Below are positions 1 to 37,009 of a stretch of 37,009 nt of DNA, in pieces (position 1 is the stretch's first letter; each line of letters opens with the position of its first letter). The notes under the pieces were generated by a model. It made no database searches and was not told the DNA's origin. It saw only the letters and a list, made by a program, of their open reading frames with translations. The DNA comes from Deltaproteobacteria bacterium (GTDB lineage: Bacteria > Desulfobacterota > BSN033 > UBA1163). The DNA is taken from NCBI GenBank assembly GCA_018333535.1, contig JAGXTA010000026.1, forward strand, positions 1 through 37,009, written 5' to 3'. The translations under genes and the position numbers were made by a program.

Positions 1-115
1 CAAGGGCTACCACAAAAGCATCATAGGCTCTGACCGGGTTATTAGGGGCCACGTAGTCTTCAATGCTGGGTGGAAACAGGCCGAGTTGAAAACGATCTCC
101 ATATCGATAGGCCAT
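1..115 (-). CDS. Transposase, IS1182-type, N-terminal fragment (runs off the window)
   Basis: The minus strand reads 38 codons from an ATG at 115 to the window edge, beginning MAYRYGDRFQLGLFPPSIED. The run of RYGDR, then L-PPSIEDYV, then NPVRAYDAFV resembles, from memory, the start of IS1182/IS5-superfamily DDE transposases. A good Shine-Dalgarno (AGGAGG, minus strand, about 7 bases before the ATG) supports this start. The rest of the protein, with the catalytic DDE residues, lies outside the window, so intactness cannot be judged. The gene points away from the metabolic cluster. Confidence 0.75.
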   Translation of the reverse strand, partial: MAYRYGDRFQLGLFPPSIEDYVAPNNPVRAYDAFVVAL

Positions 116-163
116 TGGGATTCCTCCTCTGTTGGGCTGCATTGTATCATATCGATATGGAGA
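96..163. repeat. 13-bp inverted repeat around the transposase start, with a 12-bp palindrome
   Basis: TCTCCATATCGAT at 96-108 is the exact reverse complement of ATCGATATGGAGA at 151-163, and CATATCGATATG at 148-159 is itself a perfect palindrome. The pair brackets the transposase start codon and ribosome binding site. It could be an autoregulatory operator, an mRNA hairpin hiding the start, or part of the element's end. No function can be assigned from sequence alone. Confidence 0.5.
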
Positions 164-174
164 CAGGTAGAGTT

Positions 175-440
175 TTTTCATTCGTTATGCTAAAAATTGT
201 TACCCCTCACCCTCCCCATTGTGACACAGTCTCTCAAGGGGGAGGGAATACGTAGGGTGCCCCAATTGCTCCCCTCGGAGACTGTGTCGTAATTAGCCAT
301 TCGCCCTTCGACACGCTCAGGACGAACGGCTAAGTGATTGATTTTTAACATGCCGTAGTCCGTTCGTGGTGAGGTTCTCGAACCATGAACGGAATTACGA
401 CACAGTCTCTCGCGGGAGAGGGGTAGGGTGAGGGGGGAGG
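175..440. repeat. Composite intergenic repeats between transposase and XRE gene
   Basis: The 116-447 gap holds no convincing gene. It contains a pyrimidine-rich block at 205-233 whose 29 bases are exactly inverted at 16087-16115. It also has a pair GACTGTGTCGTAATT (280-294) and its perfect inverse (393-407), which brackets about 98 bases. Inside lies an arm of the TTCGACA..CTCAGGACGAACGG repeat, also present near 20490-20580. This looks like one small palindromic repeat nested in another. The last bases (431-440) supply the Shine-Dalgarno of the next gene. Confidence 0.7.
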
Positions 441-447
441 ATGATCA

Positions 448-1041
448 ATGGAAGAAGAGAAGAAAGAATTTGAAGAGATTCGAGTCGGAGAGAAGATTAA
501 AGAATTGAGAGAGAAAAAGGGGCTCTCACTCAAAGACCTTGCTGACATAACCGGATTTTCAACTGCTCTGCTCTCTCAGATGGAGAATCATCTCGTCTCT
601 CCATCCCTCGGGACGATTATCAAGCTGGCAGGGGCCTTGGAGGTTAGGGTGGGTGACTTCTGGGGCGAAACCGAAGGAGAGCCTTTCACCATTGTGAGAA
701 AGGATGAGCGAAAAAGGGTTTCCCGTTTTGCCTCAAAGGACGGGGTGAAGTACGGTTATTCGTATGAATCTCTGGGGTTCGACAAGAAAGAACGCCATAT
801 GGAGCCTTTTATTGTAACGCTCGAGCCCGCAACGGTGAAAACCGCCAAGACATCTGTCCACGAAGGTGAGGAGTTCATCTTTGTCCTCGAAGGCGAGATG
901 GAGGTCATCCTCGGAAATCATACCGATGTCCTCTATCCCGGCGATTCCATATATTACGACTCAACCATTCCCCATAAGGTCCAGTGTCACCAGGACAAGA
1001 TCACCAGAATTCTGGCGGTGCTCTATACGTCAAGCAAATAA
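448..1041 (+). CDS. XRE-family transcriptional regulator with C-terminal cupin domain
   Basis: A 197-residue predicted DNA-binding regulator. Residues about 16-71 form a lambda-repressor-like helix-turn-helix (KIKELREKKGLSLKDLA, then a TALLSQMEN recognition helix). Residues about 120-192 form a cupin_2 barrel with H138, E142 and H176 as candidate metal or ligand contacts (SVHEGEEF, PGDSIYY, PHKVQ). This HTH plus cupin layout is that of PuuR/SutR-like one-component sensors, where the cupin binds a small molecule. A strong GGGGAGG precedes the ATG at 448 by 7 bases; an ATG at 441 is out of frame. It stands alone before the first Liv cluster, so control of that cluster is plausible but unproven. 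Its ligand cannot be predicted. Confidence 0.9.
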   Translation: MEEEKKEFEEIRVGEKIKELREKKGLSLKDLADITGFSTALLSQMENHLVSPSLGTIIKLAGALEVRVGDFWGETEGEPFTIVRKDERKRVSRFASKDGVKYGYSYESLGFDKKERHMEPFIVTLEPATVKTAKTSVHEGEEFIFVLEGEMEVILGNHTDVLYPGDSIYYDSTIPHKVQCHQDKITRILAVLYTSSK

Positions 1042-1047
1042 ATAGGG

Positions 1048-1172
1048 GGATCAGGTAATCATGGAACCAGGATGAAGGGTGTCAGGAAACCAGAAATATC
1101 AGGAAAGAAGTTAGCCTGATGTTCTGATATCCTGATCTCCACTACCTGATTTCCTGGTAGCCTGATAGCCCT
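1048..1172. repeat. Low-complexity repeat of TCAGG/CCTGA words
   Basis: The gap between the XRE gene and the next gene is built from repeated TCAGGA, TCAGGTA and GAAACCAG words in its first half and CCTGAT, TACCTGATTTCCTGG in its second half, so the halves pair loosely as a long imperfect hairpin. No T-run follows, so it is not a typical intrinsic terminator. It is one of several unrelated word families that fill intergenic gaps in this window. Confidence 0.6.
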
Positions 1173-1185
1173 GTAAAGGTCGAAA

Positions 1186-2346
1186 ATGAAAAAATTTTCT
1201 CTCTTGGCGCTCGCAATCATATTCCTCGCCATATTACCAGACCTCACCTTCAGCCAGGATTCTCTTAAGGTGGGGGCATTGGTCCCGTTCACGGGCCGAT
1301 GGGGGGATTCGGGAAGGGAATGCGCGAGAGGACTCCTCGATGCCGGCAAATGGATCAACCAGCGCGGGGGAATCTTCGGCAAAAAACTGGAGATCATCCT
1401 CATCGACGATTCCTCTCAGCCGGCTGAATTCTTAGCCGCCTTTCGAAAATTGAACGAGGCGGACCGCATTCTCCTCCTTTATCTCTACTCTGCTGAGACA
1501 GGGCTTGCCCTTCTGCCCCATATCAATCTCCAGCGCATTCCCACACTGACCGGCTCTTTTCCTGTCCACCTCGCCGATATCTCTAAGGCTCCCTACCTGT
1601 TTTCAATCACCCCCACCCCCCTTGATCTAACAAAGATTGCCATGAAGTTTATCTCGGAAAGACCTGATTTAAAAACGAGGAAACCAAAGGTCGTTTTCAT
1701 CAGCTTTTCTGACCCTACCGTAAAACACTTTCTCGATGAGGCGAAGTCCTATGCAAAAACGCTCGATTTGGAGATCGGGCCGGACATCTTTATTCCGGAT
1801 ATTGCTTCATTGAAATCTCCCTCTCTTGTTCTGGCGCCCTTGAAGTCCTACCAACCGGACTTTGCCTATCTGAACATGACCTCCAGAGAAGCCTCTATCC
1901 TCCTCCAGGAAGTCAGGGGAATGGATCTCAAAACCCGATGGCTTTGTAGCATGAAGGCCTTTGATGAAACTCTTTCGGCTTTCGACGGAGTCTTCGGAGT
2001 GCAGCCCGTCTCCCCTTTCGGAGAAGAGGTTCCCGGGATGGCAGAGATCAAAGAAGCCCATCAGAAATGGCATCCCTACGATTCGCATACCCTCTCCTAT
2101 GTCGAAGGATGGGTCACGGTCAAAGTCATGGCAGAAGCCCTCGGGAGATCTCTCCCCGAACAGGGATTCTCCCGTGAAAGGGTGAAGATGGCTTTCGAAA
2201 GCTTTAAGAATTATGTCGTCGGAGGCATTCTCCCTCCCCTTACCTTTACCGCCCGGGATCACCGACCCAGCACGGAATCCCGGATCTTTATCGTCAAAGA
2301 CGGAAAACTTTTAAGACACACCGGCTTCATCGCCGTCGGAAGATAA
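1186..2346 (+). CDS. ABC transporter periplasmic substrate-binding protein (Peripl_BP_6 type)
   Basis: A 386-residue protein with a Sec signal peptide (residues 1-23, MKKFSLLALA core, likely cut after TFS). The mature part begins LKVGALVPFTGRWGDSGREC, the typical opening of LivJ/LivK-type binding proteins, followed by the INQRGGIFGKKLEIILIDDSS segment. It should capture an amino acid, carboxylate or aromatic acid in the periplasm. An AAAGG lies 7 bases before the ATG. It is separated from the next binding-protein gene by 223 bases with its own promoter, so it may be expressed separately. It diverges strongly from the other two binding proteins here and is an extra receptor. The ligand cannot be predicted. 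Confidence 0.88.
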   Translation: MKKFSLLALAIIFLAILPDLTFSQDSLKVGALVPFTGRWGDSGRECARGLLDAGKWINQRGGIFGKKLEIILIDDSSQPAEFLAAFRKLNEADRILLLYLYSAETGLALLPHINLQRIPTLTGSFPVHLADISKAPYLFSITPTPLDLTKIAMKFISERPDLKTRKPKVVFISFSDPTVKHFLDEAKSYAKTLDLEIGPDIFIPDIASLKSPSLVLAPLKSYQPDFAYLNMTSREASILLQEVRGMDLKTRWLCSMKAFDETLSAFDGVFGVQPVSPFGEEVPGMAEIKEAHQKWHPYDSHTLSYVEGWVTVKVMAEALGRSLPEQGFSRERVKMAFESFKNYVVGGILPPLTFTARDHRPSTESRIFIVKDGKLLRHTGFIAVGR

Positions 2347-2354
2347 ACCAGATC

Positions 2355-2460
2355 TGATTACATCGATGAGGAACCGATTACACAGATTAGAAATGCATTG
2401 ATAAATCAAGAAAAATCTGTGGAATCTTTCTTAAAAATCTGCGTAATCAGAGAGCGAATT
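2355..2460. repeat. Intergenic repeat of AATCTG/GATTA words
   Basis: The stretch contains GATTACACAGATTAGAAAT followed by AAAATCTGTGGAATC and AAAATCTGCGTAATC. The first word is the rough inverse of the later ones, so the segment can fold on itself. It sits just upstream of the promoter of the next gene. It does not resemble a coding region in any frame. Confidence 0.5.
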
Positions 2461-2478
2461 TAGTTTTTCAGAGCTCTC

Positions 2479-2518
2479 GTAAGTTTAACTTGACAGCCCC
2501 CTTTATATTAAGTAGATT
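2479..2518 (+). promoter_or_regulatory. Sigma-70-type promoter for the first Liv operon, with adjacent possible operator
   Basis: TTGACA at 2490-2495 is followed, after 17 bases, by TAGATT at 2513-2518 (4 of 6 match to TATAAT). Directly upstream and overlapping is CGTAAGTTTAAC (2479-2490). It loosely resembles the CTTAACAGTTTACG half of the symmetric site before merR. The gene start is 52 bases downstream of the -10 box, behind a strong ribosome binding site. The promoter match is good; the operator resemblance is weak. Confidence 0.55.
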
Positions 2519-2569
2519 TAACCAAACTTCACTGAATGGGGGGAAAATACTATTAAAGGAGGGAGGCAT

Positions 2570-3859
2570 ATGAGAGGGAAACGGTTTATTTTATTTGTAG
2601 GTGTTTCTTTTTTAATGATCGGTTTATTGAGCATCCAAGCATTTGGCACAAAAGCCTATGCTCAGGGAAAACCGATAGTCATCGGGGCGCCTTTACCCAC
2701 TGCATTTCTCTATGGCTGGACAGCGGATAGAGGCTTAAAATTAGCTGCGGAGGAAATCAATGCCGCTGGAGGGGTCACTGTGGGGAGAGAGAAACGGCCC
2801 TTTAGGGTTGATGTGATGGATACCCGTGACCTTGAGCCTGTCGTGCCGGTGAGCGATGCTCTGTTAGTCCTTGAGAAACTCATTCTTGAAAGGAATGTTG
2901 ATTTCATTGCCGGTGGCCCAGCGCGATCAGAAGCAGCCCTTGCAGCAATGGATTTGTTATCCAAATATAAAAAGGTGTCCATATTGACTACGGGCGCGCT
3001 CACTCCAGCCTACCACAAAAGAGTGGGAGACGAATATGATAAATTCAAATATTGCTTCAGGATTTCCGGTGAGGTCGGCTGGTTGGTGACCGGGGAGTTC
3101 GTTCCCAAGCTGATGGATATCAAAGCAAAACTCGGACTCAACCGACTTTTTATCATGGTTCAGGACGTTGCCCATGCCCGAGCCACAGGCGACCTCACAG
3201 CGAAGCTGGCTGGAGAAAAAGGATGGGAGGTCCTTGGCAGGGAAATTTATCCAACCGGGACCACAGACTTCTCCGTAGGACTACTGAAGGCGAGAAAAGA
3301 TAATGCGCAGGTGATCCTTATCGTAATGGATATGCCTGAAAGCTCGGTTCTACTGAAGCAGTGGTTTGATTTGAAGATTCCTGCTCTTCCCTTTGGGACC
3401 ATCATCGCTGCCGCCGAACAACCAGGATTCTATAAAGCCACAGAGGGAAAAGGTGAATACTGTATGGCAAGCGTCGTCAATGCGGGCAATGCCCCTTCAA
3501 ATGCGACCCCCTGGACAATGAAATTTGTGGAGGCTTATCAGAAAAAATATGGGTTGGAACCCGAGGGTTACGGGGCTTCCTCAAGTTATATGGTGCCCTA
3601 TGTGTTGAAAGATGCCATTGAACGGGCGGGTTCTCTCAAATCAGATGATATTGTGGCGGCCCTTGAAAAAACAGATCTGATGGGAGTCTACGGAAGAATC
3701 AAATTTAATCCCAAGAACCATCAGGTGGTCCCCAGCACGGATCCAAATGAGGGAGCAGTCGGAACGATCTTCCAATGGCAGGCAGGGAAAAGGGTGGTGG
3801 TCTTCCCATCCAAAATCGCCATGGGTGAGATCAAACTCCCTCCCTGGATGAAGAAATAG
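2570..3859 (+). CDS. ABC transporter substrate-binding protein, branched-chain amino acid type
   Basis: A 429-residue periplasmic receptor. A Sec signal peptide occupies residues 1-31 with likely cleavage after AYA. The mature protein opens KPIVIGAPLPTAFLYGWTAD and continues RGLKLAAEEINAAGGV, the hallmark of type I periplasmic binding folds used by Liv and amide/urea transporters. AAGGAGGGAGG lies just before the ATG at 2570. It is followed by LivH, LivM, LivG and LivF genes, so it is probably the cognate receptor of this transporter. The ligand is unknown; the acyl-CoA ligase within the same cluster makes a carboxylic acid at least as plausible as an amino acid. Confidence 0.92.
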   Translation: MRGKRFILFVGVSFLMIGLLSIQAFGTKAYAQGKPIVIGAPLPTAFLYGWTADRGLKLAAEEINAAGGVTVGREKRPFRVDVMDTRDLEPVVPVSDALLVLEKLILERNVDFIAGGPARSEAALAAMDLLSKYKKVSILTTGALTPAYHKRVGDEYDKFKYCFRISGEVGWLVTGEFVPKLMDIKAKLGLNRLFIMVQDVAHARATGDLTAKLAGEKGWEVLGREIYPTGTTDFSVGLLKARKDNAQVILIVMDMPESSVLLKQWFDLKIPALPFGTIIAAAEQPGFYKATEGKGEYCMASVVNAGNAPSNATPWTMKFVEAYQKKYGLEPEGYGASSSYMVPYVLKDAIERAGSLKSDDIVAALEKTDLMGVYGRIKFNPKNHQVVPSTDPNEGAVGTIFQWQAGKRVVVFPSKIAMGEIKLPPWMKK

Positions 3860-3868
3860 AGAAGAGTT

Positions 3869-3972
3869 CATTGCAAAATATAAAATGAAAAATTAGCAAT
3901 GCAAAGTGGTCAATGAAAAGAGAAAGATCAGCCATTGTTAACTTTCCATTGATCACTTTGCAATTTGCAATG
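3869..3972. repeat. CATTGCAAA..TTTGCAATG intergenic repeat, copy 1
   Basis: This AT-rich block begins CATTGCAAAATATAAAATG and ends CAATTTGCAATG, with internal AGCAATGCAAAGTGGTCAATG pairing against CATTGATCACTTTGCAA. It occupies almost the whole gap and ends seven bases before the LivH start. Related blocks lie at 18411-18501, 21415-21473 and 23124-23232. The block could form a long imperfect stem in the operon mRNA between binding protein and permease. Confidence 0.7.
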
Positions 3973-3979
3973 AGTTTTT

Positions 3980-4846
3980 ATGGATATCCTCATCTACGGC
4001 ATTATCAATAGCTTTTCCCTTGCACTGATGGCCATTGGATTCACACTTGTCTATGGCATTAGTCGGATTCCCAATTTTGCCCACGGGGCCCTCTATGTCA
4101 TTACTGGGTTTCTTGTCTGGAGCCTCGTGCACCTCCTTAAATTGAACTATGTCGTCTCTATTATCCTCGCATTATTGATTATGGGATTGGTCGGAGCGGC
4201 CATCTACCGATTCGTTCTCATTCGGGTCAGAGGGATGGCCACCTCAGAAATCATCGCCACCTATGCCCTGGGATTAGCCGTTCTCGAATTCCTGCGTTGG
4301 GGAGGGTTCAAAGGGATGACCTATACGCTTCCTGTCTTCATTGAAGGCAGCATTGTTATAGGAGGTATTCCTGTTGATCTTCAACGAGTGATCGTCATCG
4401 CCATAGGGATAGTGGTGGTTACCTTCATGTGGCTCTTTACTCACTTCAACAAGATCGGCTTAGCGCTGAGGGGAATGGCCCAGGATGAACACGCCGCCAT
4501 GATGTTGGGGATCGATTCGGATAGGATGGCTGTCATTGCCATGGCAATGGGATCTATGTTGGCCGGGATCGCCGCCATCACCTTGCTTCCTTTGGGAAAC
4601 ATCGTTGTCGAAGCAGGTTACAATGTATTAATCCTCTCGATCGCTGTCTGCATTGTGGGAGGTCTGGGCAGTTGGGTGGGAGCCATCCTCGCCGCTTTTA
4701 TGATTGGATTCCTCCAAATCATCACCGTTGCTTACATCCAATCGCATTTCCATATGGTTGTGGCGCTTCTCGTTATCATTGCCACTCTGATATTAAAACC
4801 ATCAGGACTCTTTGGCAGACAGAAAGAGCTGGAGGAAAGAGTATAA
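3980..4846 (+). CDS. livH: LivH-type ABC permease subunit
   Basis: A 288-residue integral membrane protein with about eight hydrophobic segments, starting MDILIYGIINSFSLALMAIG and containing the family-typical GFTLVYGISRIPNFAHGALY segment near residues 21-40. The late part has GLALRGMAQDEHAAMMLGID, the cytoplasmic loop that contacts the ATPases, and GGLGSWVGAILAAFMIG near the end. It forms the inner-membrane pore with LivM (5137). It is third in the first transporter cluster. No strong Shine-Dalgarno precedes the ATG, because the gap is filled by a repeat ending at 3972, so translation may rely on coupling or on an alternative start. Confidence 0.93.
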   Translation: MDILIYGIINSFSLALMAIGFTLVYGISRIPNFAHGALYVITGFLVWSLVHLLKLNYVVSIILALLIMGLVGAAIYRFVLIRVRGMATSEIIATYALGLAVLEFLRWGGFKGMTYTLPVFIEGSIVIGGIPVDLQRVIVIAIGIVVVTFMWLFTHFNKIGLALRGMAQDEHAAMMLGIDSDRMAVIAMAMGSMLAGIAAITLLPLGNIVVEAGYNVLILSIAVCIVGGLGSWVGAILAAFMIGFLQIITVAYIQSHFHMVVALLVIIATLILKPSGLFGRQKELEERV

Positions 4847-4852
4847 AAACAG

Positions 4853-5121
4853 AAATTCGAAGCACGAAACAAATTCAAAATTTCAATTCTCGTAACAATT
4901 TAGTTGTTTGAAACCGTCTTATAAAATCCCTCCCGACCTCCCTTTTCCAAAGGGAGGAGAAAGATTTCCCCCTTTTGACAAAGGGGGATAAAGGGGGATT
5001 AGATCAGTTTTTTCAAAGCACTAAAATGTTACCAAATCTCAAATTTTCAAAATTGTTTGGGGCATTCGGATTTAGGTCATTTGGATTTGTTTCGAAATTC
5101 GATATTCGGATTTCGAATTTA
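4853..5121. repeat. Composite of three intergenic repeat families between LivH and LivM
   Basis: The 290-base gap holds no gene. AAATTCGAAGCACGAAA (4853-4869) recurs exactly at 24107-24123, and the far end (about 5060-5120) has TTTGGATTTGTTTCGAAATTCGATATTCGGATTTCGAATTT-type words matching about 24225-24296. Nested between them is a purine/pyrimidine hairpin block (about 4927-5002, CTCCCTTTTCCAAAGGGAGG then CCCCCTTTTGACAAAGGGGG). So a CCCTTT-type hairpin appears to sit inside a longer AT-rich palindrome. Confidence 0.7.
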
Positions 5122-5136
5122 AGTCTGGCTTAGCTC

Positions 5137-6162
5137 ATGGATAAAAATCCGGGCACCGCAGAGAGACGTAAAGAGCGGTTAGATCGGGGCATCAAGGTCC
5201 GAACCGAAGGGATCTATGCCATCTCCTCCTGGCAGGAGGTGAGTTATCTTGTCCTCCCCAGATTGATTTTAATTGTCGGCCTTCTCCTCCTTCCCTTTCT
5301 GATGCCCTCCCTTTATTGGAATAGGGTCATCTCTATTGTTGGCATTTACGCCCTTCTGGCTCTCGGCTTTGATTTCCTGGCTCATTATGTTGGGTTGGTC
5401 TCTTTGGGGGGGTCCTTCTTCATTGGAGTCGGAGGTTACATTGCCGCCATCCTGAATAAATCCTTCGGCCTCTCTCCGTTGTTCACCATTCCCATCGCCA
5501 CCCTGAGCGGGGCGATCATCTGCACGCTCCTCCTTCTCCCCGCACTTCCTCTCAGAGGCGTCTACTTCGCCATTGTCACGCTCATGTATCCGTTGGTTTT
5601 GTTTAGAATTATCGAAGCTCTCAATATTTTAGGCGGAACGGATGGTATCCTTGGCGTAGCCAGCTTTCCCAATACATGGGTGGAACAATATCTCATCCTG
5701 TCTATCATCATCTTAGCGCTCTTCGGGTTAAGGAGGTTGGTAAACGAGGACATTGGCCTGGTCTTCCGTGGAGTAAAGGATAATGATCAGGCGGTCAGGG
5801 CCTCCGGATTAAGCATCACTCTTTATAAAGCCATCGCCGTATTTATCACTTCAGCGCTCGGTTGTCTCGGAGGAGCTTATTTTGTCCATATTTACATGGT
5901 GGCCGGAATTTCGTTGTTTGCTTTGGATTACTCCGTTATTCCCATTGCCGCAACCGTCATTGGTGGAGGGGGAACCCTCGTCGGCCCCCTTTTGGGCTGC
6001 TTTATCCTCGTTCCGATCTCAGAGTTATTACGGGCTTTTGGAACCTTGAGAATTGTCTTCTATTCCGTCATCCTGCTGGCTTTCATCATGTTTCGAAGTG
6101 AAGGCATTATGGTTTATGCCCAGAGGAAATATCATCAATTTGAGAGGTGGGTAAAGGTATGA
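5137..6162 (+). CDS. livM: LivM-type ABC permease subunit
   Basis: A 341-residue membrane protein. A charged N-terminal extension of about 40 residues precedes the first membrane segment (LVLPRLILIVGLLLLPFLMP). The family motif ALGFDFLAHYVGLVSLGGSF lies near residues 75-95, and GLVFRGVKDNDQAVRASGLS marks the loop that contacts the ATPase. About eight to nine transmembrane helices are expected. It pairs with LivH at 3980. Its stop overlaps the next start by four bases (ATGA at 6159-6162), showing tight coupling to LivG. The start lacks a clear Shine-Dalgarno, so a start further downstream in the extension is possible. Confidence 0.92.
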   Translation: MDKNPGTAERRKERLDRGIKVRTEGIYAISSWQEVSYLVLPRLILIVGLLLLPFLMPSLYWNRVISIVGIYALLALGFDFLAHYVGLVSLGGSFFIGVGGYIAAILNKSFGLSPLFTIPIATLSGAIICTLLLLPALPLRGVYFAIVTLMYPLVLFRIIEALNILGGTDGILGVASFPNTWVEQYLILSIIILALFGLRRLVNEDIGLVFRGVKDNDQAVRASGLSITLYKAIAVFITSALGCLGGAYFVHIYMVAGISLFALDYSVIPIAATVIGGGGTLVGPLLGCFILVPISELLRAFGTLRIVFYSVILLAFIMFRSEGIMVYAQRKYHQFERWVKV

Positions 6163-6947
6163 GCGGAGAGAATATTCTCCAGGTGACGGATGTTTCCAAA
6201 ACCTTTGGTGGCGTTCAAGCGCTGTTAAAGGTCAGTTTTAGTGTTCAGCAGGGCGAGGTCTTTGGAATCATTGGGCCGAATGGATCAGGGAAAACAACGC
6301 TCATCAATTGTATCACCGGTTTCATCAAGATGAATTCCGGGAAAGTTCTCTATAAAGACAAAGATATTAGTAACATGGCCCCCAACCAGATTGCCAACCT
6401 CGGGCTCACAAGAACCTTTCAGATCATGAGGCCCTACTACAGCCTCCCTGCCTACAAAAACCTGATCGTTCCCCTCTTCTCTCCGAGAGCGAGAAAGAAA
6501 GGGGGATGGCGTGGAGGAGGCAAGCTCGGAGATCGAGGAACGGTCAGCATCGATATTCTTGAAGAGATCGGCTTCGAGAGGGATTCTTTCGTTCCTTATA
6601 AATTGGCATCGAGTCTGCCGACAGGATACCTCAAGCGTCTTGAACTCGCGAGATGTCTTGCCTTGGGACCTGATCTCATCCTTTGTGACGAAGTATTCTC
6701 AGGGCTCAGCATGAGCGAAATCGCCAGCATGGTTCCCTTAATCGAAAAATTACAGATGGATGGGATTACCCTGGTGATGATCGAACACCGGTTAAGGGAA
6801 CTCTTCCGGGTGGCCAGTCGGGTGATGGTGCTCAACTTCGGAGAGAAATTGACCGAGGGGATTCCTGAAGTGGTCATGGCGGATGAGAGGGTAAAGGAAG
6901 CTTATCTGGGATCGGAGAAGCTGCTCGATTATTCATTTGAAGCCTGA
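6159..6947 (+). CDS. livG: LivG-type ABC transporter ATP-binding protein with atypical signature motif
   Basis: A 262-residue cytoplasmic ATPase. I chose the ATG at 6159, in the ATGA overlap with LivM and 8 bases after GAGGTGGG, over an in-frame GTG at 6147. Walker A is GPNGSGKTT (residues 39-47), the Q-loop lies in RTFQIMRPYY, and the H-loop is in MIEHRLRELF. The ABC signature reads LPTGYLKR (153-160) instead of the LSxGQ class, and Walker B is ILCDEVFSGL, with Val where Pro is usual. It should power the LivHM pore together with LivF at 8887. Low-consensus signatures occur in this subfamily, so activity is still likely. The acyl-CoA ligase gene follows. Confidence 0.92.
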   Translation: MSGENILQVTDVSKTFGGVQALLKVSFSVQQGEVFGIIGPNGSGKTTLINCITGFIKMNSGKVLYKDKDISNMAPNQIANLGLTRTFQIMRPYYSLPAYKNLIVPLFSPRARKKGGWRGGGKLGDRGTVSIDILEEIGFERDSFVPYKLASSLPTGYLKRLELARCLALGPDLILCDEVFSGLSMSEIASMVPLIEKLQMDGITLVMIEHRLRELFRVASRVMVLNFGEKLTEGIPEVVMADERVKEAYLGSEKLLDYSFEA

Positions 6948-6962
6948 GAGAAAAGAAGGTTT

Positions 6963-7035
6963 ATGAGTTCGGTGTTCGGAGTTCGGAGATTTTGAATTAA
7001 ATACCCCGAACTACGAACTAATAACTCCGAACTTA
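6963..7035. repeat. GTTCGGAG/CTCCGAAC hairpin repeat
   Basis: The gap holds GAGTTCGGTGTTCGGAGTTCGGAG followed by CCCCGAACTACGAACTAATAACTCCGAAC, so its two halves are complementary and form a long imperfect stem. The same words recur just after etfA (about 36581-36603). There is no T-run, so it is not an obvious intrinsic terminator. Confidence 0.65.
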
Positions 7036-7047
7036 TATGTAAAAGAG

Positions 7048-8691
7048 ATGGAAGCTGAACTGGTTTTTACCCAATTTGAGAGGATGTCTGAAAAATATCC
7101 CGACCGGGTTGCGGTCATCTTCCTGGGCGAGAAGTTTACCTATGCCCGATTGCGAAACCTCATCGATCGATTTGCCGCCGGTCTGAATCGCCTGGGCGTG
7201 CGAAAAGGTGATAAGGTCCTGCTCTATATCTCCAACTCCGCCCAATGGGTCATTGCTTTCTTCGGAATTCAAAAGATTGGAGCAGTGGTGGTGCCGGTGG
7301 CTCCCATCTATACCTCTTTTGAAATCGAATATATGATCAATGACTCGGGCGCAGAGACGATCATCTGCCTGGACACCAATTTCGGTTATGTGAAAGAAAT
7401 ATTTTCAAAGACCGGCCTGAAACGGGTCATTGTTACAAACCTCGTTGACCTCCTCCCCCTCTGGAAACGGGCTGTCGGTTATCTCTTCGATAAGGTTCCC
7501 AAGGGAACTGTCAAAAAGGATGAAAGTGTCTGCTCCTTCAAAGATTTGATCAAACAAACGCCTGAAAAGCTACAGGTGGAAATCGACCCCTGGAAAGATC
7601 TTTCCTATATCCTCTATACAGGCGGAACAACGGGCTTCCCAAAAGGCGTGCCTGGCAATCATATGGGGATGGTCTCTTATGTCAGGGACGTCATGGAGGA
7701 TGTGGCCGGAGGATACATCGAGGAGGGAAAAGATACCTATATTGCGATCAATCCTCTGTTCCACATCATGGCTCTTGGGTTGTTTGTAGCCATCGGTTTA
7801 AATTATGGCAACACAACGGTCATCATGCCTGTTCCGCAGGTCGATTCGATCCTGCGGGCCATCGAAAAATACCGGGTGAGATGGATGCTCGGGGTTCCGG
7901 CTCTCTATCGTATGATTCTTGAAAATGACCGATTGAATCAATATGATTTGAGCTCCCTTAAATACTGTTACTGTGGCGGGGACGTGCTTCCGATCGAGGT
8001 CTTCAAAAGATGGAATGAGCATCTCGGCGTTTCCATCTACCAGGTCTATGGTTCAACAGAAGCGGGCCATGTCACTTACAGCCGTCTGGACCGGGAGCCG
8101 GATCTTTCGTCCATCGGAATGCCTCTCAAGACCAGGGAATGCAAAGTAGTCGATCCTGACACCTTGGAATCCGTGCCCATCGGCGAAACAGGGGAGCTCG
8201 TGGTGACATCGGACTATACGTTGAAACATTATTGGAACAAACCTGATGAGACGAGTCGAGCCTATGTGAATATCGACGGGAAGATATACTATCGCATGGG
8301 CGATTATGTCCGTATGGGTGGAAAGGGAGATATCTGCTATGTCGAGAGATCCGCAGATGTGATCAAACACAAGGCTTATCGAGTCTCAGCCTCAGAGATT
8401 GAAGCCGTATTGCAAGACCACCCTACGGTCATCGGAGCCTGCGTGGTCGGAGTTCCAGATCCCAAGGTCGGCGAACGCATCAAGGCGATCGTTGTTCTCA
8501 AGGAAGATGCGCGGGGAGTGGATGCCTCTGAATTGACACGATGGTGCCGTGAGAGGCTCGCCCCCTATAAAATTCCACAATATATTGAATTCAGAGATAT
8601 GTTGCCCAAGTCAAAAGTCGGGAAACTTCTGAGACGTGAAATCAGGGACGAGGAACACCGAAAGATATCACAGGATAAAACAAAAGGATAA
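7048..8691 (+). CDS. AMP-dependent acyl/aryl-CoA ligase (ANL superfamily)
   Basis: A 547-residue adenylate-forming enzyme expected to activate a carboxylic acid with ATP and CoA, giving acyl-CoA, AMP and PPi. Visible motifs are the P-loop YTGGTTGFPKG (residues 190-200), YGSTEAG (334-340), the hinge region GDYVRMGGKGD followed by ERSADVIKHKAYRVSASEIE, and the C-terminal catalytic lysine K526 in SKVGKLLRRE. All core elements are present, so it should be active. It lies between livG and livF of one transporter cluster, which suggests vectorial uptake and activation of the transported acid. Medium-chain, long-chain or aromatic substrates are all possible and the sequence does not decide. Confidence 0.9.
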   Translation: MEAELVFTQFERMSEKYPDRVAVIFLGEKFTYARLRNLIDRFAAGLNRLGVRKGDKVLLYISNSAQWVIAFFGIQKIGAVVVPVAPIYTSFEIEYMINDSGAETIICLDTNFGYVKEIFSKTGLKRVIVTNLVDLLPLWKRAVGYLFDKVPKGTVKKDESVCSFKDLIKQTPEKLQVEIDPWKDLSYILYTGGTTGFPKGVPGNHMGMVSYVRDVMEDVAGGYIEEGKDTYIAINPLFHIMALGLFVAIGLNYGNTTVIMPVPQVDSILRAIEKYRVRWMLGVPALYRMILENDRLNQYDLSSLKYCYCGGDVLPIEVFKRWNEHLGVSIYQVYGSTEAGHVTYSRLDREPDLSSIGMPLKTRECKVVDPDTLESVPIGETGELVVTSDYTLKHYWNKPDETSRAYVNIDGKIYYRMGDYVRMGGKGDICYVERSADVIKHKAYRVSASEIEAVLQDHPTVIGACVVGVPDPKVGERIKAIVVLKEDARGVDASELTRWCRERLAPYKIPQYIEFRDMLPKSKVGKLLRREIRDEEHRKISQDKTKG

Positions 8692-8730
8692 GAAAGACCA
8701 TCCATCATTGTTTATAAAGGGTCTCAAAAT

Positions 8731-8838
8731 TGGATTGACATAGCCATTAGAAAATCTCCCCTTGCCCCTCTTTGCCAAAGAGGGGTATTATTCCTCCCTT
8801 TGGCAAAGGGAGGTTAGGAGGGATTTTCCAATAGACGT
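8731..8838. repeat. CTCTTTGCCAAAGAGG double-hairpin repeat, unfilled copy
   Basis: The block runs from TGGATTGACATAGCC, through AAAATCTCCCC, the hairpin CCCCTCTTTGCCAAAGAGGGG, the hairpin CCTCCCTTTGGCAAAGGGAGG and GGAGGGATTTT, to AATAGACGTCTT. The same architecture recurs at 9655-9797, where a GC-rich segment interrupts the first hairpin tip. It lies just upstream of livF. The TTGACA at 8735-8740 has no matching -10 box. Confidence 0.75.
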
Positions 8839-8886
8839 CTTCTTTCTTTTGAGACTTTTAATATTTCTCATTGAAGAGGTAGTAAA

Positions 8887-9633
8887 GTGCTGGAGATCAA
8901 AAACCTCATGGTATTTTATGAAAATGCCATCGCCATCAATAACATCAATATGAAATGCCAGGCCGAAAAAGTGACAGGGATCTTCGGCGCCAACAGCGCA
9001 GGCAAGTCCACCCTCATGTATACCATCTCCGGAATCATATTAGATGTAAAAAAGAAGGAAGAAATGAAAGGGGGAGAAAGGATTACGGTCCTTGGCAATA
9101 TCACATTTGAAGGAATGGATATCACTTGGATGAAGCCCAGCGAAAGAGCTAAAAAGGGAATCGTTCTCTGCCCTGAAAGACGAAGGATCTTCGCTGAAAG
9201 CAGCGCATTGGAAAATCTGAAAATTGGAGGTTATTTGGCCACGAAGGTCCAGGCTAAAAAGACCCTGGAATATGTCTTCTCTATTTTCCCGGCATTAGTC
9301 AAATTAAAGGGGAGAGAGGGTGGTTTTCTCAGCGGAGGGGAACAGCAGATGCTGGCTATCGGAAGGGCATTGATGGCGCAGCCCAAAATGCTTCTTTTAG
9401 ATGAACCCCTCCTCGGACTGAGCCCTTTAATGGAGGCCATGCTTGCACGGGCCATCCGCAATATCAATCAACAGACCAGAATCGCCATTCTGATTTCGGA
9501 ACAATATGCCCGTCCCATTTTGCCCATCATCCATCATGGTTATATCCTTGAAAACGGTGGAGCGGTTTTGGAAGGAAATTCCCGTGAACTGATGGAGAAC
9601 CCGGATGTGAAGTCTGCTTATTTTGGGTTGTAA
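8887..9633 (+). CDS. livF: LivF-type ABC transporter ATP-binding protein
   Basis: A 248-residue ATPase starting at a GTG (8887), supported by GAGGT seven bases upstream. Walker A is GANSAGKST (residues 34-42), slightly unusual because Ser replaces Gly in GANGAGKS. The ABC signature is the canonical LSGGEQQ (148-154), Walker B is MLLLDEPLLGL, and the switch region has ISEQYARPI where VEQN is typical. It is the second ATPase of the first Liv cluster and complements LivG at 6159, whose own signature is atypical. A short insertion with a charged KKKEEMKGGER stretch follows the Walker A helix. Confidence 0.92.
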   Translation: MLEIKNLMVFYENAIAINNINMKCQAEKVTGIFGANSAGKSTLMYTISGIILDVKKKEEMKGGERITVLGNITFEGMDITWMKPSERAKKGIVLCPERRRIFAESSALENLKIGGYLATKVQAKKTLEYVFSIFPALVKLKGREGGFLSGGEQQMLAIGRALMAQPKMLLLDEPLLGLSPLMEAMLARAIRNINQQTRIAILISEQYARPILPIIHHGYILENGGAVLEGNSRELMENPDVKSAYFGL

Positions 9634-9654
9634 GAAATTAACGATCTCAGGATT

Positions 9655-9797
9655 GAATTGACATAAACATTTAAAAATCTCCCCCCACCCCTCTTTGCCC
9701 TCCGGGCCAGAGGCCCTATGGGCCGGCGGCCAAAGAGGGGTAATTCCTCCCTTAGGAAAAGGGAGGTGAGGAGGGATTTTACAAATTGATGTCTTTA
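9655..9797. repeat. CTCTTTGCC..AAAGAGG double-hairpin repeat, filled copy
   Basis: This copy aligns with 8731-8838 along its whole length (ATTGACATA, AAAATCTCCCC, CTCTTTGCC, AAAGAGGGGTA, ATTCCTCCCTT, GGGAGG, GAGGGATTTT, TGTCTT). Between CTCTTTGCC (9691-9699) and AAAGAGGGG (9732-9740) it carries 32 extra bases (9700-9731) rich in G and C, containing the perfect hairpin GGGCC-AGA-GGCCC. GCC flanks the extra segment on both sides, which could be a 3-bp target duplication. Confidence 0.75.
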
Positions 9798-9836
9798 CTA
9801 TTATGATTTTTTGATAAGACGACAAGGAGGAGAAAG

Positions 9837-10409
9837 ATGGAACTCTTTACGGCAATGAAAGAGAGGCGAAGCTGCCGGAATTTTTTAACCGAACCGGTGG
9901 ACGAAGCAATGATTGAAAAAGTGTTAGAGGCGGCTACCTGGGCGCCTTCTCCGCTCAATACTCAGCCCTGGGAATTTATCGTCATCACCAATCCGGAAGT
10001 AAAAGGAAATATCTTTTCCGAAGGGGAAAGGTGCCGGAAATGGGCGCTTGAAAAGAGTGGCTGGAAGTGGTTGGGTTCCTACTCGATCGACTTTTTACAA
10101 TCCGCTCCTGTGATCATTGCCGTGATCGGAGATCCCAAAAAGAGCGGAATTGATATGTTTACAGAAGAAGGCCCGATGGGATATCAAGCGGCCTGTGCCG
10201 CTGCCATCCAGAATTTGCACCTTGCCGCCCACGCCCTTGGTCTCAGCAGTTTATGGTTTACGCTATTTGATAAGAGAGCTATGAGAGAGATACTCGGCGT
10301 TGCTCCCGAAAAAACACCTCTCGCGCTGATTTGCCTTGGAAAACCAGAGAGCTTACCAGCCCCCACACCCCGAAAGAATATAAAGGAAAAGGCAATTTAT
10401 ATCCGGTAA
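9837..10409 (+). CDS. Nitroreductase-family FMN oxidoreductase
   Basis: A 190-residue flavoprotein of the NfsB/FRP-like fold. The N-terminal MKERRSCRNF segment is the family's phosphate-contacting RRS-RxF motif, followed by AATWAPSPLNTQPWEFIVI (residues about 32-51), which lines the FMN site. The GLSSLWFT and VAPEKTPLALICLGKPE segments near the end are also typical. It probably uses NAD(P)H to reduce an unknown acceptor such as a quinone, nitro compound or flavin-linked partner. GACAAGGAGGAG gives a strong ribosome binding site. It ends the first cluster and is followed by the longest non-coding gap, so the operon probably ends here. Confidence 0.9.
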   Translation: MELFTAMKERRSCRNFLTEPVDEAMIEKVLEAATWAPSPLNTQPWEFIVITNPEVKGNIFSEGERCRKWALEKSGWKWLGSYSIDFLQSAPVIIAVIGDPKKSGIDMFTEEGPMGYQAACAAAIQNLHLAAHALGLSSLWFTLFDKRAMREILGVAPEKTPLALICLGKPESLPAPTPRKNIKEKAIYIR

Positions 10410-10650
10410 AAGCGGTTTCTCACCTGACCTCCGCCGGTCCGAAAAGAAGAGCCTGTTTTTGACAGACCCCCACGCATCCCAGGTCTCTGTCTTTCAGACA
10501 TCACAATCAATCGCTCACCATACCGTCCATTCTGGAACAGGCATCGGCCAATGCTTTGCCCCGCCCAGAATGCAGTCTGCGATATAGCTATTTCGTAAAA
10601 CGGCATAACCATCCAGATTTAAAAAATATTTTCCAATTTCAAACAATTCT
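10410..10650. other. Unassigned non-coding stretch after the nitroreductase
   Basis: No gene can be supported here. Open frames on either strand (for example minus 10612-10397) have no ribosome binding site and no recognisable motif. Unlike other gaps in the window it lacks the obvious repeat words, and its base composition resembles decayed coding sequence. It might be a remnant of a lost gene. Confidence 0.35.
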
Positions 10651-10658
10651 TTTTACAT

Positions 10659-10712
10659 TTTACGTAAACTGGAAATTTTTTACTTGACAAAAAAATAATG
10701 TTCTGGTAATAA
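10659..10712 (+). promoter_or_regulatory. Promoter of the second Liv operon with a candidate MerR-family operator
   Basis: TTGACA at 10684-10689, a 17-base spacer and TAATAA at 10707-10712 form a plausible sigma-70 promoter. About 15 bases upstream lies the perfect palindrome TTTACGTAAA (10659-10668), which continues as ACGTAAACTG (10662-10671). The same 10-mer lies on the minus strand at 21496-21505, just before merR. AT-rich, A-tract-like sequence surrounds it. The position upstream of the -35 box would fit an activator, or a repressor acting by occlusion. Confidence 0.6.
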
Positions 10713-10964
10713 GATGAAACGTTTTTTTGGGTGGGTTCCTTCGATTCAATTTTTCACTCCTATTTTTTAATGTAAAACTATTTGACCGGGACGTCAGGTA
10801 GCGTCTCAAGCAAGAGGCAGAGCCAAACATAGATGAGGGGAAAAACCTTACTCCTTTCCTTTGGCAGACCGAGTCTTCTCTGTAAGTCTTTATCCATTTC
10901 TATTTTCATCCCATCGCTTCTCTTGAAGGTCTCTTCCCTCCTGTTCTATTCCGGCAATAAATCA

Positions 10965-11108
10965 TTAGTTGATGGTCTCGTAAAAAGTCTGAAAAGGCGA
11001 TTTTCTGTCATTCCTGTGCAAACAGGAATCCAGTATTTTCGTGTAGTTAGAATTCTCTGGATTCCCGTTTTCACGGGAATGACGACTTTTTACGAGTTCA
11101 TCTTAGTT
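10965..11108. mobile_element. 132-bp MITE-like element with terminal inverted repeats and a 6-bp target duplication
   Basis: The element spans 10971-11102. Its left end GATGGTCTCGTAAAAAGTC and the inverse of its right end (GATGAACTCGTAAAAAGTC) match at 17 of 19 positions. TTAGTT flanks it directly on both sides (10965-10970 and 11103-11108), consistent with a target-site duplication. An inner inverted pair GTCATTCC..GGAATGAC carries the widespread extragenic sequence that reads VIPVQTGIQ / FTGMT when translated. It has no transposase and must be moved in trans. It lies between the promoter and livG, so it forms part of the 5' leader. Confidence 0.8.
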
Positions 11109-11133
11109 ATTTCTTTTGAGAAAGGAGTTCTTG

Positions 11134-11943
11134 ATGGCTGTTACCAATGAAGTCCAACTAAAGGTCGATAACATCCATATGGCTTTCGGAGGAGTCCAGG
11201 CCCTGATGGGTGTAAGCCTGGAGGTGAAAAAAGGTGAGATCTTCTCCATCATCGGTCCCAATGGAGCTGGGAAAACCGTTCTCCTCAATTGCATCAATGG
11301 TCTCTATCACCCCCAAAAAGGCAAAATCGAATTCGAGGGAAAAGACATCTCCAGATTAAAGCCTCATCAAAGAGCAATACGGGGAATCTCAAGGACATTC
11401 CAAAAACTTGAGCTCTTTAAAGGGGCAACCGTACTCGACAACATCCGGCTCGGTCGCCATATTCACCTCAAAACAGGATTGCTCAGCGGCTCTGTCTATT
11501 TCGGGAAGACAGCCCGTGAGGAGATCGAACACCGTGATTTTATTGAAAGGGATATCATTGACCTCCTCGAGATCGAACATATCCGGGACAAGATCGTCGG
11601 AATGCTTCCCTACGGGCTTCAAAAGCGAGTGGAGCTGGCAAGGGCATTGGCCCTCAATCCAAAAATCATCCTTCTGGATGAACCCCTCGCAGGTCTCAAT
11701 CTTGAGGAAGTGGAGGATATGGCTCGATTCATCCTGGATACCAATGAAGAACAACGATGGCAGACCACCTGTGTTCTCGTTGAACACGATATGGGGGTCG
11801 TCATGGACATCTCCCACCGGGTCATGGCTCTCAACTTTGGCGAGATGATCGCAGAAGGAACCCCTCCTGAGGTTCAGAAAAATCCCAATGTCATCAAGGC
11901 CTATCTGGGTGAGGCGGAGGATCTCTATGTCACACGTCGGTAG
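11134..11943 (+). CDS. livG: LivG-type ABC transporter ATP-binding protein
   Basis: A 269-residue ATPase that opens the second Liv cluster. The ATG at 11134 follows AAAGGAG by six bases and is preferred over a TTG at 11116 that would overlap that site. Walker A is GPNGAGKTV (residues 41-49), the Q-loop is in SRTFQKLELF, the signature is LPYGLQKRVELARAL (158-172), a common variant in this family, and Walker B is IILLDEPLAGL. The LivG-specific C-terminus GEMIAEGTPPEVQKNPNVIKAYLGE is complete. Its end overlaps the next gene's start by 17 bases, which suggests translational coupling to the acyl-CoA ligase. It couples ATP hydrolysis to import by LivHM at 13969 and 14967. Confidence 0.94.
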   Translation: MAVTNEVQLKVDNIHMAFGGVQALMGVSLEVKKGEIFSIIGPNGAGKTVLLNCINGLYHPQKGKIEFEGKDISRLKPHQRAIRGISRTFQKLELFKGATVLDNIRLGRHIHLKTGLLSGSVYFGKTAREEIEHRDFIERDIIDLLEIEHIRDKIVGMLPYGLQKRVELARALALNPKIILLDEPLAGLNLEEVEDMARFILDTNEEQRWQTTCVLVEHDMGVVMDISHRVMALNFGEMIAEGTPPEVQKNPNVIKAYLGEAEDLYVTRR

Positions 11944-13861
11944 CTGGAATGAAATTGAGATTACGAAGGATATGACCATCCCCAAACTCTGGCTGCAAGC
12001 TGCTCAGAAATATGGAGAGAAAAAAGTAGCCATGCGGGAGAAGGAATTCGGAATCTGGGTTCCCATCACCTGGAAAGAGTATTATGAAAATGTAAAGCGT
12101 ATTTCACTGGGAATGGTCTCCCTGGGGTTGGAGAGAGGAGACAAGGTGGCCATGATCGGTGATAACCGTCCGGAAGCCCTCTGGGCTGAAATGGCTGCCA
12201 TGTGTGCGGGTGGGGTGGGAGTATGGCTCTTCCAGGAATCCCTGATTGACGAGGTGCAATATATTATCGACCACGCCGATGCCAAATTGATGGTGGGGGA
12301 AGGCCAGGAGGAAGTTGATAAATGTTTGATGATTAAAGATAAATGCCCAAAGATGAAGAAGATGATCTGGGACGACCCCAAAGGGATGAGAGACTACGAC
12401 GACCCTATTCTCATCAGCATCAAAGAGGTAATGAGGATCGGAGAAGAAATAGATAAGAAAGAACCGGGGCTCTTTGAGGATATGATCATGAAAGGAAAAG
12501 GGGACGATATCTGTCTCCTCTTTTATACCTCTGGAACTAGCGCCCTTCCTAAAGGGGCCCTCCTCACCCATTATAATATGTTAACCATGGGCCTCAATCT
12601 GATGCGGGTCGATCCTTATTTTGAAACGGACGACTTTGTCTCCTACCTCCCTTTTGCCTGGATCGGGGAGCAGATGATGTCAATCTCCTGCGGACTTCAG
12701 GCCGGGTTCACCCTCAACTTCCCCGAAGAACCTGAAACCGCCCAGGAAAATATTCGGGAAATCGGCCCTCATGTGATGTTTGCTCCACCCCGCATTTATG
12801 AACAGATGGTGCGAAATGTCCAGGTTAAATATCTGGATGCCTCCTGGTCAAAAAGAAGGGCCTATGAATTGGCGATGAAGATCGGTTATTATGTGGCGGA
12901 GTTGGAATTTACAAAAAAGCCTGTTCCCTTTTACTGGAAAGCCCTCAATTATCTCGCCTACCTGGGTGTCCATAAAAAATTAAAAGACCATTTAGGCCTC
13001 TCGAGGATCAGGGATACCTATACAGGAGGCGCGGCCATGGGGCCGGACCATTTCCGGTTCTTCCATGCCATCGGAGTCAATCTCAAACAGATTTACGGCC
13101 AGACAGAGATTGCAGGAATTTCTGTTCTTCATCGTGATGGCGATATCAAATTTGACACCGTGGGTGTACCCATTCCTGAGACCGAGGTGAAAATCACGCC
13201 CGAAGGAGAGATCATCTCAAAAAGCCCCTCTGTTTTTCAGGGATATCATAAGATGCCGGAGGAGACGGCAAAGACCTTACGAGATGGGTGGCTCCATTCC
13301 GGCGATACTGGTTTCATCGATACCGAGGGCCATCTGGTCGTGTTCGATCGAACTAAAGATGTCATGATATTGAATGATGGAACAAAATTTGCTCCGCAGT
13401 ATCTGGAGGCACGGCTGAAATTTAGTCCTTATATTAGGGATGTTTGGGCGATTGGCGACAACCAACCTTATGTCACCGGTGTGATCTGTATTGATTATAA
13501 CGTGGTGGGGAAATGGGCAGAGGACCGAAATATTGCTTACACCAGTTATCCGGAACTTTCCCAGATGCCTGATGTGTATGAACTGGTTCAGAAGGAGGTC
13601 TTAAAGATGAATCATGACCTCCCGCCCGTTGCCCGGGTTAAGAAATTTGTCAACCTCTATAAGGAGTTCGATGCAGATGATGATGAATTAACCCGGACCC
13701 GGAAATTGAGAAGGGCCTTTGTGGAAGAACGCTATAAGGATATTGTTAATGGCCTTTATTCCGATACGGATAGTGTTCATATGGATACCACTATTAACTA
13801 TGAGGATGGTAGGGTGGTTCATATAAAGACAGATCTGAAGGTGATGGAAGTACCGCAGTAA
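11927..13861 (+). CDS. Long-chain acyl-CoA synthetase (FadD/Faa, COG1022-like)
   Basis: A 644-residue adenylate-forming enzyme. I chose the ATG at 11927, six bases after GAGGCGGAGG, over an in-frame start at 11888. Motifs are the P-loop FYTSGTSALPKG (residues 199-210), IYGQTE (389-394), GWLHSGDTGFIDTEG, and FDRTKDVMILNDGTKFAPQYLE, whose 'NDGTKFAP' wording is typical of COG1022 long-chain and bubblegum-type synthetases. The C-terminus has TRTRKLRRAFVEERY, with the lysine region used in thioester formation. It probably forms acyl-CoA from a fatty or aryl-alkanoic acid at the cytoplasmic face. It sits between livG and livH, repeating the ligase-in-transporter arrangement of the first cluster with an unrelated subfamily. 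Confidence 0.92.
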   Translation: MSHVGSWNEIEITKDMTIPKLWLQAAQKYGEKKVAMREKEFGIWVPITWKEYYENVKRISLGMVSLGLERGDKVAMIGDNRPEALWAEMAAMCAGGVGVWLFQESLIDEVQYIIDHADAKLMVGEGQEEVDKCLMIKDKCPKMKKMIWDDPKGMRDYDDPILISIKEVMRIGEEIDKKEPGLFEDMIMKGKGDDICLLFYTSGTSALPKGALLTHYNMLTMGLNLMRVDPYFETDDFVSYLPFAWIGEQMMSISCGLQAGFTLNFPEEPETAQENIREIGPHVMFAPPRIYEQMVRNVQVKYLDASWSKRRAYELAMKIGYYVAELEFTKKPVPFYWKALNYLAYLGVHKKLKDHLGLSRIRDTYTGGAAMGPDHFRFFHAIGVNLKQIYGQTEIAGISVLHRDGDIKFDTVGVPIPETEVKITPEGEIISKSPSVFQGYHKMPEETAKTLRDGWLHSGDTGFIDTEGHLVVFDRTKDVMILNDGTKFAPQYLEARLKFSPYIRDVWAIGDNQPYVTGVICIDYNVVGKWAEDRNIAYTSYPELSQMPDVYELVQKEVLKMNHDLPPVARVKKFVNLYKEFDADDDELTRTRKLRRAFVEERYKDIVNGLYSDTDSVHMDTTINYEDGRVVHIKTDLKVMEVPQ

Positions 13862-13867
13862 AAAAAA

Positions 13868-13957
13868 AGGGTTCCAGGGGTCAAGTGGTCAAGGGTTCAA
13901 GTGTAAAACATGCAAAACCCTTGAACCCTCGAACCCGAGAATCCTTGAACCCTTTAT
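13868..13957. repeat. GGTTCAAGGG/CCCTTGAACC hairpin repeat
   Basis: The gap consists of GGTTCCAGGGGTCAAG-type words followed by CCCTTGAACCCTCGAACCC words. AGGGTTCAAG (13892-13901) is exactly inverted at 13920-13929, giving a stem with an 18-base loop. An open frame starting at 13885 runs through it into livH, but the Shine-Dalgarno further down shows it is not translated. Confidence 0.65.
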
Positions 13958-13968
13958 TAGGAGGTTTT

Positions 13969-14853
13969 ATGGAAATCTTTTTGCAGCTGTTAATAACAGG
14001 GATTCTGGTGGGGAGCATCTATGCCCTGGTCGCCCTCGGATGGACACTGATCTATAAATGTTCAGGCGTCCTCAACCTGGCCATGGGCGAATTAACGCTC
14101 ATCGGGGCCTATGTCTGCCTGACCTTTTATCACTGGGGGATTCCTTTCATCCTGGCCTTGCTCTTCACACTGGTGATTGGGTTTGTTTTGGGCATTTTAA
14201 CGGAAATTCTCTTTCTAAGGCCAATGGTTGGGGAGCCTGTATTGAGTGTTATTATGGTCACGGTGGGCCTTGCCTTCTTCTTCAAAGGGCTTGTCATGCT
14301 AATCTGGGGAACGGATACGGTCGTTTTTACTCCTTGGGTCTTTCCAATGGAACCTGTTTTTATTGGAAAGATCGTAGTCGGCCAGGTTTACCTCTGGGCG
14401 TTTGTTGCTTCGATTATCCTGCTCATCGGTTTCGTCACTTTCTTCAAATACACTAAATGGGGACTGTCCATGCAGGCCACAGCCGATGATGAAATGGCTG
14501 CCCTCTCTTTAGGAGTCAACGCAAAAGTGGTCTATGCCCTTGCCTGGGCAATCGCCTTTATGGCCGCAGGAGTGGGTGGGACGCTGTTAGGGAATATTAA
14601 TGGTTTAAATATCTCTGTGGGTTATCTTGGCTTGCTGGTTCTCCCCGCGGTCGTTCTGGGAGGCCTTAACTCCGTACCGGGAGCTATCGTAGGCGGTCTG
14701 GTCATCGGAATCATTCAGAATTTGGCAGATGGTTATTTGAGCCGCTTTACCCCTGGTGGGGTTAAAGATGTATTTCCCTTTGCGGTAATGGTCATCGTTT
14801 TACTATTTAAGCCTTATGGGCTATGGGGCTGGGTCCGAATCGAAAGAGTCTAA
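13969..14853 (+). CDS. livH: LivH-type ABC permease subunit
   Basis: A 294-residue membrane permease. The ATG at 13969 follows AGGAGG (13959-13964) and begins MEIFLQLLITGILVGSIYAL; a longer frame starting at 13885 would translate the upstream hairpin repeat and is rejected. The family segment ALGWTLIYKCSGVLNLAMGE lies near residues 23-42. GLSMQATADDEMAALSLGVN is the cytoplasmic coupling loop, and GGLNSVPGAIVGGLVIGIIQ lies near the end. Eight or so membrane helices are expected. It forms the second cluster's pore with LivM at 14967. Confidence 0.94.
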   Translation: MEIFLQLLITGILVGSIYALVALGWTLIYKCSGVLNLAMGELTLIGAYVCLTFYHWGIPFILALLFTLVIGFVLGILTEILFLRPMVGEPVLSVIMVTVGLAFFFKGLVMLIWGTDTVVFTPWVFPMEPVFIGKIVVGQVYLWAFVASIILLIGFVTFFKYTKWGLSMQATADDEMAALSLGVNAKVVYALAWAIAFMAAGVGGTLLGNINGLNISVGYLGLLVLPAVVLGGLNSVPGAIVGGLVIGIIQNLADGYLSRFTPGGVKDVFPFAVMVIVLLFKPYGLWGWVRIERV

Positions 14854-14861
14854 ACACGATA

Positions 14862-14945
14862 GGTTAAGGATAAGGTCAAGGTTGAGAAGAACCCAAACAA
14901 AAATCTATTTCTGAAACTCAACCTCAGCCTTAACCTCAACCTAAT
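14862..14945. repeat. GGTTAAGG/CCTTAACC hairpin repeat
   Basis: The block begins AGGTTAAGGATAAGGTCAAGGTTGAG and ends CTCAACCTCAGCCTTAACCTCAACCT. AGGTTGAG (14879-14886) is exactly inverted at 14917-14924, and the outer words also pair, giving a long imperfect stem between livH and livM. The word family differs from the hairpin before livH. Confidence 0.65.
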
Positions 14946-14966
14946 ATTTGATTTTGGAGGTTTAAC

Positions 14967-16061
14967 ATGAGTTATCGGCCATGCGGTGTTTATCATCAAT
15001 ACTATAAACAGGATCATGCCTGGTGGCAAACTAAATTTGTTTGGGGAAAGATGATCCTCCTCCTCTTCACCGTCTTCTATATCATCCCCCAATTTGCAGG
15101 CATGTATCTCATTTCGATCGCCAATGTCGTGGGCTATACCATTCTCTCTGCCATTGGAGTTCAGTTGCTCATTGGCTACTGCGGTCAGGTTACCCTGGGA
15201 CACGCCGCATTCCTGGCGATGGGAGCATATACCTGCACGCTATTGATGCTTCAACTTCATATCCCCTACCCCATTGCCATGATCATGGGGGGAATTGTGG
15301 GCGGCTTATGGTCTGTCCTGTTCGGTCTCCCTTCTGCTCGGGTCAAGGGATTTTACCTCATTATGACCACCATGGCGGCCCAATTTATTACTGTGGAATT
15401 CTTCATTACACAGTATGTCAGTCAAATTGGAGGGAGGGGGGTAGCCTACTCTATCCCACCCGGGACGGTCAAGATAGGCCCATGGATGATTAAATCAGAT
15501 ATGGATGTCTATTACGTGATGGTGATCCTTGTTATCTTATGTATCCTCGTCATGGCAAATCTTCTTCGGTCAAAGGTCGGTCGAGCCTGGATTGCTATTC
15601 GAGACAATGATATTGCCGCGGAAACCATGGGCGTAAATATTGTCTTTTATAAATTACTGGCCTTCTTTGTAGCAGGCTTCTTCGGAGGGGTTGCAGGAGC
15701 CTTCTGGACCTCCTCTCTCGCTGCGGTCAGCCCCGAACATTTCCATTTCGGTTGGTCCCTCTGGCTGGTGGGTGTTATCCTGATTGGAGGGGTCGGTAGC
15801 ATCCATGGAATTATTTATGGGGCGATGTTTATGACATTGATCCCGGAAGGACTTAAGTTTCTGATATTCGTTCTCACACAGAACCCATTTTTTGTTGATC
15901 TCATGCCATTTCTGCCACTTCTGTTAGAAAAATTTCTTTTTGTTAAAGAGGCGGCCTTCGGTCTGGCCATTGTCCTGTTTCTCATCTTCGAGCCGAATGG
16001 AATTTCTTATCGCTGGTGGCAGATAAAGAATTACTTTAATCTGTGGCCGTTTTCATATTAA
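14967..16061 (+). CDS. livM: LivM-type ABC permease subunit
   Basis: A 364-residue membrane protein starting at 14967 behind TTTGGAGG. The N-terminal 25 residues are hydrophilic (HQYYKQDHAWW), then come about nine membrane segments. The family motif LLIGYCGQVTLGHAAFLAMG lies near residues 67-86 and RAWIAIRDNDIAAETMGVNI is the ATPase-contact loop. GGVGSIHGIIYGAMFMTLIP lies near residues 270-290. It completes the channel with LivH at 13969. It closely follows the LivM family pattern and shows no truncation. Confidence 0.93.
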   Translation: MSYRPCGVYHQYYKQDHAWWQTKFVWGKMILLLFTVFYIIPQFAGMYLISIANVVGYTILSAIGVQLLIGYCGQVTLGHAAFLAMGAYTCTLLMLQLHIPYPIAMIMGGIVGGLWSVLFGLPSARVKGFYLIMTTMAAQFITVEFFITQYVSQIGGRGVAYSIPPGTVKIGPWMIKSDMDVYYVMVILVILCILVMANLLRSKVGRAWIAIRDNDIAAETMGVNIVFYKLLAFFVAGFFGGVAGAFWTSSLAAVSPEHFHFGWSLWLVGVILIGGVGSIHGIIYGAMFMTLIPEGLKFLIFVLTQNPFFVDLMPFLPLLLEKFLFVKEAAFGLAIVLFLIFEPNGISYRWWQIKNYFNLWPFSY

Positions 16062-16067
16062 ACAAAT

Positions 16068-16235
16068 TTTTCCCCTCCCCCTTGATGAGACTGTGTCACA
16101 ATGGGGAGGGTGAGGGTGGGGGTGGAACATGAATTTCCCCCTCCCCTTCACCCTGTTAAATATGATTATTAATTTGGCTCTTGTTGGATGAAGTTTTCCA
16201 TTTAACAGGGTGAATCCCCTCCCACCAAGGGAGGG
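16068..16235. repeat. Composite pyrimidine-rich repeats between LivM and binding protein
   Basis: The gap 16062-16342 holds no gene. Bases 16087-16115 are an exact 29-base inverted copy of 205-233. CACCCTGTTAAAT (16149-16161) is exactly inverted at 16200-16212, framing 38 bases, with CCCCTCCCACCAAGGGAGGGG after it. An open frame beginning at 16244 leads into the next gene but lacks the features of a real start. Confidence 0.65.
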
Positions 16236-16342
16236 GAAAAACATTGGAAGAAGGAGGTGATGCTCGTCCCTGGATGGTGGGAAGAAGATTGAGAAGTCAT
16301 CATTTTATTATTGTTTTATTGAACTTTCACAGGAGGTGTCAA

Positions 16343-17587
16343 ATGAGAATTAAAATGATCGTTTGTGTCTGTTTTGTTCTATGCTTCATTGCTTCTTGGG
16401 CTATAGGTCAAGAGGTAAAGCTTGGCGCTCTCCAGGACACAACTGGCGCCACCTCTGATGTGGGCAAGGATGAGGCTCTCGGTGTCCGGGAAGCCACCCA
16501 ATATTTCAATGATATTGGAGGGATTAATGGCAAAAAGATTCGATTATTCCAATATGACTATGGATACCGAGTTCCTGAAGCCATCACGACTTACAAACGC
16601 TTCCGGGATTATGACAAAGTGGCCATGGTTTTAGGATGGGGAACAGGTGATACCGAAGCCCTTTCTCCTACGGTCAACGCTGATAAGATGCCCTATCTCT
16701 CCAGCTCCTTTTCTGGCCATCTGTGCGACCCCAAGAAGACTCCCTACAATTTTGTTTACGGAACGGATTATTCGACCAATGCCCGTGGGGCAATCACTTA
16801 TTGGTTTGAGGAGGTCTGGAAAAAGGATCCAAAGTGGAAGGAGTTAAGAGATAAGGGCGCCAAACCCAAGTTTGTCTGCTTCATAGATACCGCCTCACCT
16901 TACGCCACAGCCCCGATCAAAGCCATCAAAGACCAGGCAACCATTCTCGGCTTTGATATCGGGCCGGATAATCATGTGGGCTTAACAGCTCTGGACACCA
17001 AAAGCCAGGTGATTGCGGCTAAAGGCTTTGGAGCCAATCTGGTTTGGCACGGGAATACCACGATGTCTGTATCCACAGCTCTGAAAGATGCTTATGCCCT
17101 TGGATTGGGCGCTGATCATATTATCAATAACTGGGGATTCGATGAAAACCTTCCGAAATTGGGCGGGCCTGCTTCTGAGGGGGCAATAGGCCTACTCGGC
17201 TGTGCCCTCTTCATCGATGAATATCCAGCAAAGAAAAGGGTATTGGACTATACTAAAAAACTAAATCCGGGCGTTCCGCTTGAAAACCGTCTCATCCGTA
17301 CGGTTCAGGGCTGGGTAAAAGTCGGCATGGCTGTTGAAGCTATGAAACGGGCAGATAAGGCAGGTCAATTGAATGGCCCTGGAATCAAAGACGCCTTTGA
17401 AACCTTTAAAGACTGGCCAGGCTTGAAGGAATACGGCGGCCAATTAGTTACGCTTACTCCGACAGACCACCGTTACAGCTCCATTGTCAGGGTTGCAAGA
17501 GTAATCAAGGGAAAACCTCAAACTGTGGCTGAATTAGATATGCGAGCTAAGTTTCCTGACAAGTGGGCGGCCTGGCTCGGTTATTAA
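16343..17587 (+). CDS. ABC transporter substrate-binding protein
   Basis: A 414-residue periplasmic receptor. The ATG at 16343 follows AGGAGG and starts a Sec signal peptide (MRIKMIVCVCFVLCFIASWA, likely cut after AIG). An upstream start at 16244 would bury the signal peptide and is rejected. The mature protein opens EVKLGALQDTTGATSDVGKD, then FNDIGGINGKKIRLFQYDYG, a pattern seen in Liv-type receptors of the aromatic-acid and urea/amide branch. It is placed after the permeases and directly before livF, unlike the first cluster, where receptors lead. Its stop is 10 bases before livF, so the two are co-translated. Confidence 0.92.
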   Translation: MRIKMIVCVCFVLCFIASWAIGQEVKLGALQDTTGATSDVGKDEALGVREATQYFNDIGGINGKKIRLFQYDYGYRVPEAITTYKRFRDYDKVAMVLGWGTGDTEALSPTVNADKMPYLSSSFSGHLCDPKKTPYNFVYGTDYSTNARGAITYWFEEVWKKDPKWKELRDKGAKPKFVCFIDTASPYATAPIKAIKDQATILGFDIGPDNHVGLTALDTKSQVIAAKGFGANLVWHGNTTMSVSTALKDAYALGLGADHIINNWGFDENLPKLGGPASEGAIGLLGCALFIDEYPAKKRVLDYTKKLNPGVPLENRLIRTVQGWVKVGMAVEAMKRADKAGQLNGPGIKDAFETFKDWPGLKEYGGQLVTLTPTDHRYSSIVRVARVIKGKPQTVAELDMRAKFPDKWAAWLGY

Positions 17588-17597
17588 GGAGGCAAAA

Positions 17598-18407
17598 TTG
17601 AATAACGGAACGATCCTGAAACTGAACAACATTGAGGTCATGTATCACGAAGTCATTCTGGTCTTAAAGGGGGTCTCCATTGATGTACCTCAGGGAGGGA
17701 TTGTCGCCCTCCTTGGGGCAAATGGAGCAGGGAAATCCACCACCCTGAAATCGATCTCCGGCCTTTTGAAGCACGAGGATGGCGAGGTAACCGATGGAAG
17801 CATCGAGTTTATGGGAGAAAAGATCCAACATCTCTCTGCTGAGGAGATTTCCAAAAGAGGAATCTTCCAGATCATTGAGGGAAGAAGAGTCTTCGAACAC
17901 CTCACGGTGGAGGAGAATCTCAGAGTTGGGGCCCATCTCAGAGGAACGGGTTCAGCCACCAAGGAGAGACTGGAGATGGTCTATCACTATTTCCCGAGGC
18001 TGGTGGAGAGAAGGAATGTCCTGGCAGGTTTCATCAGCGGAGGAGAACAGCAGATGACTGTGATCGGCAGGGCTATGATGGCCAAACCGAAACTGATGCT
18101 TCTGGACGAACCCTCCATGGGGCTGGCCCCTCTTCTGATAAAGGAAATCTTCGAGATCATCAAAAAATTAAACCAAGAAGAGAAGATACCGCTCCTTCTG
18201 GTGGAACAGAATGTCAAGTTAGCCCTCACCGTGGCTCCTTATGCCTATGTGCTTGAAAACGGTAGGCTCGTGATGCATGACACCTCAGAGAAGCTGAAGG
18301 AGAATCCGGACATCCGGGATTTCTACTTGGGGCTCTCTGACATCGGTGAGCGAAAGAGTTTCAGACAGGTGAAGCATTATAAAAGAAGAAAAAGATGGCT
18401 CACCTAA
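17598..18407 (+). CDS. livF: LivF-type ABC transporter ATP-binding protein
   Basis: A 269-residue ATPase beginning at TTG (17598), five bases after AAGGAGG, which itself overlaps the preceding stop codon. Walker A is GANGAGKST (residues 40-48), the signature is ISGGEQQMTVIGRAMM (146 onward), Walker B is LMLLDEPSMGLAP, and the H-loop region is LLLVEQNVKLALTVAPYAYVLENG. The C-terminal extension of about 20 basic residues (ERKSFRQVKHYKRRKRW) is longer than usual for LivF. It is the second ATPase of the second transporter. Confidence 0.93.
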   Translation: MNNGTILKLNNIEVMYHEVILVLKGVSIDVPQGGIVALLGANGAGKSTTLKSISGLLKHEDGEVTDGSIEFMGEKIQHLSAEEISKRGIFQIIEGRRVFEHLTVEENLRVGAHLRGTGSATKERLEMVYHYFPRLVERRNVLAGFISGGEQQMTVIGRAMMAKPKLMLLDEPSMGLAPLLIKEIFEIIKKLNQEEKIPLLLVEQNVKLALTVAPYAYVLENGRLVMHDTSEKLKENPDIRDFYLGLSDIGERKSFRQVKHYKRRKRWLT

Positions 18408-18410
18408 ACT

Positions 18411-18501
18411 AAACAATTTGCAATGGTCAATGATCAATAATCAATTTCTTTTTTGATTTTTCATTTGTCATTGAAAATTGATGATTGCCAATTGCCAAAT
18501 G
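18411..18501. repeat. CAATTTGCAATG intergenic repeat, copy 2
   Basis: The block starts CAATTTGCAATGGTCAATGATCAAT and ends CATTGAAAATTGATGATTGCCAATTGCC, so its halves pair imperfectly around a T-rich centre. It shares the TTTGCAATG and GGTCAATG words with the blocks at 3869-3972 and 23124-23232. It occupies the whole gap between livF and the lipoprotein gene. Confidence 0.6.
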
Positions 18502-18522
18502 CTCTTTAAAAGGAGGTTTATT

Positions 18523-19095
18523 ATGCGAAAATTATTGTTGATCATGGTCATGTTTGCGTTTGTCCTGGGTGGAATGATAGCCTGCAAACCCGGACTTCTC
18601 CCCACCGAAGAGGCGGGAAAACCAAAGGTTACACTGGAACGGGTTGAGATAACGAGTATATTCCCCTGGGTGGATTTGCCCGCCCGGACACCCCTGGGTC
18701 TCGGTTTTGTCTTTAATGTTCATAACCCCAGTGGATATAATATCATGCTTGATAATATTAAATTCACAGTCTCCTTCGAAGCCGCGCCCGGTAAATTTAT
18801 TGAAATTGCAACCCCCACCCTTTACGACCGGGTTTATTTCCCGCCTAACACAACGAGTCAGTATCGCGTAGTGAATGTTTCCGACTCAGCAGTGATACGG
18901 CTAACCCTTCTGGTTGCTCAGGCCCCAAAGGTGCAGGAATTGAAACTTGATCCTGCAGCTCTCATTAAAGACTGGTATACCAAAATCGGAGATTTTGGCT
19001 TTGGCATTAAGGTATCGGAAGGCATGGCGGTCTTCTCGACTGAAAAGGGAGATGTTTTCGTCCCCTTTGAAGGAACATTCCCCAAGAAGAAGTAA
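18523..19095 (+). CDS. Predicted lipoprotein with LEA14/WHy-like domain
   Basis: A 190-residue protein starting at the ATG at 18523, behind AAAAGGAGG. The first 21 residues form a lipoprotein signal (MRKLLLIMVMF.., GGMIAC with C21 as lipidation site). The remainder matches the late-embryogenesis-abundant type 2 (WHy) pattern: VTLERVEI, then LGFVFNVHNPSGYNIMLDNIKF, then FPPNTTSQ and late VPFEGTF. That fold is a small beta-sandwich attached to membranes; its biochemical role in bacteria is poorly defined. It lies between livF and a PaaK-like gene, so it may be a periplasmic accessory of uptake, but nothing shows this directly. No paralogue is seen in the window. Confidence 0.8.
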   Translation: MRKLLLIMVMFAFVLGGMIACKPGLLPTEEAGKPKVTLERVEITSIFPWVDLPARTPLGLGFVFNVHNPSGYNIMLDNIKFTVSFEAAPGKFIEIATPTLYDRVYFPPNTTSQYRVVNVSDSAVIRLTLLVAQAPKVQELKLDPAALIKDWYTKIGDFGFGIKVSEGMAVFSTEKGDVFVPFEGTFPKKK

Positions 19096-19114
19096 TCCCA
19101 AAATGATCCCTCAT

Positions 19115-19148
19115 TTACTCCCCTCCCCCTCAACTGGGGAGGGGATTT
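19115..19148. repeat. Short CCCCTCCCC/GGGGAGGGG hairpin
   Basis: CTCCCCTCCCC, TCAACT and GGGGAGGGGATTTTC form a compact GC-rich stem between the lipoprotein and PaaK-like genes. It is followed by a short T-stretch (ATTTTC). It could act as a weak terminator or as an mRNA processing site, just upstream of the Shine-Dalgarno at 19157. Confidence 0.5.
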
Positions 19149-19168
19149 TCTTTGGCAGGAGATTTGCT

Positions 19169-20464
19169 ATGCCAAAACAAGATTTTATGGACCGAACTTC
19201 AGGCTTTCTCAAGAAGAATCTTGAAACCCTACCTCAAAAAAAACGGCTCGAATATCTCAATCAAAAACTGAGAGGCATTATCCAACATGCTTATAAGCAT
19301 TCCATCGCATTTAAAAATAAAATGGATGCCGTGAGATTGAAGCCCAAGGATATTCAGACCATCAAGGATCTGGAAAAGATTCCCATTACAAAAAAAGCCG
19401 ATCTCGTTGAACTTCAGAAAAAGAATCCTCCCTTTGGCGGGTTTGAAGGGGTCCCGGTTTCAGAATTAAAAAGAATCTACGTCTCTCCGGGACCCATTTG
19501 CGAACCGGGCGAGATGGAGTATAACGAACTGGGTTGGGCACAGGGAATGTATGCTGGAGGGTTTCGGCCCGGAGACATTGTCATTAATACCTTCAGCTAC
19601 CACATGGTCCCCTTTGCCCTGCATATGGTGGACAACTCCCTCTATCGGAATGGCTGTATTGTGATTCCTACCGGTGTTGGAAACACGGAGCAGCAGGTCA
19701 ATATTTTAAAGACCTTTCAGGCCACCGGGTTTTGCGGAACCCCAAGTTTTCTCCTCAACATCGCAGAGAAAGCAGAGGAGATAGGGTTCGATCTAAAAAA
19801 AGATCTCAACCTCCAGGTCGGTTTTGTGGCTGCGGAAATGCTCCCTGAATCTCTTCGTTCGAAATTGGAAGAAAAATTTGGGATGATCATTCGCCAGACC
19901 TATGGGACGGCGGATGTTGGTTGCCTGGGTTATGAGTGTCTGGGAAAAAGCGGGATGCACATTCCAGATGACAAAATTATTGAGATTGTTGATCCGGATA
20001 CGGGCAAACAATTAGGGCCGGGAAAGACCGGAGAGATTGTCGCTACCAGCTTTAATAAGGTCTATCCGATGATCCGTTTCGGAACAGGAGACCTCTCCAT
20101 TGTAACTGAAACGCCCTGCCCCTGCGGAAGGACCTCACCCCGGTTAATCAAGATTCTTGGCAGGGTCGACCAGGTGACCAAGGTCAGGGGGCTCTTTGTA
20201 CACCCCGGACAGGTGGAGGAGGTTGCCTCAAGATATCCTCAAATTGAAAGATACCAGGTCATCGTTACGAGAAAGGAACATAAAGATGAGATGACCTTTC
20301 GCATTGAACTGAAGGAAGAACTTTCCCAGCCTGACAAGTTGAAGGAAGAGATTGAGAAATCTATCCGGGATGTGATCAAGATAAGGGGCAATGTGGAATT
20401 GGTTCCGAGGGGAACCCTTTTGGAAGGGGCCCGAAAGATCGACGATCAACGCAGTTGGGAGTAA
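19169..20464 (+). CDS. Phenylacetate-CoA-ligase-like (PaaK family) adenylate-forming protein
   Basis: A 431-residue member of the PaaK branch (COG1541), beginning at the ATG at 19169 after AGGAGA. The frame is open further upstream to 18947 but that part overlaps the lipoprotein gene. Family features are LNQKLRGIIQHAYKHSIAFKNKMD near the start, QTYGTADVGCLGYEC (residue 244 onward, Y245-G246-T247), the zinc-like CPCGR segment, LGRVDQVTKVRGLFVHPGQVEE and an LLEGARKIDD C-terminus. The usual P-loop SSGTTGKPT is replaced by VSPGPICEPGEM (V105 onward), so nucleotide handling may differ or be lost. It probably activates an aryl or acyl acid to a CoA ester. Confidence 0.88.
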   Translation: MPKQDFMDRTSGFLKKNLETLPQKKRLEYLNQKLRGIIQHAYKHSIAFKNKMDAVRLKPKDIQTIKDLEKIPITKKADLVELQKKNPPFGGFEGVPVSELKRIYVSPGPICEPGEMEYNELGWAQGMYAGGFRPGDIVINTFSYHMVPFALHMVDNSLYRNGCIVIPTGVGNTEQQVNILKTFQATGFCGTPSFLLNIAEKAEEIGFDLKKDLNLQVGFVAAEMLPESLRSKLEEKFGMIIRQTYGTADVGCLGYECLGKSGMHIPDDKIIEIVDPDTGKQLGPGKTGEIVATSFNKVYPMIRFGTGDLSIVTETPCPCGRTSPRLIKILGRVDQVTKVRGLFVHPGQVEEVASRYPQIERYQVIVTRKEHKDEMTFRIELKEELSQPDKLKEEIEKSIRDVIKIRGNVELVPRGTLLEGARKIDDQRSWE

Positions 20465-20489
20465 GGGCTTGATAAGAAAATGAACATCT

Positions 20490-20612
20490 AAAACCGTTCG
20501 CCCTGAGCTTGCCCTTCGACTTCGCTCAGGACATTCGTTCAAACCGTTCGTGCTGAGTTTGTCGAAGCATGAACGGCTCAACGATTCACCCTTCGAGAAC
20601 CTCAGGGTGATC
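20490..20612. repeat. TTCGCCCTGAGC/GCTCAGGACATTCG extragenic repeat
   Basis: This gap carries AACCGTTCGCCCTGAGCTTG, CCCTTCGACTTCGCTCAGGACATTCG, AACCGTTCGTGCTGAGTTTGTCGAAGCATGAACGG and CCCTTCGAGAACCTCAGGGTG. These are tandem, mutually inverted versions of a widespread bacterial extragenic palindrome; another arm is nested at about 300-335. Together they can form two or three hairpins after the PaaK-like gene. Confidence 0.7.
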
Positions 20613-20659
20613 GGAAAAAATTCTCCTTATATAAGGTTACGAGTTCATCAATTTTTAGA

Positions 20660-20688
20660 TTGACGTAAATGACTAAGTATGGTAAAAA
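20660..20688 (+). promoter_or_regulatory. Possible promoter for the CBS-ACT gene with an ACGTAAA core
   Basis: TTGACG (20660-20665), 17 bases, then TAAAAA (20683-20688) is a fair sigma-70 match. The sequence TTGACGTAAATGAC includes ACGTAAA, the core shared with the sites at 10662 and 21496, but here the match extends over only seven bases. A ribosome binding site AAAGGAGAAG follows at about 20705. Confidence 0.4.
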
Positions 20689-20719
20689 ATTCTCAAATCA
20701 AAGGAAAGGAGAAGAGATT

Positions 20720-21397
20720 ATGAAGATTCACTACGCGGGATTTATGAGAGAAAAGATACGAAGGAATCCGATCACCATTGGCCCTGAGGCAAATTTTTTT
20801 GAGGCCCGGACCCTCATCCACGACAAGGGAGTTCGCCACCTTCCTGTCGTTGATAAGGAGAATCACCTCATCGGAATTGTCACAGACCGGGATATTCGGG
20901 AAGCCGCTCCATCTGACGCAACACTTCTCAGCATCCAGGAACTCAACTATCTTCTTGGAAAGCTGAAAGTCTCGGGCATCATGACATCCAAGGAAAAACT
21001 GATCACGATCAATCCGGATACATTGATCGAAGAGGCCGTCAAACTGATGCGGGACCATAAGATCGGATGCCTTCCTGTTGTGGAAGAAGGAAAGTTATAT
21101 GGAATCTTTACGGAGACGGATGCCCTTGATCATCTGGTGGACATCTTCGGCACTAATCAGAAAGGAACCCGTTTAACCATCACCTTTGAAGATAAACCCG
21201 GCGCCATACTCGGAGCCCTCGAAGTGTTTAAAAAGCTGAATATCAATATCATCAGCATCGTCACACCCTCTTTCATGGTGGATGGGAAAAGAATCGCCGC
21301 TATCCGGATTCAAACAGAAAATTATCAGGAAGCCAAAAAAGACATAGAGAAGGCGGGGTATGATGTCCTCTCTGTAGGCCATTGGCCATCAGTATAG
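20720..21397 (+). CDS. CBS-pair plus ACT domain protein (AcuB-like)
   Basis: A 225-residue cytoplasmic protein; the ATG at 20720 follows AAAGGAGAAG. Residues about 7-60 and 78-130 form a tandem CBS pair (FEARTLIHDKGVRHLPVVDKENHLIGIVTDRDI, and the matching IEEAVKLMRDHKIGCLPVVEEG), and residues about 147-222 form an ACT domain (TRLTITFEDKPGAILGALEVFKKLNI). CBS pairs commonly bind adenine nucleotides, and ACT domains bind amino acids. AcuB of Bacillus has the same layout and is linked to acetoin/acetyl-CoA use. Placed before merR and the beta-oxidation genes, it may sense energy charge or an amino acid and modulate the pathway; its target is unknown. Confidence 0.88.
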   Translation: MKIHYAGFMREKIRRNPITIGPEANFFEARTLIHDKGVRHLPVVDKENHLIGIVTDRDIREAAPSDATLLSIQELNYLLGKLKVSGIMTSKEKLITINPDTLIEEAVKLMRDHKIGCLPVVEEGKLYGIFTETDALDHLVDIFGTNQKGTRLTITFEDKPGAILGALEVFKKLNINIISIVTPSFMVDGKRIAAIRIQTENYQEAKKDIEKAGYDVLSVGHWPSV

Positions 21398-21414
21398 GGG
21401 AATTTAATAAAGCT

Positions 21415-21473
21415 CATTGCAAAATATAAAATTAGTCCCGCGAAGCGCGGGACTAATTTTATATTTTGCAATG
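21415..21473. repeat. Perfect 59-base palindrome (28-bp arms, AAG loop), possible terminator
   Basis: From CATTGCAAAATATAAAATTAG through TCCCGCG-AAG-CGCGGGA to CTAATTTTATATTTTGCAATG the two 28-base arms are perfectly complementary. A run of eight T (21474-21482 region, ATTTTTTTTC) follows, so it could act as an intrinsic terminator of the CBS-ACT gene. Its GC-rich tip (21436-21452) recurs identically at 23202-23218, within a related block, which suggests a nested element rather than a simple terminator. Confidence 0.85.
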
Positions 21474-21490
21474 ATTTTTTTTCTTCCTGG

Positions 21491-21509
21491 CTTAACAGTT
21501 TACGTTAAG
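21491..21509 (-). promoter_or_regulatory. Candidate MerR operator upstream of merR
   Basis: CTTAACAGTTTACGTTAAG has 6-base arms (CTTAAC/GTTAAG) and a 7-base centre. It lies seven bases before the chosen merR start. On the minus strand it contains ACGTAAACTG (21496-21505), identical to 10662-10671 upstream of the second Liv operon. A position this close to the start favours autoregulation by the adjacent MerR protein. The resemblance to LiuR-type sites (TTTACGT-rich palindromes) is from memory. Confidence 0.5.
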
Positions 21510-21515
21510 TGGTTA

Positions 21516-21986
21516 ATGGACATGGAAATCGATGGGTTGAAGTATTACCAGATTGGTGAGCTTGCTAAGCTGTTGGAACTGAGCACGCGGACGATCCGGT
21601 ATTATGAGGAGATCGGTCTCCTCAATTCCGTGAAACGGATCGAGGGGGGAAAACGGGTCTATACGGATAAGGATCTTCAGCGCCTCAAGTTTATCCAGAG
21701 GCTCAAGCATCTGGGTCTCCCCCTCTCAGAAATGCACGAGCTGGAGGACATTTATCAGATTCACCGGACCAACAGGAAGGTTTTGCCGCGCCTTCTCGAA
21801 TTGCTTGACAACCATGCCGCCCATATTGACGAACGAATCAAAATTCTCCTCAGATTAAAGACCGATATTCTCAGTTACCAGGGGAAAATCCGTGAAAAAT
21901 TAAGTCTCGAAAACGATACCCAGAAAGGAGTAGAACTTGACAAGAGAAGTGATGATCACCAGCGCCGTCCGGACACCTATCTGTAA
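21516..21986 (+). CDS. MerR-family transcriptional regulator, likely of acyl-CoA metabolism
   Basis: A 156-residue regulator from the ATG at 21516 (an ATG at 21522 is equally possible; no strong ribosome binding site is visible). Residues about 10-40 form the winged helix-turn-helix (YYQIGELAKLLELSTRTIRYYEEIGLL), followed by YTDKDLQRLKFIQRLKHLGL and a dimer coiled coil. It has no cysteines near the C-terminal coil, so it is not a metal or redox sensor. This form and its position before a thiolase resemble LiuR/FadR-like MerR regulators of fatty and branched-chain acid catabolism. Its last 50 bases overlap the thiolase start, which couples the two. A longer frame to 21417 would run through the palindrome and is rejected. 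Confidence 0.87.
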   Translation: MDMEIDGLKYYQIGELAKLLELSTRTIRYYEEIGLLNSVKRIEGGKRVYTDKDLQRLKFIQRLKHLGLPLSEMHELEDIYQIHRTNRKVLPRLLELLDNHAAHIDERIKILLRLKTDILSYQGKIREKLSLENDTQKGVELDKRSDDHQRRPDTYL

Positions 21987-23118
21987 CTTTCTCGGTGCGC
22001 TCAGTTCTTTCACTGCCACGGAACTGGGTGGAAAGGTCATCGAAGAGGCGGTTAAACGCTCAACTATCCAGAAGGAAGATGTGGATGAAGTGATCATGGG
22101 CAATGTCCTTCCCTTCGGACTCGGACAGAACCCTGCCCGCCAGGCCATGATCAAAGCAGGACTCCCTATGGCTGGAGGAGCCATAACGATCAATAAGGTC
22201 TGCGGCTCCGGTTTGAAAGCAGTCATGTTGGCCGCCCAGGTCATCATGGCAGGGGATGCGGAGGTGGTTGTTGCAGGCGGAATGGAGAATATGAGCCGCG
22301 TCCCTTACTATCTCGATCATGCAAGAACAGGGTACCGGCTCTGGGATGGAAAACTCGTCGATGGAATGGTTCATGACGGACTCTGGGATATCGTGAATGA
22401 CTACCATATGGGATTTACCGCTGAGATTCAATCCATCAAATTCAATATCAGTCGTGAGGAGCAGGACCGGTTTGCTCACGAATCGAATGAAAAGGCGATG
22501 AAGGCAATCCGGGAGGGAAAATTTAAGGATGAGATTCTCCCTATTCCCCTTCCTTCGAAGAAAGGAGAGCCAACCCTTTTTGACACAGATGAGGGCCCCC
22601 GGGACACAGACCTTCAAGCCCTTGCCAAATTGAAATCTGCCTTCAAAGAAGGCGGGGTTGTCACCGCAGGAAATTCTTCAAAGATCAGTGATGGCGCAAG
22701 CGCGCTCGTTCTCATGTCCCGCGAAAAGGCACGGGCTCTGGGGGTGAAGCCCATGGCAAAGGTTGGGGCGCAGGCCTCTGCCGGTGTGGAATTAGAGGAT
22801 GTGCTGGTGGCTCCCATTCAATCGATTCCAAAAGCCCTTAAAAAAGCGGGGATCACCCTGAAGGAGATCGACCTCTTCGAGATCAATGAGGCCTTTTCGG
22901 CCACAACGCTTGCCATCATCAAAGCATTAGGAATTGATAGAGAGAGGGTCAATATAAAGGGCGGCGCTGTCGCCCTGGGGCATCCCATTGGCGCCAGTGG
23001 GGCAAGAGTTCTGACAACCATGCTCTATGCGATGAAAGACAGCGGGGCAAAGAGGGCAATGGCCTCCCTCTGTCTGGGAGGAGCAGAAGCCGTCAGCTTG
23101 ATCGTTGAGCAAATTTAG
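21937..23118 (+). CDS. Acetyl-CoA acyltransferase (thiolase)
   Basis: A 393-residue thiolase that cleaves 3-ketoacyl-CoA with CoA, or runs in reverse. The TTG at 21937 has AAAGGAG six bases upstream; an in-frame ATG at 21952 is an alternative. All active-site residues are present: C89 ([10 protein letters not shown]), [12 protein letters not shown]349 ([15 protein letters not shown]) and C379 ([11 protein letters not shown]). Residues [13 protein letters not shown] are typical of acetyl-CoA acetyltransferases. It overlaps merR by 50 bases, and 3-hydroxyacyl-CoA dehydrogenase follows after a repeat block. It is the last step of beta-oxidation here. Confidence 0.94.
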
Positions 23119-23123
23119 AACAT

Positions 23124-23232
23124 CAATGCAAATTTTAAAGTTAGCAGTGTAAATTTAGCAGTGGAAAGATCTTTCTCTTTCATTGCTAATTGTTAATTTT
23201 GTCCCGCGAAGCGCGGGATTAATTTTGCAATG
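23124..23232. repeat. CAATGCAAA..TTTGCAATG intergenic repeat, copy 4, with nested GC-rich hairpin
   Basis: The block starts CAATGCAAATTTTAAAGTTAGCAGTG and ends GGATTAATTTTGCAATG. Just before its end sits TCCCGCG-AAG-CGCGGGA (23202-23218), identical to the tip of the palindrome at 21415-21473. The centre AAAGATCTTTCTCTTTCATTGC pairs loosely with the left arm. A T-run (TTTTTTT, 23234 onward) follows, so it may act as a terminator, though hbd follows at once. Confidence 0.7.
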
Positions 23233-23251
23233 AGTTTTTTTAGGGGGTTCT

Positions 23252-24100
23252 ATGGAGATTAAGACCATCGGTGTGGTGGGAGCCGGGCAGATGGGCAATG
23301 GCATCGCTCAGGTGGCTGCCCAATCCGGGCTTCGGGTGGTGATGAGCGACATTGCCGACACCTTTGTCCAGAAAGGATTAACAACCATCTCAAAGAATCT
23401 GGACCGGATGGTGGAGAAAGGCAAGACTACTGCCCAGAAGAAGGATGAAATCATCGGAAGAATCAAAGGGACGGTTCAGTTGAAAGAGATGGCAGAGACC
23501 GACCTCGTGGTGGAAGCTGCCACGGAGAATGAGACCCTCAAGCTAAACATCTTCAAAGAACTGGACCAGGTCTGCCGTAAAGAAGTTATCCTTTCGAGCA
23601 ATACCTCTTCCATCTCTATCACGAAAATTGCCTCGGCGACCCGAAGACCTGCCCAGGTGATTGGAATGCATTTCATGAATCCTGTTCCCGTGATGCAATT
23701 AGTGGAGATCATCCGCGGCCTTCAAACATCTCAGGAGACGTTTGATACGGTCAAATCCCTTTCTGTGGGCATGGGCAAAACCCCCGTAGAAGCCAATGAC
23801 TTTCCGGGGTTCATCTCGAACCGGATATTGATGCCCATGATCAACGAAGCTATTTATGCTCTCTTCGAAGGAGTGGGAACGCCCGAGGCCATTGATACAG
23901 TGATGAAGCTGGGAATGAACCATCCGATGGGGCCTCTGACCCTTGCTGACCTCATCGGTCTCGACACCTGTCTGGCCATTATGGAGGTGCTCTACAAAGG
24001 TTTTGGGGATTCAAAATATCGCCCCTGCCCTCTTCTCAAGAAGTTCGTGGACGCAGGCTACCTGGGCAGGAAAACAGGAAGAGGATTCTATAAATACTAA
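23252..24100 (+). CDS. 3-hydroxybutyryl-CoA dehydrogenase
   Basis: A 282-residue NAD-dependent dehydrogenase oxidising (S)-3-hydroxyacyl-CoA to 3-ketoacyl-CoA. The Rossmann motif is [14 protein letters not shown] (G10-A11-G12, M14-G15), followed by [15 protein letters not shown] and the catalytic H140 in [17 protein letters not shown]. The C-terminal helical domain has [20 protein letters not shown] and [17 protein letters not shown], as in the short-chain (Hbd) type. Length and motifs match clostridial and syntrophic enzymes. It is the NADH-producing step and a natural electron source for the NuoEF-like genes downstream. Confidence 0.95.
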
Positions 24101-24300
24101 AATTCTAAATTCGAAGCACGAAATCCGGGCGAAGCGTCCAGCAGGACCATTTCGAAACAATTTTCAAATGACCAAAATTCCAATGTTTCAAACAAAATAG
24201 TTTAGACAATTTTAATTTTGAAATTTTGGATTTGTTTCGGAATTTCCGCCAAAGGCGGATCTGCTTCTGGCATGACGATATTCGAATTTCGTATTTTTGG
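24101..24300. repeat. Composite repeat with nested GC-rich segments before the acyl-CoA dehydrogenase
   Basis: AAATTCGAAGCACGAAA (24107-24123) and the GGATTTGTTTCGGAATT..GATATTCGAATTTCG half (about 24230-24296) match the LivH-LivM gap at 4853-5121. Here they are interrupted by TCCGCC-AAA-GGCGGA (24245-24259) plus ATCTGCTTCTGGCATGAC, and by CCGGGCGAAGCGTCCAGCAGG near 24125. The 5060-5120 copy reads TTTCGAAATTC directly into GATATTCG, so it is the unfilled version. Confidence 0.65.
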
Positions 24301-24308
24301 GTTGACGG

Positions 24309-25454
24309 ATGGATTTCAAACTTACGCCGGAACAAGAGATGATACGGGATATGGTGAGGGACTTCACGGAGAAGAGCATCAAGCCCGTGGCCGCCCTCCA
24401 TGACGAGGAAAAACATTTCCCCTATCAGAACATCAAGAGGATGGCCGATCTGGGCCTGATGGGAATGAATATCCCCATCGAATACGGAGGGTCAGAGGTC
24501 GGGGTGATTGCCTATAGCCTCGCCATCACAGAGATTGCAAAAGGATGCGCCTCCCATGCCGTCACCACCTCCGTCACCAATATGGTGGCAGAGGTGATCA
24601 ATGAATTCGGTCAGGATGAAATAAAAAGAAAACACCTTCCTAAGTTATGCAATGGCGAATACCCGGCAGGGTCTTTTGCCCTTACCGAACCTCATGCCGG
24701 CTCTGATGCGGCCAATATCCGGACCTCTGCCGTGCGGCGCAACGACACTTACATCCTCAATGGCACCAAGGCGTTCATTACCAGCGGAGAGGTTTCAGGC
24801 GTAACCGTGGTCTGGGCCGTGACCGAGCGAAATTCAAGAAAAGGAAAGGGAATATCCGCTTTCCTGGTTGAAAAGGGATCGCCCGGCTTTAAAGTTGGAA
24901 AAGCTGAGGAAAAGATGGGCCACCGGGCTTCGGCGCTCAATGAACTGATCTTTGAAGACTGCGTCGTCCCGGCCAACTGCCTTCTGGGGAAAGAAAGCGA
25001 AGGGTTCAAGATCGCCATGATGGAGCTCGATGGCGGCCGAATCGGCATTGGATCTCTTTCAGTCGGTGTGGGATTTGCCGCCATTGATTTTGCGACCCAG
25101 TATGTTAAGGAGAGGGAGGCCTTCGGTAAACCTCTCTCAAGCTTCGAGGCCATTCAGTGGATGATTGCCGATTCCTATACCGGGCTGGAAGCAGCTCAAC
25201 TCCTGGTCCTCCGGGCGGCTTACCTGAAAGAAAATAAACTCCCGTTTACAAAAGAGGCCTCCATGGCAAAACTTTTCGCCACAGAAACCGCACGGAATGT
25301 GGCCATTCGTGCCATTCAAATGTTAGGGGGATACGGATACACCAAAGATTATCCTGTTGAACGATACCTCAGGGATATCATCGGAACAACCCTCTATGAA
25401 GGAACCTCCGAAGTTCAGCGGATCGTCATCTCAAGGGAGATACTTCAAGGCTAA
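24309..25454 (+). CDS. Acyl-CoA dehydrogenase (short-chain / butyryl-CoA type)
   Basis: A 381-residue FAD enzyme that oxidises acyl-CoA to enoyl-CoA and hands the electrons to an electron-transfer flavoprotein. Motifs are ALTEPHAGSDAANIRTSA with the signature near residues 117-134, FITSGEVSGVTVVWAVTE, KMGHRASALNELIFEDC, QMLGGYGYTKDYPVERYLRD, and the catalytic glutamate E364 in YEGTSEVQRIVISREIL. The glutamate matches the usual butyryl-CoA dehydrogenase position. A partner EtfBA lies at 34806-36580. The ribosome binding site is weak because a repeat ends just before the ATG. Substrate chain length cannot be told from sequence. Confidence 0.95.
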   Translation: MDFKLTPEQEMIRDMVRDFTEKSIKPVAALHDEEKHFPYQNIKRMADLGLMGMNIPIEYGGSEVGVIAYSLAITEIAKGCASHAVTTSVTNMVAEVINEFGQDEIKRKHLPKLCNGEYPAGSFALTEPHAGSDAANIRTSAVRRNDTYILNGTKAFITSGEVSGVTVVWAVTERNSRKGKGISAFLVEKGSPGFKVGKAEEKMGHRASALNELIFEDCVVPANCLLGKESEGFKIAMMELDGGRIGIGSLSVGVGFAAIDFATQYVKEREAFGKPLSSFEAIQWMIADSYTGLEAAQLLVLRAAYLKENKLPFTKEASMAKLFATETARNVAIRAIQMLGGYGYTKDYPVERYLRDIIGTTLYEGTSEVQRIVISREILQG

Positions 25455-25549
25455 AAAATACTTAAAAAAACTATTGCAAGCTTAAAGGAATTCTGTTAGG
25501 AATAACATTGTGAATAATATCTCAAAAAGACCTTTAAGGAGCTGATCAG

Positions 25550-26698
25550 ATGGAAGTATCGGAACAAACCTTTGCCGGCAAATTTGACCTATATGGCTGT
25601 TATCAATGCGGAAAGTGCACAGGGGGATGTCCGGTCTCACTCAAGTCAAAATTGAATATCCGGCGGTTGATGATTGAAGGCATTTTGGGGAAAAACCTCG
25701 ACCGCATCGGTGAGAAAGAAGAACTCTGGGACTGCACTACCTGTAAGACCTGCACCCTGAGATGCCCGAGAGGGTTGAAGCCCATGGATCTTGTCATCGG
25801 GATGAGAGGGACCATGGTCGAAGAGGGACGTATTCCCAAGACGATCATCGAAGCCATGGAAAACGCCTACAAACATGGGAACCCTTGGGGAAAAGCGAAA
25901 AACAAACGAACGGAATGGCTCAAGAGCCTCCCTGAAGAGGTCAAGGTCAAAGATTTTTCCCGGGGGGATCGTGCGGAACTTCTCTACTTTGTCGGATGTA
26001 CGGCCGCTTCAGACCCCCGAATCCAGGAAATCGCCAAATCAATGGTCTTCATCTTTCAACAGACAGGGGTCGATTTTGCAATCCTTGGAAATGAGGAACA
26101 ATGTTGTGGCAATGAAATCAGGAGGATGGGAGAAGCGGGGCTTTTTGAAGAACTGATGGACGGAAATATCCAGCGTTTTGAATCCTATGGAATCGGCCAT
26201 ATTCTTACCGCTTGCCCCCATGGCTTCAATGTTTTTAAGAACGAATATCCCCAGGGCAAATTTGAAGTCCTCCATGCCACCCAGATCCTGGCGAAACGGT
26301 TGGAGGAAGGCAAGCTCCCTCTGACCCATGAGATTAAAAAGGTCGTCACCTATCACGACCCTTGTTTTCTTGGCAAGCAGAATAATATTTTTGATGAACC
26401 CCGCGCGCTTCTTACAGCCATCCCCGGCCTCACCTTTAGGGAGATGGACCGATCCCGTGAGAAGAGCCTCTGTTGCGAAGGCGGCGGCGGGAAGATGTGG
26501 GCAGAATCGTCTTCGGATACGGGCCAGCGTCTCTCTGAAATTCGCGTACAGGACGCCGTGGAACTCGGCGCAGAAATCCTTGCAACCGCCTGTCCCCTCT
26601 GCGTGCTCACCCTTGAAGACGCGGTGAAAACATCGGGACATGAAGAAAAGATTCGCGTCATGGATGTGATGGAATTATTGGCGGAGGCCATCGATTGA
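25550..26698 (+). CDS. Soluble Fe-S oxidoreductase with two CCG (HdrB/HdrD-like) domains
   Basis: A 382-residue cytoplasmic protein. The N-terminus carries two [4Fe-4S] motifs (C17-C20-C23-C27 and C62-C65-C68-C72). Two cysteine-rich CCG modules follow: C150, C185-C186-G187 and C222-P-H-G225, then C272 (YHDPCF), C308-C309 (CCEGGGG) and C348..C351 (CPLC). The first module lacks its fourth cysteine (G225 where CPHCF is usual); the second is complete. There are no membrane segments, unlike the membrane ETF-linked FeS oxidoreductases of syntrophs. Its place between acyl-CoA dehydrogenase and the NuoEFG-EtfBA genes suggests a relay for acyl-CoA or NADH electrons. The ATG follows a GGAG-containing leader, and the gene couples to the next with one base between. 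Confidence 0.9.
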   Translation: MEVSEQTFAGKFDLYGCYQCGKCTGGCPVSLKSKLNIRRLMIEGILGKNLDRIGEKEELWDCTTCKTCTLRCPRGLKPMDLVIGMRGTMVEEGRIPKTIIEAMENAYKHGNPWGKAKNKRTEWLKSLPEEVKVKDFSRGDRAELLYFVGCTAASDPRIQEIAKSMVFIFQQTGVDFAILGNEEQCCGNEIRRMGEAGLFEELMDGNIQRFESYGIGHILTACPHGFNVFKNEYPQGKFEVLHATQILAKRLEEGKLPLTHEIKKVVTYHDPCFLGKQNNIFDEPRALLTAIPGLTFREMDRSREKSLCCEGGGGKMWAESSSDTGQRLSEIRVQDAVELGAEILATACPLCVLTLEDAVKTSGHEEKIRVMDVMELLAEAID

Positions 26699-26699
26699 G

Positions 26700-27077
26700 A
26701 TGACGCTCGGTGACATTCAAAAACTCCTTGACGCCGAAGTGATTGCCGGAAGCGAAAACCTGGGAAGGGAAATTAGCCACGCTTTTGCGGCAGACCTTCT
26801 CAGCGATGTCCTGGCCATTGCCAGAAGAGGGGCCGACGGCGCCCTGCTCATTACCGGCAATATGACCCCTCAAGTGATCTATACTGCGGATGTGGTTGAT
26901 CTGGGCGCCATCCTCTTTGTCCGGGGGAAAAGGCCAACCGAACCGATGATCGAGCTGGCCAATCAGATTCAAATTCCCCTTCTGATGACTTCCTATATCA
27001 TGTTTGAAACCTGTGGACGTTTATACCACCAGGGATTGAAAGGATGCGTGGAAAAAGCCGGGGATGGAGCAGACTGA
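26700..27077 (+). CDS. DRTGG-domain protein (first of two)
   Basis: A 125-residue protein almost entirely covered by a DRTGG-type fold: MTLGDIQKLLDAEVIAGSEN, then FAADLLSDVLAIARRGADGALLITGNMTPQ, then IELANQIQIPLLMTSYIMFETCGRLYHQ. DRTGG domains also occur in CBS-domain phosphatases and in HPr kinase-like proteins and are thought to bind ligands, but their exact role is unclear. Similar single-domain proteins are, from memory, found beside [FeFe]-hydrogenase operons of Clostridia. The start is one base after the preceding stop, and the gene overlaps the next by 14 bases. Confidence 0.82.
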   Translation: MTLGDIQKLLDAEVIAGSENLGREISHAFAADLLSDVLAIARRGADGALLITGNMTPQVIYTADVVDLGAILFVRGKRPTEPMIELANQIQIPLLMTSYIMFETCGRLYHQGLKGCVEKAGDGAD

Positions 27078-27507
27078 GGAAAGGTATCCTTTCCACAACA
27101 CATTTCGTATCGAAGGAGGCAATTTTACACACGCGGGTTCGGTTTCGAGCCAGGTGAAAAGGATATTAAAAGAAGAGAGGTTCCCGAACAGCGTGATCCG
27201 CAGGGTTTCGATTGCCACCTTTGAAGCGGAGATGAATGTCATCTGTTATGCACATTGGGGAATCCTGACCTTGCTCGTATTTTCCGATTTCATAAAAGTG
27301 GCGATAGATGACGAAGGCCCTGGGATTCACGATGTGGATCAGGCGATGACAGAAGGGTTTTCCACCGCGAGCGATAAGATCCGGGAGCTCGGATTCGGGG
27401 CAGGCATGGGGTTATCGAATATCAAGAAGGTGACCGATGAGATGGTCCTGACCTCCGTGGTAAACCAGGGGACCCACCTCGAATTTATGGTCAAGGTTTT
27501 TTCATGA
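27064..27507 (+). CDS. RsbW/SpoIIAB-like ATPase (anti-sigma-type serine kinase fold)
   Basis: A 147-residue protein with a GHKL ATP-binding fold. The N-box is ATFEAEMNVICYAH (E54 and N58), the G1 box is DDEGPGI (82-88) and the G2 box is ELGFGAGMGLSNIKKVTD (108-125), ending NQGTHLEF. These are the marks of RsbW/SpoIIAB anti-sigma kinases, but no sigma factor or anti-anti-sigma partner is encoded here. It starts inside the previous gene and shares ATGA with the following one. It is therefore translated as part of the same unit, and possibly binds or phosphorylates one of the DRTGG partners. Confidence 0.85.
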   Translation: MEQTEERYPFHNTFRIEGGNFTHAGSVSSQVKRILKEERFPNSVIRRVSIATFEAEMNVICYAHWGILTLLVFSDFIKVAIDDEGPGIHDVDQAMTEGFSTASDKIRELGFGAGMGLSNIKKVTDEMVLTSVVNQGTHLEFMVKVFS

Positions 27508-27854
27508 AAGTGGAAGATCTGGTTAAATTTTTTGGGTTGGAAGTAAAGGCGGGGGACGGTCAGCTTCATCAGGAAGTGACCGGAGGGTATGTGGGCGATC
27601 TTCTCAGCGATGTCATCGCTCACAGCCTCAGAGGAAATGTCTGGGTCACCATTCAGACCCATCCCAATATCGTTGCCGTGGCCAGCATGAAAGAGTTGGC
27701 TGCCATTATTCTTGCAGGAGGACGGGAACCCGATCCGGAAACCCTGAAAAAGGCAGAGGAGGAAGGAATCCCCGTCCTGATCTCTCTCCTTCCCGCCTTT
27801 GAACTGGTAGGAAGGCTTTATCAAGCAGGGGTCGCAGGGATCGTTTCATGCTAA
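27504..27854 (+). CDS. DRTGG-domain protein (second of two)
   Basis: A 116-residue paralogue of the protein at 26700. Shared features are the DLLSDV motif after the first strand, the LAAIILAGGREPDPET / IPVLISLLPAFELVGRLYQAG pattern, and similar length. MKVEDLVKFFGLEV and VGDLLSDVIAHSLRGNVWVTIQ define its start. The ATGA overlap at 27504-27507 and the 7-base overlap with the PHP gene show strict coupling. The two DRTGG proteins flank the ATPase, so they may form a heterodimer around it. That is inference. Confidence 0.82.
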   Translation: MKVEDLVKFFGLEVKAGDGQLHQEVTGGYVGDLLSDVIAHSLRGNVWVTIQTHPNIVAVASMKELAAIILAGGREPDPETLKKAEEEGIPVLISLLPAFELVGRLYQAGVAGIVSC

Positions 27855-28588
27855 AGCGATTTCGCGCTGACCTCCACATTCACTCCTGCCTTTCTCCCTG
27901 CGGGAGCGAAGAGATGAAACCGCAGGCTGTTGTGGACCGGGCTATGACCGTTGGACTGGACATGATCGCTATCTGTGATCACAATTCTGCAGAGAACCTC
28001 ACAGCTTTTATCGAGGCCGGAAGAAAGAAAGGGCTCGCTGTTCTTCCGGGAATGGAGGTCGCCTCCAGAGAGGAAATCCATCTTCTTGCCCTTTTTAACC
28101 GCCCCGAAGACTGCCTGGCCCTCCAGGGCTGGGTTTATCAACACCTTCCCGGCAAGAATGAAGAAGACATCTTCGGTCCCCAGATTCTAATCAATGAGAA
28201 GTCCGAAACGATCGGACATAGCGATAAGATGTTGATCGGAGCGACTCTTCTTCCATTTGAACAGATCGTTTCCTTTGTGGGGACCCTTCAGGGAGTCGCA
28301 ATCGCCTCCCATATTGACCGGCAGGCTTTCAGTCTTCTGGGTCAATTAGGGTTTATCCCTGAAGGAGTTCAACTCGACGGGCTGGAGATTTCTTCCCGGA
28401 CTTCGCCGGAAGAGGCCCGGAGCCGATTTCGTTCTTACCAAGATTTTGCCTTTGTCCGTTTTTCGGATGCTCATTCTCTTGAGGAGATCGGAAAGGCATC
28501 AACTCAGTTTCTTCTCGAGGAGAGGACATCCGCTGAAATTAAAATGGCCCTCCATTCACAGGAAGGCCGCAGGATCGTGGAGAGTTAG
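27848..28588 (+). CDS. PHP-domain metal-dependent phosphoesterase
   Basis: A 246-residue PHP protein. The metal-site motifs are complete: D8-L-H10-I-H12 (ADLHIHSC), CDHNS, GMEV, ASHIDR and FSDAH near residues 210-214. Phosphoesterase activity on a nucleotide or phosphate ester is therefore likely. It overlaps the second DRTGG gene by 7 bases. PHP proteins next to DRTGG and GHKL proteins recur, to my knowledge, beside NADH-linked [FeFe]-hydrogenase genes. The substrate is unknown. A signal-nucleotide or protein-phosphate hydrolase opposing the ATPase would fit the neighbourhood. Confidence 0.88.
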   Translation: MLKRFRADLHIHSCLSPCGSEEMKPQAVVDRAMTVGLDMIAICDHNSAENLTAFIEAGRKKGLAVLPGMEVASREEIHLLALFNRPEDCLALQGWVYQHLPGKNEEDIFGPQILINEKSETIGHSDKMLIGATLLPFEQIVSFVGTLQGVAIASHIDRQAFSLLGQLGFIPEGVQLDGLEISSRTSPEEARSRFRSYQDFAFVRFSDAHSLEEIGKASTQFLLEERTSAEIKMALHSQEGRRIVES

Positions 28589-28608
28589 GAGGCTGTTGGA
28601 GATTAAAT

Positions 28609-29157
28609 TTGGAAGATCTCTCTCTCCATATCCTCGATGTTGTAGAGAATGCCATCGCCGCAAAGGCCAGAAGGATCGAGATTTCAGTCCTGGAAGAGAT
28701 TGAAGAAGATCGGTTGACGATAGAAATCAAAGACGATGGGATCGGAATGGATGAAGAAGTAAGGCAAAAGGCTGCGGACCCTTTTTTCACCACCCGCACC
28801 TCGCGGAGGGTGGGATTAGGCCTTTCCTTTCTTGCACAGGCCGCCGAGGAGGCAGGGGGAAAACTGGAAATTGAATCCCGTCCGGGAGATGGAACAAAGG
28901 TGAGGGCTACTTTCCAACATGGACATATTGACCGTAAACCGCTGGGGAGTATGTCTGAAACAATGGTCATGCTCTTTCTTGGAAATCCGGATGTCGATTT
29001 TCACTATAACCATATGAAAGGGGAAAAGTCCTATACCCTGAAAAGCCAATGGATGAGGGAGAGGTTCCCTGATCAATCTTATATGGCTCCGGATGCCATT
29101 CAGTGGTTAAGAAAACATCTCCAGGAGGGGTTGGAAGGGATAGGAGTACAAGGATGA
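28609..29157 (+). CDS. Histidine-kinase-type ATPase domain protein with unique C-terminal extension
   Basis: A 182-residue protein starting at TTG (28609) after TTGGAG. The GHKL boxes are HILDVVENAIAAKA (N14), IKDDGIGMDEE, and DPFFTTRTSRRVGLGLSFLAQAAEEAGG, followed by GDGTKVRATF. It lacks the usual dimerisation and phosphoacceptor histidine domain, so it is not a conventional sensor kinase. Residues about 105-182 (MSETMVMLFLGNPDVDFHYN, then FPDQSYMAPDAIQW) do not match a family I recognise. It ends in ATGA at 29154-29157 with the NuoE start, so its translation is directly tied to the redox complex. The function may be regulation or assembly of that complex. Confidence 0.83.
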   Translation: MEDLSLHILDVVENAIAAKARRIEISVLEEIEEDRLTIEIKDDGIGMDEEVRQKAADPFFTTRTSRRVGLGLSFLAQAAEEAGGKLEIESRPGDGTKVRATFQHGHIDRKPLGSMSETMVMLFLGNPDVDFHYNHMKGEKSYTLKSQWMRERFPDQSYMAPDAIQWLRKHLQEGLEGIGVQG

Positions 29158-29633
29158 GGTGGACAGAAGAGATCTCCCGTGAAGAATGGGAGAGAATAGA
29201 CCTGGTCATTGACAAATATAAAAGCCGGCATGGAGCCCTGATTCCGGTGCTTAAAGAGGTTCAGGACGTCTGCGGATATCTTCCTAAAAAAGTCCAGCAC
29301 CGGATCGCCGACGGGCTTCATCTCCCCTCTTCGCAGATTTTTGGGGTCGTCTCTTTCTATGCCTTCTTTACAACCGTTCCCAGGGGGCGAAATATCATCC
29401 GGGTCTGTATGGGGACCGCCTGTTATGTGAGGGGATCGAAAGAGATCCTCGACGCCCTCCGGAGGGAGTTGGGAGTGGATGTCGGAGGAATCACGAAGGA
29501 TCGAAAGTTTTCACTCGAAGCCGTTCGCTGCGTGGGAGCCTGTGGCCTGGCCCCTGTGGTCGTGGTGGGCCAGGACACGTATGGAATGATCACCCCGGGG
29601 AGGGCGGTCCAGATTCTGGGAAACTACACCTGA
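29154..29633 (+). CDS. nuoE: NuoE-like NADH dehydrogenase 24-kDa subunit
   Basis: A 159-residue [2Fe-2S] subunit. The ATG at 29154 overlaps the preceding stop (ATGA), preferred over an in-frame start at 29103. The four cluster cysteines are C85, C90 (VCMGTACYVRG), C126 and C130 (CVGACGLAPVV), as in NuoE/HndA. The N-terminal helical part has LIPVLKEVQDVCGYLPKKV and IFGVVSFYAFF. It should carry electrons next to NuoF's FMN. A 110-base gap with an AGGAAGCC-word repeat separates it from the next gene. Confidence 0.95.
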   Translation: MRWTEEISREEWERIDLVIDKYKSRHGALIPVLKEVQDVCGYLPKKVQHRIADGLHLPSSQIFGVVSFYAFFTTVPRGRNIIRVCMGTACYVRGSKEILDALRRELGVDVGGITKDRKFSLEAVRCVGACGLAPVVVVGQDTYGMITPGRAVQILGNYT

Positions 29634-29637
29634 TAAG

Positions 29638-29720
29638 GAAGCCAGGAAGGCAGGAAAAACTCCCTGCCGCAGGTCTAAACCCAAAATTCTTTATTCATGG
29701 TTTCCTGGGTTCCTAATGAG
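29638..29720. repeat. AGGAAG/CTTCCT-like low-complexity gap
   Basis: The gap reads AGGAAGCCAGGAAGGCAGGAAAAACTCCCTGCC, then GGTTTCCTGGGTTCCTAATG, so the first half pairs loosely with the second. It is related in style to the 1048-1172 gap. No promoter is clear, so the genes are probably still co-transcribed. Confidence 0.5.
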
Positions 29721-29743
29721 AAGATTCCTAACAAGGTCGGACA

Positions 29744-30127
29744 ATGACAAAGTTAACCCTTGAGGATTTGAAAAAAATTAAAGAGGAGGTGCGGTCCTCG
29801 ACTCTTCTGAGGGAGGGAGGATTCCGGGCAAAGATCACCATCCATATGGGCACCTGCGGCATCGCCGCAGGCGCAAGAAAGCTGATGACAGCGGTCCTGA
29901 AAGAGGTCGAAGAGAAAAAGATCCAGGATGTGATGGTGACCACTTCCGGATGCGCAGGGCTCTGCAGCCGGGAGCCCATGGCAACCGTGGAGATCCTTGG
30001 GAATCCTCCGGTCAAATATTGTGATCTCAACGAGGAGAAGATAAAGGAGATCTTCCTCCAACATGTCGTCAATGGAGAGATCGTTGAGGCCTATGCCCTC
30101 GCCAGAGGGAGCGAATCGACTTACTAG
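29744..30127 (+). CDS. Thioredoxin-like [2Fe-2S] ferredoxin domain protein (HndB/HydB-like)
   Basis: A 127-residue small iron-sulfur protein. Cysteines C38 (GTCGIAAGARK), C70 and C74 (SGCAGLCSREP) and C93 (KYCDLNEEK) match the thioredoxin-like [2Fe-2S] family seen as HndB between NuoE- and NuoF-like genes of NADP-reducing hydrogenases. It lies between NuoE and NuoF here too. It probably acts as an extra electron carrier within the flavin module. The N-terminus has a coiled helix (LTLEDLKKIKEEVRSSTLL). The ribosome binding site is weak (AACAAGG, too far upstream to be ideal). Confidence 0.9.
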   Translation: MTKLTLEDLKKIKEEVRSSTLLREGGFRAKITIHMGTCGIAAGARKLMTAVLKEVEEKKIQDVMVTTSGCAGLCSREPMATVEILGNPPVKYCDLNEEKIKEIFLQHVVNGEIVEAYALARGSESTY

Positions 30128-30330
30128 GTAATTATGCCTCGCCCGGGACTTCGCCCGGAATCCCGCTAAGAGCGGGACTTCAGGGCAGCCTTCAAATAAT
30201 CTTTATTAACCTCCCCCTTTGTAAAAGGGGGATTGAGGGGGATTTTAACAGGTCTCAAATCCCCCCTTACCCCCCTTTTCTAAAGGGGGGGATAATCTGG
30301 TTGGGGCGATATCGATAATCTTTTTTCGAT
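30128..30330. repeat. Composite repeats with AAG-loop mini-hairpin before NuoF
   Basis: No gene lies in this 230-base gap. It contains TCCCGCT-AAG-AGCGGGA (30161-30177), a variant of the hairpins at 21436 and 23202. It also contains the pair CCCCCTTTGTAAAAGGGGG and CCCCCTTTTCTAAAGGGGG (about 30211-30292), a CCCTTT-family double hairpin. GATATCGATAATC followed by TTCGATATC (30308-30342) forms a further stem before the NuoF start. Co-transcription through this gap is not certain. Confidence 0.65.
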
Positions 30331-30357
30331 ATCAATTCACTAAGCGACTAAAAAGGA

Positions 30358-32145
30358 ATGAAAACCTACAGAACTCATCTCATGGTATGTGCCGGAACAG
30401 GCTGCGTGGCCTGCGGCTCCTTGCAGTTAAGGGAACGGCTTGCCGCCGAATTGGAGAGCCGAAACCTTTCGGATGAAGTGCAATTGGTCATCACGGGTTG
30501 TAATGGCTTCTGCGCCGAAGGTCCGATCGTGGTGGTCTATCCCGAAGGAATCTTCTATAAAAAATTGACTCCGGAAGATGTCCCGTTTCTGGTCGAGGAA
30601 CATTTTCTCAAAGGCCGCCCTGTCCAAAAGTTTTTATACACTGCGCCGTCCGCTAAGGAAAAAGTTCCGCTCATGAAGGACATCCCCTTTTTCCAGCACC
30701 AGGTATTGAGGGCCCTTCGAAATCGGGGCCTGATCGATGCGGAGAATATTAATGAATATATTGCAAGGGACGGATATGCCGCTCTTCATAAAGTCCTCTC
30801 TTCGATGAAGCCCGAGGAGGTCATCGAAGAAGTGAAGCTTTCCGGGCTGAGGGGGCGCGGAGGCGCAGGATTTCCGACCGGCAAGAAATGGGAGGAAGGA
30901 AGGCGTTATACCTCTTTTCCCAAATATGTCATCTGCAACGGGGATGAAGGCGATCCGGGCGCCTTCATGGATCGGTCCGTTCTGGAGGCCGATCCCCATG
31001 CGGTCCTCGAGGGGATGGTCATTTGCGGTTATGCCACCGGCTCACATCAAGGCTATATTTATGTGAGAGCCGAGTATCCTCTTGCCATCCACAGGCTCAA
31101 CATCGCCATTGAGCAGGCAAGAAATTATGGACTGTTAGGGCACGATATCTTCGGTTCGGGTTTCGATTTCAATATCGGCATCTATCCGGGCGCAGGAGCC
31201 TTTGTCTGCGGGGAATCCACGGCTCTGATGTACTCCCTTGAGGGGAAGCGGGGAATGCCCAGGATCAAACCTCCCCGTTCAACCGAAGCAGGCCTCTGGG
31301 GACAGCCCACGATCCTCAATAACGTTGAGACCTTTGCCAATGTCCCTTCCATTCTGTTGCACGGAAGCTCATGGTTCGCCTCCATGGGCACATCAGGATC
31401 AAAGGGAACCAAAGTCTTCGCCCTCACAGGCGCCGTGCAAAATGTAGGGCTGATCGAAGTCCCCATGGGCACCACCCTGCGAAAAATTGTCTTTGACATC
31501 GGAGGAGGAATCCCCGACAAACGGGAATATAAGGCGGTGCAGATCGGCGGCCCCTCCGGAGCATGCTTGCCCGCCCCTCTCCTCGATACGGAAGTGGACT
31601 TCGACTCCCTTGATGAGGCTGGAGCGATGATGGGCTCCGGCGGTCTCGTGGTCATGAATGATATGACCTGCATGGTGGATACGGCCAGGTTTTTCACGGA
31701 CTTCTCCGTTGACGAATCCTGTGGAAAGTGCGTTCCCTGCCGGATCGGAATCAAAGTGATGCTCAATATTCTTCACCGGATCATCCGTGGCGAGGGAAAG
31801 ATCGAGGATATTGACCACCTCGAACAGCTTGGACAACATATCAAGGATTCCTCCCATTGCGGTCTTGGGAAATCGGCTCCCAATCCTGTCCTTTCCACCA
31901 TCCGTTATTTCCGGGAGGAATATGAAGCTCACATCATCGACAAACGGTGTCCATCCCTGGTCTGTGCGGATCTGGTTAAGTTTCAAGTCATTCCTGAAAA
32001 GTGCAAGATGTGCGGCCTCTGCAAAAAAGCCTGTCCCTCGGAGGCAGTCACCTGGGAGAAGAAGACGGCCGCGGTGATCGATCTGGAGAAATGTATCCGG
32101 TGTCGATCCTGCATCCAGGCCTGTAAGTTTTGGGCAATCGAATAG
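30358..32145 (+). CDS. nuoF: NuoF-like flavoprotein with N-terminal [2Fe-2S] and C-terminal ferredoxin domains
   Basis: A 595-residue NADH-binding subunit. Order of domains: thioredoxin-like [2Fe-2S] (C11, C16, C19, C48, C52), FMN site GLRGRGGAGFPTGKKW (163-178), NADH site CNGDEGDPGAF (193 onward), an SLBB domain, the N3 cluster ESCGKCVPC (C455, C458, C461) and C501, then a C-terminal two-cluster ferredoxin (C549/552/555/559 and C579/582/585/589). This layout is that of HndC/HydB-type subunits of electron-bifurcating complexes, longer than respiratory NuoF (about 440 residues). It should oxidise NADH, or reduce NAD, with the extra clusters linking to a partner. It is followed by the NuoG-like gene. 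Confidence 0.95.
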   Translation: MKTYRTHLMVCAGTGCVACGSLQLRERLAAELESRNLSDEVQLVITGCNGFCAEGPIVVVYPEGIFYKKLTPEDVPFLVEEHFLKGRPVQKFLYTAPSAKEKVPLMKDIPFFQHQVLRALRNRGLIDAENINEYIARDGYAALHKVLSSMKPEEVIEEVKLSGLRGRGGAGFPTGKKWEEGRRYTSFPKYVICNGDEGDPGAFMDRSVLEADPHAVLEGMVICGYATGSHQGYIYVRAEYPLAIHRLNIAIEQARNYGLLGHDIFGSGFDFNIGIYPGAGAFVCGESTALMYSLEGKRGMPRIKPPRSTEAGLWGQPTILNNVETFANVPSILLHGSSWFASMGTSGSKGTKVFALTGAVQNVGLIEVPMGTTLRKIVFDIGGGIPDKREYKAVQIGGPSGACLPAPLLDTEVDFDSLDEAGAMMGSGGLVVMNDMTCMVDTARFFTDFSVDESCGKCVPCRIGIKVMLNILHRIIRGEGKIEDIDHLEQLGQHIKDSSHCGLGKSAPNPVLSTIRYFREEYEAHIIDKRCPSLVCADLVKFQVIPEKCKMCGLCKKACPSEAVTWEKKTAAVIDLEKCIRCRSCIQACKFWAIE

Positions 32146-32149
32146 GAGA

Positions 32150-32270
32150 ATCAATGTCAAATGCCAAAATCCAAATGACAAAGGAATGTCAAAGTTCAAA
32201 AGAAGACATTTTGACATTTAATCATTTGGATTTCATTTGAACTTTGAGCTTTGACATTTGATATTTTTAC
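32150..32270. repeat. Low-complexity TGTCAAA/TTTGACA repeat before the NuoG-like gene
   Basis: The gap between NuoF and the NuoG-like gene repeats AATGTCAAATGCCAAAATCCAAATGAC, then TTTGACATTTAATCATTTGGATTTC and TTTGACATTTGATATT. The two halves are roughly inverse, giving an extended AT-rich stem. As in other gaps, it is followed at once by the start of the next gene. Confidence 0.6.
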
Positions 32271-32282
32271 GAGATATCGCGA

Positions 32283-34805
32283 ATGAGTAATCGAACAGTA
32301 AAACTGACCATTGATGGCATTCCGGTAGAGGTCGAAAAGGGGAAGACCATTCTTGAGGCGGCCCAGTCGGCTGGAGTCCGAATCCCATCCCTGTGCCACG
32401 ACCCAAGACTCATCCCCTTTGGGGCTTGCAGGCTCTGTGTGGTCCAGGAGAAGGGTAAGTCAGAGCTCATTCCATCCTGTTTCACCCCCGCCAAAAACGG
32501 AATGGAGATCCTCACCACCTCTCCAAAAATCATCGATTCACGAAGGGTTCAACTCCAGCTCATCCTTCTCAATCATCCGATGACCTGCCCGCGGTGCGAA
32601 AAGGAAGGAGAATGCGACCTTCAGAACCTCATCTATGAATATGGGGTCAACGATACGCAATATCCCTGGGACCTGATCCCCTTTCCTGCGGACCACTCCC
32701 CTCTTCTCCAGAGGGACGCAAACAAATGCATCCTCTGCGGCCGCTGTGTGAGAATATGCGATGAAGTCCAGGGAGTGGGAGAACTTTCCTTCACGCGAAG
32801 GGGGATCCAGTCCATCATCGACACGGATTTTCATCGTCCGATTCAGTGCGAATTCTGCGGGCAGTGTCTCGATACCTGCCCGGTCGGCGCCATCACCAGC
32901 AACTGCTTTGATTACAAGGCCAAATCCTGGGAATTGGCTGAAACCACCACTCCCTGCCCTTACTGCGGGGTGGGGTGTTTGCTCACCATCGGCGCCAGAG
33001 AGGGAGAGATTAAGAAGGTCTTTTCCACGCCTGAACATGGCCCGAACGATGGAAATCTCTGCGTCAGGGGACGCTTCGGCTGGGACTTTATTGATTCTCA
33101 GGAGAGGCTGAAATCACCCCTTCTCAGGGTCAATGGATCGCTTGGAGAAGTTACATGGGAAGAAGCGCTTGGATTTGTAGCTCAAAAACTCGAAGAGATA
33201 AAGAATAAATATGGCCCGCAGAACATTGGGGCGATGATTTCAAGCCGCCTCTCTAATGAGGAATATGTTCTCTTCAAAAAACTCCTCAAGGATGCGATAG
33301 GCGCGGAGCAGGTCGCGCTGAATGGAGCAAGGGGCGATCAAGGCTTAACAGAAGGGCTCTCAAAAACCCTCGGGTTTGCCTCTTCCACAAATTCCATCAA
33401 AGAGATCCGGAAAGCGGATTGCATCTTCATCATCGGAGTCGATCCTGCCCAGACCCATCCCATTATTAAGAATGAGGTCCATCTGGCCATCCGGAAGAAC
33501 AAGGCTCAACTCATTGTCCTGGGACCCCATGATATCGGCCTCAGCAGGGCCACGCATCTCTCACCTCTCTCCCCCTCTTCGATTCTTCTTCCTGTTAAAC
33601 CGGGCGAAGAACTCTCCCTTCTCAATGCAATGGCCGGAGTCATTTTAAAGGAAGGCCTTGAAAATCAGGGATTCATCGGACAATGGACCGAAGGAATTGA
33701 AGAGTTAAGGAAGAAACAGGATGAGTGCTTGTCAGGCCTTTCGGATGTGGAACGAAGCACCGTTGAGAAAGCAGCGAGAGCCTTTGCCCAATCGAAGAGG
33801 GCGATGATTCTGATTGGATCCGGTTCCTGGTCTCATTCTGATTCCGCGAACATAGCCTCGGCTTGTTCCAATCTCGCTCTTCTGACCGGCCATGTCGGCA
33901 AGGAGGGCTCGGGAATTCTTCTTCTCCTTGAGAAATGTAACAGCCAGGGAGCCATTGATATAGGGATTTTTTCAGGGGCAAAGGAGATGAATGATCTTGT
34001 CAAACAGGCGGAGGAGGGAAAGCTTAAGGCCCTCTATCTCGTGGGAAAGACCCCTGCCCTGCCTCCCAGGGCTCTGGAGAACCTCGAACTTCTGGTGGTT
34101 CAGGACCTCTTTATGACTGAAGCCGCAAAGGGGGCCCATGTCGTGCTTCCGGCCTGTTCGTTTGTTGAGAAGTCAGGAACCTACACCAATCTGGAACGAA
34201 GGGTTCAGAAACTTCATCCTCTTCGTCCGCCCAAAGGTCAGTCAAAATCAGACTTCGAGATCTTCCTCCGACTGCTTCGTCTCCTGGAGGTCCCGGTTTC
34301 AGGAGAGACCCCGGAGGCCATCTTTCAGGATATTTCCAAAATCAATCCCCAATATCAAGGCCTTCAGGATGGGGAGCAGTGGCCCAAGGGAGCCGGCTAT
34401 CTTTACGGAGATGGGTTTCCCATGGGGAAAGCAAAATTCATCCCTCTTGCTCAACCTCAGCCTAAACCTCAACCTGACGATTATCCCTTCTGTCTGATTG
34501 AGAAATCGTCGCTCTTTCAATCGGGCGAGCTCAGCCTGAAGAGTGAAAATCTGAAGAGGGTGATGGAGAAGCCTTTTCTGGAGATGAATATCGAGGATGC
34601 TCAATCTTTGAACCTCCAAGAAGGAGAAATGATGGAACTCTCATCCTCCGCTGGGAAAACATCGAAGATGAAGGTCCGTCTCTCCTCAATGCCTGCGCGG
34701 GGGATCATGATTGCCCCCTTCCCATGTTCCCTTGTTGAGGACGGATGGGCATGGGTAAAATTGGAGAGGAAAAAAATTAACCATCTGATGAAAGGAGGAA
34801 GGTGA
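32283..34805 (+). CDS. NuoG/FdhA-like Fe-S molybdopterin-fold subunit lacking the Sec/Cys Mo ligand
   Basis: An 840-residue protein. The N-terminal quarter has [2Fe-2S] cysteines C38, C49, C52, C66, the His-Cys cluster (H98, C102, C105, C111) and two [4Fe-4S] clusters (C149/152/155/159 and C189/192/195/199). It continues with the molybdopterin-oxidoreductase Fe-S motif C225-C228-C232 and C260. At the site where formate dehydrogenases read CAR-x-(Sec/Cys)-H this protein reads GARGDQG (348-354), so D352 replaces the ligand and Q353 the catalytic histidine. No in-frame TGA exists. The C-terminal domain is short. I infer a NuoG-like electron subunit without formate activity, or a redesigned active site. 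EtfB follows directly. Confidence 0.9.
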   Translation: MSNRTVKLTIDGIPVEVEKGKTILEAAQSAGVRIPSLCHDPRLIPFGACRLCVVQEKGKSELIPSCFTPAKNGMEILTTSPKIIDSRRVQLQLILLNHPMTCPRCEKEGECDLQNLIYEYGVNDTQYPWDLIPFPADHSPLLQRDANKCILCGRCVRICDEVQGVGELSFTRRGIQSIIDTDFHRPIQCEFCGQCLDTCPVGAITSNCFDYKAKSWELAETTTPCPYCGVGCLLTIGAREGEIKKVFSTPEHGPNDGNLCVRGRFGWDFIDSQERLKSPLLRVNGSLGEVTWEEALGFVAQKLEEIKNKYGPQNIGAMISSRLSNEEYVLFKKLLKDAIGAEQVALNGARGDQGLTEGLSKTLGFASSTNSIKEIRKADCIFIIGVDPAQTHPIIKNEVHLAIRKNKAQLIVLGPHDIGLSRATHLSPLSPSSILLPVKPGEELSLLNAMAGVILKEGLENQGFIGQWTEGIEELRKKQDECLSGLSDVERSTVEKAARAFAQSKRAMILIGSGSWSHSDSANIASACSNLALLTGHVGKEGSGILLLLEKCNSQGAIDIGIFSGAKEMNDLVKQAEEGKLKALYLVGKTPALPPRALENLELLVVQDLFMTEAAKGAHVVLPACSFVEKSGTYTNLERRVQKLHPLRPPKGQSKSDFEIFLRLLRLLEVPVSGETPEAIFQDISKINPQYQGLQDGEQWPKGAGYLYGDGFPMGKAKFIPLAQPQPKPQPDDYPFCLIEKSSLFQSGELSLKSENLKRVMEKPFLEMNIEDAQSLNLQEGEMMELSSSAGKTSKMKVRLSSMPARGIMIAPFPCSLVEDGWAWVKLERKKINHLMKGGR

Positions 34806-35597
34806 ATGAATATTATCGTCTGTATCAAAAGGGTTCCGGACACAGCGGATGCGGATATCTTCATCGACAAGTCGGGAAAAGATATCGAGAAAAGCGGGCT
34901 GGCGTTCGACCTGAACGAATGGGATAGTTACGCCATTGAGGAGGCCATCCAGCTGAAGGAGAAGCTGGGTGGAACCGTGACCGTCCTTTCTGCGGGAGGC
35001 GAGGATTCAAATGAATCCCTGAGAAAGTGCCTCGCCATGGGCGCGGATGATGCGTTCCGGTTAAGTGATCCGGCTTTTGCTGGTGGGGACGGCCTGGCCA
35101 CCGCCAGGGTCCTTGCAGAAGCGATTCGTACAAGACCTTTTGATCTTATTTTAGCCGGCACTCAGGCCGAAGACGATGGGTATGGTCAGGTGGGCGTGGT
35201 GATGGCAGAGATGCTCGGCGTCCCCCATGTCTCCATTGTCAACCGCATTGAGGTCCAGGAGAAAAAGATCAAGGCCCATCGCGAATTAGAGGGCGGCCTC
35301 GAGGAAGTCGTTGAGGTCGATCTCCCCGCGCTTCTTACGATTCAGACAGGAATCAATGAACCGCGATATGTCTCCATTATGGGCATCCGGAAAGTAGCCA
35401 AGAAGGAGATCAAGGCCTTTGGAGCCTCAGACCTCAATCTGAAACCTGAAGAGGTGGGGCTTTCCGGTTCGGATATCCAGCTCGAAAAGGTTTTTCTTCC
35501 TTTGGTCGGCGAAGGAGCAGAGATGCTTGAGGGAAAACCGGAGGAGATCGCGCTGAAGGTCTTCGACATTCTGAGAGATAAAGGAGGGGTGGCCTGA
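34806..35597 (+). CDS. etfB: Electron transfer flavoprotein beta subunit
   Basis: A 263-residue EtfB starting at 34806, immediately after the stop of the NuoG-like gene, behind AAAGGAGG at its end. It opens MNIIVCIKRVPDTADADIF, has LNEWDSYAIEEAIQLKEKLG where NPFD-(x)-(x)-ALEEA is typical, GGDGLATARVLAEAI, and the AGTQAEDDGYGQVGVVMAEML adenine-nucleotide loop. With EtfA it receives electrons from acyl-CoA dehydrogenase. The stop and the EtfA start overlap at 35597. Whether this pair is electron-bifurcating cannot be read with confidence from the sequence alone. Confidence 0.95.
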   Translation: MNIIVCIKRVPDTADADIFIDKSGKDIEKSGLAFDLNEWDSYAIEEAIQLKEKLGGTVTVLSAGGEDSNESLRKCLAMGADDAFRLSDPAFAGGDGLATARVLAEAIRTRPFDLILAGTQAEDDGYGQVGVVMAEMLGVPHVSIVNRIEVQEKKIKAHRELEGGLEEVVEVDLPALLTIQTGINEPRYVSIMGIRKVAKKEIKAFGASDLNLKPEEVGLSGSDIQLEKVFLPLVGEGAEMLEGKPEEIALKVFDILRDKGGVA

Positions 35598-36580
35598 TGA
35601 AAGAGATTATTGTTGTCGCAGAACATCGACAGGGAGAATTGAGAGATGTGACCTGGGAGATGCTCTCCAAGGGGCGGGAACTTTCAGAGGGTCTTGGCGG
35701 AGAATTATCGGTCGCCCTCATGGGAAAGGACGTGAAGAACCTTGCGGAAGCCCTTAAACCCAAAGCCAACAGAGTGCTCCTCATTGAAGACAACCGGCTT
35801 GAATTTTATAACTCGGAGACTTATGAGAAGGTCCTCACCCAGCTCATCACCGAGAGAAAACCCATGCTCACGATGATCGGCCACACGGCCACAGGCATGG
35901 ACTTTGCGCCGAGCCTGGCCGCTCATCTGAAGATCCCTCTGGCTACGGACTTAATCGGCATTGATGCGAAGGATGAAACCTTCGCCCTCACCCGCCAGAT
36001 TTATGGCGGAAAGATCAATGCTTCTGTCTCCTTTTTGAAAAAAGCGCCCCAGTATATGGCCACGCTTCGCGCAGGGGCTTTTCCTGTGGCGGAGAAAGGA
36101 CCTCTCCCGGGAGAGATCGTCTCGATTCCCTCTCCGTTGACGGACGAAGCTCTGGCCAGACGTTTTCTCGAATATGTGGAGGCCGCCGCAGGTGAGGTCG
36201 ATATCACCCAGGCCGATATTCTCATCGCCATCGGAAGAGGAATCAAGGATGCGGAAAACATTCCCATGGTGAAGGAACTGGCTGACTCCCTGGGAGGAGT
36301 GCTTGCCTGCTCACGGCCTGTGGTCGATAAGAAATGGCTTCCCAAAAGCTCTCAGGTCGGAACCTCCGGGAAGACCGTCAAGCCGAAAATCTATGTCGCC
36401 ATCGGCATCAGCGGCGCCTTTCAGCATGTCGCAGGGATGAAGGGGGCAGGAACGATCATCGCCGTTAACAAGGACCCCAAGGCCCCGATCTTCGGCGTTG
36501 CCCAGTATGGCATCGTGGCAGACCTGTTCAAGATTATTCCGGTGATCAAGGACAAGGTTAAGGAACTGAAAAAAAGTTAG
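35597..36580 (+). CDS. etfA: Electron transfer flavoprotein alpha subunit
   Basis: A 327-residue EtfA, overlapping EtfB by one base (TGATG). The FAD-binding C-terminal half shows IAIGRGIKDAENIPMVKELA, then SRPVVDKKWLP, SQVGTSGKTVKPKIYVAIGISGAFQHVAGM, and NKDPKAPIFGVAQYGIVADLFKIIP. The N-terminal domain EIIVVAEHRQGELRDVTWEML is canonical, with no extra ferredoxin domain. It is the last gene of the redox island and is followed by hairpin repeats. It is the natural partner of EtfB and of the acyl-CoA dehydrogenase at 24309. Confidence 0.95.
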   Translation: MKEIIVVAEHRQGELRDVTWEMLSKGRELSEGLGGELSVALMGKDVKNLAEALKPKANRVLLIEDNRLEFYNSETYEKVLTQLITERKPMLTMIGHTATGMDFAPSLAAHLKIPLATDLIGIDAKDETFALTRQIYGGKINASVSFLKKAPQYMATLRAGAFPVAEKGPLPGEIVSIPSPLTDEALARRFLEYVEAAAGEVDITQADILIAIGRGIKDAENIPMVKELADSLGGVLACSRPVVDKKWLPKSSQVGTSGKTVKPKIYVAIGISGAFQHVAGMKGAGTIIAVNKDPKAPIFGVAQYGIVADLFKIIPVIKDKVKELKKS

Positions 36581-36720
36581 GAGTTCGGAGTTGGGAGTTC
36601 GGAGACAAAACCAAACTGTTACCCCAATTGAGTCAAAAATTTTGACAAAATCCCCTCTAACTCCCCTCGGTTGCGAGTCGAAGCGACTTTGCCAAAGGGG
36701 AGAACTCATTATTATCCCCC
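36581..36720. repeat. GTTCGGAG words and CCCCTT-family hairpin with nested AAG-loop stem
   Basis: The stretch starts GAGTTCGGAGTTGGGAGTTCGGAG, the same word family as 6963-7035. It then has the CCCCTC..CTTTGCCAAAGGGG repeat whose tip contains GGTTGCGAGTCGAAGCGAC (AGTCG-AAG-CGACT at 36676-36688). Compared with the unfilled copy at 8731-8838, the extra bases lie in the left arm close to its tip. Confidence 0.6.
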
Positions 36721-36734
36721 TTTGGAAAACTGAT

Positions 36735-36762
36735 CGTGTCCCATAAGTTGGGGGGCTGGACA
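36735..36762. repeat. GTGTCC..GGACAC inverted pair at the boundary of the terminal element
   Basis: GTGTCC (36735 onward) and GGACAC (about 36757) flank a 16-base centre. The pair lies just where the CCCCTTT-family repeat stops and just upstream of the DUF4338-like gene. It may mark the end of an insertion element, but the other end is outside the window, so no claim of a full element can be made. Confidence 0.4.
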
Positions 36763-36791
36763 CAAGGGGAGAACTGTGTTATAGATAGGCC

Positions 36792-37009
36792 GTGCGGATA
36801 TGCGGCCAGGAGTTTAGCGACGAAATTTGTGACCGAATCCGGGCTACCATTGAATCGGAGCCGACGATATCGCGTCGGGCATTGTCGTTGCGCGTCTGCC
36901 AGTGGCTCAACTGGAAGAGTCCCAATGGCAAGCCGAAGGAGATGAGCTGTCGGGTGGCCTTGCTGAAGTTGCACCGCGAGGGGATTCTTTCTCTTCCGGA
37001 GCCAGGAGT
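36792..37009 (+). CDS. DUF4338/DruA-like protein, N-terminal fragment (runs off the window)
   Basis: From a GTG at 36792 the frame stays open to the window end (72 codons), reading MRICGQEFSDEICDRIR, then ESEPTISRRALSLRVCQWLNW, then KSPNGKPKEMSCRVALLKLH and REGILSLPEPG. This resembles, from memory, the start of DUF4338 (DruA-like) proteins or the N-terminal domain attached to some IS transposases. A stop codon two codons upstream fixes the start region; there is no strong ribosome binding site. DruA is a component of the Druantia anti-phage system, but similar domains also occur alone beside insertion sequences, and no other Druantia gene is visible. Confidence 0.6.
   Translation, partial: MRICGQEFSDEICDRIRATIESEPTISRRALSLRVCQWLNWKSPNGKPKEMSCRVALLKLHREGILSLPEPG

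Follow-up and report, generated by a model that had tools for sequence, protein, structure and literature searches.

A conserved five-gene module with a swappable input beside NADH/ferredoxin electron-transfer enzymes of anaerobic bacteria

Five genes encoding two DRTGG proteins, two GHKL ATPases and a PHP-family phosphoesterase form a conserved module in many anaerobic bacteria, situated beside NADH/ferredoxin electron-transfer enzymes, and the input of this module is swappable, the sensor having been exchanged several times in the course of evolution. We found no published description of the five-gene module, and a literature search on DRTGG and hydrogenase returned nothing relevant. How much energy anaerobes have to spend is determined by electron-bifurcating NADH/ferredoxin enzymes, whose control is left unexplained in the literature that we found. 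A dedicated and transferable control module, if true, would constitute a first handle on the control of bifurcating enzymes, and the question is directly testable. We give about an even chance to the reading that the five genes encode a partner-switch-like phospho-module tuning Bfu-type NADH/ferredoxin (NuoEF) oxidoreductases.

Arrangement and conservation of the module

The window is a stretch of 37,009 nucleotides from a Deltaproteobacteria bacterium (contig JAGXTA010000026.1). All five ORFs that the original prediction had placed at 26700-29157 were found there on the forward strand, namely those of DRTGG1 (26700..27077, 125 aa), the SpoIIAB/RsbW-like ATPase GHKL1 (27064..27507, 147 aa), DRTGG2 (27504..27854, 116 aa, with a WxTxQxHxN motif), PHP (27848..28588, 246 aa) and GHKL2 (28609..29157, 182 aa), a MutL/histidine-kinase-like ATPase. 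Thiolase, hydroxyacyl-CoA dehydrogenase and acyl-CoA dehydrogenase genes precede the module on the same strand, followed by the gene of an HdrD/TfrB-like Fe-S protein of 382 aa with two 4Fe-4S motifs and two CCG domains (CCG protein, 25550..26698). Downstream lie a NuoE/BfuC-like 2Fe-2S subunit (29154..29633), translationally coupled to GHKL2, a small 2Fe-2S ferredoxin-like protein of the clostridial thioredoxin-like type (Fdx, 29744..30127), a NuoF/BfuB-like FMN subunit (30358..32145), a NuoG/FdhA-like molybdopterin-fold subunit (32283..34805), EtfB (34806-35597) and EtfA (35597-36580), all on the forward strand. The two Etf genes are conserved as the next genes in the clade of the window, and EtfBA are likely electron partners of the window complex. 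The predicted chain of junctions from the CCG stop at 26698 to NuoE at 29154 was also recovered (1-base gap, 14-base overlap, ATGA, 7-base overlap, 20-base gap, ATGA); it ends at NuoE, with gaps of 110 bases between NuoE and Fdx and 230 bases between Fdx and NuoF. The start codon of GHKL2 is TTG, and the proteins of its relatives start with MEDLSLHI at the same spot.

The domain calls made earlier for the module were borne out by Pfam matches exceeding the curated cut-offs. DRTGG1 and DRTGG2 scored 33.3 and 29.3 bits for PF07085 (cut-off 25.2), GHKL1 matched HATPase_c/HATPase_c_2, PHP reached 39.6 bits, GHKL2 gave 69.9 bits for HATPase_c, and the adjoining NuoE was recognized as 2Fe-2S_thioredx with 164 bits. 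Sequence matches of the DRTGG proteins to designed 'Pizza' propellers in the PDB were judged to be repeat artefacts.

Module loci were collected with a PHP profile (A1) that set the family sharply apart from other PHP proteins. At a cut of E<=1e-25 it matched 86 of the 395 genomes from the phylum of the window, nearly all at E < 1e-83, and 41 of 396 genomes of a second phylum, the one with Aminicenantes; 80 named loci came from many phyla. Bacillota and Thermotogota were hardly sampled, Bacillota being represented in the survey by a single Subdoligranulum locus (L215) and otherwise through the literature. ORFs were called mechanically and annotated with profile HMMs built for this analysis at hand-set thresholds. 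The resulting set comprised 171 non-redundant loci, 91 of which had at least 8 kb on either side (full-flank loci); since loci were sampled by similarity to the window, counts are not population frequencies. All five genes were present in 79 of the 91 full-flank loci, and 74 of these 79 kept the order DRTGG1-GHKL1-(HydS)-DRTGG2-PHP-GHKL2. The original prediction had staked itself beforehand on a conserved NuoEF neighbourhood, and such a neighbourhood was present in 80 of the 91 full-flank loci, with NuoF within ~10 kb and, in 74, on the same strand; no NuoF was found nearby in the other 11. These counts rule out random proximity of the genes. Natural fusions also occur within the set, joining DRTGG1 to GHKL1 in three loci (L068, L181, L187), HydS to DRTGG2 in two (L051, L103) and PHP to GHKL2 in three (L096, L123, L128), which argues that the parts work together.

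Partner enzyme and exchangeable input

The third subunit next to NuoEF varied among the 91 full-flank loci, being HydA in 5, of the molybdopterin type in 31 and of the HdrA type in 21, while none was recognized in 34. Some of the molybdopterin subunits of relatives are selenocysteine formate dehydrogenases, their ORF split at a TGA and reading ..CARLUHS... The clade of the window, with Nitrospirota and a few others, lacks the His and has Gly, Ala or Ser in place of Sec; in the window subunit a glycine (the G in NGARGDQG) occupies the Sec/Cys site and no His neighbours it. With this site lost, a formate dehydrogenase was ruled out as the partner in the window. Since the third subunit may be HydA, a Sec-formate dehydrogenase, HdrA or a NuoG-like protein, it is the NuoEF (Bfu) core that the module accompanies, and not the hydrogenase. 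The genomic core of the earlier proposal, that a signalling-like module serves NuoEFG-type complexes in general, is thereby supported, HydA adjoining only 5 of the 91 modules. The replaceable partner goes beyond that proposal, as do the exchangeable input and the missing maturases described below.

Bfu is an enzyme superfamily with an exchangeable third subunit (Schut et al., PMC9304861); genes for kinases, sensors or PHP proteins do not figure in the main text of that paper. By domain make-up, the window NuoE, NuoF and NuoG-like subunits match BfuC, BfuB and BfuA, the third subunit being exchangeable in both cases. At this level the BfuBC core is present in the window, where NuoF carries an N-terminal 2Fe-2S thioredoxin-like domain and C-terminal 2x[4Fe-4S] domains next to a NuoE-like BfuC, and BfuA is NuoG-like and lies beside EtfBA. 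The window NuoEFG thus fits the Bfu family as far as domains define it.

HydS, a putative 'sensory hydrogenase' of the [FeFe] group D, was encoded in 60 non-redundant loci and an N-terminal CBS pair on GHKL1 in 30 others, which were without HydS. The two never occurred together in 147 loci with GHKL1 (P ~ 3e-8, ignoring kinship). HydS was present in 38 of the 91 full-flank loci and was positioned after GHKL1 and ahead of PHP in 37 of 37 full loci, its gene sitting directly before that of DRTGG2; in Parabacteroides (L034), for instance, a HydS of 459 aa with two N-terminal 4Fe-4S motifs, an H-domain and PF04060 is encoded between GHKL1 and DRTGG2. On a quick tree of PHP and GHKL2 (135 loci) the input state changed at least 16 times, and on strongly supported branches alone HydS had to change at least 4 times, CBS at least 3 times and the state without either at least 2 times. 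The forms with CBS or with no sensor are conserved across phyla and not decaying. GHKL1 of the window has neither a HydS gene after it nor a CBS pair on it. As the window and many relatives are without a recognizable sensor, the input there is a guess; candidates are the CCG protein, whose gene lies directly upstream of DRTGG1 in every one of the 11 loci from the clade of the window and which could be a redox input or an electron partner, and, in a Nitrospirota locus (L125), a gene located 10 bases upstream that codes for a kinase-like ATPase domain.

A putative phospho-switch and its alternatives

GHKL1 of the window retains an intact N box (E54, E56, N58), G1 box (D83, G85, G87) and G2 box (G110-N119); these catalytic boxes are 99-100% conserved among relatives, and the best Foldseek match of the protein is SpoIIAB (1til, TM 0.83 on target). 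DRTGG1 matched AF1212 and the CBS-DRTGG pyrophosphatase in Foldseek. Both DRTGG proteins carry an invariant Ser35 (conservation 1.0 over 142 rows for DRTGG1 and 154 rows for DRTGG2) in a D-L-x-S-D motif, DLLSD in DRTGG1 of the window, a motif that was not found in the third DRTGG protein of the genome, an HPr-kinase-like ORF. AlphaFold was given natural fusions and in-frame neighbours read through stop codons, with shallow alignments (37 rows). Rather than unrelated domains with no shared interfaces, SpoIIAB/RsbW-type and DRTGG folds were obtained, and the natural DRTGG1-GHKL1 fusion reached a pTM of 0.84, which implies a defined docking of the modelled partners, although pTM alone gives no placement of Ser35 relative to the ATP site. 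In this fusion model the serine equivalent to Ser35 comes after a strand, where a helix begins; the phosphoserine of SpoIIAA has the same position. PHP has the complete metal site that had been predicted (H10, H12, D44, H45, E70, H78, H155, D207, H209), with ligands at least 99% conserved among relatives, and the structures closest to it are those of EndoQ, TM0559 and RNase AM. GHKL2 is similar both to MutL and to histidine kinases and bears a conserved C-terminal extension (HIDRKPLG); the PHP-GHKL2 fusion model gave a pTM of 0.69 with moderate inter-domain confidence.

The intact boxes and SpoIIAB match of GHKL1, Ser35 of the DRTGG proteins and the fusions together make a partner-switch-like phospho-module directed at the NuoEF core our preferred explanation. 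We infer from them a kinase/phosphatase switch, with regard to phosphotransfer, the phosphosite, the role of PHP and the output alike. GHKL1 would act as a SpoIIAB/RsbW-like ATP-dependent serine kinase, holding or phosphorylating DRTGG1 and DRTGG2 in place of a STAS partner, most likely on Ser35 by structural analogy with SpoIIAA. PHP might be the hydrolytic counterpart that takes the phosphate off or cleaves a nucleotide signal; GHKL2, next to NuoE, might be a second ATP-driven clamp or kinase. The input would report the redox or energy state of the cell to GHKL1, through an Fe-S protein of the HydS type, in most cases with no H2 chemistry, or an adenylate-responsive CBS pair; in the clade of the window the neighbouring CCG protein might take this part, or the DRTGG domains might bind a ligand directly. 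No DNA-binding gene is constant in the module, so the output is probably a contact between proteins by which the activity or assembly of the NuoEF core is adjusted. STAS and PP2C are the usual partners of RsbW-like kinases, and their absence counts against a phospho-module, as does the nature of PHP enzymes, most of which are nucleases or nucleotidases rather than protein phosphatases.

The likeness to partner switching (SpoIIAB/SpoIIAA, RsbW/RsbV) extends to the fold and intact kinase boxes of GHKL1 and to the small adjoining protein with an invariant serine, sometimes fused to it. However, no STAS match was obtained with Pfam among the five module proteins, where DRTGG appears instead, PHP stands where PP2C would be expected, no sigma-factor gene lies within the module itself, and a second GHKL ATPase and the link to a redox enzyme are additional. 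In its mode of action the module therefore resembles partner switching, without belonging to that class. Nor is it a two-component system, as no DHp domain occurs in either ATPase: only HATPase models matched over their 147 and 182 aa, as the original prediction had anticipated for GHKL2 in noting the lack of a phosphoacceptor domain. A fuller statement, somewhat short of an even chance in our estimate, would be that of a widespread and unnamed phospho-module set directly on NuoEF (Bfu), with DRTGG for STAS, PHP for PP2C and a plug-in sensor slot, in which most HydS proteins are plain Fe-S redox sensors with their H2 chemistry lost.

Some of the same observations could be accommodated by a role in assembly or repair, which we consider unlikely. 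On this view GHKL2, acting as a MutL/Hsp90-like clamp, would join GHKL1 and the two DRTGG proteins as chaperones driven by ATP, inserting clusters or FMN into NuoE/NuoF or replacing the third subunit, while PHP would remove a by-product nucleotide. The adjacency of GHKL2 to NuoE in the clade of the window and many relatives, its resemblance to MutL and the constant association with NuoEF whatever the third subunit all speak for such a role. The exchange of HydS for a CBS pair at the same place is left unexplained by it, though, and the serine-kinase type of GHKL1, the 11 full-flank loci without NuoF nearby and the many NuoEF enzymes that function without the module weigh against it.

Quite unlikely, in our view, is a nucleotide cassette, in which PHP would hydrolyse a signalling or damaged dinucleotide arising from redox imbalance, DRTGG and CBS would bind this dinucleotide, and the ATPases would merely gate the enzyme, with no protein phosphorylation. 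The structures nearest to PHP do act on nucleic acids or nucleotides, but this scheme requires a synthase that was not seen and leaves the intact SpoIIAB-type kinase boxes unaccounted for. DRTGG beside an adenylate-binding CBS pair likewise serves as the regulatory unit of family II pyrophosphatases (3l31/3l2b, PMC11172384), which fits a nucleotide ligand; in the module, by contrast, the CBS pair is fused to the SpoIIAB-like ATPase and the DRTGG proteins are free-standing.

HydS and the question of H2 sensing

The earlier statement that no hydrogenase is present holds genome-wide, PF02906 giving 0 matches in the 97% complete genome of the window. HydG was likewise not found in this genome, and a HydS gene was absent from both window and genome, so that the window locus is not a group-D hydrogenase locus. 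In relatives, HydS has the group-D/M2e architecture of TamHydS, with the H-domain cysteines, two N-terminal 4Fe-4S motifs, the C-terminal Cx2Cx4Cx16C and no PAS match; the four H-domain cysteines are nearly always retained, and the PCxxK lysine is retained in most and lost in several. TamHydS reacts with H2, its gene precedes those of a trimeric HydABC and neighbours that of a histidine-kinase-like ATPase, a pairing also seen in the relatives, and the apo-protein, with the di-iron site missing, still carries four [4Fe-4S] clusters (PMC8163306), which makes a hydrogenase-free Fe-S sensor plausible. The accessible parts of the group-D literature (PMC8163306, PMC13104023) hold no description of a five-gene set around HydS.

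A maturase census covering HydG and HydF found both above cut-offs in only 2 of 37 genomes with a HydS-bearing module (G386 and G676), the same two that have strong HydA matches; in most of the remaining HydS genomes HydS was the sole PF02906 match. Incomplete assembly is no explanation for the absence of HydG, since the product of the missing fractions over 15 same-phylum genomes without HydG above cut-off is ~1e-22. With HydG and HydF missing, HydS is probably without the H2-binding di-iron subcluster in most of these species, where no H-cluster is expected and an Fe-S redox sensor is the more likely function; most 'hydrogen sensors' fitted to the module in other species thus probably cannot be working hydrogenases. 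Dependence of HydS on HydA was ruled out by the full-flank counts, 4 of the 5 modules adjoining HydA being without HydS. That the ancestral module senses H2 via a group-D HydS and regulates a hydrogenase, loci without HydS being relics or having it encoded elsewhere, is very unlikely despite TamHydS and the frequency of HydS, given the maturases missing from 35 of 37 HydS genomes, which rule out H2 sensing as a general function for most of them, the rarity of adjoining HydA and the conserved forms with CBS or no sensor.

Many of the genomes to which a group-D 'H2-sensing hydrogenase' has been assigned are therefore probably unable to make one, and the missing maturases affect predictions of hydrogen metabolism from metagenomes. 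A few genomes with [FeFe]-hydrogenase genes but no maturases had been noted in passing in the ProPhylo study of 2011 (PMC3226654). HydG was found, as expected, in two genomes (G051 and G148) whose modules adjoin HydA.

Subunits beside the module

In the window, the genes for the NuoG-like subunit and EtfBA span positions 32283-36580, and the same arrangement is found in six other loci bearing the module (L035, L038, L041-L043 and L045). The NuoG-like subunit has lost its Sec/Cys site in all of them, the window included, and is followed by EtfBA and then by acyl-CoA dehydrogenase genes wherever the contig reaches. These genes appear to encode an uncharacterised complex of Bfu type, linked to NADH and ETF, for the oxidation of fatty acids or aromatic acids. 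Elsewhere, a NuoF of about 1018 aa adjoins the module (L046, L063, L076, L145, L148, L170 and L171); no third subunit was recognised near this long NuoF in most of these loci, though one was in L046.

Second module copy and hydrogenase maturation genes

A genome of the window's genus (G003) carries a second copy of the module, with HydS, on contig C136 (L047, L216). This HydS is the sole [FeFe]-hydrogenase domain in G003, and no gene for the maturase HydG was found in the genome. In another genome, G355, a HydG remnant of 62 residues adjoins a HydE-like gene (C2:433242-433959), about 11 kb past the module (L148); there the hydrogenase maturation locus is apparently decaying while the module is kept.

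Genes upstream of the module

In L125, a Nitrospirota locus with neither HydS nor CBS, the gene at 170-1771, 10 bases upstream of DRTGG1, encodes 533 aa and includes an ATPase domain resembling that of histidine kinases. Similar large genes occur farther upstream in L077, L091, L104 and L132, and this type may represent a fourth kind of module input. The window encodes an AcuB-like protein with a CBS pair and an ACT domain (20669-21397), 5 kb upstream of the module, and no evidence links the two.

Labels of the source records

Two module loci, L034 (Parabacteroides) and L215 (Subdoligranulum), come from records labelled 'plasmid'. L034 bears gyrA and further household genes and is probably a chromosomal contig wrongly labelled. 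The record of L071, titled 'Clostridiales bacterium A05DMB-I-28', shares its phylum with an Aminicenantes genome of the genome set and is probably misnamed.
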